This document shows, in pieces, positions 1 to 48,254 of a DNA stretch of 48,254 nt (the stretch's first letter is position 1; each line of letters opens with the position of its first letter). Under the pieces are notes generated by a model that worked only from the letters and a program-made list of their open reading frames with translations, did not search any database and was not told the DNA's origin. A program made the position numbers and the translations under genes. The stretch comes from Clostridia bacterium (GTDB lineage: Bacteria > Bacillota > Clostridia > Christensenellales > Aristaeellaceae), in NCBI GenBank assembly GCA_024404245.1, contig JAKSQH010000005.1, positions 1-48,254 on the forward strand, given 5' to 3'.

Positions 1-24
1 TCATATGCAATATCGGATACAGTC

Positions 25-54
25 TTGCACCGCCGGTGAGGTTGGATGTATAAT
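25..54 (+). promoter_or_regulatory. Predicted sigma-70-type promoter of the first gene
   Basis: TTGCAC at 25-30 and a perfect TATAAT at 49-54 are separated by 18 bp, and the start codon follows 28 bp downstream. Found by eye. The -35 box has C at its fourth position, as do many others in this window. Confidence 0.6.
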
Positions 55-82
55 CGTTACGTGACACCCGGAGGTGAAAACA

Positions 83-811
83 ATGAGAAAAATGAAGCCA
101 CGTGTCAGAAAAGAAAAGAAAACGAAAATACCGCGGTTTATGCGCGTCAGATACAGCGGGCGCAATGTTCTTCTGACGGGCGCACTTCTGCTGCTGGCAC
201 TGTCCGGATATGAGCTGTGGACACGCTTTGAAACAATCAGCAGAATGATCGGTGCTTTTCGCCAGGCATACGATAAGCTGAACATGTATGAACTGTCCGG
301 GATCCCGTTTATCCGGTATCTTTATGTTTCCATGCTGGAGACTGAGAACGGAAAAGGACTCATCAATATTCTCATCTTCCTTACGGCGTGCACGGTTCTG
401 GCCATCCTCATTCTTTGCCTGCGGAACAGACCGCGTGCAGGATATCTGCTGATCGCGATGGATATCGCCGTGTTCTGTGTCGGCTTCTTTATTCTGACGG
501 TATTCAGCCTGAATATGAGCGATCTGCTGCAGGTTGCCAAGCTGCTGCCGCTTGTGCTGGTCCTGCTGGGTTGCATGATCAACCTGTACCAGTTCTATGA
601 GCATCGCAGGTTCCTGAAAAAGAACCCGCCCGCTGAGTATCCCCCGCAGCCGGCGATTCCGCAGCAGCAACCGGTCATTCCGCAACCGCAACAGCCCGGG
701 ATTCCGCAGCAGCCGGCAATTCCGCCGCAACCGCCGGAAGTATATATTCCGCGGCATGCCCATTCCGGACCTTATTTTGAATCCAACAAAACGCCGGAAA
801 ACAGACAATAA
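83..811 (+). CDS. Four-TM membrane protein with a Pro/Gln-rich tail
   Basis: I do not recognise the family. The N-terminus is very basic (Lys/Arg-rich, about 25 residues), followed by four hydrophobic segments at roughly 27-45, 92-112, 117-140 and 150-168. The last 60 residues are a Pro/Gln-rich cytoplasmic or surface tail built from imperfect IPQQ/IPQP units. The ATG at 83 is chosen over a GTG at 74 because GGAGG at 70-74 lies 8 bases before it. It is a single-gene unit: a promoter stands at 25-54 and a strong terminator directly after the stop. No enzymatic motif is visible, so no function is proposed. Confidence 0.75.
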   Translation: MRKMKPRVRKEKKTKIPRFMRVRYSGRNVLLTGALLLLALSGYELWTRFETISRMIGAFRQAYDKLNMYELSGIPFIRYLYVSMLETENGKGLINILIFLTACTVLAILILCLRNRPRAGYLLIAMDIAVFCVGFFILTVFSLNMSDLLQVAKLLPLVLVLLGCMINLYQFYEHRRFLKKNPPAEYPPQPAIPQQQPVIPQPQQPGIPQQPAIPPQPPEVYIPRHAHSGPYFESNKTPENRQ

Positions 812-822
812 CCGAAAAAGAC

Positions 823-850
823 GAGCGCGGACCGGTACCGCGCTCTTTTT
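823..850 (+). terminator. Rho-independent terminator
   Basis: An 8-bp perfect stem GAGCGCGG/CCGCGCTC with a 7-base loop is followed by five T. It ends inside the stop codon of the convergent gene; the other strand also shows a short T run after the stem, so it may work both ways. Confidence 0.85.
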
Positions 851-1586
851 ATGCTCTCGGGCTCAGTTCACCGCTGACGGTGAACACGGCTTTCGCTTCG
901 CGCGTGCCGCGCATGAAGAAATGACTGCCCGCGCGTGTCAGGCTGAACAGAAGCCGGTCATCGGGAAGACATTCCAGATCATAGTCCAGCACCAGTGAAG
1001 ATATATATTGCGAGCGCATATCTTCAGTGCCGAGCGCATTACAAAGCCAGTCGGCATAGCGCGCGTTGTTTACATGCCCGTTCACATCCAGATCGGACCA
1101 GACCGGGACATACAATGATGTAACGGTTGTCCCGCTGACCGGTTTCGCCGCGGAAGGGTACCGCAGGGGCGGATTCATGCCGCTGTTGTCCGGCACGCGG
1201 AAATCCAGCGCCGAAGGATCAAGCATGCAACGCTTTTCCAGATCCATCAGTACCCATAACGAGGACGCGTTACCGATTTCATCACCGTTTTCGCCGGTGA
1301 AAGTGAAAAAACGCGGGAAAAGGCGGAGCCGCTGCCTTGTGGGGAATGTGCCGACGCTGACCTTTTCCCCGATGCGGGCACATCTGCGCAGGCTGAGCTC
1401 CGTTCTCACAACAACCCAGGCGATACCGCGCCTCAGAAGGTCGTTACGCCCGCACGCCATCCGGTCGCAGTGCGCGCAGGCGGCTTCCTGCATGGCTTCC
1501 AGAACCGCGGACGGACGCCATGTTCCGCACAGATCACAGTCACGTGTGGCGAGTGTGAATGACGTGCTGTATGTTTCCGGAATCAT
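849..1586 (-). CDS. Acyl-ACP thioesterase
   Basis: A 245-residue protein resembling the FatA/FatB-type bacterial acyl-ACP thioesterases, which hydrolyse acyl-ACP to release free fatty acids in the cytoplasm. It has the expected double hot-dog layout. The N-terminal half runs from the start through the MQEAACAHCDR helix and the RLFPRFFTF strand. The C-terminal hot-dog carries the family's DVNGHVNNARYADW segment, whose Asn and His belong to the active site. Its ATG overlaps the stop of the upstream carboxypeptidase gene by one base (TGATG), so the two are probably translationally coupled. Acyl-chain specificity cannot be read from the sequence. Confidence 0.85.
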   Translation of the reverse strand: MIPETYSTSFTLATRDCDLCGTWRPSAVLEAMQEAACAHCDRMACGRNDLLRRGIAWVVVRTELSLRRCARIGEKVSVGTFPTRQRLRLFPRFFTFTGENGDEIGNASSLWVLMDLEKRCMLDPSALDFRVPDNSGMNPPLRYPSAAKPVSGTTVTSLYVPVWSDLDVNGHVNNARYADWLCNALGTEDMRSQYISSLVLDYDLECLPDDRLLFSLTRAGSHFFMRGTREAKAVFTVSGELSPRA

Positions 1587-2707
1587 CAGATGTCCTCCTC
1601 CGTCAGCAGTTCCTCTTCGATGATCAGGTCATCACCGGAAAAGTCCGGCATGACGGTATCCTGTATATCCTCTTCGGTACCGGAACCGGCTTCGGGAGTC
1701 TCTTCATCCGCCGCGGCGGGGCTGACAAGCGCCAGGTATTCTTCAAGGCACAGGTCATGGTCACGCATATACAGCGAGTGCTCCGTGCCCACATAACGCA
1801 CATGCCACGCTTCCGCGGAAAAGCCCGTTATGTCCTCCTTGCCGGCGGGATAGCGCACGATGAAGCCGTATTCCCAGCAGTGCTCATGGAGCCATTTGCA
1901 CTGCTTTGTGCCGGCAAATGAGGATGCTCCGGGCACATTCACATCGAACGCGAGGCCGAGATGATGCTCACTGCAGCCCGGTGTTGCCACTGTTTTCAAT
2001 GCCGCGTTCCGGGCTTTGGTTCTGCCCCAGGACGTGTTCTTTTTCCGGTAGGAGCTGATTTTGCTTTCAAGCATACTGTTCTGGTCTGCCCAGGTACGGT
2101 ATCCGGCGCTGATCTGCCATTTCTTCAGCCCGTCCGCCTGAGCCGCGGAAAGCATTTCAAGCAGCGCCTCAGCTGCGGTCCGTACACCCTGTGTTTTGCT
2201 GTATTTGATTTTTACAGTGGATGAGGCGAAAACATCTTTCAGCAGAACCAGATCATCCGGAACGAAATCCTCATCGACGGGGTGCTCATTATTAACGAGC
2301 AGAGGCAGATCTCCGGCGAGCACATCCACGGGCCCCGCAGGTTCGGGCGCCGGAACGGCCGCGTCCGAAAAGAGTACGGACTGGGTTTTGTTGCCGGCCA
2401 TGCCGTCCACATCCAGCGCGTTGTACCGCTGGAAAAGGCGTACGGCTGTCTGTGTGCCATTGCCGTAGCTTCCGTCTATTTTGCCGGTATAATATCCGAG
2501 CTCCGTGAGCCGCGTCTGCAGCTCACGAACGGCATCACCTGTCGCGCCGTATTTCATGAAGGTGTATTCCCGCTGCTCTACGGGAATCACGGTTTCCTCC
2601 GGCACGGGAGGATCGGCCTCGCCGGCGGCCGGATAACAGGGGATCAGCGAGGCTGATATCACCAGCGCCGCGAGTAAAGGAAGTAAAGCTGAACGATGAT
2701 TTCGCAA
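1586..2707 (-). CDS. Secreted D-alanyl-D-alanine carboxypeptidase, VanY family, with peptidoglycan-binding domain
   Basis: A signal peptide (about residues 1-29) is followed by a PG_binding_1 repeat near 50-115 (DAVRELQTRLTELGYY and the GNGTQTAVRLFQ helix). The VanY/LAS zinc peptidase domain follows at about 150-320. The metal and catalytic signatures are visible: SEHHLGLAFDV (SxHxxGxAxD) and EAWHVRYVG (ExWH). It should trim the terminal D-Ala from stem peptides at the cell surface. The last 50 residues are highly acidic, an uncommon tail. It leads the transcript it shares with the thioesterase. I found no convincing promoter in 2708-2815. Confidence 0.88.
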   Translation of the reverse strand: MRNHRSALLPLLAALVISASLIPCYPAAGEADPPVPEETVIPVEQREYTFMKYGATGDAVRELQTRLTELGYYTGKIDGSYGNGTQTAVRLFQRYNALDVDGMAGNKTQSVLFSDAAVPAPEPAGPVDVLAGDLPLLVNNEHPVDEDFVPDDLVLLKDVFASSTVKIKYSKTQGVRTAAEALLEMLSAAQADGLKKWQISAGYRTWADQNSMLESKISSYRKKNTSWGRTKARNAALKTVATPGCSEHHLGLAFDVNVPGASSFAGTKQCKWLHEHCWEYGFIVRYPAGKEDITGFSAEAWHVRYVGTEHSLYMRDHDLCLEEYLALVSPAAADEETPEAGSGTEEDIQDTVMPDFSGDDLIIEEELLTEEDI

Positions 2708-2822
2708 AACGGGTCACCTCCCGGTCAGTCTGTCAGATATACAGACGGATACGCGGCGGAATTCCTTCCGTATCCTCTGTACAAAATATATCATGTTACA
2801 GTATACCACACCGTGTGAAAAG

Positions 2823-2853
2823 AAAAAACCGGAGACCGATATACGATCTCCGG
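2823..2853 (-). terminator. Terminator of the isc operon
   Basis: Read on the minus strand, CCGGAGA/TCTCCGG forms a 7-bp stem with an 11-base loop followed by six T. It lies 10 bases past the iscU stop codon. Confidence 0.85.
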
Positions 2854-2862
2854 CTGCATGCG

Positions 2863-3237
2863 TTATGCTTCAGGATGCTTTTTGCGGTAATCCTCCACAG
2901 CGGCGTGGATGGCCTGCTCGGCCAGCATGGAGCAGTGCATTTTGACGGGAGGCAGTCCGTCCAGCGCTTCCGCGACGGCCTGATTGGTCAGCTGCAGGGC
3001 CTCGTCGATCGTCTTGCCCTTCACCAGCTCGGTTGCCATGGAACTGGTGGCGATGGCGGCGCCGCAGCCGAAAGTTTTGAACTTCACATCAACAATAATG
3101 CCATTTTCCACAAGAATATCCATTTTCATGATATCGCCGCACTTGGCGTTTCCGACTGTACCGGTGCCGCTGGCGTTCTCGATTTCACCTACATTGCGCG
3201 GATTGGAAAAATGATCCATGACTTTTTCGGAATACAT
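2863..3237 (-). CDS. iscU: Iron-sulfur cluster scaffold, IscU/NifU-N type
   Basis: A 124-residue scaffold on which [2Fe-2S]/[4Fe-4S] clusters are assembled with sulfur from the adjacent cysteine desulfurase. The three cluster cysteines are present: C33 (AKCGD), C58 (FGCGA) and C102 (MHCSML), plus the conserved Asp35. The ATG at 3237 is supported by GGAGG at the right distance; longer in-frame readings upstream lack homology. It is the last gene of iscR-iscS-iscU, 13 bases after iscS. It lacks the NifU C-terminal domain, as is usual for clostridial scaffolds. Confidence 0.95.
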   Translation of the reverse strand: MYSEKVMDHFSNPRNVGEIENASGTGTVGNAKCGDIMKMDILVENGIIVDVKFKTFGCGAAIATSSMATELVKGKTIDEALQLTNQAVAEALDGLPPVKMHCSMLAEQAIHAAVEDYRKKHPEA

Positions 3238-3250
3238 AACGATTTCCTCC

Positions 3251-4459
3251 TCAGTGCACAAAATTCTGAATGGGGCAGGAGCCGCCGACCGTAGTCGTCT
3301 CGGCATTCAGCACGGACATGGCGCGCAGGTCGGCAACGATGCCGGGCAGAACGCGCAGAACCTCATCGATCTGCTCTTCGGTGGTATCCGTACCGAGCGT
3401 GAGACGGAGCGAACCGTGAGCGATTTCATGAGGCAGGCCGATCGCGAGCAGCACATGGCTCGGATCCAGTGAACCGCTGGTGCAGGCGCTTCCGCTGGAA
3501 CCGGCGATGCCGGCCAGATCCAGACGAAGCAGCATGGCTTCACCCTCAATGTAGCGGATGGATACATTCACGTTGTTGGGAAGGCGGTTCGTCGGATGAC
3601 CGTTGAGCCGGACATCCGGAACGCTGTCCAGAATGCCGCGGATGAGTCTGTCACGCAGGGCGGACATACGTTCCGCCTTCGCGGCCAGATCTGTTGTCGC
3701 GATCTCAATGGCTTTGCCGATACCGACGATGCCGGCCAGGTTCTCGGTGCCGGCACGCTGGCCGCGTTCCTGCGCGCCGCCGTGGATCAGCGTATCCAGC
3801 CGGATACCTTTGCGGATATACAGGCAGCCGATGCCCTTGGGCCCGTGGAATTTATGGCCGCTCATGCTGAGCATGTCTATATTCATCGCGTTAACGTCAA
3901 TCGGAATCGCGCCAACCGCCTGTACGGCGTCCGTATGGAAAACAATATTGTGTTCATGCGCGATGCGCCCGATTTCGGCGATCGGTTCAACGGTGCCGAT
4001 TTCATTGTTCGCGGCCATGACCGTGATCAGAATCGTGCGGTCTGTAATGGCTTTCTCCACTGAAGCGGGATCGACGGTTCCGTTTTCGTCAACCGGCAGA
4101 TAGGTGACCTCAAAGCCCTGCTTCTCCAGCCATTTGCAGGTGTGCAGCACGGCATGGTGCTCAATTGCCGAGGTAATGATGTGATTGCCTTTGCTCTTTT
4201 TCGCGAAGGCGGTGCCCTTGATGGCCCAGTTATCGCTTTCACTGCCGCCGGCGGTAAAGTAGATTTCCTGCGGCTGGGCGCCGATTGCCGCCGCGACCTG
4301 ACGGCGCGCGGTATCTACGGCCTTATGTGCTTCACGGCCCGTGCCGTGGATGCTGGAGGGGTTGCCGTAGATCTCGCAGAAGTAGGGAAGCATCGCTTCC
4401 AGTACTTCGGGTGAGACTGCCGTTGTCGCGGCGTTATCAAGATAGATTCTGTTCATCAT
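3251..4459 (-). CDS. iscS: Cysteine desulfurase (NifS/IscS)
   Basis: A 402-residue PLP-dependent class V aminotransferase-fold enzyme converting cysteine to alanine and passing persulfide sulfur to the scaffold and to tRNA thiolation enzymes. The PLP lysine sits in [10 protein letters not shown]. The catalytic cysteine lies in the loop [18 protein letters not shown], the arrangement of group I (IscS/NifS) enzymes. The start is ATG at 4459 (or 4456), about ten bases after GGAG; in-frame sequence further upstream is the iscR gene in another frame. The stop of iscR is directly adjacent, so the genes are coupled. A short tail with one Cys follows the core. Confidence 0.95.
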
Positions 4460-4460
4460 A

Positions 4461-4898
4461 TCAGTTTTGCTCCTTCTGCTGCGCCGGAGTGCCGAACGCC
4501 TCCTGCTCCAGCATATCTTTGAGTGTAATGGAATCCAGAAGCCCGTTAATGCTGCGGGACAGATAATCCCACACGCGGCGCGCCTTGCATCCGCCGGACC
4601 TGTCGCAGCGGCTTTCATCACTGAGACAGTCAGAGATGGTAAGCGGCCCTTCGGTCGCGTTCAGAATATCGCCGACCGTGACCGACTCCGGCGCGGAGGC
4701 AAGCGCGTATCCGCCCTGCGCGCCGCGCGCCGTGCTTACGAGACCGGCTTTCCGCAGTGTGCCGAGCAGCTGCTCAAGGTAATCCTCTGGTACGCCGATC
4801 GCCGCGATCGCTTTCAGCGGTTGGGGACCTTCGTCATAATGCTCCGCCAGGTAATGCATGGCGTAAAGGCTGTATTTGCCCTTGGTTGAAAGCTTCAT
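4461..4898 (-). CDS. iscR: Rrf2-family regulator, IscR-like
   Basis: A 145-residue winged-helix repressor of the Rrf2 family. The HTH occupies about residues 1-66 ([15 protein letters not shown], then the wing GAQGGYALA). The ligand region has three cysteines at 91, 98 and 104, consistent with an Fe-S cluster sensor. Its position in front of iscS-iscU is the classic arrangement in which IscR represses its own operon when clusters are plentiful. CymR-like Rrf2 proteins lack these cysteines, which favours IscR. Start ATG at 4898 with GGAAGGAG upstream. Confidence 0.92.
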
Positions 4899-4949
4899 TC
4901 GATGCTCCTTCCGGCAAATCCGACAGGAACTCTCGGAATTGCCGCGGAG

Positions 4950-4978
4950 AGCATATCATATCCGAGTAAAGTTGTCAA
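4950..4978 (-). promoter_or_regulatory. iscR promoter with possible IscR operator
   Basis: On the minus strand TTGACA (4978-4973) and TATGCT (4955-4950) are 17 bp apart. The spacer contains ACTCGGATAT, which resembles one half of Rrf2/IscR operators, so autoregulation is likely but inferred. Confidence 0.65.
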
Positions 4979-5003
4979 CATTAAAAATGCCCGGTGAACC
5001 GTT

Positions 5004-5033
5004 TTGACTTAAGCGTTATTGATGAAATATAAT
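5004..5033 (+). promoter_or_regulatory. Promoter of dpaL
   Basis: TTGACT and TATAAT are separated by 18 bp, 56 bp before the start codon. It is divergent from the iscR promoter, with only 25 bp between the two -35 boxes. Confidence 0.6.
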
Positions 5034-5088
5034 TGCCCTTTTCCGGTTTTCCGGATATACTGAACAAAACGTGATCGGAGGGACGTAC

Positions 5089-6198
5089 ATGAGTACAATT
5101 GCCTGCACACCGGGCAGAAACGGACAGCCGGATGAAGGTATCATGCGGTATTTCACATTGGAGCAGGCGGAAAAAGTGACGGCTTACCATCGCGACTTTC
5201 CCGGCTATTGCGAAACGGCGCTGACGGAACTGCCGGCGCTGGCGGAACAGACCGGCGTACGCGCGATTCTGATCAAGGACGAAAGCACACGCTTCGGTCT
5301 GAACGCGTTCAAAGCCCTCGGGTCAAGCTACGCGGCCGGCTTTCTCGGAGAAAACACGGATGCCGTGATGACGGCGACGGACGGAAATCACGGCCGCGGG
5401 CTCGCGTATACGGCACGGGTGACGGGCAGAAAATGCACCGTGTTCATGCCGGCGGGATCCGCGCGCGCCAGAGTGGAAAATATCCGGAAGGAAGGCGCCG
5501 AAGTCATTGTAACGGACGTGAACTATGACGATACTGTGCGTATGGCGAGAGACGCCGCTCTGGAAACCGGCGCGGCCCTGATTCAGGATACCGCGTGGGA
5601 AGGGTATGAAACCGTTCCGCTCAGAATTATGCAGGGCTACCTTACGATGGCCGCGGAGGCCACGGATCAGCTCGGCGACCGGATACCGACGCATGTGTTC
5701 CTGCAGGCGGGCGTCGGTTCCATGGCGGCGGCTGTGACCGCGTATCTGACATCACGGTACGGAACCCGGCGGCCGGACATTTATATTGTGGAGCCGATGA
5801 CGGCGGACTGCTGTTTCAGAAGCGGCGCGGATCCGGAGGGGAAACGCCGTATTGTGCGGGGAGATCTGAAAACAATCATGGCGGGGCTTGCCTGCGGTGA
5901 ACCGTGTACCCTCGCGTGGGAAATTTTGCGGGACGCGGCGGCCGGTTTTCTTGCCGTTGATGATGATACGGCCGCGGAGGGAATGCGCAGACTGGCGCGG
6001 CCTGCCGGAAACGATCCGGCGGTTGTTTCCGGTGAAAGCGGCGCGGCAGGTTTCGGCGCGATGCTTTCCGTGCTGACAGAGCCGAAACATCAGAAGCTCA
6101 GACAGGCAATGAGGCTGGACGCGGATTCCGTTATTCTGTGTTTTTCAACAGAGGGTGATACGGATCCCGAAAACAGAAGCAGGATTCTGGAAAACTGA
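5089..6198 (+). CDS. dpaL: Diaminopropionate ammonia-lyase-like PLP enzyme
   Basis: A 369-residue fold-type II PLP enzyme, matching in layout the diaminopropionate ammonia-lyase family (E. coli YgeX). That enzyme turns 2,3-diaminopropionate into pyruvate and ammonia. The PLP lysine is in FGLNAFKALGSSYA, followed by TATDGNHGRGLAYTAR and the phosphate-binding loop LQAGVGSMAAA. The late VVSGESGAAGFGAM segment also fits. It is a little shorter than YgeX at the N-terminus. Start ATG at 5089 after GGAGG at 5078-5082. It is monocistronic with its own promoter and terminator. Threonine dehydratase-like activity on serine is an alternative substrate choice. Confidence 0.85.
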   Translation: MSTIACTPGRNGQPDEGIMRYFTLEQAEKVTAYHRDFPGYCETALTELPALAEQTGVRAILIKDESTRFGLNAFKALGSSYAAGFLGENTDAVMTATDGNHGRGLAYTARVTGRKCTVFMPAGSARARVENIRKEGAEVIVTDVNYDDTVRMARDAALETGAALIQDTAWEGYETVPLRIMQGYLTMAAEATDQLGDRIPTHVFLQAGVGSMAAAVTAYLTSRYGTRRPDIYIVEPMTADCCFRSGADPEGKRRIVRGDLKTIMAGLACGEPCTLAWEILRDAAAGFLAVDDDTAAEGMRRLARPAGNDPAVVSGESGAAGFGAMLSVLTEPKHQKLRQAMRLDADSVILCFSTEGDTDPENRSRILEN

Positions 6199-6228
6199 AA
6201 AATGAGGGCGTGCCCGGCGGGCACGCCC
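6198..6228 (-). terminator. Terminator between convergent genes
   Basis: A perfect 10-bp stem GGGCGTGCCC/GGGCACGCCC has a 3-base loop. The T-run is on the minus strand (AAAAA at 6198-6202), so it best serves the minus-strand genes, though it also ends dpaL. Confidence 0.75.
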
Positions 6229-6238
6229 TTCGCTGTCT

Positions 6239-6595
6239 TTATAATCTGCTGTTCCACAGGGTGAAGGTATGGCTGACATCGTTCTGTAGCCAGTTGATGA
6301 GGGAAAACAACAGCGCGATCATGACCAGAATGATCACGCAGCCGACTACAATCGCGGCAAGGTTTCCGAGCCCGGCGGCCAGTCGGTACCGGTCCCGGCG
6401 GAGCTCTTCCTCCTCCTCTTCGGTAAGCACATCCCCGTCTTCGGCGGAGTCGCCGCTCAGTTCATCAAAACCGTCATCGTACACATCCGCGTCCTGCTCC
6501 GTGTCATCACGGTTGAAGAGGCGCACATAGCCGGCATCCTGTTCATCGTTGTTTCCGGTGACTTCGATACCGTCATTTCTGCGGAAATACGCCAT
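6239..6595 (-). CDS. Small acidic single-TM protein
   Basis: A 118-residue protein of unknown function. Residues 1-65 are hydrophilic and strongly acidic (runs of Asp/Glu including EEEEEE), then a short basic patch RRDRYR, one transmembrane segment near 75-100, and a short extracellular tail. Start ATG at 6595 is chosen because GGAGAG lies about eight bases upstream. It follows trmL by 15 bases on the same strand and is probably cotranscribed with it. No family is recognised. Confidence 0.7.
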   Translation of the reverse strand: MAYFRRNDGIEVTGNNDEQDAGYVRLFNRDDTEQDADVYDDGFDELSGDSAEDGDVLTEEEEEELRRDRYRLAAGLGNLAAIVVGCVIILVMIALLFSLINWLQNDVSHTFTLWNSRL

Positions 6596-6610
6596 TGTTT
6601 TCACTCTCCG

Positions 6611-7132
6611 TTAAATATAATCAAGCCAGGGCGCCGCCTGCTCCTCACGCCCGGTGAGGGAACCGGCTTCGCACAGACCGGGGAATCCGGTCTGGCGCAG
6701 CGCTTCATACAGGACAATCGCGACGGAATTGGCAAGGTTCAGGCTGCGGGCTTCCGCACGCATGGGGATACGGATACAGCGGTCATACGCTTTTTCCAGC
6801 AGGTTTTCCGGCAAGCCGCGGGTTTCACAGCCGAAAACCAGGAAATCACCGTCCTGAAATGTAGTTTCGTGGTATCCCTTCGGTGCCTTGGTGGTGGCAA
6901 AATGCATCCGGGCACCGGGATTCCGGGCGAGAAAATCATCCATGCCGTCATACACATGATATTCCATCAGAAACCAGTAATCCAGCCCGGCACGTTTCAT
7001 ATACCGGTCATCAAGGGAAAAACCGAGCGGCCTGATCAGGTGCAGCACGGCACCGGTGGCGGCGCATGTACGCGCGATATTGCCGGTATTCTGCGGAATT
7101 TCGGGATTCACGAGCACAATATTCATCGCCAT
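6611..7132 (-). CDS. trmL: tRNA (cytidine/uridine-34) 2'-O-methyltransferase TrmL
   Basis: A 173-residue SPOUT-fold methyltransferase that methylates the ribose of wobble nucleotide 34 of certain tRNALeu species with SAM. The three knot motifs are clear: NPEIPQNTGNIARTCA at the N-terminus, FGCETRGLPENLL in the middle and SLNLANSVAIVLYEALRQ at the end. Length matches the minimal SPOUT family members. Start ATG at 7132, nine bases after AGGAG; an alternative ATG lies two codons later. Confidence 0.93.
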   Translation of the reverse strand: MAMNIVLVNPEIPQNTGNIARTCAATGAVLHLIRPLGFSLDDRYMKRAGLDYWFLMEYHVYDGMDDFLARNPGARMHFATTKAPKGYHETTFQDGDFLVFGCETRGLPENLLEKAYDRCIRIPMRAEARSLNLANSVAIVLYEALRQTGFPGLCEAGSLTGREEQAAPWLDYI

Positions 7133-7171
7133 GAAAACGATCTCCTTCACGGTGCGGAAAATTACCCGATG

Positions 7172-7200
7172 ATGATAGCACAAATCGGGAACTGTGACAA
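7172..7200 (-). promoter_or_regulatory. trmL promoter
   Basis: On the minus strand TTGTCA and TATCAT are 17 bp apart, 40 bp before the trmL start codon. It diverges from the glycosyltransferase promoter. Confidence 0.6.
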
Positions 7201-7223
7201 CCCGGACCGGAATACCGGAACAG

Positions 7224-7253
7224 TTGATTTTGACAGGGTAGACGGAGTATAAT
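7224..7253 (+). promoter_or_regulatory. Promoter of the glycosyltransferase operon
   Basis: TTGATT (7224-7229) and TATAAT (7248-7253) are 18 bp apart. An 84-nt leader follows before the start codon. Confidence 0.5.
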
Positions 7254-7337
7254 ATAAATGTGTTACTGTGCCTGCTCTGCGAACACTGTGACTGAACCCC
7301 GCCGGATCAACGGGAGTTAAACGGGAGAGATGAGATA

Positions 7338-8594
7338 ATGAAGATCACAATGCTGACGATCGGGTCCACCGGAGACGTACGGCCGTACGTTCTTTTGGGG
7401 CGCGAACTCAGTAGCCGCGGACATGAGATCACGATCGCGAGCTTTTCGGCGTTCAGGGGAATGGTGGAAAACGAAGGTCTGAAGTTCTTCGAGCTCAGCG
7501 GAGACGCCGAAAAATTCATCTCCAGTGTAATGAAGCCGAACGCGGGCGGACTCAACTATCTTCCGCAGGTTGAAAAAAGCCTGAAGGAAGTCGCGATGCC
7601 CCTGCTGGACGGGCTGACGGACAGCTGCGCCGGCGCGGACGCCATGATCTGCACTTTCTTCGGCAGCGTGTTCTATTCCATTGCCGAGAAATTCAATATC
7701 CCCTGCGTTCAGACGCATTATTTTCCGATGGACCCGAACCGGGACGCGCCGATCGCGTCCGCACCCGGTCAGCGCCTGGGAAGCGCCTGGAACGAAACAA
7801 CCTATAAAGTGGGTTACCTGCTGATCAGTACCCTGGAAAAGAAATATCTGACAGAATGGCGCAGAAAGAACGGCATGCAGCCGCGAAAGCTGACAACGGT
7901 TCCGGACTATGATATCAACGGGCATTATGTGCCGGTGATCTATGCCATCAGCCCCATGGTGATGCCGAGACCGACTGACTGGAATGAGCATATCCGGATG
8001 AGCGGCTTCTGGTTTGACGACAGCCCGTGTGAATGGCAGCCGCCGGAAGACCTGAAGGAGTTCATGGAAAACGGTGAGGAACCGGTGTATATCGGTTTCG
8101 GCTCCATGAACAGCGGCAACATGAACCGCACGATTACCACCGTGCTGCGGTCGGTACGGGCTTCAAGAGTCCGCGCTGTGGTCAACCTGGGTTGGAGCGG
8201 TGCGAAACTGAAAACAACGAAGAATGTGTATTTTGCCGATTACATACCGCATGACTGGCTGTTCCCGCGGGTGAAAGCGGTTGTGCATCACGGCGGCGCG
8301 GGAACAACCGCCGCGGGCCTGCGCTACGGGAAGCCGACGCTGGTGATTCCGTTCGGAGGGGACCAGCCTTTCTGGGGAAACCGTGTGTATGAGATGGGCT
8401 GCGGGCCGAAACCGATCCGCCGCGATGTGCTGACGGTGAACCGGCTGACCAAGGCCCTGCTTGACCTGACAACACGCGGAAGCTACCGTGTGGCCGCGGA
8501 GGAACTGGGTGAACGCCTGAATCTCGAACATGGGACCACACGCGCCGCGGATATTGTGGAGCAGGAGATTGAACGCTGGAACGGAGGACAGTAA
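7338..8594 (+). CDS. UDP-glycosyltransferase, GT1 (sterol/macrolide glucosyltransferase-like)
   Basis: A 418-residue GT-B fold enzyme. The N-terminal acceptor domain opens with TIGSTGDVRPYVLLGRELSSRGHE, typical of GT1 enzymes related to sterol 3-glucosyltransferases and antibiotic glycosyltransferases. The C-terminal nucleotide-sugar domain has the signature VVHHGGAGTTAAGLRYGKP followed by PFGGDQPFWGNRV. It should transfer a sugar from a nucleotide donor to a small lipophilic acceptor; the acceptor cannot be inferred. Its stop overlaps the start of mtnN (TAATG), so it leads a three-gene coupled operon. Confidence 0.88.
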   Translation: MKITMLTIGSTGDVRPYVLLGRELSSRGHEITIASFSAFRGMVENEGLKFFELSGDAEKFISSVMKPNAGGLNYLPQVEKSLKEVAMPLLDGLTDSCAGADAMICTFFGSVFYSIAEKFNIPCVQTHYFPMDPNRDAPIASAPGQRLGSAWNETTYKVGYLLISTLEKKYLTEWRRKNGMQPRKLTTVPDYDINGHYVPVIYAISPMVMPRPTDWNEHIRMSGFWFDDSPCEWQPPEDLKEFMENGEEPVYIGFGSMNSGNMNRTITTVLRSVRASRVRAVVNLGWSGAKLKTTKNVYFADYIPHDWLFPRVKAVVHHGGAGTTAAGLRYGKPTLVIPFGGDQPFWGNRVYEMGCGPKPIRRDVLTVNRLTKALLDLTTRGSYRVAAEELGERLNLEHGTTRAADIVEQEIERWNGGQ

Positions 8595-9283
8595 TGATCG
8601 GAATTATCGGAGCGATGGTATCTGAAATCGAAGGATTGCAGCAGGAGATGACGGATACCGAAATCACGGAAACCGGCATGAACGTTTTTACCGCCGGAAA
8701 ACTGTGCGGGCGTGATGTTGTAATCAGCGTCTGCGGTCCCGGCAAGGTAAACGCCGCGCTTTGCACGCAGGCGATGATCATGCTGTACCGTCCGGATATG
8801 ATACTGAATATCGGCGTTGCCGGAAGCGGCGATAAAAGCGTCGGCATTTTTGATATGGTGATCGGCACCGCCGCGGTGCAGCATGACATGGATACATCGC
8901 CGATCGGGGATCCTGTGTGTTATGTGAGCAGAATCGGACTGATTGAGATTCCCTGCGACGATTCCCTGCGTAAAAACCTGCGCGAGGCGGCTGAGGCTGA
9001 GGGTATCCGCTGCCATGAGGGGATTATCGCGACGGGCGATCAGTTTATCTGCGGTGCCGAACAGAAAAACGCGATCCGCGCCAGATGCACGCCCCTTGCC
9101 GTGGAAATGGAGGGCGCGGCTGTTGCCCACGCGTGTTATATGCACGGCGTGAAATGCGGTATACTCAGATCTGTATCCGATAACGCGGACGGCAAGGCGG
9201 AAGTTGATTATCCTGTGTTTGCCGAGAGAGCCGCGGCGGAAACCCACCGCGTTGTAAAGCGTATGCTGGAGAGTATGCTATGA
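8594..9283 (+). CDS. mtnN: 5'-methylthioadenosine/S-adenosylhomocysteine nucleosidase
   Basis: A 229-residue nucleoside phosphorylase-fold hydrolase (Pfs/MtnN). It cleaves adenine from MTA, SAH and 5'-deoxyadenosine in the SAM-salvage and activated methyl cycles. Seen are the N-terminal IGIIGAMVSEIEGL, the GVAGSGD glycine loop, the substrate segment AVEMEGAAVAHACYMHG and the catalytic Asp in RSVSDNADG. Length is the usual one. It overlaps the genes on both sides and is therefore translationally coupled within the operon. Confidence 0.94.
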   Translation: MIGIIGAMVSEIEGLQQEMTDTEITETGMNVFTAGKLCGRDVVISVCGPGKVNAALCTQAMIMLYRPDMILNIGVAGSGDKSVGIFDMVIGTAAVQHDMDTSPIGDPVCYVSRIGLIEIPCDDSLRKNLREAAEAEGIRCHEGIIATGDQFICGAEQKNAIRARCTPLAVEMEGAAVAHACYMHGVKCGILRSVSDNADGKAEVDYPVFAERAAAETHRVVKRMLESML

Positions 9284-10098
9284 TGAATCGTCAGAAAACA
9301 GTGTGGATTACCGGAGCTTCCAGCGGACTCGGCCTGCATACCGCGTTCGCGTTCCGTGACGCAGGATACCGCGTGATTGCGGGGGCGAGAAGCTTCACGC
9401 GCGGCTGCAGAGACGGCATCGAACAGCTGCCGCTGGACGTGACCGACGAAGACAGTGTGAACGCGTTTGTTTCCGCCGCGCATGAGATTTCCCCGCGTGC
9501 GGATGTGCTGATCCAGTGTGCCGGGATACTGATTCTCGGCCCGTGCGAAGAACTGACGACGGATGAATACCGCCGTGTAATGGATACCAATTTCCTCGGT
9601 ATGGTGCGCGTAAACAGGGCTGTGCTTCCGCTGATGCGTGAACAGGGCGGCGGCAGGGTGATCTTGTTTTCATCAATCAACGGCCTGCTCGGTATTCCGT
9701 TTGAAAGCGCGTACACCGCGAGCAAGCACGCGATCGAAGGCTATACCGAATGCCTGCAGACGGAGGTTAAGCCTTTCAATATCGAAGTGATGCTGGTTGA
9801 ACCCGGCGATCACCGCAGCGGGAGTGACAGGTACCGCATGCACGCCGGCGCGTCCGGGAGCGATTCACCTTACGCGGCGGATTACGCGAGCATGGCCGGC
9901 GTTATGCATCATGACGAAACGAACGGTTCCGATCCGGATGTGCTCGGCAGAAAACTTGTGAAGTACGCGGGGAGAAGGCGCCTTCCTTACAGAAAGTGCA
10001 TCGCGTCGGCGGACCAGCACATGGCGGTATGGCTGCACAAATTCGCGCCGGCAAGGCTGAACGCCTCAATTATCCGGGATTACTACATTAAAAAGTAA
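9280..10098 (+). CDS. Short-chain dehydrogenase/reductase
   Basis: A 272-residue classical SDR with a Rossmann fold. The cofactor loop is TGASSGLGLH (TGxxxGxG), the NAG motif appears as QCAGIL, and the catalytic triad is the Ser of FSSINGL with YTASK. An Arg after the second strand (GARSF) suggests NADP(H) preference. The start is ATG at 9280, four bases inside mtnN. The substrate is unknown; fatty-acid/ketone reductases of this length form its nearest look-alikes. Last gene of the glycosyltransferase-mtnN-SDR operon; no clear terminator follows. Confidence 0.85.
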   Translation: MMNRQKTVWITGASSGLGLHTAFAFRDAGYRVIAGARSFTRGCRDGIEQLPLDVTDEDSVNAFVSAAHEISPRADVLIQCAGILILGPCEELTTDEYRRVMDTNFLGMVRVNRAVLPLMREQGGGRVILFSSINGLLGIPFESAYTASKHAIEGYTECLQTEVKPFNIEVMLVEPGDHRSGSDRYRMHAGASGSDSPYAADYASMAGVMHHDETNGSDPDVLGRKLVKYAGRRRLPYRKCIASADQHMAVWLHKFAPARLNASIIRDYYIKK

Positions 10099-10161
10099 TT
10101 TCCGGGCAGGTCTGTTTCGGAAGGGAAATGACCTGAATAGAACATTTTTTCGGGAAATGAT

Positions 10162-10190
10162 TTGCATAAAGCAGGGAAATCCTGTATAAT
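10162..10190 (+). promoter_or_regulatory. Promoter of the pseudo-receiver/SPFH pair
   Basis: TTGCAT and a perfect TATAAT are 17 bp apart, 35 bp before the ATG at 10225. Confidence 0.7.
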
Positions 10191-10224
10191 CGGCACGTAT
10201 CCGAAATCAGACGGAGGTCAGTGC

Positions 10225-11049
10225 ATGTACAAGCTTTTGCTCGTATCGGACCGGTCAGAGGTGAACGAGGCATTTTCTAAAATCCGGAGCTGGGAAATGC
10301 TGGGCTACAAGGCTCCGCATATCCGTGACAGCTTCGATGGCGCGAAGGAAAGTCTTGCCAAGCATCACGCGGACGGTATCTGCATCGCGCTTTCTTCCGA
10401 GGCGGAAGAGAATGCCCTGCTTGATTATCTTCGCGAATATTTTCCGCTGCTGTCGATCTTTGAGGCCGGCACCACGGAGGATGAAGTGCGGCGCTATCTC
10501 AGCGAGCTGAGCATTCTGCTCAACCGCACGCATATGGATTTTTCCAATGACCGCTTTACGGAAGAGGAACTGCTGCAGTTCTGCAGACACGAGTTTTTCC
10601 GCAAGGTCATGAGCGGCCAGGTAACGGACAAAGCGCTGTTTCTCCGGCAGCTGCGGCTGATGCGGAGCAGGTTGAATCCCGCGCGCCCGTGTGTGATTGT
10701 TCAGCTGGCCGAACCTGCGGATAATGACAAGATTGACGGTAAATGGCCCTATGGGCTTGACCGGCTTGAGCAGATGCTCAGGCAGCTCTGCGGTACCGAA
10801 CTGAACGGTCTGCGAATTGTGCCGACAGTGCTTCCGGACGGCAGGATCTTTCTTCTGCACTGCCCGATGACCGGTTATGAGGAGCAGAGCGCGGGTGACA
10901 GCATGACCGCGATGGTTACCGCGCATACCGCGGAAAGCATTGCCCATGTCAAGGAATACATGGGGCTTGACCTGCATATCAGCGGGATACACGTAGCGCC
11001 TGATCTGACGGCGATCTGCGATTATTATAAAAACTACGGAAAAATGTAA
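10225..11049 (+). CDS. Degenerate response-regulator receiver protein without DNA-binding domain
   Basis: A 274-residue protein whose first 100 residues align by eye with the receiver domain of YesN/AraC-type response regulators (opening MYKLLLVSDR, then RSWEMLGY where YesN has IDWEELGF). The phosphorylation chemistry is missing. The acidic pair is reduced to S8-D9, the position of the phosphorylated Asp in strand 3 is Ala (GICIALSS), and the conserved Lys is absent. Residues 110-274 resemble the middle region of YesN proteins, but the protein stops before any AraC HTH. Start ATG at 10225 after GGAGG. Cotranscribed with the SPFH gene 16 bases downstream. It is probably a phosphorylation-independent adaptor; its function is unknown. 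Confidence 0.7.
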   Translation: MYKLLLVSDRSEVNEAFSKIRSWEMLGYKAPHIRDSFDGAKESLAKHHADGICIALSSEAEENALLDYLREYFPLLSIFEAGTTEDEVRRYLSELSILLNRTHMDFSNDRFTEEELLQFCRHEFFRKVMSGQVTDKALFLRQLRLMRSRLNPARPCVIVQLAEPADNDKIDGKWPYGLDRLEQMLRQLCGTELNGLRIVPTVLPDGRIFLLHCPMTGYEEQSAGDSMTAMVTAHTAESIAHVKEYMGLDLHISGIHVAPDLTAICDYYKNYGKM

Positions 11050-11065
11050 AACAGGAGGCAGTATT

Positions 11066-12124
11066 ATGGGAATTTTAAGCGCAATCAAAAGCCAGCTGAT
11101 CGATGTGATCGAATGGACGGACACCTCAACCAAGACGATGGTATACAAGTATGACTGCAAGGGCAACGAGATCAAGATGGGTGCCCAGCTGACCGTGCGT
11201 GAGAGCCAGGCGGCCGTATTCGTAAACGAAGGGCAGCTCGCCGATGTGTTCATGCCCGGCCGTTATGAACTGCAGACCAGCAATATGCCGGTTCTGACCA
11301 AGCTGAAGAGCTGGAAGTACGGCTTCAACAGCCCCTTCAAATGCGATGTTTACTTTGTGAACACGAAGCAGTTCCTGGATATGAAATGGGGAACCAGTAA
11401 CCCCGTGATGATGCGTGACGCGGAATTCGGAATGATCCGCCTGCGCGCCTTCGGTATCTATTCCTTCAGGGTCAGCGATCCCGAAGCTTTCCTGAAGCAG
11501 GTGTTCGGTACCGCGGCTCTGTTTACCGTGGACGGTGTTGAAGGACAGATCAAACGCACGCTGGTGAGCGGACTGAGCGATGCCATCGCCGAAAGCAAGA
11601 TTCCCGCGCTGGATCTGGCTGCCAACTATGATGAACTGTCCGGCTACGCGATGAACGCGATCAATCCCAAGCTGGCTGAGCTGGGCCTGACGCTGTGCTC
11701 TTTCGTGGTTGAGAATATCAGCCTGCCCGAAGAAGTCGAAAAGACCATGGACAAGCGGACCTCTATGGGTGTGCTGGGCAACCTGGATCAGTACGCGAAG
11801 TATCAGGCGGCCGAAGCTATGCGCGAAGCCGCGAATAACGATGCCAACGGGGGCATGGCCGGTCTGGGCGTCGGTATGAGTGCCGGTGCCGCGATGGGCC
11901 AGATGTTCACCCAGGCCATGAATCCTCAGGCTGCTCCTGCCGCTCCCGCCGCTCCCGCGGCAACGGCTTTCTGCTCCGAATGCGGCGCGAAGATTCCCGC
12001 CGGCTCCAAATTCTGCCCCGAATGCGGCGCGAAGCAGCAGGTCGTGGCTTCTGTCTGCTCCGCCTGCGGCGCGCAGCTGACTCCCGGTGCCAAGTTCTGC
12101 CCCGAGTGCGGCGCCAAACAGTAA
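11066..12124 (+). CDS. SPFH-domain protein with C-terminal zinc ribbons (YdjI-like)
   Basis: A 352-residue protein. Residues about 1-230 form an SPFH/band-7-type module of the virion-core/YdjI group (IDVIEWTD, TVRESQAAVFVNEGQ, FAIGIYSFRVSDPEAFL-like stretch). A Gly/Met- and Ala/Pro-rich linker follows, then two treble-clef zinc ribbons near 304-322 and 330-350, each CxxCGAxxxxGxKFCxxCGAKQ-like. In Bacillus, YdjI belongs to a membrane-stress operon with a PspA homologue; no pspA is adjacent here. Codon use is strongly biased to CTG, AAG and GCC, like groEL in this window, which suggests high expression. AGGAGG precedes the ATG. Confidence 0.82.
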   Translation: MGILSAIKSQLIDVIEWTDTSTKTMVYKYDCKGNEIKMGAQLTVRESQAAVFVNEGQLADVFMPGRYELQTSNMPVLTKLKSWKYGFNSPFKCDVYFVNTKQFLDMKWGTSNPVMMRDAEFGMIRLRAFGIYSFRVSDPEAFLKQVFGTAALFTVDGVEGQIKRTLVSGLSDAIAESKIPALDLAANYDELSGYAMNAINPKLAELGLTLCSFVVENISLPEEVEKTMDKRTSMGVLGNLDQYAKYQAAEAMREAANNDANGGMAGLGVGMSAGAAMGQMFTQAMNPQAAPAAPAAPAATAFCSECGAKIPAGSKFCPECGAKQQVVASVCSACGAQLTPGAKFCPECGAKQ

Positions 12125-12186
12125 CATATCGGAATAAATTTACAGCCTGCCGTGAAGAAACAGCAGGTCTGAATGAAGACATATGC

Positions 12187-12223
12187 GCCCCGGATTCTTT
12201 TACGTGAAGAGTCCGGGGCTTTT
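12187..12223 (+). terminator. Terminator after the SPFH gene
   Basis: A 13-bp stem (GCCCCGGATTCTT with AAGAGTCCGGGGC, one G-U pair), loop of 7, then TTTT. Confidence 0.8.
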
Positions 12224-12251
12224 CAGAAGAATTCCGGCGCTTGTTTATCCG

Positions 12252-13586
12252 TTATTTCATAAACACGAATGATTCAAAGGAAACCAGACGTCTGTCCGTC
12301 ATGCCGGCCCAGTCCGTCTGAGGACGGTCATCCTCAAAAACGAAATATACCGCGTGCCGTCCCGTGATATTCCTTACCCGGGCAGTCAGCACCGCGTCAC
12401 TGCCGCCGAAGGGAATAACGGCGATCTCATCGCCGCCGGCACGGTCATCCAGACGCACATGAATGAGACCGCTCTCACCGTTACCGCGCAGTTTCACACA
12501 CAGGTTCAGCGATGTGCCGGAATAATCCGCCCCGAAATCGAAGTACTTGAAACCGATCACGGAACCGCTGCGGATATCGGATACAACGATGTCCATCGGA
12601 TCGTATTCACGGATGATCGCGCCGCCGGTCATCACGCACGCGTTGTATGCTGGACGGATGACATACGGATCCAGACTCTCCTCAAAGCCGAGGCTGGTCA
12701 TTTCCACCTGCGGAATGGAACCGTCCGGCAGAATGTTGATTTTTTCCACGCATGCCTGACGGGAATAACAGGTGCCGTTGGTCATGCGGTGATAGAAAAT
12801 ATACCACTGATCCCCGATACGGCACAGACCGCCGTGGTCGTTGCCGCCCGGAAAATCGACCGCGTTGTCGATGATTGTTCCGCGGTAGGTGAAAGGACCG
12901 GCGGGTGAGGGCGCGGTGCAGTAATCCAGCCGGCTGCCGCGCCGCGGTGAATAGATCAGGTAATATGTATCACCGATTTTTCTCGGAGAGCAGGCTTCAT
13001 AGAAATCCGCCGGATCCGTTCCGCGGGGAATGATATCGGTCCTGTATGTTTCCGGAAGCACTTTTGTGATATCCTCCGGGTCTGTGCGGATTACGTAGCT
13101 CCATTCAAAGCCGCAGTAGATCCATACACTGCCGTCATCATCCACAAGTACGCCGGGGTCGACAAACACGCCGTTATTGCAAAAATCCGGCGGAACGGGT
13201 ATGCTTTCGTCCCAGTGATACGGCCCGAGCAGACGGAAAGGTCCTTCCGGCTTGTCCGAAACGCCGATCGCGCCCCGGGAGTAGAACAGATAAGCGAAAA
13301 GATAATATTTTCCGTCCTTTTCCACAACATCCGGCGCGTAAAGCTCGCGCGCTTCCCACGGCACCGATGACGGATGATCGTCATCCGCGGCTACGTGAAA
13401 AGAGTCACCGTGGCATGTCCAGCGGTTCAGGTCGCTGACAGGCGCGGACCAGACTTTCAGACGGGTATCGCAGAAAGAACCGGACCTGGGCTTGTCATGT
13501 GAACCGTAAAGGTATACGCGGTCACCGAAAAGACGGGGTTCCCCGTCCGGTATGTGTTCCCAGCAGGGCAGAATCGGATTGGCCAT
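12252..13586 (-). CDS. Glycoside hydrolase family 43 enzyme
   Basis: A 444-residue intracellular (no signal peptide) five-bladed beta-propeller glycosidase of the GH43 type, acting on arabinosyl or xylosyl residues of plant hemicellulose. The probable catalytic base Asp lies in the first blade (PRLFGDRVYLYGSHD), the pKa-modulating Asp in VDPGVLVDDDG and the acid Glu in FYEACSPRKIG. The FPGGNDHGGL His is also typical. About 130 C-terminal residues form a beta-rich accessory domain, perhaps CBM6-like. It begins immediately after the mutY stop codon and has no promoter of its own, so it is read through from mutY. Exact substrate is open. Confidence 0.85.
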   Translation of the reverse strand: MANPILPCWEHIPDGEPRLFGDRVYLYGSHDKPRSGSFCDTRLKVWSAPVSDLNRWTCHGDSFHVAADDDHPSSVPWEARELYAPDVVEKDGKYYLFAYLFYSRGAIGVSDKPEGPFRLLGPYHWDESIPVPPDFCNNGVFVDPGVLVDDDGSVWIYCGFEWSYVIRTDPEDITKVLPETYRTDIIPRGTDPADFYEACSPRKIGDTYYLIYSPRRGSRLDYCTAPSPAGPFTYRGTIIDNAVDFPGGNDHGGLCRIGDQWYIFYHRMTNGTCYSRQACVEKINILPDGSIPQVEMTSLGFEESLDPYVIRPAYNACVMTGGAIIREYDPMDIVVSDIRSGSVIGFKYFDFGADYSGTSLNLCVKLRGNGESGLIHVRLDDRAGGDEIAVIPFGGSDAVLTARVRNITGRHAVYFVFEDDRPQTDWAGMTDRRLVSFESFVFMK

Positions 13587-14615
13587 TTACAGCAACCTCC
13601 TTGCGGCTTTCATCGCGACCGGCACAGGGTACCGGTCAAGTTCATCCTTGTTGACGAAAAGATATCCGGCCGGCGCGGACAGATCCGGCGGAAGCGTGAC
13701 AAGATAAAGGTTCATATCCCAGACCAGATGCGTGAAAACATGCTTCGCGCTTTCACGGCAGTCCACCGACAGCGGGACCGCGGCAAACTGACCTGCCAGA
13801 ACGTCCCGCAGCTTACGGATATCTGAATGCCCTTCACGCATCCAGAAGACATACATGCCGTTCAGCAGCTTTTCCGTACGCTGACGCAGCAACACCCGTG
13901 AACCGGACAGCACGACGCACACATCGTACGGCTTAACCCGCGGCGGCGCTTTTGCCGGCAGCAGCGGAAGATCCTGCGCGTCGCCCGCGGCATACGCGTT
14001 GCAAAGATCACGAAGCGGGCAACGGTCGCAGTCCGGTGTTCCGGGCACACATACGGTGGCGCCCAGATCCATCAGCGCCTGATCAAAATCGCCGGGCCTT
14101 TTCCGATTCATCAGTGCAAGAACCGTCTTTTCAATCAAAGCGCGCACGGACGGGACGGTCGGATCCTCACGGATACCGGAGAACCTGCTGATAACCCTGA
14201 TAACGTTGCCGTCAACCGCCGCCGCCGGTACATCGTACGCGATCGCGGCGATCGCTCCCGCCGTGTACGGTCCGATACCGCGTATTGACGCGAGAACGGA
14301 CGGATCGGACGGAAGAATGCCGCCGAAACGTTCAGCAACCTGACGCGCGCCTTCCTGCAGATTGCGCGCGCGGCTGTAATACCCAAGACCTTCCCACATT
14401 TTCAGCACGTCGGCTTCGTCCGCTTCCGCGAGGGCGAATACATCCGGAAACGCCGTGATAAACCTTGTATAGTAATCGCGTACGGTATCCACGCGCGTTT
14501 GCTGGAGCATGATTTCACTGACCCAGGTACGGTACGGATCATGAATGCCGCGCCAGGGCATGACACGCTTTTCGGCGTCATACCAGGCAAGGAGCAGGTC
14601 GGCCATATCCGTCAT
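13587..14615 (-). CDS. mutY: A/G-specific adenine DNA glycosylase
   Basis: A 342-residue base-excision repair enzyme removing adenine opposite 8-oxoguanine. Visible are the catalytic Glu34 in SEIMLQQTRVDTV, the helix-hairpin-helix SIRGIGPYTAGAI and catalytic Asp135 in AAVDGNVIRV. The [4Fe-4S] loop has cysteines at 189, 196, 199 and 205 (C-X6-C-X2-C-X5-C). The MutT-like C-terminal domain that reads 8-oxoG follows. Start ATG at 14615, six bases after GGAGG; a longer reading from 14642 has no ribosome site. The gene is followed without a gap by the GH43 gene. Confidence 0.95.
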   Translation of the reverse strand: MTDMADLLLAWYDAEKRVMPWRGIHDPYRTWVSEIMLQQTRVDTVRDYYTRFITAFPDVFALAEADEADVLKMWEGLGYYSRARNLQEGARQVAERFGGILPSDPSVLASIRGIGPYTAGAIAAIAYDVPAAAVDGNVIRVISRFSGIREDPTVPSVRALIEKTVLALMNRKRPGDFDQALMDLGATVCVPGTPDCDRCPLRDLCNAYAAGDAQDLPLLPAKAPPRVKPYDVCVVLSGSRVLLRQRTEKLLNGMYVFWMREGHSDIRKLRDVLAGQFAAVPLSVDCRESAKHVFTHLVWDMNLYLVTLPPDLSAPAGYLFVNKDELDRYPVPVAMKAARRLL

Positions 14616-14648
14616 TTTGTACCTCCGGTTTGATTTTTCCATGCGGGC

Positions 14649-14677
14649 ATGATATCATTTCACGGGGCTTTTTTCAA
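14649..14677 (-). promoter_or_regulatory. mutY promoter overlapped by a hairpin
   Basis: On the minus strand TTGAAA (14677-14672) and TATCAT (14654-14649) are 17 bp apart. An inverted repeat at 14659-14689 (GGGGCTT/AAGCCCC plus TTCAC/GTGAA) covers the -35 box and spacer. Confidence 0.5.
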
Positions 14678-14709
14678 GCCCCGCGTGAATATGAAAGAGG
14701 TGTGGACAT

Positions 14710-15276
14710 ATGCCGTTTATGCTCCGCAGCGCGCGGTTTCTCGCCGCTGAAATCATGGAGAAAGTGATCCGTGAAGGTGACAGCGTGATTGACGCGACAA
14801 TGGGAAACGGTCATGATACACTGAAACTGGCGACGCTTGTCGGTGAATTCGGGCATGTGACGGGCTTTGATATCCAGCCGGAAGCGGTCGCGAAGACACG
14901 GGCGCTGCTTGAGGAGAACGGTGTGCTACAGCGCTGCGATCTGTATTCCGTGGGCCATGAACACATGCCGGAACTGGTGAAAACGCCTGTGCGGATGGTG
15001 ATTTTCAATCTCGGCTGGCTGCCCGGCGGCGACAAGCATGTGACAACCAGATGCGAAACCACGCTCCGCGCTGTGGACGCGGCGCTTGAACTGCTGGAAA
15101 AGGATGGCGTATGCACTGTATGCGTTTATCCGGGGCATGAGGAGGGCGAACGCGAACGGAAACTGCTTACGGAGCATTTCGCGTGTCTCAGACCGCAGGA
15201 GTACAATGTGCTGCATCAGGTGTTTGTCAACGCGGGGCCGGGCGCGCCGGAATGCTTTGTTATCCAGAAACAGTAA
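14710..15276 (+). CDS. mnmM: tRNA 5-aminomethyl-2-thiouridine methyltransferase, YtqB/MnmM family
   Basis: A 188-residue class I SAM-dependent methyltransferase of the YtqB family, whose Bacillus member is the MnmM enzyme that methylates the wobble aminomethyl group to give mnm5(s2)U34. The SAM site is VIDATMGNGHDTLKLA with the acidic end of strand 2 in TGFDIQPEA. The catalytic-region motif is FNLGWLPGGDKHVTT, distinctive for the family. Start ATG at 14710 after GAGGTG. The gene stands alone between the divergent mutY and the deoB promoter. Confidence 0.88.
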   Translation: MPFMLRSARFLAAEIMEKVIREGDSVIDATMGNGHDTLKLATLVGEFGHVTGFDIQPEAVAKTRALLEENGVLQRCDLYSVGHEHMPELVKTPVRMVIFNLGWLPGGDKHVTTRCETTLRAVDAALELLEKDGVCTVCVYPGHEEGERERKLLTEHFACLRPQEYNVLHQVFVNAGPGAPECFVIQKQ

Positions 15277-15286
15277 ACGGAACGGT

Positions 15287-15315
15287 TTGCGCGGGCAATG
15301 AAAATGGGATATAAT
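15287..15315 (+). promoter_or_regulatory. deoB promoter
   Basis: TTGCGC and TATAAT are 17 bp apart; a second TATAAT follows at 15315-15320. The start codon is 31 bp downstream. Confidence 0.7.
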
Positions 15316-15346
15316 ATAATGAAATAATCCGGGGAGGTACTTGCGG

Positions 15347-16510
15347 ATGAAACGTGTATTTCTGACGGTGCTGGACGCGACCGGGACAGGTAACGCGCCG
15401 GATGCCGCGGCTTACGGAGATGAAGGCTCGAATACGCTCGGGCATGTGATTGAAAAATGCCATCCGTGCCTGCCGAACATGGCGCGCATGGGGCTCGGCA
15501 GGATCCCGGGCACCGGGTACGCGTATGACGGCGCGGTATACGGCGCCTACGGAAGGGCAATTGAACAGAGTGCCGGAAAGGATACGACTTCCGGCCACTG
15601 GGAACTGACCGGTGTACGGGTTAAACAGGCGTTCCCTGTTTTCCCGGACGGCTTTCCGCGTGAATTCATTGAAGCGTTTGAGAACGCGATCGGATACAAA
15701 ACACTCGGAAACAAGCCCGCCTCCGGCACGGTGATTCTTGAGGAACTCGGAAAACGCCATATGGAGGAGAAAGCTCCGATTGTTTATACATCCGGTGACA
15801 GCGTGTTTCAGATTGCCTGCCATGAAGAGATTTTTCCGCCGGAACAGCTTTACGCGTTTTGCCGTACCGCGCGCGGGATGCTGCAGGGCCCGCTGGGCGT
15901 GGGCCGGGTGATCGCACGTCCGTTCATCGGCACGCCCGGGAACTTCACACGTACGGGAAGACGCCGCGATTTCTCCATGCCTCCGTGCGGCCGCACACTG
16001 TGCGATGCCGTGAAGGAAGCCGGCCTGGAAAGCATCGGCGTGGGAAAGATTGAGGATATCATGGCTGAGCAGGGTCTGACAAAGACGGACCATGCCGCGG
16101 GAAACCCTGCCTGTATTGACAGCCTGATCCGCTTTATGAAGACAGACTTCACGGGCCTGTGTTTCACGAATCTCGTTGACACGGATTCCGTATACGGACA
16201 CAGAAACGATCCGGAAGGATTCGCGAAAGCGCTTGAGTACTTTGACGCGAGACTGCCTGAAATGACGGAGCTGCTCGGTGATGAGGACCTGATGATTATC
16301 ACGGCGGACCACGGCTGTGATCCCTGTGATGTTTCAACCGATCACACAAGGGAAACGGTGCCTGTACTGGCATATTGCAAAGGGATGAACAAAGCCGTGG
16401 ATCTCGGTACCCGGAATACATACGCCGATGTCGCGGCGACCTGCGCCGAATGGCTGGGGCTGGAGGAACGGTTTGAAGCAAAATCTTTTGCAGGGGAACT
16501 GAGATCATGA
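15347..16510 (+). CDS. deoB: Phosphopentomutase
   Basis: A 387-residue alkaline-phosphatase-superfamily mutase interconverting (deoxy)ribose 1-phosphate and 5-phosphate in nucleoside catabolism. It has the N-terminal metal site (FLTVLDATGTGNAPDAAAYGD), with Ala-Thr where Gly-Val is common. The phosphorylated Thr is in GKDTTSGHWE, and the metal ligands are in LVDTDSVYGHRND, ITADHGCDP and STDHTRETVP. Start ATG at 15347, nine bases after GGAGG. Its stop overlaps the next ATG (ATGA), tying it to a secreted PIG-L enzyme, an unusual partner. No purine/pyrimidine phosphorylase gene is adjacent. Confidence 0.94.
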   Translation: MKRVFLTVLDATGTGNAPDAAAYGDEGSNTLGHVIEKCHPCLPNMARMGLGRIPGTGYAYDGAVYGAYGRAIEQSAGKDTTSGHWELTGVRVKQAFPVFPDGFPREFIEAFENAIGYKTLGNKPASGTVILEELGKRHMEEKAPIVYTSGDSVFQIACHEEIFPPEQLYAFCRTARGMLQGPLGVGRVIARPFIGTPGNFTRTGRRRDFSMPPCGRTLCDAVKEAGLESIGVGKIEDIMAEQGLTKTDHAAGNPACIDSLIRFMKTDFTGLCFTNLVDTDSVYGHRNDPEGFAKALEYFDARLPEMTELLGDEDLMIITADHGCDPCDVSTDHTRETVPVLAYCKGMNKAVDLGTRNTYADVAATCAEWLGLEERFEAKSFAGELRS

Positions 16511-17718
16511 ACGGGAAAAGATTGATCATTCCGGCACTGCTCGTGTTGCTTCTTATGTTCATGTCAGCCGGCGCGTATGCCGGAGAAGCGGAAAATCTGA
16601 CCGGAAGCTGCAAAATCGGGCTTTGCAAAAGCAAACGCACGGCGGTCCGGATGACAGACGGACAGTATACGACATACTGGGAAAGTGAAAAGATCAAAAA
16701 TCCCTATGTGACAATTACGTCGGACAAACCGGTCTACGGTCTGTATCTCTGTTTCCGCGCCATGCCCGAACATTATGAAATACAGGCGGGAAGCGGGTCG
16801 GACAAATGGACAACGGTCTGTGACGGCGATACGCGGTACTGGCATGTTTTTTATCCGCTGGACGGAGTGAAGAAGATACGGATCATCGCGGACGGTGATA
16901 AAAAATGTGTGCTCGGGTTCAACGAGCTGTTCGTATTCGGCGAGGGTGAAGTGCCGGGCTGGGTGCAGCGGTGGAAGGAACCGGCGGAAAAAGCGGATGT
17001 ACTGTTTCTTGTCGCTCATCCGGATGACGAACTGATTTTTCTGGGCGGCGCGATTCCGACATACGCCGTTGAAATGAAAAAGAATGTTGTTGTGGCTTAT
17101 CTGTCCTGGAGCAACACCACACGCAGAAGTGAAGCGCTGAACGGACTGTGGGAGATGGGCGTGCGCAATTATCCCGTGTTCGGAGGCTTTTCGGACACGT
17201 ACTCAAGCAAGGCGGCGGACGCCTATAAAAAGATCAAAGGCGGCAAGAAAGCCGTTCTCGGCTGGGTAACGGGTCTTTTCCGCACATACAGGCCGGAAGT
17301 TGTTGTGACGCATGATATCAACGGTGAATACGGGCACGGACAGCATAAGATGATCGCCGACGCAGCGATCAACTGCTATGACGCGGCCGCGGACGGGACA
17401 CAGTATACGGATGTTCCGGGCGCGTGGCAGGTGAAGAAACTGTATATTCATCTTTACGGGGATGAAACGAACCGGACCGCTTTTGACTGGACTGTTCCGC
17501 TTGAAAGCATGGACGGACGTACCGGCCTTGAGCTTGCTTCCGCCGCTTACAGCCTGCATAAGACGCAGGCGACAGCGTCGGTCAAGATCCGCGGGAAATG
17601 GCACAAGCTGAGCGTTGAGGAAACCGGTTCCATGTATCCGAATACGGCATTCGGTCTGTATCGCAGCGAAGTCGGGGATGATGTGACGCATCTCGACTTC
17701 CTTGAAAACATCAACTGA
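16507..17718 (+). CDS. Secreted PIG-L/LmbE-type N-deacetylase with N-terminal discoidin-like domain
   Basis: A 403-residue exported protein. A signal peptide (1-25) is followed by a beta-sandwich, discoidin/F5-8C-like region (about 30-150, with DGQYTTYWES and VYGLYLCFRAMP). The PIG-L zinc deacetylase domain then occupies about 160-400. Zinc ligands and catalytic base are intact: H171-P-D-D174-E175, plus H277 and H280 in EYGHGQHKM. Members remove N-acetyl groups from GlcNAc-type sugars or glycoconjugates; an exported version would act on wall or surface glycans. Translation is coupled to deoB by a 4-base overlap, and the next gene is its diverged paralogue. Confidence 0.85.
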   Translation: MNGKRLIIPALLVLLLMFMSAGAYAGEAENLTGSCKIGLCKSKRTAVRMTDGQYTTYWESEKIKNPYVTITSDKPVYGLYLCFRAMPEHYEIQAGSGSDKWTTVCDGDTRYWHVFYPLDGVKKIRIIADGDKKCVLGFNELFVFGEGEVPGWVQRWKEPAEKADVLFLVAHPDDELIFLGGAIPTYAVEMKKNVVVAYLSWSNTTRRSEALNGLWEMGVRNYPVFGGFSDTYSSKAADAYKKIKGGKKAVLGWVTGLFRTYRPEVVVTHDINGEYGHGQHKMIADAAINCYDAAADGTQYTDVPGAWQVKKLYIHLYGDETNRTAFDWTVPLESMDGRTGLELASAAYSLHKTQATASVKIRGKWHKLSVEETGSMYPNTAFGLYRSEVGDDVTHLDFLENIN

Positions 17719-17739
17719 CTGATCGGAAGAACGGGGATA

Positions 17740-19863
17740 ATGAATATGAAGAAATTGATCGTCTGCCTCGGACTGTTACTGCTGGCTGTATGCATGTGCG
17801 TGTGTGCCTGCGCCGCGGACGCGAAGGATATCACAACCTCCTGTACGGTGTCCGGGTCAGCTCCGAAAGGCTACGACAAGATGACGGATAAGAAATTTAC
17901 GAGTTACTGGGATGCCAAGAAGGCGATGAATCCGTATGTGACCGTAAAGGCGAAGGAACCGGCGTACGGTCTGTATCTGTGCTTCCGTACCATGCCCGCG
18001 AGCTATGAGATTCAGATTGACAACGGAAACGGATGGGAAAAGCTGGCGGACGGCGATACACGTTTCTTCCATGTATATTACGATTTGCCCGGTGCGGATC
18101 AGGTCCGTATTATTTCAACGGACAGCGCCAAGAGCATCATCGGTTTCAACGAAATTTACGTATTCGGTGAAGGCGAAACACCTTCATGGGTGCAGCGGTG
18201 GGAGGAAACACCGGAGAAAGCGGATATCCTCTTCCTGATCGCGAGGCCTTCGGATGATCATATTTTCCTGGGCGGCGCCATTCCGTATTACGCGGTGGAG
18301 AAGGGACGCAGCGTTGTTGTGGCGACTCTCACAACGGTCAATACATCACGCCGGAGCGAACTGCTGAACGGCTTGTGGAGTATGGGATACCGCTATTATC
18401 CCGTTATGCTCGGGCTGGAAAACAAATCATCCAAGAGCGTGAAGAAGGCTTACGCGAGCGTCGGCAAGAACGGCGAGGACAAAGTGCTTGAGACGGTTAC
18501 CGGCCTGTACAGAAAATACAGGCCCGAGGTTGTGGTCGCGCCGGATGAAAACGGTGAAGGGACCAACGGCATGCGGATGATGGCCGCGGACGCCGCCAAA
18601 CAGTGCTTCACGATTGCCGCGGACGCGGACAGGTATCCTTCCGCCGGTGAACCCTGGCAGGTAAAGAAACTGTATCTGCACCTTTACGGTACGAAGGACA
18701 CGCAGATTGTGCATGACTGGACACAACCGATGGAGAAGCTGGGCGGCAGAACGGGCCTGATAGCCGCCATCGGCGCGGGCTTCTACTACAAAACAATGGA
18801 TACTTCCGAACTGTCCGTACAGGGAACGGGCACAACTTACGCGAACAACACATTCGGCCTGTACGCGGAAACTGTCGGCGCGGATCTCAACCATAACGAC
18901 TTTATGGAGAATATACCGGCGGACTGCCTGACGGAACCGAAGGAGCTGCCTTCGCTTGAAACGGAAGGCATTGAAGCGGTGCTGCCGGCGCTGAATGAAA
19001 AAGGCTTCCTGGATGAGGGGGAATTCGTGTACGCGGATGACGAGCACGGTCTTTATGCGTATGTCAGTACCACGCTGCGGGTGCTGATCACGCGGAAGTA
19101 TGACGGATCGCTGCCGCTGCGCTGGTTTGTGTCGGATATCCTGTGCGATACGGACGCGGGCGAGATGATGCACAATGTTGAATACGATCCCGTTAAGCGG
19201 CACAAGGTGCGCGTCGACGCGGCGGAAAACGCGCTGAAGAACAAGCTCGTGTTTGCTGTCAATGCCGACTACTATACTTACAGGCTCGGTGTGAAGAACG
19301 GCAGAAACACCGGCATTATCATCCGGAACGGTGAAATCTATGTGGACGATCCCAACGTAAAGAATCCGAGGTATTTCCCGAACCTTGACTCGGTCGCGCT
19401 CTATAAGGACGGTACAGCCAAAGTGTTCCACAGCGATGAGGTGAGCGCGAAACAGTATCTGGCGGACGGCGCGTATGATGTTTTCAGTTTCGGTCCCTAT
19501 CTGCTGAAGGACGGTCAGATCAGCGAGTGGATCATGGACCCGACAAGAGCGGGCTTCAAATCCAAGGCGCCGAGGCACTGCTTCGGCACCGCGGGAAAGG
19601 GACACTTTATCGATGTGACAGCCGAAGGCCGCATGGCTGACAGTGAGGGCGTGACGCTCTCTCAGCTGACAACACTGGCGCAGGCTGCCGGTTGCACGGA
19701 TACCTGCAATCTGGACGGCGGCGAAACGGCGGTGGTTGTATTCATGGGTGAGCAGCTGAACCGGATCAGAAACCAGGTGGACGGCGGCGACCGCGCGCGG
19801 AAGACGTGCGAAGTGCTCGGTGTGGGTATGTCCGAACAGGTCGGTACATTCGAAGTGAAATAA
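17740..19863 (+). CDS. Secreted pseudo-PIG-L fused to phosphodiester glycosidase (NAGPA-like) domain
   Basis: A 707-residue exported protein. After a signal peptide (1-26) it repeats the domain order of the preceding gene: discoidin-like (30-150), then PIG-L-like (160-400), with long matching stretches such as the VQRW and FLGGAIP blocks. Its zinc site is destroyed: HPDDE has become RPSDD (R169, S171, D173), and the second site EYGHGQH has become EGTNGMR. About 290 further residues form a phosphodiester glycosidase domain of the NAGPA family (VNADYY, FGPYLLKDG, and CNLDGGETAVV near the end). It probably cleaves or binds a sugar phosphodiester at the cell surface, with the dead domain used for binding. 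The start could also be ATG 17746. Confidence 0.82.
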   Translation: MNMKKLIVCLGLLLLAVCMCVCACAADAKDITTSCTVSGSAPKGYDKMTDKKFTSYWDAKKAMNPYVTVKAKEPAYGLYLCFRTMPASYEIQIDNGNGWEKLADGDTRFFHVYYDLPGADQVRIISTDSAKSIIGFNEIYVFGEGETPSWVQRWEETPEKADILFLIARPSDDHIFLGGAIPYYAVEKGRSVVVATLTTVNTSRRSELLNGLWSMGYRYYPVMLGLENKSSKSVKKAYASVGKNGEDKVLETVTGLYRKYRPEVVVAPDENGEGTNGMRMMAADAAKQCFTIAADADRYPSAGEPWQVKKLYLHLYGTKDTQIVHDWTQPMEKLGGRTGLIAAIGAGFYYKTMDTSELSVQGTGTTYANNTFGLYAETVGADLNHNDFMENIPADCLTEPKELPSLETEGIEAVLPALNEKGFLDEGEFVYADDEHGLYAYVSTTLRVLITRKYDGSLPLRWFVSDILCDTDAGEMMHNVEYDPVKRHKVRVDAAENALKNKLVFAVNADYYTYRLGVKNGRNTGIIIRNGEIYVDDPNVKNPRYFPNLDSVALYKDGTAKVFHSDEVSAKQYLADGAYDVFSFGPYLLKDGQISEWIMDPTRAGFKSKAPRHCFGTAGKGHFIDVTAEGRMADSEGVTLSQLTTLAQAAGCTDTCNLDGGETAVVVFMGEQLNRIRNQVDGGDRARKTCEVLGVGMSEQVGTFEVK

Positions 19864-19894
19864 AAGTACGGGGCCGCGACGCGGCCCCGTACTT
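19864..19894 (+). terminator. Strong hairpin ending the deoB operon
   Basis: A 14-bp perfect stem AAGTACGGGGCCGC/GCGGCCCCGTACTT has a 3-base loop and starts right after the stop codon. The T tail is poor. Confidence 0.75.
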
Positions 19895-19903
19895 CATTTG
19901 CGT

Positions 19904-19930
19904 AAAAAAACACCGGAGCAGGCTCCGGTG
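19904..19930 (-). terminator. Terminator of the tRNA-Trp gene
   Basis: On the minus strand CACCGGAG/CTCCGGTG with a 4-base loop is followed by seven T. It begins a few bases past the tRNA 3' end. Confidence 0.85.
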
Positions 19931-19937
19931 TGCTGAG

Positions 19938-20008
19938 CAGGGGAAGAAGGATTCGAACCCTCAACAAAGGTTTTGGAGACCCACGTGTTACCATTACACC
20001 ATTCCCCT
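19938..20008 (-). tRNA. trnW: tRNA-Trp (anticodon CCA)
   Basis: A 71-nt cloverleaf. The acceptor is AGGGGAA/TTCCCCT with discriminator G, the D-stem GTGT/ACAC, the anticodon loop CTCCAAA with CCA at 19976-19974, and the T-loop GTTCGAATC. The 3' CCA is not encoded. One mismatch is seen at the top of the anticodon stem. It has its own promoter and terminator, so it is a single-gene unit. Confidence 0.93.
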
Positions 20009-20022
20009 AAACAACAAAAGTG

Positions 20023-20051
20023 ATTATACAGGACAGGTCAGGGTTTGTCAA
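20023..20051 (-). promoter_or_regulatory. tRNA-Trp promoter
   Basis: On the minus strand a perfect TTGACA and a perfect TATAAT are 17 bp apart, 14 bp upstream of the tRNA 5' end. It is the only fully consensus promoter noticed here. Confidence 0.9.
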
Positions 20052-20115
20052 GACGAAAATTGCGCCGAAGGAAAGCGGCGGACGTAACGGAACCGGGGTG
20101 GAAAATTCCGCGGGG

Positions 20116-20144
20116 TTGCAATGAAAGAACTGAGAGGTTATACT
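20116..20144 (+). promoter_or_regulatory. Promoter of the small gene/Ig-like protein pair
   Basis: TTGCAA and TATACT are 17 bp apart, 27 bp before the ATG at 20172. Confidence 0.6.
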
Positions 20145-20171
20145 TGTACGGTACCGTGAGGAGGAATGAAG

Positions 20172-20420
20172 ATGCAGAATGAAGCGGAAAATCCGTTCAG
20201 CATGGAAAAAGCATATAAAGTCTATCAGGAGAACATCCGCCGCAGCGAAACGCTTGTAAGCGAGATCACCAAAGGTGCCCGGGACGGTATGAGCGAGCGT
20301 GAACTGCTGGATATGGCGATTGAGGCGATCGCGGTGATGACCGGCGATACGATTTTCAGGGATGTGGTCACCCGGTCGTTGGACGGGCGCGCGGTGAACG
20401 CGGAGGAAGAAAGCAAATGA
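20172..20420 (+). CDS. Small helical protein of unknown function
   Basis: An 82-residue soluble protein, predicted mostly helical, with MSERELLDMAIEAIAVMTGDTIF as its most ordered stretch (residues near 38-60). No Cys, signal peptide or known motif is seen. Start ATG at 20172 is preferred: GGAGG at 20160-20164 lies 7 bases upstream, while the ATG at 20166 is too close to it. Its end overlaps the next ATG by four bases, so it is coupled to a secreted Ig-like protein. I do not recognise a family. Confidence 0.65.
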   Translation: MQNEAENPFSMEKAYKVYQENIRRSETLVSEITKGARDGMSERELLDMAIEAIAVMTGDTIFRDVVTRSLDGRAVNAEEESK

Positions 20421-21205
20421 AAAGATGTATTGCCCTGCTGCTGGCCGTTCTGTTTGCCTGCACGTGCGTGCCGGCATACGCGGCCAAGGCGCCGGTGATT
20501 GATAAACAGCCTGTCTCGCAGAAAGTCGCTGCAGGCGGTGAATGCGTTTTCGATATTGAGGTATCGGGCTATCAGAGCCTGACCTGGTATTTCTACAATC
20601 CGGAAACCGAGCAGAAAGTGCTGGCGACCAAGGCCGGTAAAACATTCAAAGGCCTGAAGATCAGCGGAAAAAACAGCCGCCATTTCAGATTGTCGAATAT
20701 TCCGGTAAGTATGAACGGATGGCAGGTTTACTGTCACTGCTTCAACAAGGGCGCGGAAACGGATTCCGAATATGTGTTGCTGCTGGTAGGCAATGAGCTG
20801 CCCGCGTATATGGAACAGACCGCCGGCGGAAAGACGGGCACGGCGGAACCGGATGACCCTGAAAATGATACGGAACCGGAGACGGACGGGGAACTTCCGG
20901 ACGCGGATGATGCCGACAGTGTTGAAACGAGCGTACCGGAAACACTTGATGTGACAAGCGTGATTGAAAACGTGCCTGAAGGCATGTGCCGTGTGGTATG
21001 CACCAGATGCCGCTTCACCGGCGGCGGGCTTGTATGGGTACGCTACGGTGTGGTGCCCGTGGGTACGGAAATTGTTGTCACAGGCGGCTCAATCGGCAAA
21101 TTGTATAAAGGCTACAGTGTCAACGGCGGTGAGTATTCCCATAAGGATATGGCGACATTCCGCCTGACCGTGACCGGCGATGTACAGATTGAGATGCATA
21201 AGTGA
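20417..21205 (+). CDS. Secreted protein with Ig-like domain and acidic linker
   Basis: A 262-residue exported protein. The signal peptide ends at about residue 22 (PAYA-AK). An Ig-like domain follows at about 25-125: PVIDKQPVSQKVAAGGECVF, the Trp of LTWYFY and VYCHCFNK are its B, C and F strand landmarks. A linker at 135-180 is rich in Asp, Glu and Pro, and the last 80 residues form a Cys/Gly-rich beta domain ending in EMHK. There is no sortase or lipobox motif, so it is probably released or loosely wall-bound. Coupled to the small gene before it; a good terminator follows. Confidence 0.72.
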   Translation: MKRCIALLLAVLFACTCVPAYAAKAPVIDKQPVSQKVAAGGECVFDIEVSGYQSLTWYFYNPETEQKVLATKAGKTFKGLKISGKNSRHFRLSNIPVSMNGWQVYCHCFNKGAETDSEYVLLLVGNELPAYMEQTAGGKTGTAEPDDPENDTEPETDGELPDADDADSVETSVPETLDVTSVIENVPEGMCRVVCTRCRFTGGGLVWVRYGVVPVGTEIVVTGGSIGKLYKGYSVNGGEYSHKDMATFRLTVTGDVQIEMHK

Positions 21206-21224
21206 CTGTGACCGCACTGTTGAC

Positions 21225-21248
21225 AGGGCCGGGACGCCGGCCCTTTTT
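21225..21248 (+). terminator. Terminator after the Ig-like gene
   Basis: AGGGCCGG/CCGGCCCT forms an 8-bp stem with loop GACG and is followed by TTTT. Confidence 0.85.
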
Positions 21249-21253
21249 CATGC

Positions 21254-21282
21254 TTGCAAAAACAGATAAAGAACGTTATACT
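21254..21282 (+). promoter_or_regulatory. lon promoter
   Basis: TTGCAA and TATACT are 17 bp apart, 33 bp before the lon ATG. No CIRCE or CtsR-type repeat is seen nearby. Confidence 0.65.
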
Positions 21283-21314
21283 GTCAATACTTTTCAAATG
21301 GCAGGAGGAAATCC

Positions 21315-23633
21315 ATGGCAGTCTCCAAAGACAAAATGATGTTGTTGCCGATTCTTCCGCTTCGCGGACAGGTCGTTTATCCGCATGTCGTGCTGCATTT
21401 TGATGTCAGCCGCAAGATGAGTGTTGCCGCGCTTGAACGGGCAATGCAGAATGATCAGCGAATTTTTCTTGTAAGCCAGAAGGATGAGGAAACGGAAACC
21501 CCCGGCTTTGATGACCTGAGCCTGACCGGTACCGTGGCTGTGATCAGGCAGATTATGAATCTGCCGGGCGAGTGCCTGCGGGTTATGGCGGAGGGCGAGA
21601 TCCGCGGGCGGATTGTAACGGAGCAGGAAACGGAACCCTGCCTGACTGCCGTTGTGCGGCAGTTTGCCGATAAAAATCCGAGGACAAAGGAAAGCCGCGC
21701 GGCGGTTCGCGTGGCATGGGAGCTGTTTGAGGAATATGCCCGTAAAGGATCCCGTGTGTCGGTTGACACGGCACTGAGCGTGCGCAATGTGAACCGTACG
21801 GGAGAACTGGCGGATGTGATCGCGTCCAATATGCCCCTCAGTACGGAAGAGAAGCAGCAGCTGCTGGATGAAACAGATCCGTCCGCGCGGCTTGAAAAGA
21901 TCAGTACGATTATCGCGCGGGAAACGGAAATGATCGACCTTGAGAAACAGGTACAGGCCAGAGTGCGCAAACAGGTGGATCAGAATCAGAAAGATTACTA
22001 TCTGCGCGAACAGCTGAAAGCGATTCATTCGGAGCTCGGCGATGATGACGAACTCGGTACCTCCGAGCTGCGTAAACGGATGGAAGCGACTCCGCTGAAT
22101 GATGAAGCCCGCGAGAAATGTGAAAAGGAAATCGAACGGCTCGGCCGTATGGCGCCCGGCTCACCCGAGGCTGCCGTAAGCCAGACGTATATTGAATGGA
22201 TCCTGGACCTCCCGTGGGGCAAGGAAACAGAGGACAATCTGGATCTGAGACGCGCGCGGGAAGTGCTGGATAAGGACCATTACGGCCTGGATAAAGTAAA
22301 GGAAAGAATCATTGAATACCTCGCTGTACTGCGTGTCAAGCAGGATATGAAGGGCCCGATTCTGTGCTTTGTCGGCCCTCCCGGCGTCGGTAAAACATCT
22401 GTTGTGCGGGCTGTGGCGGAGGCAGTCGGCCGTAAGTTCGTTCAGATGTCCCTCGGCGGCGTGCGTGATGAGGCTGAAATACGCGGACACAGGCGTACCT
22501 ATATCGGAGCGATTCCCGGCCGGATTATTTCCGGCCTGAAGCAGGCGGGAACGATGAATCCCGTGTTCCTGTTCGACGAGATCGACAAGATGGGCAACGA
22601 TTACCGCGGTGATCCGGCCAGCTCCATGCTTGAGGTCCTGGACGCGGAGCAGAACAACGCGTTCAGGGATCATTATATGGAATTGCCTTTCGACCTGAGC
22701 AAGGTCATGTTCATTACAACGGCGAATACCACAGATACCATTCCGCCCGCGCTGCTGGACCGGCTTGAGATTATCGAAGTGCCCAGCTATACGGAAGAGG
22801 AAAAACTGCAGATCCTGCGCAACCATTTGCTGCCGAGGCAGATTGCCGCGCACGGCCTGAAACCCCGCAGTGTGCGTATGAGCGACAGCGTGATGCGCGC
22901 GATGATCGAAGGATACACGCGGGAGGCCGGCGTACGTACGCTGGAACGGACCACAGCCATGGTGATCCGCAAAGCTGTGGTTGAAATGCTGGAGAATGAA
23001 AAGAGCACAGTTACCGTAAGCGCGGATAAGCTCGGGAAGTATCTCGGCGCGGTACGCTATCTGCGTGAGAATCCCGAACAGAAGGCCAGTATCGGCGTGG
23101 TGAACGGACTCGCGTATACAACGGTCGGCGGTGAGATGCTTCAGGTTGAGTGCGCGCTGATGCCCGGAAAGGGAACGCTGAAGCTGACCGGGCAGTTGGG
23201 CGATGTGATGAAGGAATCCGCGGAAACCGCGTTCTCCTGGGTGCGGGCACACAGTGAGGAACTCGGCCTGAAGGCTGATTTCTGGCAGGAAAGGGATATC
23301 CATATTCATGTTCCCGAAGGCGCCGTTCCGAAGGACGGACCGAGCGCGGGGGTAACTATGGCAACGGCTCTTGTAAGCGCGTTCACCGCTTCTCCCGTGC
23401 GGCAGAATGTAGCGATGACGGGCGAAATCACACTGCGCGGAAGAGTACTGCCGATCGGCGGTCTGAAAGAGAAGACGCTCGCGGCTTTCCGCGCCGGTAT
23501 CCGTACCCTGATAATCCCGAAGGAAAATCATAAAGACCTTGAAGAAATTCCCGGATATGTGCTGGAACGGTTCACCGTTGTTGAAGCCGAAACGATCGGG
23601 GATGTGCTGAAAATGGCATTGATAAAGGAGTAA
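21315..23633 (+). CDS. lon: ATP-dependent protease Lon
   Basis: A 772-residue AAA+ serine protease degrading misfolded and regulatory proteins in the cytoplasm. It has the N-terminal substrate domain (about 10-200), a coiled helical region to about 310, and the AAA+ module with Walker A GPPGVGKT (354-361) and FLFDEIDKM as Walker B. The C-terminal protease domain has the catalytic dyad Ser677 ([12 protein letters not shown]) and Lys720 ([10 protein letters not shown]). Length is normal for LonA. Start ATG at 21315 after AGGAGG. engB follows after four bases, the same Lon-EngB neighbourhood as in Bacillus. Confidence 0.97.
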
Positions 23634-23637
23634 CGGC

Positions 23638-24234
23638 GTGGAGATCAAAACAGCGGAATTTATTACATCCATGGCGGACTACGGCAACTTCCGCGGAAAG
23701 GGGCTGCCGCAGATTGCCGTGGCCGGAAAAAGCAATGTGGGCAAAAGCACAATGATCAACTCGCTCTGCAGGCAGAACAAACTGGCACGAACCAGCGCGA
23801 CGCCGGGCAAGACGCGCCTGCTGAATGTATTTCTGCTGAACGGGTCCTTTCACCTTATCGACCTGCCCGGCTACGGTTTCGCGAAGGTTGATAAAAAGGA
23901 AAAGGAACGCTGGGGCGTGATGATGCAGAACTATTTTGAACAGGCGGAAGAACTGGAGCATGTGCTGTGCCTGGTTGACATCCGTCACGAGCCGACGCAG
24001 GACGATATTCAGATGAACCGCTTTCTGCGCGAAATGGGGATTCCGTTTACGGTGATCGCGACCAAGGCGGATAAGATCAGCCGGGGAGCGAGAAGCAAAC
24101 AACTGGCCCCGATATGCCGCGCTCTGCTTGTTCAGCCGTGGGAGATCATCTGCTATTCCGGTGAGGACGGAACGGGCCGGCCGGAACTGCTTCATAAGAT
24201 AGAAGAAATACTTGCAACCGGTATCGAACGGTAG
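23638..24234 (+). CDS. engB: Ribosome biogenesis GTPase EngB (YsxC)
   Basis: A 198-residue TrmE-Era-type GTPase needed for assembly of the large ribosomal subunit. GTPase motifs: G1 GKSNVGKST, G2 region ARTSATPGKTR, G3 DLPGYGFA, G4 TKAD and G5 YSGEDGTG. Length is the family norm. The start is a GTG at 23638, with GGAG of the lon end as ribosome site, so it depends on the lon transcript. A promoter for the next unit lies inside its last codons. Confidence 0.95.
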   Translation: MEIKTAEFITSMADYGNFRGKGLPQIAVAGKSNVGKSTMINSLCRQNKLARTSATPGKTRLLNVFLLNGSFHLIDLPGYGFAKVDKKEKERWGVMMQNYFEQAEELEHVLCLVDIRHEPTQDDIQMNRFLREMGIPFTVIATKADKISRGARSKQLAPICRALLVQPWEIICYSGEDGTGRPELLHKIEEILATGIER

Positions 24235-24240
24235 TATAAT
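24212..24240 (+). promoter_or_regulatory. Promoter of the zinc-ribbon/phosphoesterase pair
   Basis: TTGCAA and a perfect TATAAT are 17 bp apart, overlapping the engB stop codon. It leaves a leader of about 170 nt before the ATG at 24422. Confidence 0.65.
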
Positions 24241-24260
24241 GCAACACCGTAAAACGGCAC

Positions 24261-24394
24261 GGTGCCGGAAGAATGGCCCGAATGTGGCGCTGAAATCGCC
24301 CGGAGTGGCGGCTGATACGCAGTTTGTGGCTTGAAAGTGGCATGGTTGTGGTGAAACACATATCAACAGCAGTTGTTCGGTGCCACAAAGTGGT
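24261..24394 (+). repeat. Helically phased array of WGTGGY boxes in a leader
   Basis: Six exact matches to WGTGGY start at 24283, 24304, 24325, 24336, 24347 and 24389, with steps of 21, 21, 11, 11 and 42 bp. One- or two-mismatch versions fall on the same lattice at 24261 (GGTGCC), 24272 (AATGGC) and 24379 (GGTGCC). All are direct repeats on the plus strand between promoter and start codon. It contains no coding sequence that I can support. The spacing near multiples of 10.5 bp suggests a protein or protein ring binding one face of the DNA; an RNA role is the alternative. Confidence 0.7.
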
Positions 24395-24421
24395 GAATGG
24401 CTGCTTTCTGGAGGAATGTTC

Positions 24422-24853
24422 ATGAAATTTGTACTGTGCCCCCGCTGTGAACTGAACTATATGCAGGTTGGCGATAAATACTGCAAAGTGTGCATGCGCG
24501 AGATCAAAGGCGAGTTTTCCCGCGATGAGGTGGAACTCTGCTCTGTGTGCAACGAAGCGCCGGCACTGCCCGGAAAGGATGTATGCCTGTTCTGCCTGCG
24601 GGAAATGAACGGTGAAACCATGCAGACGAAGGATGATTCGGATGCCGGTGAAACGATTGATACGGAAAACATCGGCAATATGGATTCCGTAAGCAACATG
24701 GATGAGATCATTCCGGAAATGGATGAAGGTGACATCGACTTCGGTGAAGAAGAAACCGATGAAGATGAAGATAAGGAAATGAGCCTGGAGGCCGTTCGCG
24801 ATGACGAGATGCGTGACGATGAGGCCGCCGACAAGGAACCGGAGGAATTCTGA
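24422..24853 (+). CDS. Acidic protein with two zinc ribbons
   Basis: A 143-residue protein of unknown function. Residues 1-60 hold two four-cysteine zinc sites: C6-C9-C21-C24 and C40-C43-C55-C58, both CxxC...CxxC. Residues 64-143 are almost wholly acidic (Asp/Glu with Met and Asn), probably disordered. The acidic tail argues against tight nonspecific DNA binding and for protein contact or nucleic-acid mimicry. Start ATG at 24422 after GGAGG at 24410-24414. It is followed after 33 bases by a metallophosphoesterase gene, and its leader carries the WGTGGY array. No family is recognised. Confidence 0.75.
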   Translation: MKFVLCPRCELNYMQVGDKYCKVCMREIKGEFSRDEVELCSVCNEAPALPGKDVCLFCLREMNGETMQTKDDSDAGETIDTENIGNMDSVSNMDEIIPEMDEGDIDFGEEETDEDEDKEMSLEAVRDDEMRDDEAADKEPEEF

Positions 24854-24886
24854 TCCGGGCTGATATATTAAGAAGGGGAATCTGTT

Positions 24887-25591
24887 ATGCGCCTGTTCGC
24901 GATTGGGGATCTGCATCTGCCGGGTCAGCAGGAAAAACCGATGGATGTGTTCGGTCCTCAGTGGAACGGGCATTTTTTTCGTCTGTCCGGGGCTTGGAGG
25001 GAGAAGGTCGCGCCGGAGGATACCGTCCTGATTCCGGGAGACATCAGCTGGGCTATGACGATGGAGCAGGTGCGGGATGATCTGCAGGCAATCGGTGAAT
25101 TGCCGGGACGCAAAATACTGCTCAAAGGCAACCATGATTACTGGTGGTCTTCACTGACGAGGGTCCGTTCGGCACTTCCCGCCGGCATGTCCGCCCTGCA
25201 GAATGATGCGGTGGATATCGGACCGGCGGTGATCTGCGGCACCAGGGGCTGGATGATACCGACCGGCGATACTTTGCTTTCCGAACCGGACGAAAAGCTT
25301 TACCGGCGCGAGGCGGTCCGCCTTTCAATCAGTATTGACGCCGCGGAAAAGATCGCCCGCGGCAGACCGGTCATCGCGATGTTCCATTTTCCGCCGCTGT
25401 ATGGTGACGGCCAGACATCCGCGTTTTCGGACCTGCTTGAAGAACGAGGTATCAGGTATGCCGTTTACGGGCATCTGCACGGCAAAGGGATTGCCGCGGC
25501 ATTCAACGGCACTTTGAACGGAGTACGGTATCAGCTTGTTTCAGCTGACGGCATTGACTTTTCACCGGTTGAAATATTAAGTTTTGATTAA
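24887..25591 (+). CDS. Calcineurin-like metallophosphoesterase
   Basis: A 234-residue cytoplasmic metallophosphatase with the full dimetal signature: GDLHL near the N-terminus, PGDISWA, KGNHDYWW, MFHFPP and YGHLHGKG at the C-terminus. This layout matches a conserved Firmicute family annotated as predicted phosphohydrolases (YkuE/ICC-like) whose substrate is not known. Start ATG at 24887 after AAGGGGA. Probably cotranscribed with the zinc-ribbon gene; a clear terminator follows at 25617. Confidence 0.87.
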   Translation: MRLFAIGDLHLPGQQEKPMDVFGPQWNGHFFRLSGAWREKVAPEDTVLIPGDISWAMTMEQVRDDLQAIGELPGRKILLKGNHDYWWSSLTRVRSALPAGMSALQNDAVDIGPAVICGTRGWMIPTGDTLLSEPDEKLYRREAVRLSISIDAAEKIARGRPVIAMFHFPPLYGDGQTSAFSDLLEERGIRYAVYGHLHGKGIAAAFNGTLNGVRYQLVSADGIDFSPVEILSFD

Positions 25592-25616
25592 TTTTAATAC
25601 GCGCAATTGTCATATG

Positions 25617-25645
25617 GATCCGCAACCTGTGCGGGTCTTTTTTTT
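25617..25645 (+). terminator. Terminator before the dcw cluster
   Basis: GATCCGCA/TGCGGGTC (one G-U) with a 5-base loop is followed by eight T. Confidence 0.9.
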
Positions 25646-25782
25646 ATGCACACAAAATGTGGTACAGGCAAAACTTGGACAACCCAATTAACACAATTAA
25701 ATATTACAAATATATTACAAAAATATGAATAGCATGAAACAGACTAAACATAATTGTGAAAAATAGCAATGCTTCGCGAGTA

Positions 25783-25811
25783 TTGCGCAGATGAATACGA
25801 TGTTGTATGAT
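25783..25811 (+). promoter_or_regulatory. mraZ (dcw cluster) promoter
   Basis: TTGCGC and TATGAT are 17 bp apart. Upstream, 25680-25740 is very AT-rich, with ATATTACAAA repeated at 25701 and 25712 (11-bp step), like an UP element. An imperfect 8-bp inverted repeat GCAATGCT/AGTATTGC (25766-25786) overlaps the -35 box. Confidence 0.65.
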
Positions 25812-25822
25812 ATGTGTGGAAA

Positions 25823-25870
25823 AGGGGTAGACATGACCTAAAATAGGGTGAAAAGTGGTAGAAAGGTGGC
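25823..25870 (+). promoter_or_regulatory. Putative MraZ operator boxes
   Basis: Boxes AGGGGT (25823), TAGGGT (25844), AGTGGT (25854) and GGTGGC (25865) are spaced 21, 10 and 11 bp. MraZ is known to bind short G-rich direct repeats at one-turn spacing in front of its own gene. The last box contains the apparent ribosome site of mraZ. Confidence 0.6.
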
Positions 25871-25877
25871 GATAAAC

Positions 25878-26372
25878 GTGGCTGAGGCACAGGATGAACC
25901 GAAAACGAAGCTGCGCTTTATCGGCTCCTACAACCACACAATGGACGCTAAGGGCCGTATGGTGATCCCGCAGGTTTTCAGAGATCAGCTGGGCGACACC
26001 TTCTGTATTGCCCCGTCGCTGGATTTCAGCTCAATCGCGATCTATCCGAACGAAAAATGGGAAGAACGGAGTCACGCGTATGAGAAGCTCGGAAAACTGA
26101 ATCCGGGGCTTAATCAATACCTGGAACAGTTCTACGCCATGAGCTACGACAACCAGACCTGTGACGGACAGGGCCGCGTGCTGCTGCCGGCCAATCTCCG
26201 GCAGAAAGTGCTGAAGGATGACCGCGAGGTCGAAATTACCGGGGCGCACGATTATGTGCGCGTGGTCACCGCTGTGGCTGCCGCCGACGCGTGGGAGAAG
26301 TTCAGAAGCGAGCTGCCTGATCTGCTGGAAATGATCGGCCGGCTTGAACAGCAGAACGCGGACAGGGAATGA
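25878..26372 (+). CDS. mraZ: Transcriptional regulator MraZ
   Basis: A 164-residue regulator made of two SpoVT/AbrB-type half-domains. The first carries SYNHTMDAKGRMVIP (DxxGR) and the second TCDGQGRVLLPANLR (DxxGR); such proteins form rings that bind direct repeats and repress the dcw operon. Start GTG at 25878 is chosen: AAGGTGG lies 8 bases upstream and the family begins close to LRFIGSYNHT. A longer in-frame GTG at 25848 lacks a ribosome site. In most bacteria rsmH follows directly; here it does not. Confidence 0.93.
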   Translation: MAEAQDEPKTKLRFIGSYNHTMDAKGRMVIPQVFRDQLGDTFCIAPSLDFSSIAIYPNEKWEERSHAYEKLGKLNPGLNQYLEQFYAMSYDNQTCDGQGRVLLPANLRQKVLKDDREVEITGAHDYVRVVTAVAAADAWEKFRSELPDLLEMIGRLEQQNADRE

Positions 26373-26443
26373 CATACAGACCGCCGGATGATAACCGGGC
26401 GGGACGGATACAGAGTTTATAGGGATAAGGAGCTGCCGATGAT

Positions 26444-27040
26444 ATGACTTATGAAATGGCAGGCCGGCAGAACAGGCCGGGCGTTGCACGGAGGCAACGC
26501 CGGGGTGAGACAGACAGGCTTGTGAACTATGTGCAGGAAGCTGATGTCAGAAGAGAGAGAATATCCTGCAGATCAGATAAAGTGGACGCGATGTTCCGCG
26601 ATGACAACTGGCGCAAATATACGGTGGATACGGCCAATACAGGACGCAATCCCGTGGTTACGGACAGGAACGCCGGAAAGGTTTTCAGCCGTAACGGCGT
26701 GCGGTGGTCAATCGGTGCCTGGGCGATTTCAACACTGGCCGCGATTCTGGCGATTATCCTGATCGCGGATATCGCGGGAATCGGATATCAGAAGAAAGAA
26801 AAGGAAACGCTGGAGAAAAAGATCGCCGCGGTAAGCGCGTCCAACTCGGAAATGAGCACACAACTCGCACAGGAAGCAACGGACGCGAGCATCTGCATGA
26901 ACGCGGTCAACCTCAACCTTGTATCCTCACGGACGATTGAAGTGATCAGGCTGACGGTGCCTGATGACGCGACGCTTTTCCTGAGAACCGCGAACAGTTC
27001 TCTTGATACAGCGGGACTTGCAACCATCCTGGGAGACTGA
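26444..27040 (+). CDS. ftsL: FtsL/DivIC-like cell-division protein
   Basis: A 198-residue bitopic membrane protein. A basic cytoplasmic N-terminus of about 85 residues is followed by one TM segment (about 88-108) and a short periplasm-side coiled coil (KKEKETLEKKIAAVSASNSEM). A small globular end follows. Sequence identity to FtsL is not obvious; the assignment rests on this topology and on the position between mraZ and murE. The cytoplasmic part is longer than in most FtsL proteins. GGAG stands 11 bases before ATG 26444; a start at a later ATG is possible. Confidence 0.6.
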   Translation: MTYEMAGRQNRPGVARRQRRGETDRLVNYVQEADVRRERISCRSDKVDAMFRDDNWRKYTVDTANTGRNPVVTDRNAGKVFSRNGVRWSIGAWAISTLAAILAIILIADIAGIGYQKKEKETLEKKIAAVSASNSEMSTQLAQEATDASICMNAVNLNLVSSRTIEVIRLTVPDDATLFLRTANSSLDTAGLATILGD

Positions 27041-27057
27041 CATGTTATCAGTCTCCC
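27031..27057 (+). other. Perfect hairpin at the ftsL/murE junction
   Basis: GGGAGACTGA/TCAGTCTCCC forms a 10-bp stem with a 7-base loop. It includes the ftsL stop codon and is followed by GTTTCCC, not a proper T tract. It is either a weak terminator/attenuator or an RNA-processing site inside the operon. Confidence 0.6.
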
Positions 27058-27118
27058 GTTTCCCATGTTTTCGGGCGGGAATATGAACCATTTCGAAAAA
27101 AGAAAGGCCGGGATCTGA

Positions 27119-28582
27119 ATGAAACTGAGGGATATGCTGACTGAACTGCCTTATCTGAAGGATACCAGAGGTGATCTGGATACAGAAATATCGGAGCTTA
27201 CTTCCGGAAGCCGTGACAGAACAGACAGGGGCTTGTTTTTCTGTATCGTGGGCGCCCGGTTTGACGCGCATGAGTTTGCTTACGAAGCGGTGCAGAACGG
27301 GTGTGTGGCACTTGTGGTGGAAAGGTTCCTGCCGATTGATGTGCCGCAGATTCTTGTAAGCGACGGCCGCGCGGCAATGGCGAGAATCGCCGCGGCCTTT
27401 TACGGTTATCCGGCGCGCGGCATGAAACTCGTAGGTATTACCGGCACAAAAGGGAAAACGACAACAACCTATCTGCTCAAAGCAATCTGTGAGCAAGCCG
27501 GATTCAGGTGCGGTCTGATCGGTTCCACGGGTTCCGTGATCGGCAAACAGCGGCTGGACGGACATCTGACAACGCCGGATCCGATTGATCTGCAGAAGAT
27601 GCTCCGGAAGATGGCTGATGAAGACGTTCGGGTCGTATGCATGGAAGTTTCCGCGCACGCGATTGATATGTACCGGCTTGACGGAATGGTTTTTGAGGTC
27701 GGCTGCTATACAAACCTGAGTCAGGATCATCTGGATTATTTTTACAATATGGACCGGTACTTCGAAACCAAGAAGAAGTTCTTTACCTCTGATATGGTGC
27801 GAAACGCCGCCTTTAACGCGGACGAGGAAACGACCGCGCGGATTCTGCCGGATATCAGCGTTCCGTATGTCACGTACGGCATCGCGGCGGACACGGATAT
27901 CTACGCCCGCGACATCGAGATTACGGAGAACGGCGTAAGCTTTGATATTCAGCTTCGCGGTATGCACGAAGTACGCGTTGATCTGAAAATGACCGGACGC
28001 TTCAATGTATACAACGCGCTGGCGGCGGCGAGCTGCGCCCTGACGCTCGGTATTGAGCCGGAGGTTGTGCGTGACGGACTGCAGACCGTGACGAGCGTAC
28101 CCGGACGGATTGAGATGCTGCAGACCGGGACGCCTTATAAGGTCATTCTTGACTATTCACATTCTCCGGACGCGCTTGAAAACATTCTGACAACCGTACG
28201 TCAGTTTGCCCGCGGACGCGTGATTGCCCTTTTCGGCTGCGGCGGTGACCGGGATCAGGGAAAACGGCCCATGATGGGTGAAATCGGCGGAAGGCTGGCC
28301 GACTTCTGTATTCTGACATCGGATAACCCCCGCACAGAAGACCCGATGGTGATCCTTTCCGCTGTGGAAAAGGGCATCAGACCGACCGGAAAACCGTATA
28401 AGGTGATCGAAAACAGGCGGGATGCAATCCGTTACGCGCTTGACATGGCACAGGACGGTGATATTATCGTACTGGCCGGCAAAGGTCATGAAACGTATCA
28501 GGAGATCATGGGTGTCAAACGTCCGTTTGATGAAAAGGTGATCGTAAGCGAACTGCTTCGTGAAAAATACGAACGGAAATAA
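27119..28582 (+). CDS. murE: UDP-MurNAc-L-Ala-D-Glu:meso-diaminopimelate ligase
   Basis: A 487-residue Mur ligase adding the third amino acid to the peptidoglycan precursor in the cytoplasm. The ATP loop is GITGTKGKTTTTYL. The carbamylated-Lys region lies in the central domain near the family's HLDYF block, and the C-terminal domain has TSDNPRTEDP. The DNPR motif is that of meso-DAP-adding enzymes; L-Lys enzymes differ there, so the wall is probably of DAP type. It begins 78 bases after ftsL, where ftsI would normally stand. mraY follows after 21 bases. Confidence 0.95.
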   Translation: MKLRDMLTELPYLKDTRGDLDTEISELTSGSRDRTDRGLFFCIVGARFDAHEFAYEAVQNGCVALVVERFLPIDVPQILVSDGRAAMARIAAAFYGYPARGMKLVGITGTKGKTTTTYLLKAICEQAGFRCGLIGSTGSVIGKQRLDGHLTTPDPIDLQKMLRKMADEDVRVVCMEVSAHAIDMYRLDGMVFEVGCYTNLSQDHLDYFYNMDRYFETKKKFFTSDMVRNAAFNADEETTARILPDISVPYVTYGIAADTDIYARDIEITENGVSFDIQLRGMHEVRVDLKMTGRFNVYNALAAASCALTLGIEPEVVRDGLQTVTSVPGRIEMLQTGTPYKVILDYSHSPDALENILTTVRQFARGRVIALFGCGGDRDQGKRPMMGEIGGRLADFCILTSDNPRTEDPMVILSAVEKGIRPTGKPYKVIENRRDAIRYALDMAQDGDIIVLAGKGHETYQEIMGVKRPFDEKVIVSELLREKYERK

Positions 28583-28603
28583 ACGGGAAGAAGGAAAATC
28601 CGT

Positions 28604-29614
28604 ATGTACAGTATGATGGCGGCAGCGGCGGTTTCGGCGGCGATTGTGCTTCTGATCGGCCCCGGAATGATAAAATACCTGAAAAAACTGCACTTCGGGC
28701 AGACGATCTATGATCTCGGGCCGCAGGCGCACCAGACCAAACAGGGGACGCCTGTGATGGGCGGCCTGATGATGGCACTGTCCGTAACGGTTTGCACGCT
28801 TGTGTTCCATCCGGCTGTATGGAACGGCGGATGGGACTGGGCGCTCCCGCTCCTGTGCGTAAGCCTTTTGAGTATGGCTGTCGGTTTTGCCGATGACTTT
28901 ATCAAAGCCGTGAAAAAACGTCATGAAGGCCTGACACCCTGGCAGAAGATCGCCGGGCAGGTCATTGTCTCGGTCGGTTTCAGCGTATATTGCTATTTCT
29001 GCCCTTCCGTCGGTTCGAAAGTCGTGATTCCTTTTGTTCACGCGGAGTGGGATCTCGGGCTTTTCTATATTCCGCTGATGAGCCTGCTGGTTATTTTCAT
29101 TGTGAATTCCAGCAACCTCCAGGACGGCCTGGACGGTCTGCTGTCCACTGTGAACACGGTATCCGGCAGTGCCTGGAGCATGATCGCGCTGTTTATGATG
29201 CTTGGATGCGCCGGTAACGCGGCGGAAGCGTCCTCATACGGAACAACCGGGGTTTTCGCGCTGAGCATGACCGGCGCGTGCATCGCTTTCCTGCGGTTTA
29301 ACAGATATCCGGCTAAGATCTTTATGGGTGACACCGGATCCATGTTTATCGGCGGCGCGAATGTTGCCGTCGCCATGCTGACGCGGCAACCGTTCCTTTT
29401 GCTGTTTATGTTCGCGATGCCTGTCGTATCCAGCCTGAGCGTGATTATTCAGCGCTACTATTTCAAACTGACGCATGGGAAAAGAATATTCAAAATGTCT
29501 CCTCTGCATCATCATTTTGAGCTTTCGGGATACTCTGAAACGCAGATTGTTTCCATGTACGCGGGTATTACGGTCATCCTTTCACTGATTGCGGTGCTTG
29601 CGACTGTGCAGTAA
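28604..29614 (+). CDS. mraY: Phospho-N-acetylmuramoyl-pentapeptide transferase
   Basis: A 336-residue polytopic membrane enzyme making lipid I from UDP-MurNAc-pentapeptide and undecaprenyl phosphate. Conserved loops are visible: KQGTPVMGGLMM, the Asp pair in GFADDFIK, NSSNLQDGLDGL, the FMGDTGSMFIGG loop, and MSPLHHHFELSG at the C-terminus. About ten hydrophobic segments fit the family. Between murE and murD as in the standard dcw order. Confidence 0.96.
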   Translation: MYSMMAAAAVSAAIVLLIGPGMIKYLKKLHFGQTIYDLGPQAHQTKQGTPVMGGLMMALSVTVCTLVFHPAVWNGGWDWALPLLCVSLLSMAVGFADDFIKAVKKRHEGLTPWQKIAGQVIVSVGFSVYCYFCPSVGSKVVIPFVHAEWDLGLFYIPLMSLLVIFIVNSSNLQDGLDGLLSTVNTVSGSAWSMIALFMMLGCAGNAAEASSYGTTGVFALSMTGACIAFLRFNRYPAKIFMGDTGSMFIGGANVAVAMLTRQPFLLLFMFAMPVVSSLSVIIQRYYFKLTHGKRIFKMSPLHHHFELSGYSETQIVSMYAGITVILSLIAVLATVQ

Positions 29615-29650
29615 ACCGTTCGCGCCTTCTGAAGGCGCCGGAGGTATGAT

Positions 29651-31012
29651 ATGGAGTATACGGGGAAAAAAGTACTTGTTGTCGGAATGGCCAGAAGCGG
29701 AATTGCGGCGGCACAGCTGCTTTGCAAACACGGCGCCGTTGTAACCGTGAATGACAGCAAAACAGAGGAACAGCTGGAAGGGCAGCTTCAGGCGCTTGAG
29801 GGTGTCCCGGTCACACACGCGTTCGGACGCGGTGCCGCGGAACTGCTTGAGGGGAAGGACTGTCTCGTGATCAGCCCCGGTATCCCGGATACCGCTCCGT
29901 TTGTCGTGAAAGCGAAAGAAATGGGTTTGTACGTCATCGGCGAGCTTGAGCTTGCTTTTCAGCTGTCCAAGGGGACGATGGTTGCCGTCAGCGGAACAAA
30001 CGGAAAGACGACGACTGTATCGTTGCTCGGAGAGATCTTTACAAACGCGGGGAAGGCGACCCATGTTGTCGGCAATATCGGCTATCCGTATTCCCTTGCC
30101 GCGATGACCGCCAAAGCGCAGGATGTGGTGGTGTGTGAGGTATCGTCCTTCCAGATGGAAACGGCGGATACCTTTCACCCGCATGTGGCGGTGCTGACGA
30201 ACATCACCGAGGACCATCTGAACCGGCACGGAACGATGGAAGTCTATACCGAAATGAAGATGAGAATGTTCCGCCGCCAGACGGCTGAGGACTTCGCGAT
30301 TTTCAATGCCGATGATCCCGCGCTGAAAGGGCTGCACAGAAAAACACGCGCCAAAGTCATGTTCTTCTCCCGGCAGAAGGAAGTACCGTGCGGCGCGTTT
30401 GTGAGAAACGGACAGATCATCATCCGGACCGAAGAACAGGAGCGCGCCGTATGCGGGGTTGAGGAAGTCTTTATCCCCGGTCCGCATAACCTTGAAAACG
30501 CGCTGGCCGCGGTGTGCGCCGCGGCCGCGATGAATGTGCCGGCTCCCGTGATCCGGCATACGCTGAAGACATTCCGCGGCGTTGAGCACCGTATAGAAAC
30601 CGTGCGTGAGCTGGACGGTGTGACATATATCAATGACAGCAAGGGCACCAACACGGACTCGACAATCAAAGCGGTGCAGACGATGACAAAACCGACGGTC
30701 ATTATTCTGGGCGGCTATGATAAGCATTGCTCATTTACTCCTCTGGCGGAGGAAATGAAAAAGACCCCGGAGATCCGGCACGCGGTGCTGATCGGCGAAA
30801 CGGCGGATCAGATTGAAAGCGCGCTGAAGGAAGCGGGCTTTACATCGGCGGAACGTGCCGGGACACTGCAGGAAGCGGTTGAAAAATGCCGCCGCAAAGC
30901 GGAAAACGGATGGAACGTGCTCCTGTCTCCGGCGTGCGCCAGCTTTGACATGTTTTCGGATTATGAAGCCAGAGGCAGAATTTTCAAAGAAATCGTAAAC
31001 GCACTGCAGTAA
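29651..31012 (+). CDS. murD: UDP-MurNAc-L-alanine:D-glutamate ligase
   Basis: A 453-residue Mur ligase adding D-Glu to UDP-MurNAc-L-Ala. The N-terminal Rossmann-like domain starts LVVGMARSGIAAAQLL. The ATP loop is AVSGTNGKTTTVSLLG, the central domain contains TNITEDHLNRHG, and the third domain has VTYINDSKGTN and ILGGYDKHCSF. In the usual clostridial order ftsW and murG come next, but here ftsQ follows after 23 bases. Confidence 0.95.
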   Translation: MEYTGKKVLVVGMARSGIAAAQLLCKHGAVVTVNDSKTEEQLEGQLQALEGVPVTHAFGRGAAELLEGKDCLVISPGIPDTAPFVVKAKEMGLYVIGELELAFQLSKGTMVAVSGTNGKTTTVSLLGEIFTNAGKATHVVGNIGYPYSLAAMTAKAQDVVVCEVSSFQMETADTFHPHVAVLTNITEDHLNRHGTMEVYTEMKMRMFRRQTAEDFAIFNADDPALKGLHRKTRAKVMFFSRQKEVPCGAFVRNGQIIIRTEEQERAVCGVEEVFIPGPHNLENALAAVCAAAAMNVPAPVIRHTLKTFRGVEHRIETVRELDGVTYINDSKGTNTDSTIKAVQTMTKPTVIILGGYDKHCSFTPLAEEMKKTPEIRHAVLIGETADQIESALKEAGFTSAERAGTLQEAVEKCRRKAENGWNVLLSPACASFDMFSDYEARGRIFKEIVNALQ

Positions 31013-31035
31013 ATTAAGCACGGAAGGAAGAACAC

Positions 31036-32139
31036 ATGGATCAATCCGGCCGCAGACCGGGTGAACGCCCCGGCGGAAACAGCAACCCGGTACAGCAGAA
31101 TACATCCGGCGGACCCGCGATGCCGGGCTTCCGCCGGCAGCAGACCGGTGCCGGCATGCCCGCGCGGTATGGCGCGGATATTCCGGAATGGCAGAGAGAA
31201 ACTTGGGTCGGACCGAATCCCGCGGCAGCCGACCCTTTTGACGAGCCTGAAAGCGCGCCGGAACTGCGTGATCAGCGTTCCGATTCCCTGAACAACCGTA
31301 TGGGCGGGTTCTGGCAGGATCAGCAGACCGGAGGATATCAGTATACGGGCGCGCAGAATGTACAGCCGGAAATGCGGGACACGGAGAATGCGGGCACCGC
31401 GAAAAAACGTGCCGGCAAAAGACGGGCGGCACTGCTGATCGCGCTGCTCCTGCTGATCGGTCTTTGTGTTGCGCTGCGGCTGACGGTTTTCTCCGTGCGT
31501 GTGATCAACGTGGTCGGAAATGTGAATTACACGCGGGAACAGGTGATTGCCGGCTCCGGTGTGAAATACGGCATGAATCTGCTTACGCTTGACAGCGATA
31601 AGGTGGAAAGAGCCATCGAGAGCGATTACAATCTGCGGTTCCGCTATATGGAAAAGAAAATACCCGGCGAAATCGTTCTTTGCGTGCGTGAACGGGAAGC
31701 GATGGCCTATCTGAAATACTGCGGTATTTTCTACACGCTGGATAAAAGCGGAATGGTGCTGTTCGAAACGGAACAGACAGGTATCGAGCCGGCTTCACTG
31801 ACGGAACTGAAGGGCCTTGAAATCCGGAATATCAGACGCGGGCAGACAATCAGCCTCGCGCAGAATACACAGCAGCAGATACTGGAGACCCTTTTCCTTG
31901 AGGTGAAGGTACTCGGATGCGGTCCGCGTATCGCTTCGGCGGATCTGACAAGCCCGGATAACCTGTATCTGACGCTGAGAAGCGGCTTTTCAGTCGATTT
32001 GGGGAATACGGATCAGCTGCATATGAAACTGAGGAGTATGCTGCTTGTTGAGCAGAAACTGATTGAGCTGGGCTACAGTTCCGGTACAATTCGTGTATCA
32101 ACCCCGACGGAACCTACATTCACACCGGACGCGGTGTGA
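31036..32139 (+). CDS. ftsQ: Cell-division protein FtsQ/DivIB
   Basis: A 367-residue bitopic protein of the divisome core with FtsL and FtsB/DivIC. The N-terminal 120 residues are cytoplasmic, disordered and rich in Gly, Pro, Gln and Arg. One TM segment lies near 132-150 (ALLIALLLLIGLCVAL). The POTRA domain begins FSVRVINVVGNVNYTREQV and the FtsQ beta domain contains GEIVLCVREREAMAYL. The end (about 350-367) is a Thr/Pro tail. The long cytoplasmic part is typical in kind, but its Gln/Gly/Pro content is distinctive. Confidence 0.9.
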   Translation: MDQSGRRPGERPGGNSNPVQQNTSGGPAMPGFRRQQTGAGMPARYGADIPEWQRETWVGPNPAAADPFDEPESAPELRDQRSDSLNNRMGGFWQDQQTGGYQYTGAQNVQPEMRDTENAGTAKKRAGKRRAALLIALLLLIGLCVALRLTVFSVRVINVVGNVNYTREQVIAGSGVKYGMNLLTLDSDKVERAIESDYNLRFRYMEKKIPGEIVLCVREREAMAYLKYCGIFYTLDKSGMVLFETEQTGIEPASLTELKGLEIRNIRRGQTISLAQNTQQQILETLFLEVKVLGCGPRIASADLTSPDNLYLTLRSGFSVDLGNTDQLHMKLRSMLLVEQKLIELGYSSGTIRVSTPTEPTFTPDAV

Positions 32140-32183
32140 CATCTGAACATGCCGGTTTTGGAAATGACACACAATTGTTACAA

Positions 32184-32212
32184 AAAATGTGCGTAAAATG
32201 TAATAAAAATGT
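32184..32212 (+). repeat. Three AAAATGT repeats, 11-bp period, upstream of the ftsA promoter
   Basis: AAAATGT occurs at 32184, 32195 and 32206, exactly 11 bp apart, ending 9 bp before the -35 box. In-phase A-tracts suggest curved DNA or an UP-like element; a regulator site is also possible. Confidence 0.6.
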
Positions 32213-32221
32213 TCAAAACGC

Positions 32222-32250
32222 TTGCAAACACGCATGCAAGATACTATAAT
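32222..32250 (+). promoter_or_regulatory. ftsA-ftsZ promoter
   Basis: TTGCAA and TATAAT are 17 bp apart. CTTGCA-N8-TGCAAG (32221-32240) forms an inverted repeat over the -35 box and spacer, a possible operator. Confidence 0.7.
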
Positions 32251-32297
32251 AAATCCGTATAACATTGAGCTTAAAGGATCAGGGGGGCTTGAAGCCT

Positions 32298-33488
32298 ATG
32301 AAGACGACAGTAGCAGCGGTTGATTTCGGAACAAGCAAGATTGTGACGCTGGTCGCCGAAAACAGCGGAAACCAGCGTTGTGATATCATCGGCGCCGGTG
32401 TCGCTCCGTACGACGGATTCCTGAGCGAAGGGTGGAACAACCCGGAGCAGGTGAATAACGCGATCCGTGAGTCCGTTAAGGACGCGGAGGAACAGTGCGG
32501 CAGCAAGATCCATGAGATCAATGTAGGTGTGCCCGGAACATTTACCAAGGTTTTTGCTACGCGTGTGACTGTACCCCTGAAGGGAACCGATCCGCGTGTA
32601 AGCGCGAACGATGTTCAGAACGCGTTCCGCCTCGCGGCCGAGAACCTGACGGAGCTGCCCGGTGTTGTGATTCACTCCAGTCCCGCCTGGTTCATGGTTG
32701 ACAGCGGCAAGAAAACGCTTGAGCCCGTCGGCATGAAGGGCCGTGAGCTGGTCGCTTGTATTTCGTTTGTCGTCGGCGACCGTTTCTTTGTGGATGACGT
32801 TAGCAACCGCATGGCTGACCTCGGCATCGCGGTGACCGGTTTCTATTCCACCCCCGCGGGCGAAGCGATGCTGTATATGTCTGAGCAGGAACGCGACCGC
32901 ACATCCGTGCTGATTGATATCGGATATCTGAATACAGAAATTATCGGCGTTGAAGGCGATGCCATCATCTATCATGAGAACATCGAATACGCCGGGGGCA
33001 GAATCACCGCCGAGCTGGCGGAAAAGCTGGATATCACGATGGCGGCTGCCGAGGATATCAAGAGGCATTTCGTTTACGGCATCGAAACGGACGGCGAGAC
33101 CTATCAGGTCGCCGCGGCGGACGGTGAAAAGGGAACGAGCTTCAGCCGTGACCAGGTGAAGCCCGTTCTTTACGGAGCGGTTGATGAACTGGCTGGGATG
33201 ATCCGTGAAAAGCTGGATGATTTCGGCGGGCTCGGTAACTGGAGCAGCGTGTTTATGACCGGCGGGGCGCTGAGCTTTAACCGCGGCGGCAGGGAATATC
33301 TGGGCGGCAAGCTCGGAAAAGCCGTGCTGGAAACACCGCGGCGTACCACAAAGCTGAACAGCCATTCCTTCTCCAGCGCGCTGGGTCTGATGGACCTGAT
33401 TATTGACACTCTGGAACAGCAGCATCAGCCTTCAACGGGAATCGGCGGCAAGGTGAAAGGTTTCTTCCGCAGCCTGCTGGGCGGCTGA
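32298..33488 (+). CDS. ftsA: Cell-division protein FtsA
   Basis: A 396-residue actin-fold protein tethering FtsZ to the membrane. Nucleotide-binding phosphate-1 is AVDFGTSKIVTLV and phosphate-2 is SVLIDIGYLNTEIIG, with an adenosine-type motif in FMTGGALSFNRGG. Between them is the 1C subdomain. The C-terminus VKGFFRSLLGG is a short amphipathic helix of the membrane-targeting kind. ATG 32298 is chosen because the family starts at VAAVDFG; it lies about ten bases after a G-run. A promoter stands just upstream, so ftsA-ftsZ can be made independently of the murein genes. Confidence 0.92.
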   Translation: MKTTVAAVDFGTSKIVTLVAENSGNQRCDIIGAGVAPYDGFLSEGWNNPEQVNNAIRESVKDAEEQCGSKIHEINVGVPGTFTKVFATRVTVPLKGTDPRVSANDVQNAFRLAAENLTELPGVVIHSSPAWFMVDSGKKTLEPVGMKGRELVACISFVVGDRFFVDDVSNRMADLGIAVTGFYSTPAGEAMLYMSEQERDRTSVLIDIGYLNTEIIGVEGDAIIYHENIEYAGGRITAELAEKLDITMAAAEDIKRHFVYGIETDGETYQVAAADGEKGTSFSRDQVKPVLYGAVDELAGMIREKLDDFGGLGNWSSVFMTGGALSFNRGGREYLGGKLGKAVLETPRRTTKLNSHSFSSALGLMDLIIDTLEQQHQPSTGIGGKVKGFFRSLLGG

Positions 33489-33524
33489 TCGAACGGATAA
33501 AACAATTAGTCGGGAGGATATACC

Positions 33525-35006
33525 ATGATCGAGTTTACGAATGAAGAGCAGAATACTTTTGCCTCCATCAAGGTCGTCGGTTGCGGCGGCGGCGGTAATA
33601 ACGCGGTCAACCGCATGGTAGAAGCCGGCCTGCGCGGCGTGGAGTTCATTTCTGTGAATACGGACCGGCAGGCATTGCTGATGTCCGGTGCTTCCGTGAA
33701 GATTCAGATCGGCGAAAAACTGACCAAGGGCCTCGGCGCCGGCGCTGTACCCGAAGTGGGACGCCGCGCGGCGGAGGAAAGCCGTGAAGAAATCGCACAG
33801 GCACTGCAGGGCGCCGATCTTGTGTTTATTACCGCCGGTATGGGCGGCGGCACCGGAACCGGCGCCGCTCCGATCGTCGCGGAAATCGCGCGCGATCTCG
33901 GATGCCTGACGATCGCGGTGGTCACGAAGCCCTTCAATTTTGAAGGCAAGCAGCGTATGAAGAACGCGGAAGCGGGTATTTCCGAACTGAAACAGCATGT
34001 GGATACCCTGGTTGTGATTCCCAATGACCGCCTGCTGCAGGTGGTGAATAAGGGAACCACGATGCTGGAAGCTTTCCGTATCGCGGACGATGTTCTCCGT
34101 CAGGGTATTCAGGGTATCAGTGATCTGATCGCCGTGCCCGCGATGATCAACCTTGACTTTGCCGATGTGAAGACCGTTATGGAATCCGGCGGCATGGCCC
34201 ATATGGGCATCGGTACCGGAAGCGGTGAGAACAAGCTTGTGGACGCGGCCAAAAACGCGGTCGCGAGCCCGCTGCTGGAGACCAATATCAACGGCGCGCG
34301 CGCTGTGCTGATCAACATCACCGGCGGAAGCGATATCTCCATTATGGATATCAATGAAGCCGCGAACCTGATTATGGAAGCCGCCGATCCCGACGCGAAT
34401 ATTATTTTCGGTGCCGGCATTGATGAAAACATGGGCGATGACGTGCGCATCACCGTAATCGCGACCGGGTTTGAAAAAACGCCGTTCCCCGCGAAAGAGC
34501 CGGCGAAGAAAGCACGCGAGATTGAGCACGAGCGGCTGTTCGGAAGCGGAACCTTCGGCACTTCTTACAATGTAGAAACACCTGCCGCCTCCTACACACC
34601 CCCGACAATGAACGCGTCTTCTTTCAGCACGGGCTATGAAGCTCCGTCCTCCTCATTCTCAACGGCTACCGCGCGTCCTTCCATGGGTGTGCCCGGCATG
34701 ACGAACAGCAGTTCATTCAGCAGCGGGTTCAACTATCAGGCGCAGCAACCGCAGCAGCCCCAGCAGAACACACAGCCCTATTCCGCGATGAACAATACCC
34801 AGCCTTACGGGCAGGGCCAGCTTTTCCAGACACAGCAGCAGCCCGCCTACCAGCCGATATTCAACAACAATATGCAGATTACCGGCCAGCAGACCGGCTC
34901 TTTCCCGGCGGCGCAGCAGAACACCCAGAGCTTCCCGACACCCCAGAACGCGGCCGTTGAGACGGACAGCCACGGTATCCCGTCCTTCCTGAAGAGGAAA
35001 AAGTAA
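33525..35006 (+). CDS. ftsZ: Cell-division GTPase FtsZ
   Basis: A 493-residue tubulin-like GTPase forming the Z ring. The nucleotide pocket shows [15 protein letters not shown] and the tubulin signature GGGTGTG (107-113), with the T7 loop [11 protein letters not shown]. The globular part ends near residue 325. A long linker (about 330-480) rich in Ser, Thr, Gln, Pro and Asn follows, then the conserved C-terminal peptide [11 protein letters not shown] that binds FtsA. The linker is longer than in Bacillus FtsZ. Good ribosome site GGGAGG; terminator directly after. Confidence 0.97.
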
Positions 35007-35027
35007 ACAGAAGCCCTGATGACTCAG

Positions 35028-35054
35028 ACGGATCCCTCGCGGGGTCCGTTTTTT
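35028..35054 (+). terminator. Terminator of the dcw cluster
   Basis: ACGGATCC/GGGTCCGT stem (8 bp, one G-U) with a 6-base loop, then a run of T. Confidence 0.88.
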
Positions 35055-35070
35055 GACGTGTTTTTCCGGA

Positions 35071-35099
35071 TTGCGCAGGCTTATGGAGTGCGATATAAT
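35071..35099 (+). promoter_or_regulatory. Promoter of the solute-binding protein/galK/tsaE operon
   Basis: TTGCGC and a perfect TATAAT are 17 bp apart, 35 bp before the start codon. Confidence 0.7.
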
Positions 35100-35134
35100 A
35101 AAAATGGTGAAATATTGTTCCGGAGGTATTTTGA

Positions 35135-36628
35135 ATGCGCAGACTGACAGCGATCCTGCTCGCGGTAATGATGATGACCGTGCTGTGTACGGCCGCAACG
35201 GCGGAGGACACCTTCACTATGGCCGGCTTTGACGGTGACAATGTCGGGCATGACTGGAAAACGAACAAGTTTTTTGAACGGATGCGGGAAAAGACCGGCA
35301 TCGCTTTTGAATTCCAACAATATACGGATTATGATGTTTACGCGAAAGCAAAGGATATGCTGCTTTCGGAGGGTAATATGCCCGATGTGCTCTTCAAGGC
35401 TGAGCTGGACGCGCATGAAACCCTGAAATATTATAATGAAGGGAAGATTATCGACCTGAAGCCCTATATTCAGGAATACGCGCCGAACCTGTACGCGCTG
35501 CTGAGCGCGAACCCGGAATGGGAGAAGGCGATCACGCTGCCTGACGGCGCTATTGCCGCGCTGCCGAATCTCAATCAGTTACAGAACAACAACGCGATGT
35601 GGATCAACACCGCCTGGCTGAAAAACCTGAAGCTGGACATGCCGCAAAACGCGGAGCAGCTTACGGAAGTGCTGCGTGCTTTCCGTGACGGTGATCCGAA
35701 CAGAAACGGCAAGGCGGATGAGATACCGCTGACGTTTATCGGTATGTGGGACCTGCGCTGGCTCGCGCACGCGTACGGAATCGTCTCGAATGATTACTAT
35801 CTGACGGCGGACGAAAACGGAAATGTTTCCGAAGTGATTACCACCGATGAGTTCCGCGCGTTTCTGGAGTGGCTGCATCTGCTGTGGGATGAGCGCCTGA
35901 TCGACCACGCGGGCTTCTCGGGCAATTCTTCAATGAGGCAGATCACGGATACGAACCAGCCTATGACTTACGGCGTGATGCTCGCGACGACACCGCTGCT
36001 GGTGGTTCCTTCCGCTTCGCTGGACCAGTACAGCATGCTTGAGCCGCTTGAATATAACGGCAGGAGAGTTTACCGCGATCTGCTGGGCGAAGTGGTGCGC
36101 GGTACCTTTGCCGTCACATCCGCGTGCAAGGATCCCGCGAAGCTTGTCGCGTGGGTTGATTATCTGTATACCGAGGAAGGAAGCAGACTCGCGCAGTGCG
36201 GCGAGGAGGATACGGAATACTTCTGGAATGAGAACGGACAATGGGAATGGATGAGCGATCAGGCAACTGTCGCGAATTCCGTGCTGCCCGAAGCCACCAT
36301 CAGTGAAGGCGGAAACGCTCCCGGGCTGACATCGGCCGAATTTCAGCTGAGCTACGCGGACGAGATGACACATACCGCGCTGGAACAGCTACAGACACTG
36401 GGGCAGTATTCCGTGCTTCCGTATCCGCCGGTATATCCCGATGAAGAAACAACCGCGAAGATCAACGCGATTCAGACAAAAGTCGCCGACTACGCGGAAA
36501 ACACCATGGCGTGCTTTGTGACCGGCGATATTAAGCTGAATGACGATACCTGGAATGAGTTCTGCGAACAGGTCAGGGCAAACGGGATCGACGAACTGGC
36601 TCAGCTGTTCGCCGACCTGCTGAAATAA
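35135..36628 (+). CDS. Extracellular solute-binding protein, sugar-type (family 1)
   Basis: A 497-residue exported protein. The signal peptide is 1-23 (ending TAATA-ED), with no lipobox Cys at the expected place. The mature part has the periplasmic-binding fold of large clostridial oligosaccharide-binding proteins: FFERMREKTGIAFEFQQY, then DVLFKAELDAHETLKYYNEGKIIDLKPYI and the DGDPNRNGKADEIPL calcium-loop-like segment. It should present a sugar to an ABC permease, but no permease gene is near. Without a lipid anchor, a secreted sensor role is also possible. It leads a probable six-gene operon. Confidence 0.82.
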   Translation: MRRLTAILLAVMMMTVLCTAATAEDTFTMAGFDGDNVGHDWKTNKFFERMREKTGIAFEFQQYTDYDVYAKAKDMLLSEGNMPDVLFKAELDAHETLKYYNEGKIIDLKPYIQEYAPNLYALLSANPEWEKAITLPDGAIAALPNLNQLQNNNAMWINTAWLKNLKLDMPQNAEQLTEVLRAFRDGDPNRNGKADEIPLTFIGMWDLRWLAHAYGIVSNDYYLTADENGNVSEVITTDEFRAFLEWLHLLWDERLIDHAGFSGNSSMRQITDTNQPMTYGVMLATTPLLVVPSASLDQYSMLEPLEYNGRRVYRDLLGEVVRGTFAVTSACKDPAKLVAWVDYLYTEEGSRLAQCGEEDTEYFWNENGQWEWMSDQATVANSVLPEATISEGGNAPGLTSAEFQLSYADEMTHTALEQLQTLGQYSVLPYPPVYPDEETTAKINAIQTKVADYAENTMACFVTGDIKLNDDTWNEFCEQVRANGIDELAQLFADLLK

Positions 36629-36648
36629 CCGAATAACGGGAAAGGCTG

Positions 36649-37938
36649 ATGACAATGATGAACTGCGACGGGATATCCGGTAAACTGCGGAGTGAGTTTG
36701 TTCAGGCTGAACTGAAGCGGCTGTACGGCAACAGAAACGGTATGACCGCTTTCCAGACCGGACGGTACGAAAAACTGATACAGCGCTATACGGAGCTGTT
36801 CGGGGAAAACGGACACCTGAAGCTTGTGAGCGCGCCCGGCAGAACGGAGATCGGCGGAAACCATACCGATCATAACCGCGGGCGTGTTCTCGCGGCGTCC
36901 GTTAATCTGGATACGGTAGCCGCTGTTGCACCGAGGGATGACATGCTTGTGCGGCTGATGAGCGAGGGTTATCCCGAGGTGACCGTGGATCTTGCCGATC
37001 TTGCTGTACGTGAGGCTGAATACGGCACAACGGCGTCACTGATCCGCGGCGTCGCGGCCGGCATGCTGGAACACGGCAGAAAGATCGGCGGTTTCAACGC
37101 GGCGGTGACCTCAACTGTCGCCGCGGGCAGCGGGCTGAGCAGTTCCGCGGCGTTTGAAGTTATGCTTACCGGCATCTATGACGCGCTGTTCAATGACGGC
37201 GGGATGCCTTTCGCGGAGCGCGCGGTGATCGGCAAATACGCGGAGAACGTGTATTTCGGAAAACCGAGCGGACTGCTGGATCAGATGGCATCCGCGGCCG
37301 GCGGGCTTGTGACCGTGGATTTCGGAACGGAACCCGCGGGCATACGCGCGATGGATTACGACTTCGCCGCGGCCGGCTACGCGCTGGTTGTTGTCGGCAC
37401 CGGGGGGAGCCACGCGGATCTGACGGAGTATTACGCGTCGATCCCGGCTGAAATGAAAGCGGTGGCTGCGCGTCTCGGCGGCGGGGACCTGCACGATGTT
37501 GATGAAGTGAGCTTCACGGCGCATCTCGGCACGCTGCGTGAAGAACTGGGGGACCGGCCGCTGATGCGCGCCATGCATTTTTACGATGAGAACCGACGTG
37601 TGCTGGCGCAGGTGGCGGCGCTGGATGCCGGCGATATGAACGCGTTTTTGAAGGAGATTAACGCGAGCGGCCGCTCTTCGTTCATGTATCTGCAGAACGT
37701 GTGGGCAAGACCGGAAGAACAGGGCCTCTCGCTGGCGCTGTGCCTGGCGGAGCGGATTCTCGGCGCGCGCGGCGCCTGGCGCGTGCACGGCGGCGGTTTC
37801 GCGGGAACCACGCTGAACTTTGTGCCGGCCGATCTGCTGGATGAGTTCACCGGTACCATGGAGAAGGCTTTCGGAGCCGGATGCTGCAATGTGCTTGATA
37901 TACGGCCGCAGGGCGTATATGTACTTGATATTGAATAA
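36649..37938 (+). CDS. galK: Galactokinase
   Basis: A 429-residue GHMP-family sugar kinase phosphorylating galactose at C1 in the Leloir pathway. The galactokinase signature is LVSAPGRTEIGGNHTDHNRG, the ATP loop is VAAGSGLSSSAAFEV and the C-terminal GHMP motif is VHGGGFAGTTLNFVP. It is about 40 residues longer than E. coli GalK, with an N-terminal helical extension. Start ATG 36649 (or 36655) after GGGAAAGG. No galT or galE is adjacent; the gene lies 20 bases after the solute-binding protein gene. Confidence 0.92.
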   Translation: MTMMNCDGISGKLRSEFVQAELKRLYGNRNGMTAFQTGRYEKLIQRYTELFGENGHLKLVSAPGRTEIGGNHTDHNRGRVLAASVNLDTVAAVAPRDDMLVRLMSEGYPEVTVDLADLAVREAEYGTTASLIRGVAAGMLEHGRKIGGFNAAVTSTVAAGSGLSSSAAFEVMLTGIYDALFNDGGMPFAERAVIGKYAENVYFGKPSGLLDQMASAAGGLVTVDFGTEPAGIRAMDYDFAAAGYALVVVGTGGSHADLTEYYASIPAEMKAVAARLGGGDLHDVDEVSFTAHLGTLREELGDRPLMRAMHFYDENRRVLAQVAALDAGDMNAFLKEINASGRSSFMYLQNVWARPEEQGLSLALCLAERILGARGAWRVHGGGFAGTTLNFVPADLLDEFTGTMEKAFGAGCCNVLDIRPQGVYVLDIE

Positions 37939-37956
37939 TAAACGGGAAGTGATAGT

Positions 37957-38550
37957 ATGCGGAGAAATGTTTCCGTTCAGGTGATCACGCGCATCGCGGT
38001 GCTTACGGCGCTTGCGTCCATTCTGTTTCTGATTGAGATTCCCGTGGTCGCGTTCTATAAGCTGGACCTGAGCAACCTGCCGGTGTTACTCGGCGCTTTT
38101 TCCATGGGGCCGGTGGCCGGCACCGTGATTCTGGCGCTGAAAAGCCTGATCGGCATGCTGCATTCCACAAGTATGTATGTGGGCGAACTGGCGGACTTCA
38201 TGATGGGCGCCGCGATGATCGTGCCCGCCGCGGTGGTTTACCGCGTGAAGAAAACGAGAGGGCGCGCGCTGACGGGTATGGTTATCGGCACGGTGCTGAT
38301 GGCGGCAGTCGGTGTGATTGTGAACAAATACATCATGATCCCGTTCTACATGAACGCTTACGGTATGCCGATGGAGGCTGTGATCGGCATGGCGTCCGCC
38401 GCGCTTCCGTTTGTGGATACCGAGTGGGAGCTGCTTCTTTTTGTTACGGCACCGTTCAACCTGCTCAAGGGAATTGTGCTGAGCGCGCTGACATTCCTGC
38501 TGTATAAACGGCTTTCGCCGCTGCTGCATGTAAAGGGAGACAAACGATGA
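37957..38550 (+). CDS. ECF transporter S component, RibU-like
   Basis: A 197-residue membrane protein with about six TM segments, the fold of ECF vitamin transporter substrate-binding subunits. The segment YKLDLSNLPVLLGAFSMGPVAG resembles the riboflavin-binding RibU family (KLDxSDxPxLL). Riboflavin is therefore the likely substrate, though no FMN riboswitch stands upstream because it lies inside an operon. The shared ECF A/A'/T energising module is not in the window. Its stop overlaps tsaE by four bases. Confidence 0.8.
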   Translation: MRRNVSVQVITRIAVLTALASILFLIEIPVVAFYKLDLSNLPVLLGAFSMGPVAGTVILALKSLIGMLHSTSMYVGELADFMMGAAMIVPAAVVYRVKKTRGRALTGMVIGTVLMAAVGVIVNKYIMIPFYMNAYGMPMEAVIGMASAALPFVDTEWELLLFVTAPFNLLKGIVLSALTFLLYKRLSPLLHVKGDKR

Positions 38551-38990
38551 TCACAACATCGTCACGGGAAACGAGAAAACTGGGGAAAGCGCTTGCCGCT
38601 TATCTTGAAAAGGGTGATGTGGTGCTGCTGCACAGCGATCTCGGCGCGGGCAAGAGCGAACTGACACGCGGGATCGCGGAAGGTCTCGGAGTTGCCGAAA
38701 CGGTAACCAGCCCGAGCTTCACGATTCTGAATGTGTATGAAAGCGGCCGGATTCCGCTGTATCATTTTGACTGGTACAGGCTGGAAAGCGCGGAGGAACT
38801 GTATGAGCTGGGGATGGACGAGTACCTCGGCGGAAACGGGATCGCGGTTGTTGAATGGCCCGAGCGCTGCGCTGAGGCGGTTCCGGAGCGGCGGATTGAA
38901 ATCATGATAGAGCCCTTGGATGAGGAAACGCGCGAGATCCGCTGGAAAACGGAAGGCGGAAGAACGGCGATTCCGGAGGTGACAGTATAA
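38547..38990 (+). CDS. tsaE: tRNA t6A biosynthesis ATPase TsaE
   Basis: A 147-residue P-loop ATPase that, with TsaB and TsaD, makes threonylcarbamoyladenosine at A37 of ANN-decoding tRNAs. The Walker A is HSDLGAGKSELTRG, followed by TSPSFTILNVY, YHFDWYRLES and VVEWPERC, all family hallmarks. Start ATG overlaps the S-component gene; its own stop overlaps tsaB by one base. Confidence 0.95.
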   Translation: MITTSSRETRKLGKALAAYLEKGDVVLLHSDLGAGKSELTRGIAEGLGVAETVTSPSFTILNVYESGRIPLYHFDWYRLESAEELYELGMDEYLGGNGIAVVEWPERCAEAVPERRIEIMIEPLDEETREIRWKTEGGRTAIPEVTV

Positions 38991-39682
38991 TGAGGATTCT
39001 CGCGATTGATACATCAGGTCCTGTCTGCGGGGTCGCCGTGACCGACGGCGGGCGCGTGCTTGCCGAACAGACCGTACTGAACAGCCGGACGCATTCGGCG
39101 AATCTGATGCCAATGACGGACCGCGTGCTGAAGGACGCGGGGCTTTCAATCAATGAAATTGAAAGAATCGCTTGCGTAACGGGTCCCGGGTCGTTTACCG
39201 GGGTGCGCATCGGCGTGGCGACAGTCAAAGGCCTTTCCTTCGGCTCCGGGATTCCGTGCGTACCTGTGGACGCGCTGGAAGCGCTGGCGGTATCCGCCGG
39301 CGCTTTTGACGGCGTTGTCTGCCCGATTCAGGACGCGCGCTGCGGCCAGGTGTACGGCGCGGCGTTCCGCGACGGGGAACGGCTTACGGAAGACCGCGCG
39401 CTGAAGCTCAGTGAATTCATCGATCTGATCGCGCCGCTCGGCGAACACTTCCTGTTTACGGGTGACGGCATGCCGGTACACGCGGCCGCGATCCGCGAAC
39501 TGCTCGGCGAAAAAGCGGCTTTCGCGCCGGCGCATCTGGCGTATCTGCGGCCTTCGGCGGCCGCGGTGATCGCCGCGGGTAAAACGGAGACCGTGACGGA
39601 TCTTGAACTGGAGGCTTTTTATCTCCGGGCGCCGAACGCCCAGCTGAACAAAAAGCTGCTGGAGGCGATGAAGAATGGCTGA
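38990..39682 (+). CDS. tsaB: tRNA t6A biosynthesis protein TsaB
   Basis: A 230-residue ASKHA-fold protein acting as partner of TsaD in t6A synthesis. It begins ILAIDTSGPVCGVAV and has TGPGSFTGVRIGVATVKGLS, the diagnostic TsaB motif. It lacks the metal-binding motif of TsaD, as expected. The usual operon ends with tsaD, which is not seen here; rimI follows with an 8-base overlap. Confidence 0.95.
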   Translation: MRILAIDTSGPVCGVAVTDGGRVLAEQTVLNSRTHSANLMPMTDRVLKDAGLSINEIERIACVTGPGSFTGVRIGVATVKGLSFGSGIPCVPVDALEALAVSAGAFDGVVCPIQDARCGQVYGAAFRDGERLTEDRALKLSEFIDLIAPLGEHFLFTGDGMPVHAAAIRELLGEKAAFAPAHLAYLRPSAAAVIAAGKTETVTDLELEAFYLRAPNAQLNKKLLEAMKNG

Positions 39683-40169
39683 GGCATCCGTGCGCAGAAT
39701 GACCGCGGAGGATCTGGACGACATTGTAAGAATTGAAAACGGAACCTTCGCGATCCCGTGGAGCCGGAATTCTTTTGAAAGCGAACTGCGGAACAAAGCC
39801 GCGCGCTACCTGGTCGCCGTAAAGGACGGGAAGGTGATCGGGTACGCCGGGGCATGGATCATTCTGGATGAAAGCCATATCACAAACATCGCGATTGAGG
39901 AAGCGGAGCGGGGACACGGCTACGGAAGAATGCTGACCGAAGCGCTGCTGCGGTATCTGTCAAATCTGGGCGCGGCTTACGCGACGCTTGAGGTGCGCGT
40001 GAGCAACCTGCGGGCGCAGAATCTGTATAAGAGCCTCGGGTTTGTGACCGTGGGCAAAAGAAAAAAGTATTACGAGGATAACGGTGAAGACGGGCTGCTG
40101 ATGGTTTGCGATCATATGCCGCCGGCGGATCCGGATTTCGAGGAACCTGAGACGGTGCATGAACCGTAA
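39675..40169 (+). CDS. rimI: Ribosomal-protein alanine N-acetyltransferase RimI
   Basis: A 164-residue GNAT acetyltransferase. It shows the N-terminal MTAEDLDDIVRIE, substrate block PWSRNSFESEL, the acetyl-CoA loop ERGHGYGRMLTEALL (Q/RxxGxG/A) and VRVSNLRAQNLYKSLGF. That layout is RimI, which acetylates the N-terminus of ribosomal protein S18. A short acidic tail extends the C-terminus. Last gene of the operon; no clear terminator before the groES promoter. Confidence 0.93.
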   Translation: MAEASVRRMTAEDLDDIVRIENGTFAIPWSRNSFESELRNKAARYLVAVKDGKVIGYAGAWIILDESHITNIAIEEAERGHGYGRMLTEALLRYLSNLGAAYATLEVRVSNLRAQNLYKSLGFVTVGKRKKYYEDNGEDGLLMVCDHMPPADPDFEEPETVHEP

Positions 40170-40214
40170 ACGGTGAAGAAACCGTGAAAAAGTCGCCTGA
40201 ACGAAAAAAAACGC

Positions 40215-40243
40215 TTGCATAACAGATGGAAATGATGTATATT
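40215..40243 (+). promoter_or_regulatory. groESL promoter
   Basis: TTGCAT and TATATT are 17 bp apart, with the CIRCE operator just downstream. Confidence 0.75.
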
Positions 40244-40254
40244 ACATACCGTTG

Positions 40255-40281
40255 TTAGCACTCACATATGTCGAGTGCTAA
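40255..40281 (+). promoter_or_regulatory. CIRCE element (HrcA operator)
   Basis: Exact consensus TTAGCACTC-N9-GAGTGCTAA, located 12 bp past the -10 box and 33 bp before groES. HrcA repression of groESL under non-stress conditions is expected. Confidence 0.98.
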
Positions 40282-42252
<1,971 letters not shown>

Positions 42253-42268
42253 TAACAGAATAATAAAG

Positions 42269-42304
42269 GCGCGGCGCCGGAGTGAAATCCGGCGCCGCGC
42301 TTTT
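42269..42304 (+). terminator. groESL terminator
   Basis: A 13-bp perfect GC-rich stem GCGCGGCGCCGGA/TCCGGCGCCGCGC, 6-base loop, then TTTT. Confidence 0.9.
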
Positions 42305-42314
42305 GTATAATGAG

Positions 42315-42348
42315 AAAAACGGCGGGTCCCGGATGGAACCCGCCGTTT
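42315..42348 (-). terminator. argG terminator
   Basis: On the minus strand AAACGGCGGGT/ACCCGCCGTTT (11 bp, loop of 10) runs into a T tract, 9 bases past the argG stop. Confidence 0.85.
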
Positions 42349-42357
42349 AAGTATCTC

Positions 42358-43575
42358 TTACTTTTTGCCGTCGACCATGGCCTGAACCTTGGTGGGCAGA
42401 CCGAACAGGGTGATGAACCCGGCGGAGTCAGCCTGATTGTAATCGCTGGCGCCGAAGGTCGCGATGTCTTCACTGTACAGGGAGTAGGGACTCCAGGTGC
42501 CGGCCTTGATGATGTTGCCCTTGTAGAGCTTCAGCTTCACGGTGCCGGTAACCTTTTCCTGTGTCTTGGTGACGAAAGCGGACAGCGCCTCACGCAGGGG
42601 GGAGAACCAGAGGCCGTTGTAGACCAGCTCGGCGAAGGTGACGGACAGCTTCTGCTTTTCATGCATGGTCAGCTTGTCCAGACAGAGGCTTTCAAGCGCT
42701 TCATGCGCGCGGTAGAGGATCGTTCCGCCGGGGGTTTCATACACGCCGCGGCACTTCATACCGACCAGCCTGTTTTCAACGATATCAATGATGCCGATGC
42801 CGTTCTTGCCGCCGATATCATTCAGCTTCAGAACGATATCCTTCGCGGACATCTTCACGCCGTCAAGCGCGACAGGCTTGCCCTGCACAAAATCAAGGGT
42901 AATGTAGGTGGGAACGTCAGGCGCGTCAATGGGGGAAACACCCATTTCCAGGAAGCCGGGCTTCTCATACTGCGGCTCATTGCCGGTGTCTTCCAGATCA
43001 AGACCTTCATGGGACAGATGCCACAGGTTCTTGTCTTTGGAATAGTTGGTTTCGCGGGTGATGCGCAGCGGAATGTTATGCGCCTCGGCATAGTCAATCT
43101 CTTCATCACGGCTCTTGATATCCCACTCACGCCAGGGCGCGATGATGGGCATGTTGGGCGCGAAATGCTTGACCGCCAGCTCAAAACGGACCTGATCGTT
43201 GCCCTTTCCGGTGCAGCCGTGGCAGATCGCGTCAGCGCCTTCCTTCAGCGCGATTTCAACCAGACCCTTCGCGATGCAGGGACGAGCGTGACTGGTGCCG
43301 AGCAGATAATCTTCATAAATGGCACCGGCCTGCATGGTGGGAATGATGTAATCATCCACATACTCATCGGTCAGATCCAGAATATACAGCTTGGAGGCGC
43401 CGGTCTTCAGAGCCTTTTCCTCCAGACCTTCCAGCTCATCGGCCTGACCGACGTTGCCGGACACGGCGATGACTTCACAGTTGTTATAATTTTCCTTCAG
43501 CCACGGGATAATAATGGAAGTATCCAGGCCGCCGGAGTACGCGAGAACCACTTTTTTGATCTGAGACTTATCCAT
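42358..43575 (-). CDS. argG: Argininosuccinate synthase
   Basis: A 405-residue cytoplasmic enzyme joining citrulline and aspartate with ATP in arginine synthesis. The N-type PP-loop is [10 protein letters not shown] near residue 12-20, followed by family blocks [19 protein letters not shown] and NLWHLSHEG. Start ATG 43575 follows GGAGG. Upstream in-frame sequence to 43752 is AT-rich, overlaps the promoter and is rejected. argH is not adjacent, and no obvious ARG box was recognised. Confidence 0.97.
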
Positions 43576-43608
43576 AAAACAGATCCTCCTTCGTTTGGTA
43601 CGGCAGAA

Positions 43609-43637
43609 AATATACACCCGATACTCACTGATGTCAA
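43609..43637 (-). promoter_or_regulatory. argG promoter
   Basis: On the minus strand TTGACA (43637-43632) and TATATT (43614-43609) are 17 bp apart. Confidence 0.75.
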
Positions 43638-43714
43638 GGGAAAAATGAAAAAATATGCAGAAAAAATCGAAAATTATGCGTAAATGATGCATAAACGATG
43701 AAAAACGGCATGAA

Positions 43715-43744
43715 TTGACAAATCCGGTCCGCGGGCGGTAAGAT
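43715..43744 (+). promoter_or_regulatory. Promoter of the NUDIX/ABC exporter pair
   Basis: TTGACA and TAAGAT are 18 bp apart, 31 bp before the start codon. Confidence 0.55.
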
Positions 43745-43775
43745 AAATGCAACGATTTCCGGAGGAACGAAGGCT

Positions 43776-44345
43776 ATGTATGAAAAACTGATCCGGCAGC
43801 TGACGGAATATGAACCGTACAACGAACAGGAAAAAGCGGATCTCGCGGTCATCATTGACGCGCTGAGAAACCGCGCGGACATATTCGAGCGGACGAATAT
43901 GACCTGCCATATGACCGCGAGTGCCTGGGTCATGAATGAACAGGGAACGCGCGTGCTGATGGCCTATCACAACATATACAAAAGCTGGAGCTGGCTCGGC
44001 GGCCATGCCGACGGGGAAACGGACCTGCTGAGCGTCGCTTTGCGCGAGGTGCGCGAGGAAAGCGGAATACGCTACGTATCGCCGGTCACGGAGGACATTT
44101 TCTCCGTGGAGGTGCTCACGGTGGACGGGCATGAGAAAAAGGGCGTGTATGTGCCGTCGCATCTGCATCTGAATGTGACATATCTTCTGAAGGCGGACGA
44201 TACGGAGCAAGTGCGGAAAAAGGATGATGAGAACAGCGCGGTCGCGTGGTTCGCGCCGGATGAAGCCGTAAGCGCTTCAAGCGAACCGTGGTTCCGTGAA
44301 CGGATTTACACGAAGCTGAATGAGAAAATGAGGAGGATCGTCTGA
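43776..44345 (+). CDS. NUDIX hydrolase
   Basis: A 189-residue NUDIX-fold hydrolase. The Nudix box (G-X5-E-X7-REVxEESG) runs from GHADGETD to REVREESGI at about residues 71-93, with all catalytic Glu present. Substrates of such enzymes are nucleoside diphosphate derivatives; this one cannot be narrowed down. Start ATG 43776 after GGAGG. The ABC exporter gene begins four bases after its stop, so the two share a transcript. Confidence 0.88.
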   Translation: MYEKLIRQLTEYEPYNEQEKADLAVIIDALRNRADIFERTNMTCHMTASAWVMNEQGTRVLMAYHNIYKSWSWLGGHADGETDLLSVALREVREESGIRYVSPVTEDIFSVEVLTVDGHEKKGVYVPSHLHLNVTYLLKADDTEQVRKKDDENSAVAWFAPDEAVSASSEPWFRERIYTKLNEKMRRIV

Positions 44346-44349
44346 ATAT

Positions 44350-46152
44350 ATGAACGGCGGAAGAGGATATAACCCGAACCGGAGCAACAATGAACCGGTG
44401 AAGCGCTCCCGGGGGGAAACAAAGAAGCTGCTGACGCGTTTTCTCGCGTATTACAAACCGCATAAAAAGCTCTTTTCCATGGATATGGGGGCGAGCCTTC
44501 TGGTCGCGCTGATCGGAATCGTGTATCCGATTATCACGCGCACAATGCTCAACGATCTCATTCCGGACCGGAACTACAGGATGGTTGTTATTCTCGGCCT
44601 GACGCTGCTGGCGCTGTATGCCGCGAAGATGATGCTGAACTATTTTATTCAGTATCAGGGGCATATGATGGGCGTGCATATGCAGGTGCAGATGAGAACG
44701 GACCTTTTCAATCATCTGGAAAAGCTGCCGTACAGTTTTTACGATACGCATGAGACCGGAAAGATCATGAGCCGGATGACAAACGATCTGTTCGACGTGG
44801 TGGAGCTGGCGCATCACGGCCCGGAAAATCTGCTGATTTCAGGGCTCAGCATCATCCTTTCGTTTATATATCTGAGCACCATCAATATCTGGCTCACGCT
44901 GATTGTTTTCGCGTGCGTGCCTTTTCTGGTGATTATCAGCTACACGCTGCGCGAAAAGATGAGGAAGGCTTTCCGCGATATGCGCTCCTCCATGGCTGAG
45001 ATCAACGCGAGCCTGGAGAGCAGCGTCAGCGGTATCCGTGTGACAAAGGCCTTCAACAACGCGAAGATCGAAAGCGATAAGTTCGAGGTCGGAAACGAAA
45101 AATACAGAACGGCGCGAAAAGACGGATACAACGCCATGGCGCGCTTCCACAGCGGAAACACGTTTGTGACGGATATTTTCAATGTGGTGGTGCTGATTGC
45201 CGGCGGATTCTTCCTGTATAACAACAGTATTCAGTTCGGCGATTATTCCGCGTTCATTGTATCCGTGAACATGTTCATCGGTCCTGTGATGACGCTGATC
45301 AATTTCATGGAGCAGTTTGAGAACGGCGTGACCGGTTTTGAACGCTTCTGCGAGATCATGGACGCCGAGCCCGAAAAGGACGCGGAGAACGCGGAAGACT
45401 GCGGTCAGCTGAAGGGTGAAATCTGCTTCAAAGATGTCACCTACGCCTATGAGAACGATGAGAACGTGCTGACACATGTGGATCTTACGATACCGAAGGG
45501 AAGAAAATTCGCGCTGGTCGGCCCGAGCGGCGGCGGTAAGACGACGATCTGTCATCTGATTCCGCATTTCTACGATGTTGTCAGCGGAGAGATCCTGCTG
45601 GACGGCAGGGAGATTCATACGCTGACGCTTGAAAGCATACGCCGCAACATCGGTATTGTGCAGCAGGATATCTACCTGTTCAATGATTCCATCCGTGAAA
45701 ATATCCGTTACGGACGGCTGGACGCGACCGATGACGAGATCATCGAAGCGGCGAAGAAGGCCAACATTCATGACTATATCATGACGCTGCCGAAAGGATA
45801 TGACACGAATATCGGTGAGCGCGGCGTGCGCCTGTCCGGCGGACAGAAACAGCGGCTGAGCATCGCGCGCGTCTTCCTGAAGGATCCGGCAATCCTGATT
45901 CTGGATGAGGCGACGAGCGCGCTGGACAATACCACCGAGATTCTGATTCAGCAGGCGCTGGATGAGCTTTGCGAGGGGAGAACCACGCTGGTTGTCGCTC
46001 ACAGACTGAGCACAATCAAAAACGCGGATGAAATAGCAGTGGTTGACAACGGCGCGATTGTCGAGCAGGGTTCTCACGATGAGCTGATGGCACTGAACGG
46101 TATTTACGCCGAACTCTACAGCCTGCAGTTCCGTGCCGGCGTCGCGGTGTGA
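44350..46152 (+). CDS. ABC exporter, fused permease and ATPase
   Basis: A 600-residue type IV (MsbA/BmrA-like) half-transporter: six TM segments at about 35-330, then the ATPase. Motifs are Walker A GPSGGGKTT, Q-loop VQQDIYLF, signature LSGGQKQRLSIA, Walker B ILILDEATSALD and H-loop VVAHRLSTI. It should act as a homodimer exporting drugs, lipids or peptides. It begins with a short Arg/Asn-rich hydrophilic stretch. It is preceded by AGGAGG and coupled to the NUDIX gene. No C39 peptidase domain is present, so bacteriocin processing is unlikely. Confidence 0.93.
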   Translation: MNGGRGYNPNRSNNEPVKRSRGETKKLLTRFLAYYKPHKKLFSMDMGASLLVALIGIVYPIITRTMLNDLIPDRNYRMVVILGLTLLALYAAKMMLNYFIQYQGHMMGVHMQVQMRTDLFNHLEKLPYSFYDTHETGKIMSRMTNDLFDVVELAHHGPENLLISGLSIILSFIYLSTINIWLTLIVFACVPFLVIISYTLREKMRKAFRDMRSSMAEINASLESSVSGIRVTKAFNNAKIESDKFEVGNEKYRTARKDGYNAMARFHSGNTFVTDIFNVVVLIAGGFFLYNNSIQFGDYSAFIVSVNMFIGPVMTLINFMEQFENGVTGFERFCEIMDAEPEKDAENAEDCGQLKGEICFKDVTYAYENDENVLTHVDLTIPKGRKFALVGPSGGGKTTICHLIPHFYDVVSGEILLDGREIHTLTLESIRRNIGIVQQDIYLFNDSIRENIRYGRLDATDDEIIEAAKKANIHDYIMTLPKGYDTNIGERGVRLSGGQKQRLSIARVFLKDPAILILDEATSALDNTTEILIQQALDELCEGRTTLVVAHRLSTIKNADEIAVVDNGAIVEQGSHDELMALNGIYAELYSLQFRAGVAV

Positions 46153-46158
46153 TAAGGG

Positions 46159-46186
46159 TTGACAAACGAACGGACAGGAGTATAAT
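46159..46186 (+). promoter_or_regulatory. Promoter of the TPP riboswitch-thiT unit
   Basis: TTGACA and TATAAT are 16 bp apart, starting 7 bp after the exporter stop codon. Confidence 0.75.
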
Positions 46187-46192
46187 ATGCGC

Positions 46193-46280
46193 AGCGCTGG
46201 GGGAGCCGCGTACGGCGGCTGAGAGGGCATCGGTCCGACCCTTGGAACCTGTGTAGGTTATCCTACCGTAGGGAAGCGGT
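46193..46280 (+). ncRNA. TPP (THI-box) riboswitch aptamer
   Basis: Contains the conserved pyrimidine-sensor CTGAGAG (46219-46225), the pyrophosphate-sensor GACCCTTGGAACCTG (46237-46251) and TAGGGAAG (46269-46276). P1 is closed by CGCT/AGCG. It is followed by a terminator whose 5' arm can pair instead with GGGAAGC (46271-46277) of the aptamer. So thiamine pyrophosphate should cause premature termination and switch thiT off. Confidence 0.95.
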
Positions 46281-46296
46281 TTTGAACGGGGTTCAG

Positions 46297-46327
46297 GCTT
46301 TCCGCCACAGCGCGGAAAGCTTTTTTT
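46297..46327 (+). terminator. Riboswitch-controlled terminator
   Basis: GCTTTCCGC/GCGGAAAGC (9 bp, loop of 6) followed by seven T. The alternative pairing of GCTTTCC with aptamer bases 46271-46277 is the antiterminator. Confidence 0.9.
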
Positions 46328-46350
46328 AATGAAACGGGGCATATTGTACG

Positions 46351-46893
46351 ATGAGAAAGACATCCGAAAAGATCCGTATTCTGTGTGAATGCGCGGTGAT
46401 GGTTGCCGCCGCGCAGGTGCTTGGTTATCTGAAGCTGTTCCGTTTGCCGCAGGGCGGTTCGATTACGCTGAACATGCTGCCTGTGTTTATCCTGTGCGCG
46501 CGGCGGGGGTTCGGCCCGGGCATGCTGACCGCGTTCGCGTTCAGCCTGCTTCAGCTCCTGCTGGACGGGATCACCGGAATCAGCTGGGCTTCAATTCTCG
46601 GCGACTATCTTCTGGCTTACAGCGTGCTGGGCATTGCCGGCCTGTTCCGGGGAAGAAAGGGCGGCCTGTTCATCGGCATCGCGGCCGGAAGCACGGCGCG
46701 CTTTCTGGTTTCCTGGGTTACGGGCGCGGTGGTCTGGGGGCAGTACATGCCGGATGTGTTCTTCGGCATGCCGATGACAAACCCGTGGATCTACTCCGCG
46801 CTGTATAACGGCAGCTACATTTTTGCCGGCGCCGCCGCCTGCGCGGTGGCGGGCGCGGTTGTCGCGAAACCGCTCGGTATCGCGAAGACATGA
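46351..46893 (+). CDS. thiT: ECF transporter S component for thiamine, ThiT
   Basis: A 180-residue membrane protein with about six TM segments. It has the ThiT-type helix 1 with basic start, then LPQGGSITLNMLPVFILCARRGFGPGM, the family's distinctive loop. The Trp and Tyr-rich later helices (SWVTGAVVWGQYMP, NPWIYSALYNGSYIF) shape the thiamine pocket. The TPP riboswitch upstream confirms the substrate. It needs the ECF A/A'/T module, which is not in the window. Ribosome site is weak (GGGGC). Confidence 0.93.
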   Translation: MRKTSEKIRILCECAVMVAAAQVLGYLKLFRLPQGGSITLNMLPVFILCARRGFGPGMLTAFAFSLLQLLLDGITGISWASILGDYLLAYSVLGIAGLFRGRKGGLFIGIAAGSTARFLVSWVTGAVVWGQYMPDVFFGMPMTNPWIYSALYNGSYIFAGAAACAVAGAVVAKPLGIAKT

Positions 46894-46980
46894 GCAAACG
46901 TTTTCATCCGCCGGCAGACACGGCACAGGTCCGCGTAATACTTATTTAACAAATCCCGCGCGTATTGAAACAAAAGGAGA

Positions 46981-47025
46981 AACAGGCACCGCGCATCACA
47001 AACGGATGACGCCGCCTGTTTTTTT
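46981..47025 (+). terminator. Probable thiT terminator
   Basis: AACAGGC/GCCTGTT outer stem with an interrupted inner stem (GCG/CGC and CATC/GATG) is followed by T. It is 87 bases past the thiT stop; between them I see nothing else. Confidence 0.65.
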
Positions 47026-47026
47026 G

Positions 47027-47055
47027 TTGCATTTGTATCATTGTTGCTGTATAAT
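47027..47055 (+). promoter_or_regulatory. Promoter of the last solute-binding protein gene
   Basis: TTGCAT and a perfect TATAAT are 17 bp apart, 54 bp before the ATG. Confidence 0.75.
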
Positions 47056-47068
47056 GCAAGTCACCAAA

Positions 47069-47083
47069 GGTCATTAAGTGACC
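47069..47083 (+). promoter_or_regulatory. Palindromic operator candidate
   Basis: GGTCA-TTAAG-TGACC is a perfect 5-bp inverted repeat 13 bp past the -10 box, so around +7 to +21. A TCACC at 47061-47065 extends the symmetry to the left. Its place suits a repressor site. Confidence 0.5.
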
Positions 47084-47109
47084 AAATAAAACAATAAAGG
47101 AGTCCGTTT

Positions 47110-48254
47110 ATGAAGAAAATCCTTGCGCTCGTACTGGCTCTCGCGCTGGTACTGTCTCTCTGCTCCTTCGCTTCCGCCGAAACGGTGGACGAAATCATCG
47201 CTCAGGCTCAGACCATGAGCAATGAAGAGCTGTACGCGAAGGCGATTGAAGAATCCCATGACGCCATTCTGTACGGTGTCGGTAACTCCAGCCGCGGCAA
47301 GACCGCCGGCGCCACCTTTGTGGAACTGCTGCAGGGCATTGATCCCACCTACGCGGGCAGCGTTGACTGGGGCCAGCCCAAGAACAACTCCATCTTCGAA
47401 ATGCTGACCAGTGATATCAACAATACCACTCATCAGTACTTCATGACCCTGATTCAGGACGGCAACCAGATCCAGAGCAAGATGCTGGATACCGGCTACC
47501 TGCTGAACTTCGTTCCCAAGGAATGGGCCGAGGCCGAGGGCGTTGCCAAAGAGAACAACGAGAACCCGCTGGCCCTGCAGACCCTGAACAAGGTTTTCGA
47601 GTTCAACAACAAGGGCGACGCGTCCTTCATGAACTGCTGGGACTTCGTTGCTGAAGGCGTTCATGCCCAGTTCATGGCTCCGAACTCCGAGCCCGTCGGC
47701 AAGAACTTCCTGTACATGCTGACCCGTGATGACTACGCCACCGAGCTGAAGGCCGCCTATGACGCGCTGGATGCCGACAAGCAGGCCTATTTCGCACCCG
47801 TTGTCGAAGAAATGGCTGCCGAAGCCGAAGATATGGGTCTTGAAGGCGAGAACGCCAAGTACGCGCTTGCCTGGGTCAAGCTCTGGATTGAAAACTATCA
47901 GGAAGAGACCGACGACGGCCCCATCTGCACCACGCTGGTGAAGGCTTCTTCCGCCGGCCAGGCCGGTCTGCTGGTTTACTCCAAGCTGCGCTCTGTTGAA
48001 GAAACCGAAGAATCCTCCGTCAACAACGTGACTGTTGCCGCCTATCAGGATGGCTACACCGGCTTCGGCGGATATGCCTACAAGCACTATCTGATGATCC
48101 CGAAGACCTCTCCGTATCCCTGGACCGCCTGCGCTTTCATCGCCTATATGACCACCACCAACGAAGGCTTCGCTGCCTGGGGCAAGGACATGGGCGGTTA
48201 TGCTCCCGTTCCCGCCTGCATGCAGGACCACAGCCAGGACGGCTATGTGGACGG
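47110..48254 (+). CDS. Extracellular solute-binding protein (3' end outside the window)
   Basis: The first 381 codons of an exported protein, open to the window edge. The signal peptide is MKKILALVLALALVLSL then CSFASA-ET, with no proper lipobox. The mature part has the type 2 periplasmic-binding fold of the iron/phosphonate-like group: ELYAKAIEES, YGVGNSSRGKTAGATF, then near the end YLMIPKTSPYPWTACAFIAYM and a GGYAPVP segment. Codon bias is as strong as in groEL, so it should be abundant. AAGGAG precedes the ATG. A permease and ATPase may follow beyond the window. Confidence 0.85.
   Translation, partial: MKKILALVLALALVLSLCSFASAETVDEIIAQAQTMSNEELYAKAIEESHDAILYGVGNSSRGKTAGATFVELLQGIDPTYAGSVDWGQPKNNSIFEMLTSDINNTTHQYFMTLIQDGNQIQSKMLDTGYLLNFVPKEWAEAEGVAKENNENPLALQTLNKVFEFNNKGDASFMNCWDFVAEGVHAQFMAPNSEPVGKNFLYMLTRDDYATELKAAYDALDADKQAYFAPVVEEMAAEAEDMGLEGENAKYALAWVKLWIENYQEETDDGPICTTLVKASSAGQAGLLVYSKLRSVEETEESSVNNVTVAAYQDGYTGFGGYAYKHYLMIPKTSPYPWTACAFIAYMTTTNEGFAAWGKDMGGYAPVPACMQDHSQDGYVD

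Follow-up and report, generated by a model that had tools for sequence, protein, structure and literature searches.

A conserved, helically phased GTGG array in the leader of a zinc-ribbon gene as a likely operator and candidate MraZ target

The stretch of DNA analysed here, the window, is 48,254 bp long and corresponds to contig C45 of a genome assembled in 86 contigs and 65% complete. The gene order at the locus is lon, engB, zinc-ribbon gene, metallophosphoesterase gene and mraZ. The zinc-ribbon gene (24422..24853, plus strand) encodes a double zinc-ribbon protein of 143 residues, the C-terminal half of which is acidic; its double zinc-ribbon matches in Pfam and NCBIfam all lie under the model cut-offs. 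The protein is present in 49 of 61 genomes searched and, within its own genus, in 36 of 37, the window's genome counted. The metallophosphoesterase gene (PF00149; 24887..25591, plus strand) follows, with a terminator-like stem behind it (25616-25638). The longest mraZ frame (PF02381; 25848..26372, plus strand) starts at GTG 25848, with an alternative GTG start at 25879; the frame is found about 1.45 kb downstream, close to the 1.5 kb given in the initial annotation. A sequence search of the PDB with the window's MraZ returned no match at E 0.001. Elsewhere the window carries a TPP riboswitch (46189-46291; Rfam RF00059, 62.9 bits).

Transcription of the zinc-ribbon gene is served by a sigma-70-type promoter match, TTGCAA-17-TATAAT (24212..24240, plus strand), and the TATAAT element is found in 36 of 36 leaders of the genus. 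The segment between this promoter and the ATG at 24422 had been described as a noncoding leader. The ATG is confirmed, and the promoter match itself overlaps the 3′ end of the engB frame.

The leader contains six exact WGTGGY boxes, all on the plus strand, as follows: TGTGGC (24283..24288), AGTGGC (24304..24309), TGTGGC (24325..24330), AGTGGC (24336..24341), TGTGGT (24347..24352) and AGTGGT (24389..24394). The successive steps are 21, 21, 11, 11 and 42 bp. Re-reading the sequence reproduced the positions and steps of the initial annotation exactly; the degenerate copies that it placed at 24261, 24272 and 24379 are weak and add little, as GGTGCC, at the first and third of these positions, has two mismatches to WGTGGY and AATGGC, at the second, has one. 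When six boxes are placed randomly in this leader, equal coherence at 10.5 bp is reached in 2 of 100,000 placements (p = 2e-5, for that period only), and allowing any period from 6 to 16 bp gives p = 6e-4 (3 of 5,000 placements). A shuffle test for chance phasing had been proposed in that annotation, and the phased boxes are confirmed.

The orthologues make the reality of the phased boxes decisive, beyond the window's leader alone. The genus set consists of all 36 leaders found, none omitted, from genomes that are mostly MAGs. Absence of phased boxes from orthologous leaders had been named as a result that would count against the array; at least three GTGG boxes are kept in 29 of the 36. The 220 GTGG pairs in these leaders have a best period of 10.5 bp, with R 0.767, compared with maxima of 0.205 at 10.5 bp and 0.265 at any period in 2000 random placements, a null that ignores relatedness. 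Leaders without a full array include those of G003, G006 and G010, which are only 45–47 bp long, hold at most one GTGG and have no array. One box is present in the leader of G031, two off-lattice boxes in that of G025, and two boxes each in those of G007 and G014.

A second set was assembled for sequence divergence. It holds 36 leaders sharing less than a quarter of their 8-mers, drawn from 43 leaders longer than 100 bp. The 43 are 33 genus leaders and 10 loci chosen by eye for visible boxes among 80 named loci (Clostridia, Clostridiales and Christensenellaceae bacterium titles; mostly MAGs, many from ruminant samples), and the final 36 retain 27 genus leaders and nine of the 10 added loci. 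In this sequence-distinct set, which is biased upward because the 10 added loci were chosen for visible boxes, 213 of 243 GTGG pairs lie no more than 1.6 bp from a multiple of 10.5 (38% expected; z 18). Of 47 4-mers, GTGG has the highest pair-weighted score in these leaders, and AAGT, part of the same box, is slightly above it in raw cosine (0.82). The coding control gives 0.19 versus 0.80 for the leaders.

Even multiples of the helical turn, in particular 21, 42 and 84 bp, dominate the leader spacings. Among the 243 pairs, 39 are near 21 bp, 35 near 42, 18 near 63, 36 near 84 and 22 near 105, with fewer at other multiples: six near 10.5, 16 near 31.5 and 17 near 52.5. Divergent loci display the pattern as clean ladders, with steps of 42, 42 and 42 bp in L130, 42, 42, 42 and 21 bp after the -10 in L120, and 42, 42 and 20 bp in L142. 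Neighbours 11 bp apart, as in the window, occur only in G000, G028 and G024 among 36 leaders, and a single 10-bp pair occurs in G026. The boxes are strongly biased in strand, with 129 GTGG versus 13 CCAC in 36 leaders. They start 12–171 bp past the start of TATAAT, and 12 of the 36 leaders have a box at 12–15; in leaders without such a box, the first boxes, where there are any, lie further downstream. With respect to the -10, the lattice is phased differently in different leaders, the internal phase being kept. Boxes are gained and lost on the lattice, and the sequence between them changes.

To summarize, there is good support for an operator array in the DNA that is conserved and in helical phase. 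The initial annotation expected such phasing where a multimeric protein wraps DNA along one face, and the genus-wide 10.5-bp lattice supports that expectation well: very probably, a multimeric protein reads this lattice as DNA.

We propose the following arrangement. GTGG boxes, nearly all in one orientation and at whole, mostly even, helical turns, would allow one multimeric DNA-binding protein, ring- or filament-like, to contact one face of 100–150 bp of B-DNA. The contact would be made downstream of the promoter and would control transcription of the zinc-ribbon–metallophosphoesterase unit, most likely by repression or buffering, a direction that we infer. The most likely protein would be MraZ, encoded just downstream, the own operator of which has GTGG boxes about 41 bp, or four turns, apart. 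Taken whole, an operator array bound by a multimeric protein that is most likely MraZ is the account towards which we lean, if only modestly.

The two kinds of site compare as follows. The mraZ operator and leader of the window (25811..25869, plus strand) has GTGG at 25816, 25855 and 25866, that is, 39 and 11 bp apart. In the genus, 34 of 34 mraZ leaders have a GTGG pair 37–45 bp apart, as found with a filter of that same range; the spacing is 41 bp in 29 of them, 40 in three and 39 in two. The mraZ boxes of an independent set of 21 loci outside the genus (50 boxes) share the flank AAA-GTGG. The flanks of the leader boxes (positions -4 to -1 and +4 to +9) fit these mraZ boxes better than do those of other GTGG at the same loci (p 1e-12) or those of non-box positions within the leaders themselves (p 6e-7). 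Even so, the median flank score of the leader boxes, while above background, is negative (-1.85). A comparison with a motif from mraZ promoters had been suggested in the initial annotation. The spacings differ, the mraZ operators using 10 and 41 bp and the zinc-ribbon leaders preferring 21, 42 and 84 bp. Many mraZ operators of the genus (e.g., L033 and L040) also have a partial palindrome, GGGA-N5-TCCC or GGGT...ACCC, between their GTGG boxes, similar to a GG-N9-CC unit of the zinc-ribbon leaders that is described below.

Profile searches in both directions bear on the identity of the protein. Profile R1, built from ten gap-free zinc-ribbon leaders, was run over 41 whole genomes at E ≤ 1 and gave 69 matches: 29 zinc-ribbon leaders, eight mraZ operators and 32 other places. 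The leader matches, 10 of which are training sequences, were assigned from where they lie or from which gene follows (G062-G064 among them), and the window's own leader is missed. Outside the leaders, then, 8 of 40 matches fall on mraZ operators, those of G002, G003, G004, G005, G014, G021, G030 and G031. Seven of the eight are in register with the GTGG pair, and the eighth, in G014, falls at the same place as the best match there of the reciprocal profile R2. Judged by the sizes of target and genome, the chance of a random match landing on an mraZ operator is estimated at a few in 100,000; individually, the eight matches are weak (E 0.20–0.42). Of the tests on MraZ as the reader of the array, this one is the most telling.

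R2, built from 18 mraZ operators and searched in 37 genomes, gave 57 matches, of which 36 are mraZ operators, that of the window included (E 5.6e-6). Only one of the 21 others is a zinc-ribbon leader, in G014 (E 0.28), which makes R2 nearly negative for the leaders. When R1 was run in 200 genomes of the order, 36 matches were obtained at E ≤ 0.05 versus 10 expected, the E-values being rough. Two are zinc-ribbon leaders and 34 are others, one of which (L342, in G066, from another family) lies before an mraZ homologue (tblastn E 4e-20). Among the 28 new loci inspected, L340 has GTGG boxes 33 and 42 bp apart, and most have no lattice. The support that MraZ gains from R1 is independent but weak. 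The suggestion that the leader could be a second MraZ target has indirect support: box flanks and the R1 matches on mraZ operators speak for it, and the differing spacing, the R2 outcome, the three leaders with no array and the occurrence of some arrays behind genes speak against it.

A different multimeric protein may bind the array, such as an AbrB-like protein, a nucleoid or wrapping protein, or a dimeric repressor reading a partly palindromic GG-N9-CC. The mraZ operator would then share part of the site, either through action of the same protein there or through convergence. The near-silence of R2 on the leaders fits such a protein, as does a 21-bp unit of the form GTGG-N9-CC: 51 of 125 boxes have CC precisely at +13/14, whereas a CC at any place within four bases is seen for 13% of leader positions. 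Arrays at other kinds of site point the same way. Ladders of GTGG at 41–42 bp steps lie in AT-rich intergenic DNA of the window's own genome (L241; G000:C50:1943-2046, minus strand) and of G028 (L242; G028:C8:27328-27429, minus strand). Both are between terminator-like stems near uvrC, not at a promoter, and the two have diverged in sequence with their spacing kept. An unrelated gene codes for a small membrane protein starting with YRRY. Of 30 regions upstream of it, 11 contain two GTGG at a distance of exactly 42 bp, several of the 11 being close relatives, and such a pair is present in G025 as well; the loci are L255-L284 and L246. There is at most one GTGG in 18 of the 30, one of which (G027) may be misplaced, and in four genomes (G011, G012, G013 and G021) a terminator stem and a -10 coincide, by eye, with the boxes. 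The same protein may also act on the YRRY gene. Against a protein other than MraZ, the core AAA-GTGG and the one-strand orientation are those of the mraZ boxes, and the leader-trained R1 picks out mraZ operators as described above. On balance, we judge a protein other than MraZ to be possible but rather doubtful.

Further GTGG clusters were seen at gene ends and between genes. L289 (G021:C34) and L292 (G029:C11) are intergenic clusters that adjoin what is apparently one same gene, the boxes of L289 being AAGTGGG or AAAGTGGG, 42 and 53 bp apart. Other ladders follow the metallophosphoesterase gene and surround a terminator-like stem, in L141 (near 5625; 42 and 41 bp, the first box within the end of that gene) and in L147 (near 5572; 42, 42 and 21 bp); the zinc-ribbon leaders of these relatives show no array.

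Counts over whole genomes dismiss phased GTGG as a general regulon signal. In 41 genomes, three GTGG 10–11 bp apart occur 33 times versus 41 for the reversed-pattern control, GTGG at 21 + 21 bp 130 times versus 234, GTGG at 42 + 42 bp 160 times versus 256, and AAGTGGR pairs 41–42 bp apart 10 times versus 22. By eye, many of the matches, for 42 + 42 bp among the places listed, look repetitive or coding. A closer look at 800 kb of G022 (22% of the genome, with its zinc-ribbon and mraZ loci outside; 60.6 kb intergenic by a crude ORF mask) showed no clear excess of phased GTGG pairs in intergenic DNA (mean cosine 0.125, 50 pairs). Among five segments viewed by eye, one repeat appears twice, and the other three segments look coding at the boxes. 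As phased GTGG showed no excess over whole genomes, the targets seem to be few. The scan for three GTGG 10–11 bp apart also brought up DnaA-like triplets, such as GTGGATAACCTGTGG, elsewhere. The DnaA box consensus is TGTGGATAA, and the leader boxes, which are without its AT-rich half, were rejected as DnaA boxes.

The boxes might instead belong to an RNA leader that is structured or bound by protein, since they are transcribed as part of the leader and most are on its sense strand. The window's leader folds somewhat better than its shuffles (z -1.7; 7 of 200 shuffles are as good), and a short GGGA/TCCC hairpin is often possible at the last box. Conserved covarying stems, another finding that would have told against the array, were sought with RNAalifold. 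Applied to a MAFFT alignment (not a structural one) of 18 of the 36 leaders, it predicts not a single consensus pair; nor does the leader match Rfam at the gathering threshold. The excess of pairs inside boxes is weak, consisting of one position pair (z 3.4) that is mostly G-C co-occurrence. The period of the boxes is that of B-DNA, and boxes come and go on a lattice with the sequence between them unkept. An RNA origin is accordingly improbable.

It is more improbable still that the 21-bp spacing is a coding artefact of heptad repeats or reflects shared ancestry without function: 21, 42, 63 and 84 are all multiples of 3, and some frame is open in 22 of 33 leaders, mostly antisense, but among shuffled leaders the average is 17 and the highest count 24, any single frame is open in at most 11 of 33, the leaders of G032 and G034 have stops in all six frames, sequence-distinct leaders of differing promoter phase still keep the lattice, and a coding origin is unlikely because spacings also in use, such as 11, 20, 31, 41, 53 and 83 bp, break frame. 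The arrays of L122 and L133, in which 21-bp GTGG steps upstream of the zinc-ribbon gene read by eye as an antisense, Cys-rich repeat of seven residues, were set aside as coding.

Returning to MraZ as the preferred reader, we put forward, tentatively and as a distinct possibility, that MraZ or a similar ring protein reads an extended lattice. Over more than 100 bp, the protein would touch a GTGG once in two or four turns and so wrap or tile the DNA, beyond the compact 10-bp repeats that it also reads. In this lineage, it would use the lattice at a few loci: the zinc-ribbon leader, mraZ, the YRRY gene and some gene ends. If so, the phase of the boxes, and not the sequence between them, would be the operator code. 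In most bacteria the division and cell-wall cluster begins with mraZ, and to our knowledge few direct MraZ targets are established outside its own promoter. The array is a candidate second target, tied to a conserved, uncharacterised zinc-ribbon gene. A natural and evolutionarily varied lattice with exact helical spacing is, moreover, a ready test of a toroidal regulator on long DNA.

Two kinds of known system invite comparison. In helically phased multi-operator arrays, as in AraC/Lac looping and AbrB-type wrapping, the sites are in helix phase, and it is this phase that is conserved, not the intervening sequence. The zinc-ribbon leaders are like these in having helix-phased sites and in keeping the phase but not the sequence between. 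They differ in the same-orientation four-base core, in the preference for even turns and in lying almost wholly in the transcribed leader.

The second system is MraZ itself. The MraZ sites described in the literature consist of GTG repeats and lie downstream of the -10; the MraZ boxes of the dcw promoter in E. coli, Mollicutes and Burkholderia are short G-rich direct repeats, the complex being an octameric toroid, and the Burkholderia site has four contiguous 7-nt repeats with 3-nt spacers (PMC7761207; PMC8475190). In the paper library searched for MraZ, PMC8475190, PMC5138195 and PMC7761207 included, no paper on an array like the present one came up. The main spacings of the leaders are 21, 42 and 84 bp instead of three or four contiguous repeats at 10 bp, and because this contiguity is missing the array is not a classical MraZ operator. 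Like the dcw boxes so described, the boxes of the zinc-ribbon leader are short, G-rich direct repeats on one strand with a GTG(G) core, just downstream of the -10. Unlike them, they are spread over 100–150 bp at 21, 42 and 84 bp, with only occasional 11-bp neighbours, and they precede a gene other than the head of the dcw cluster.
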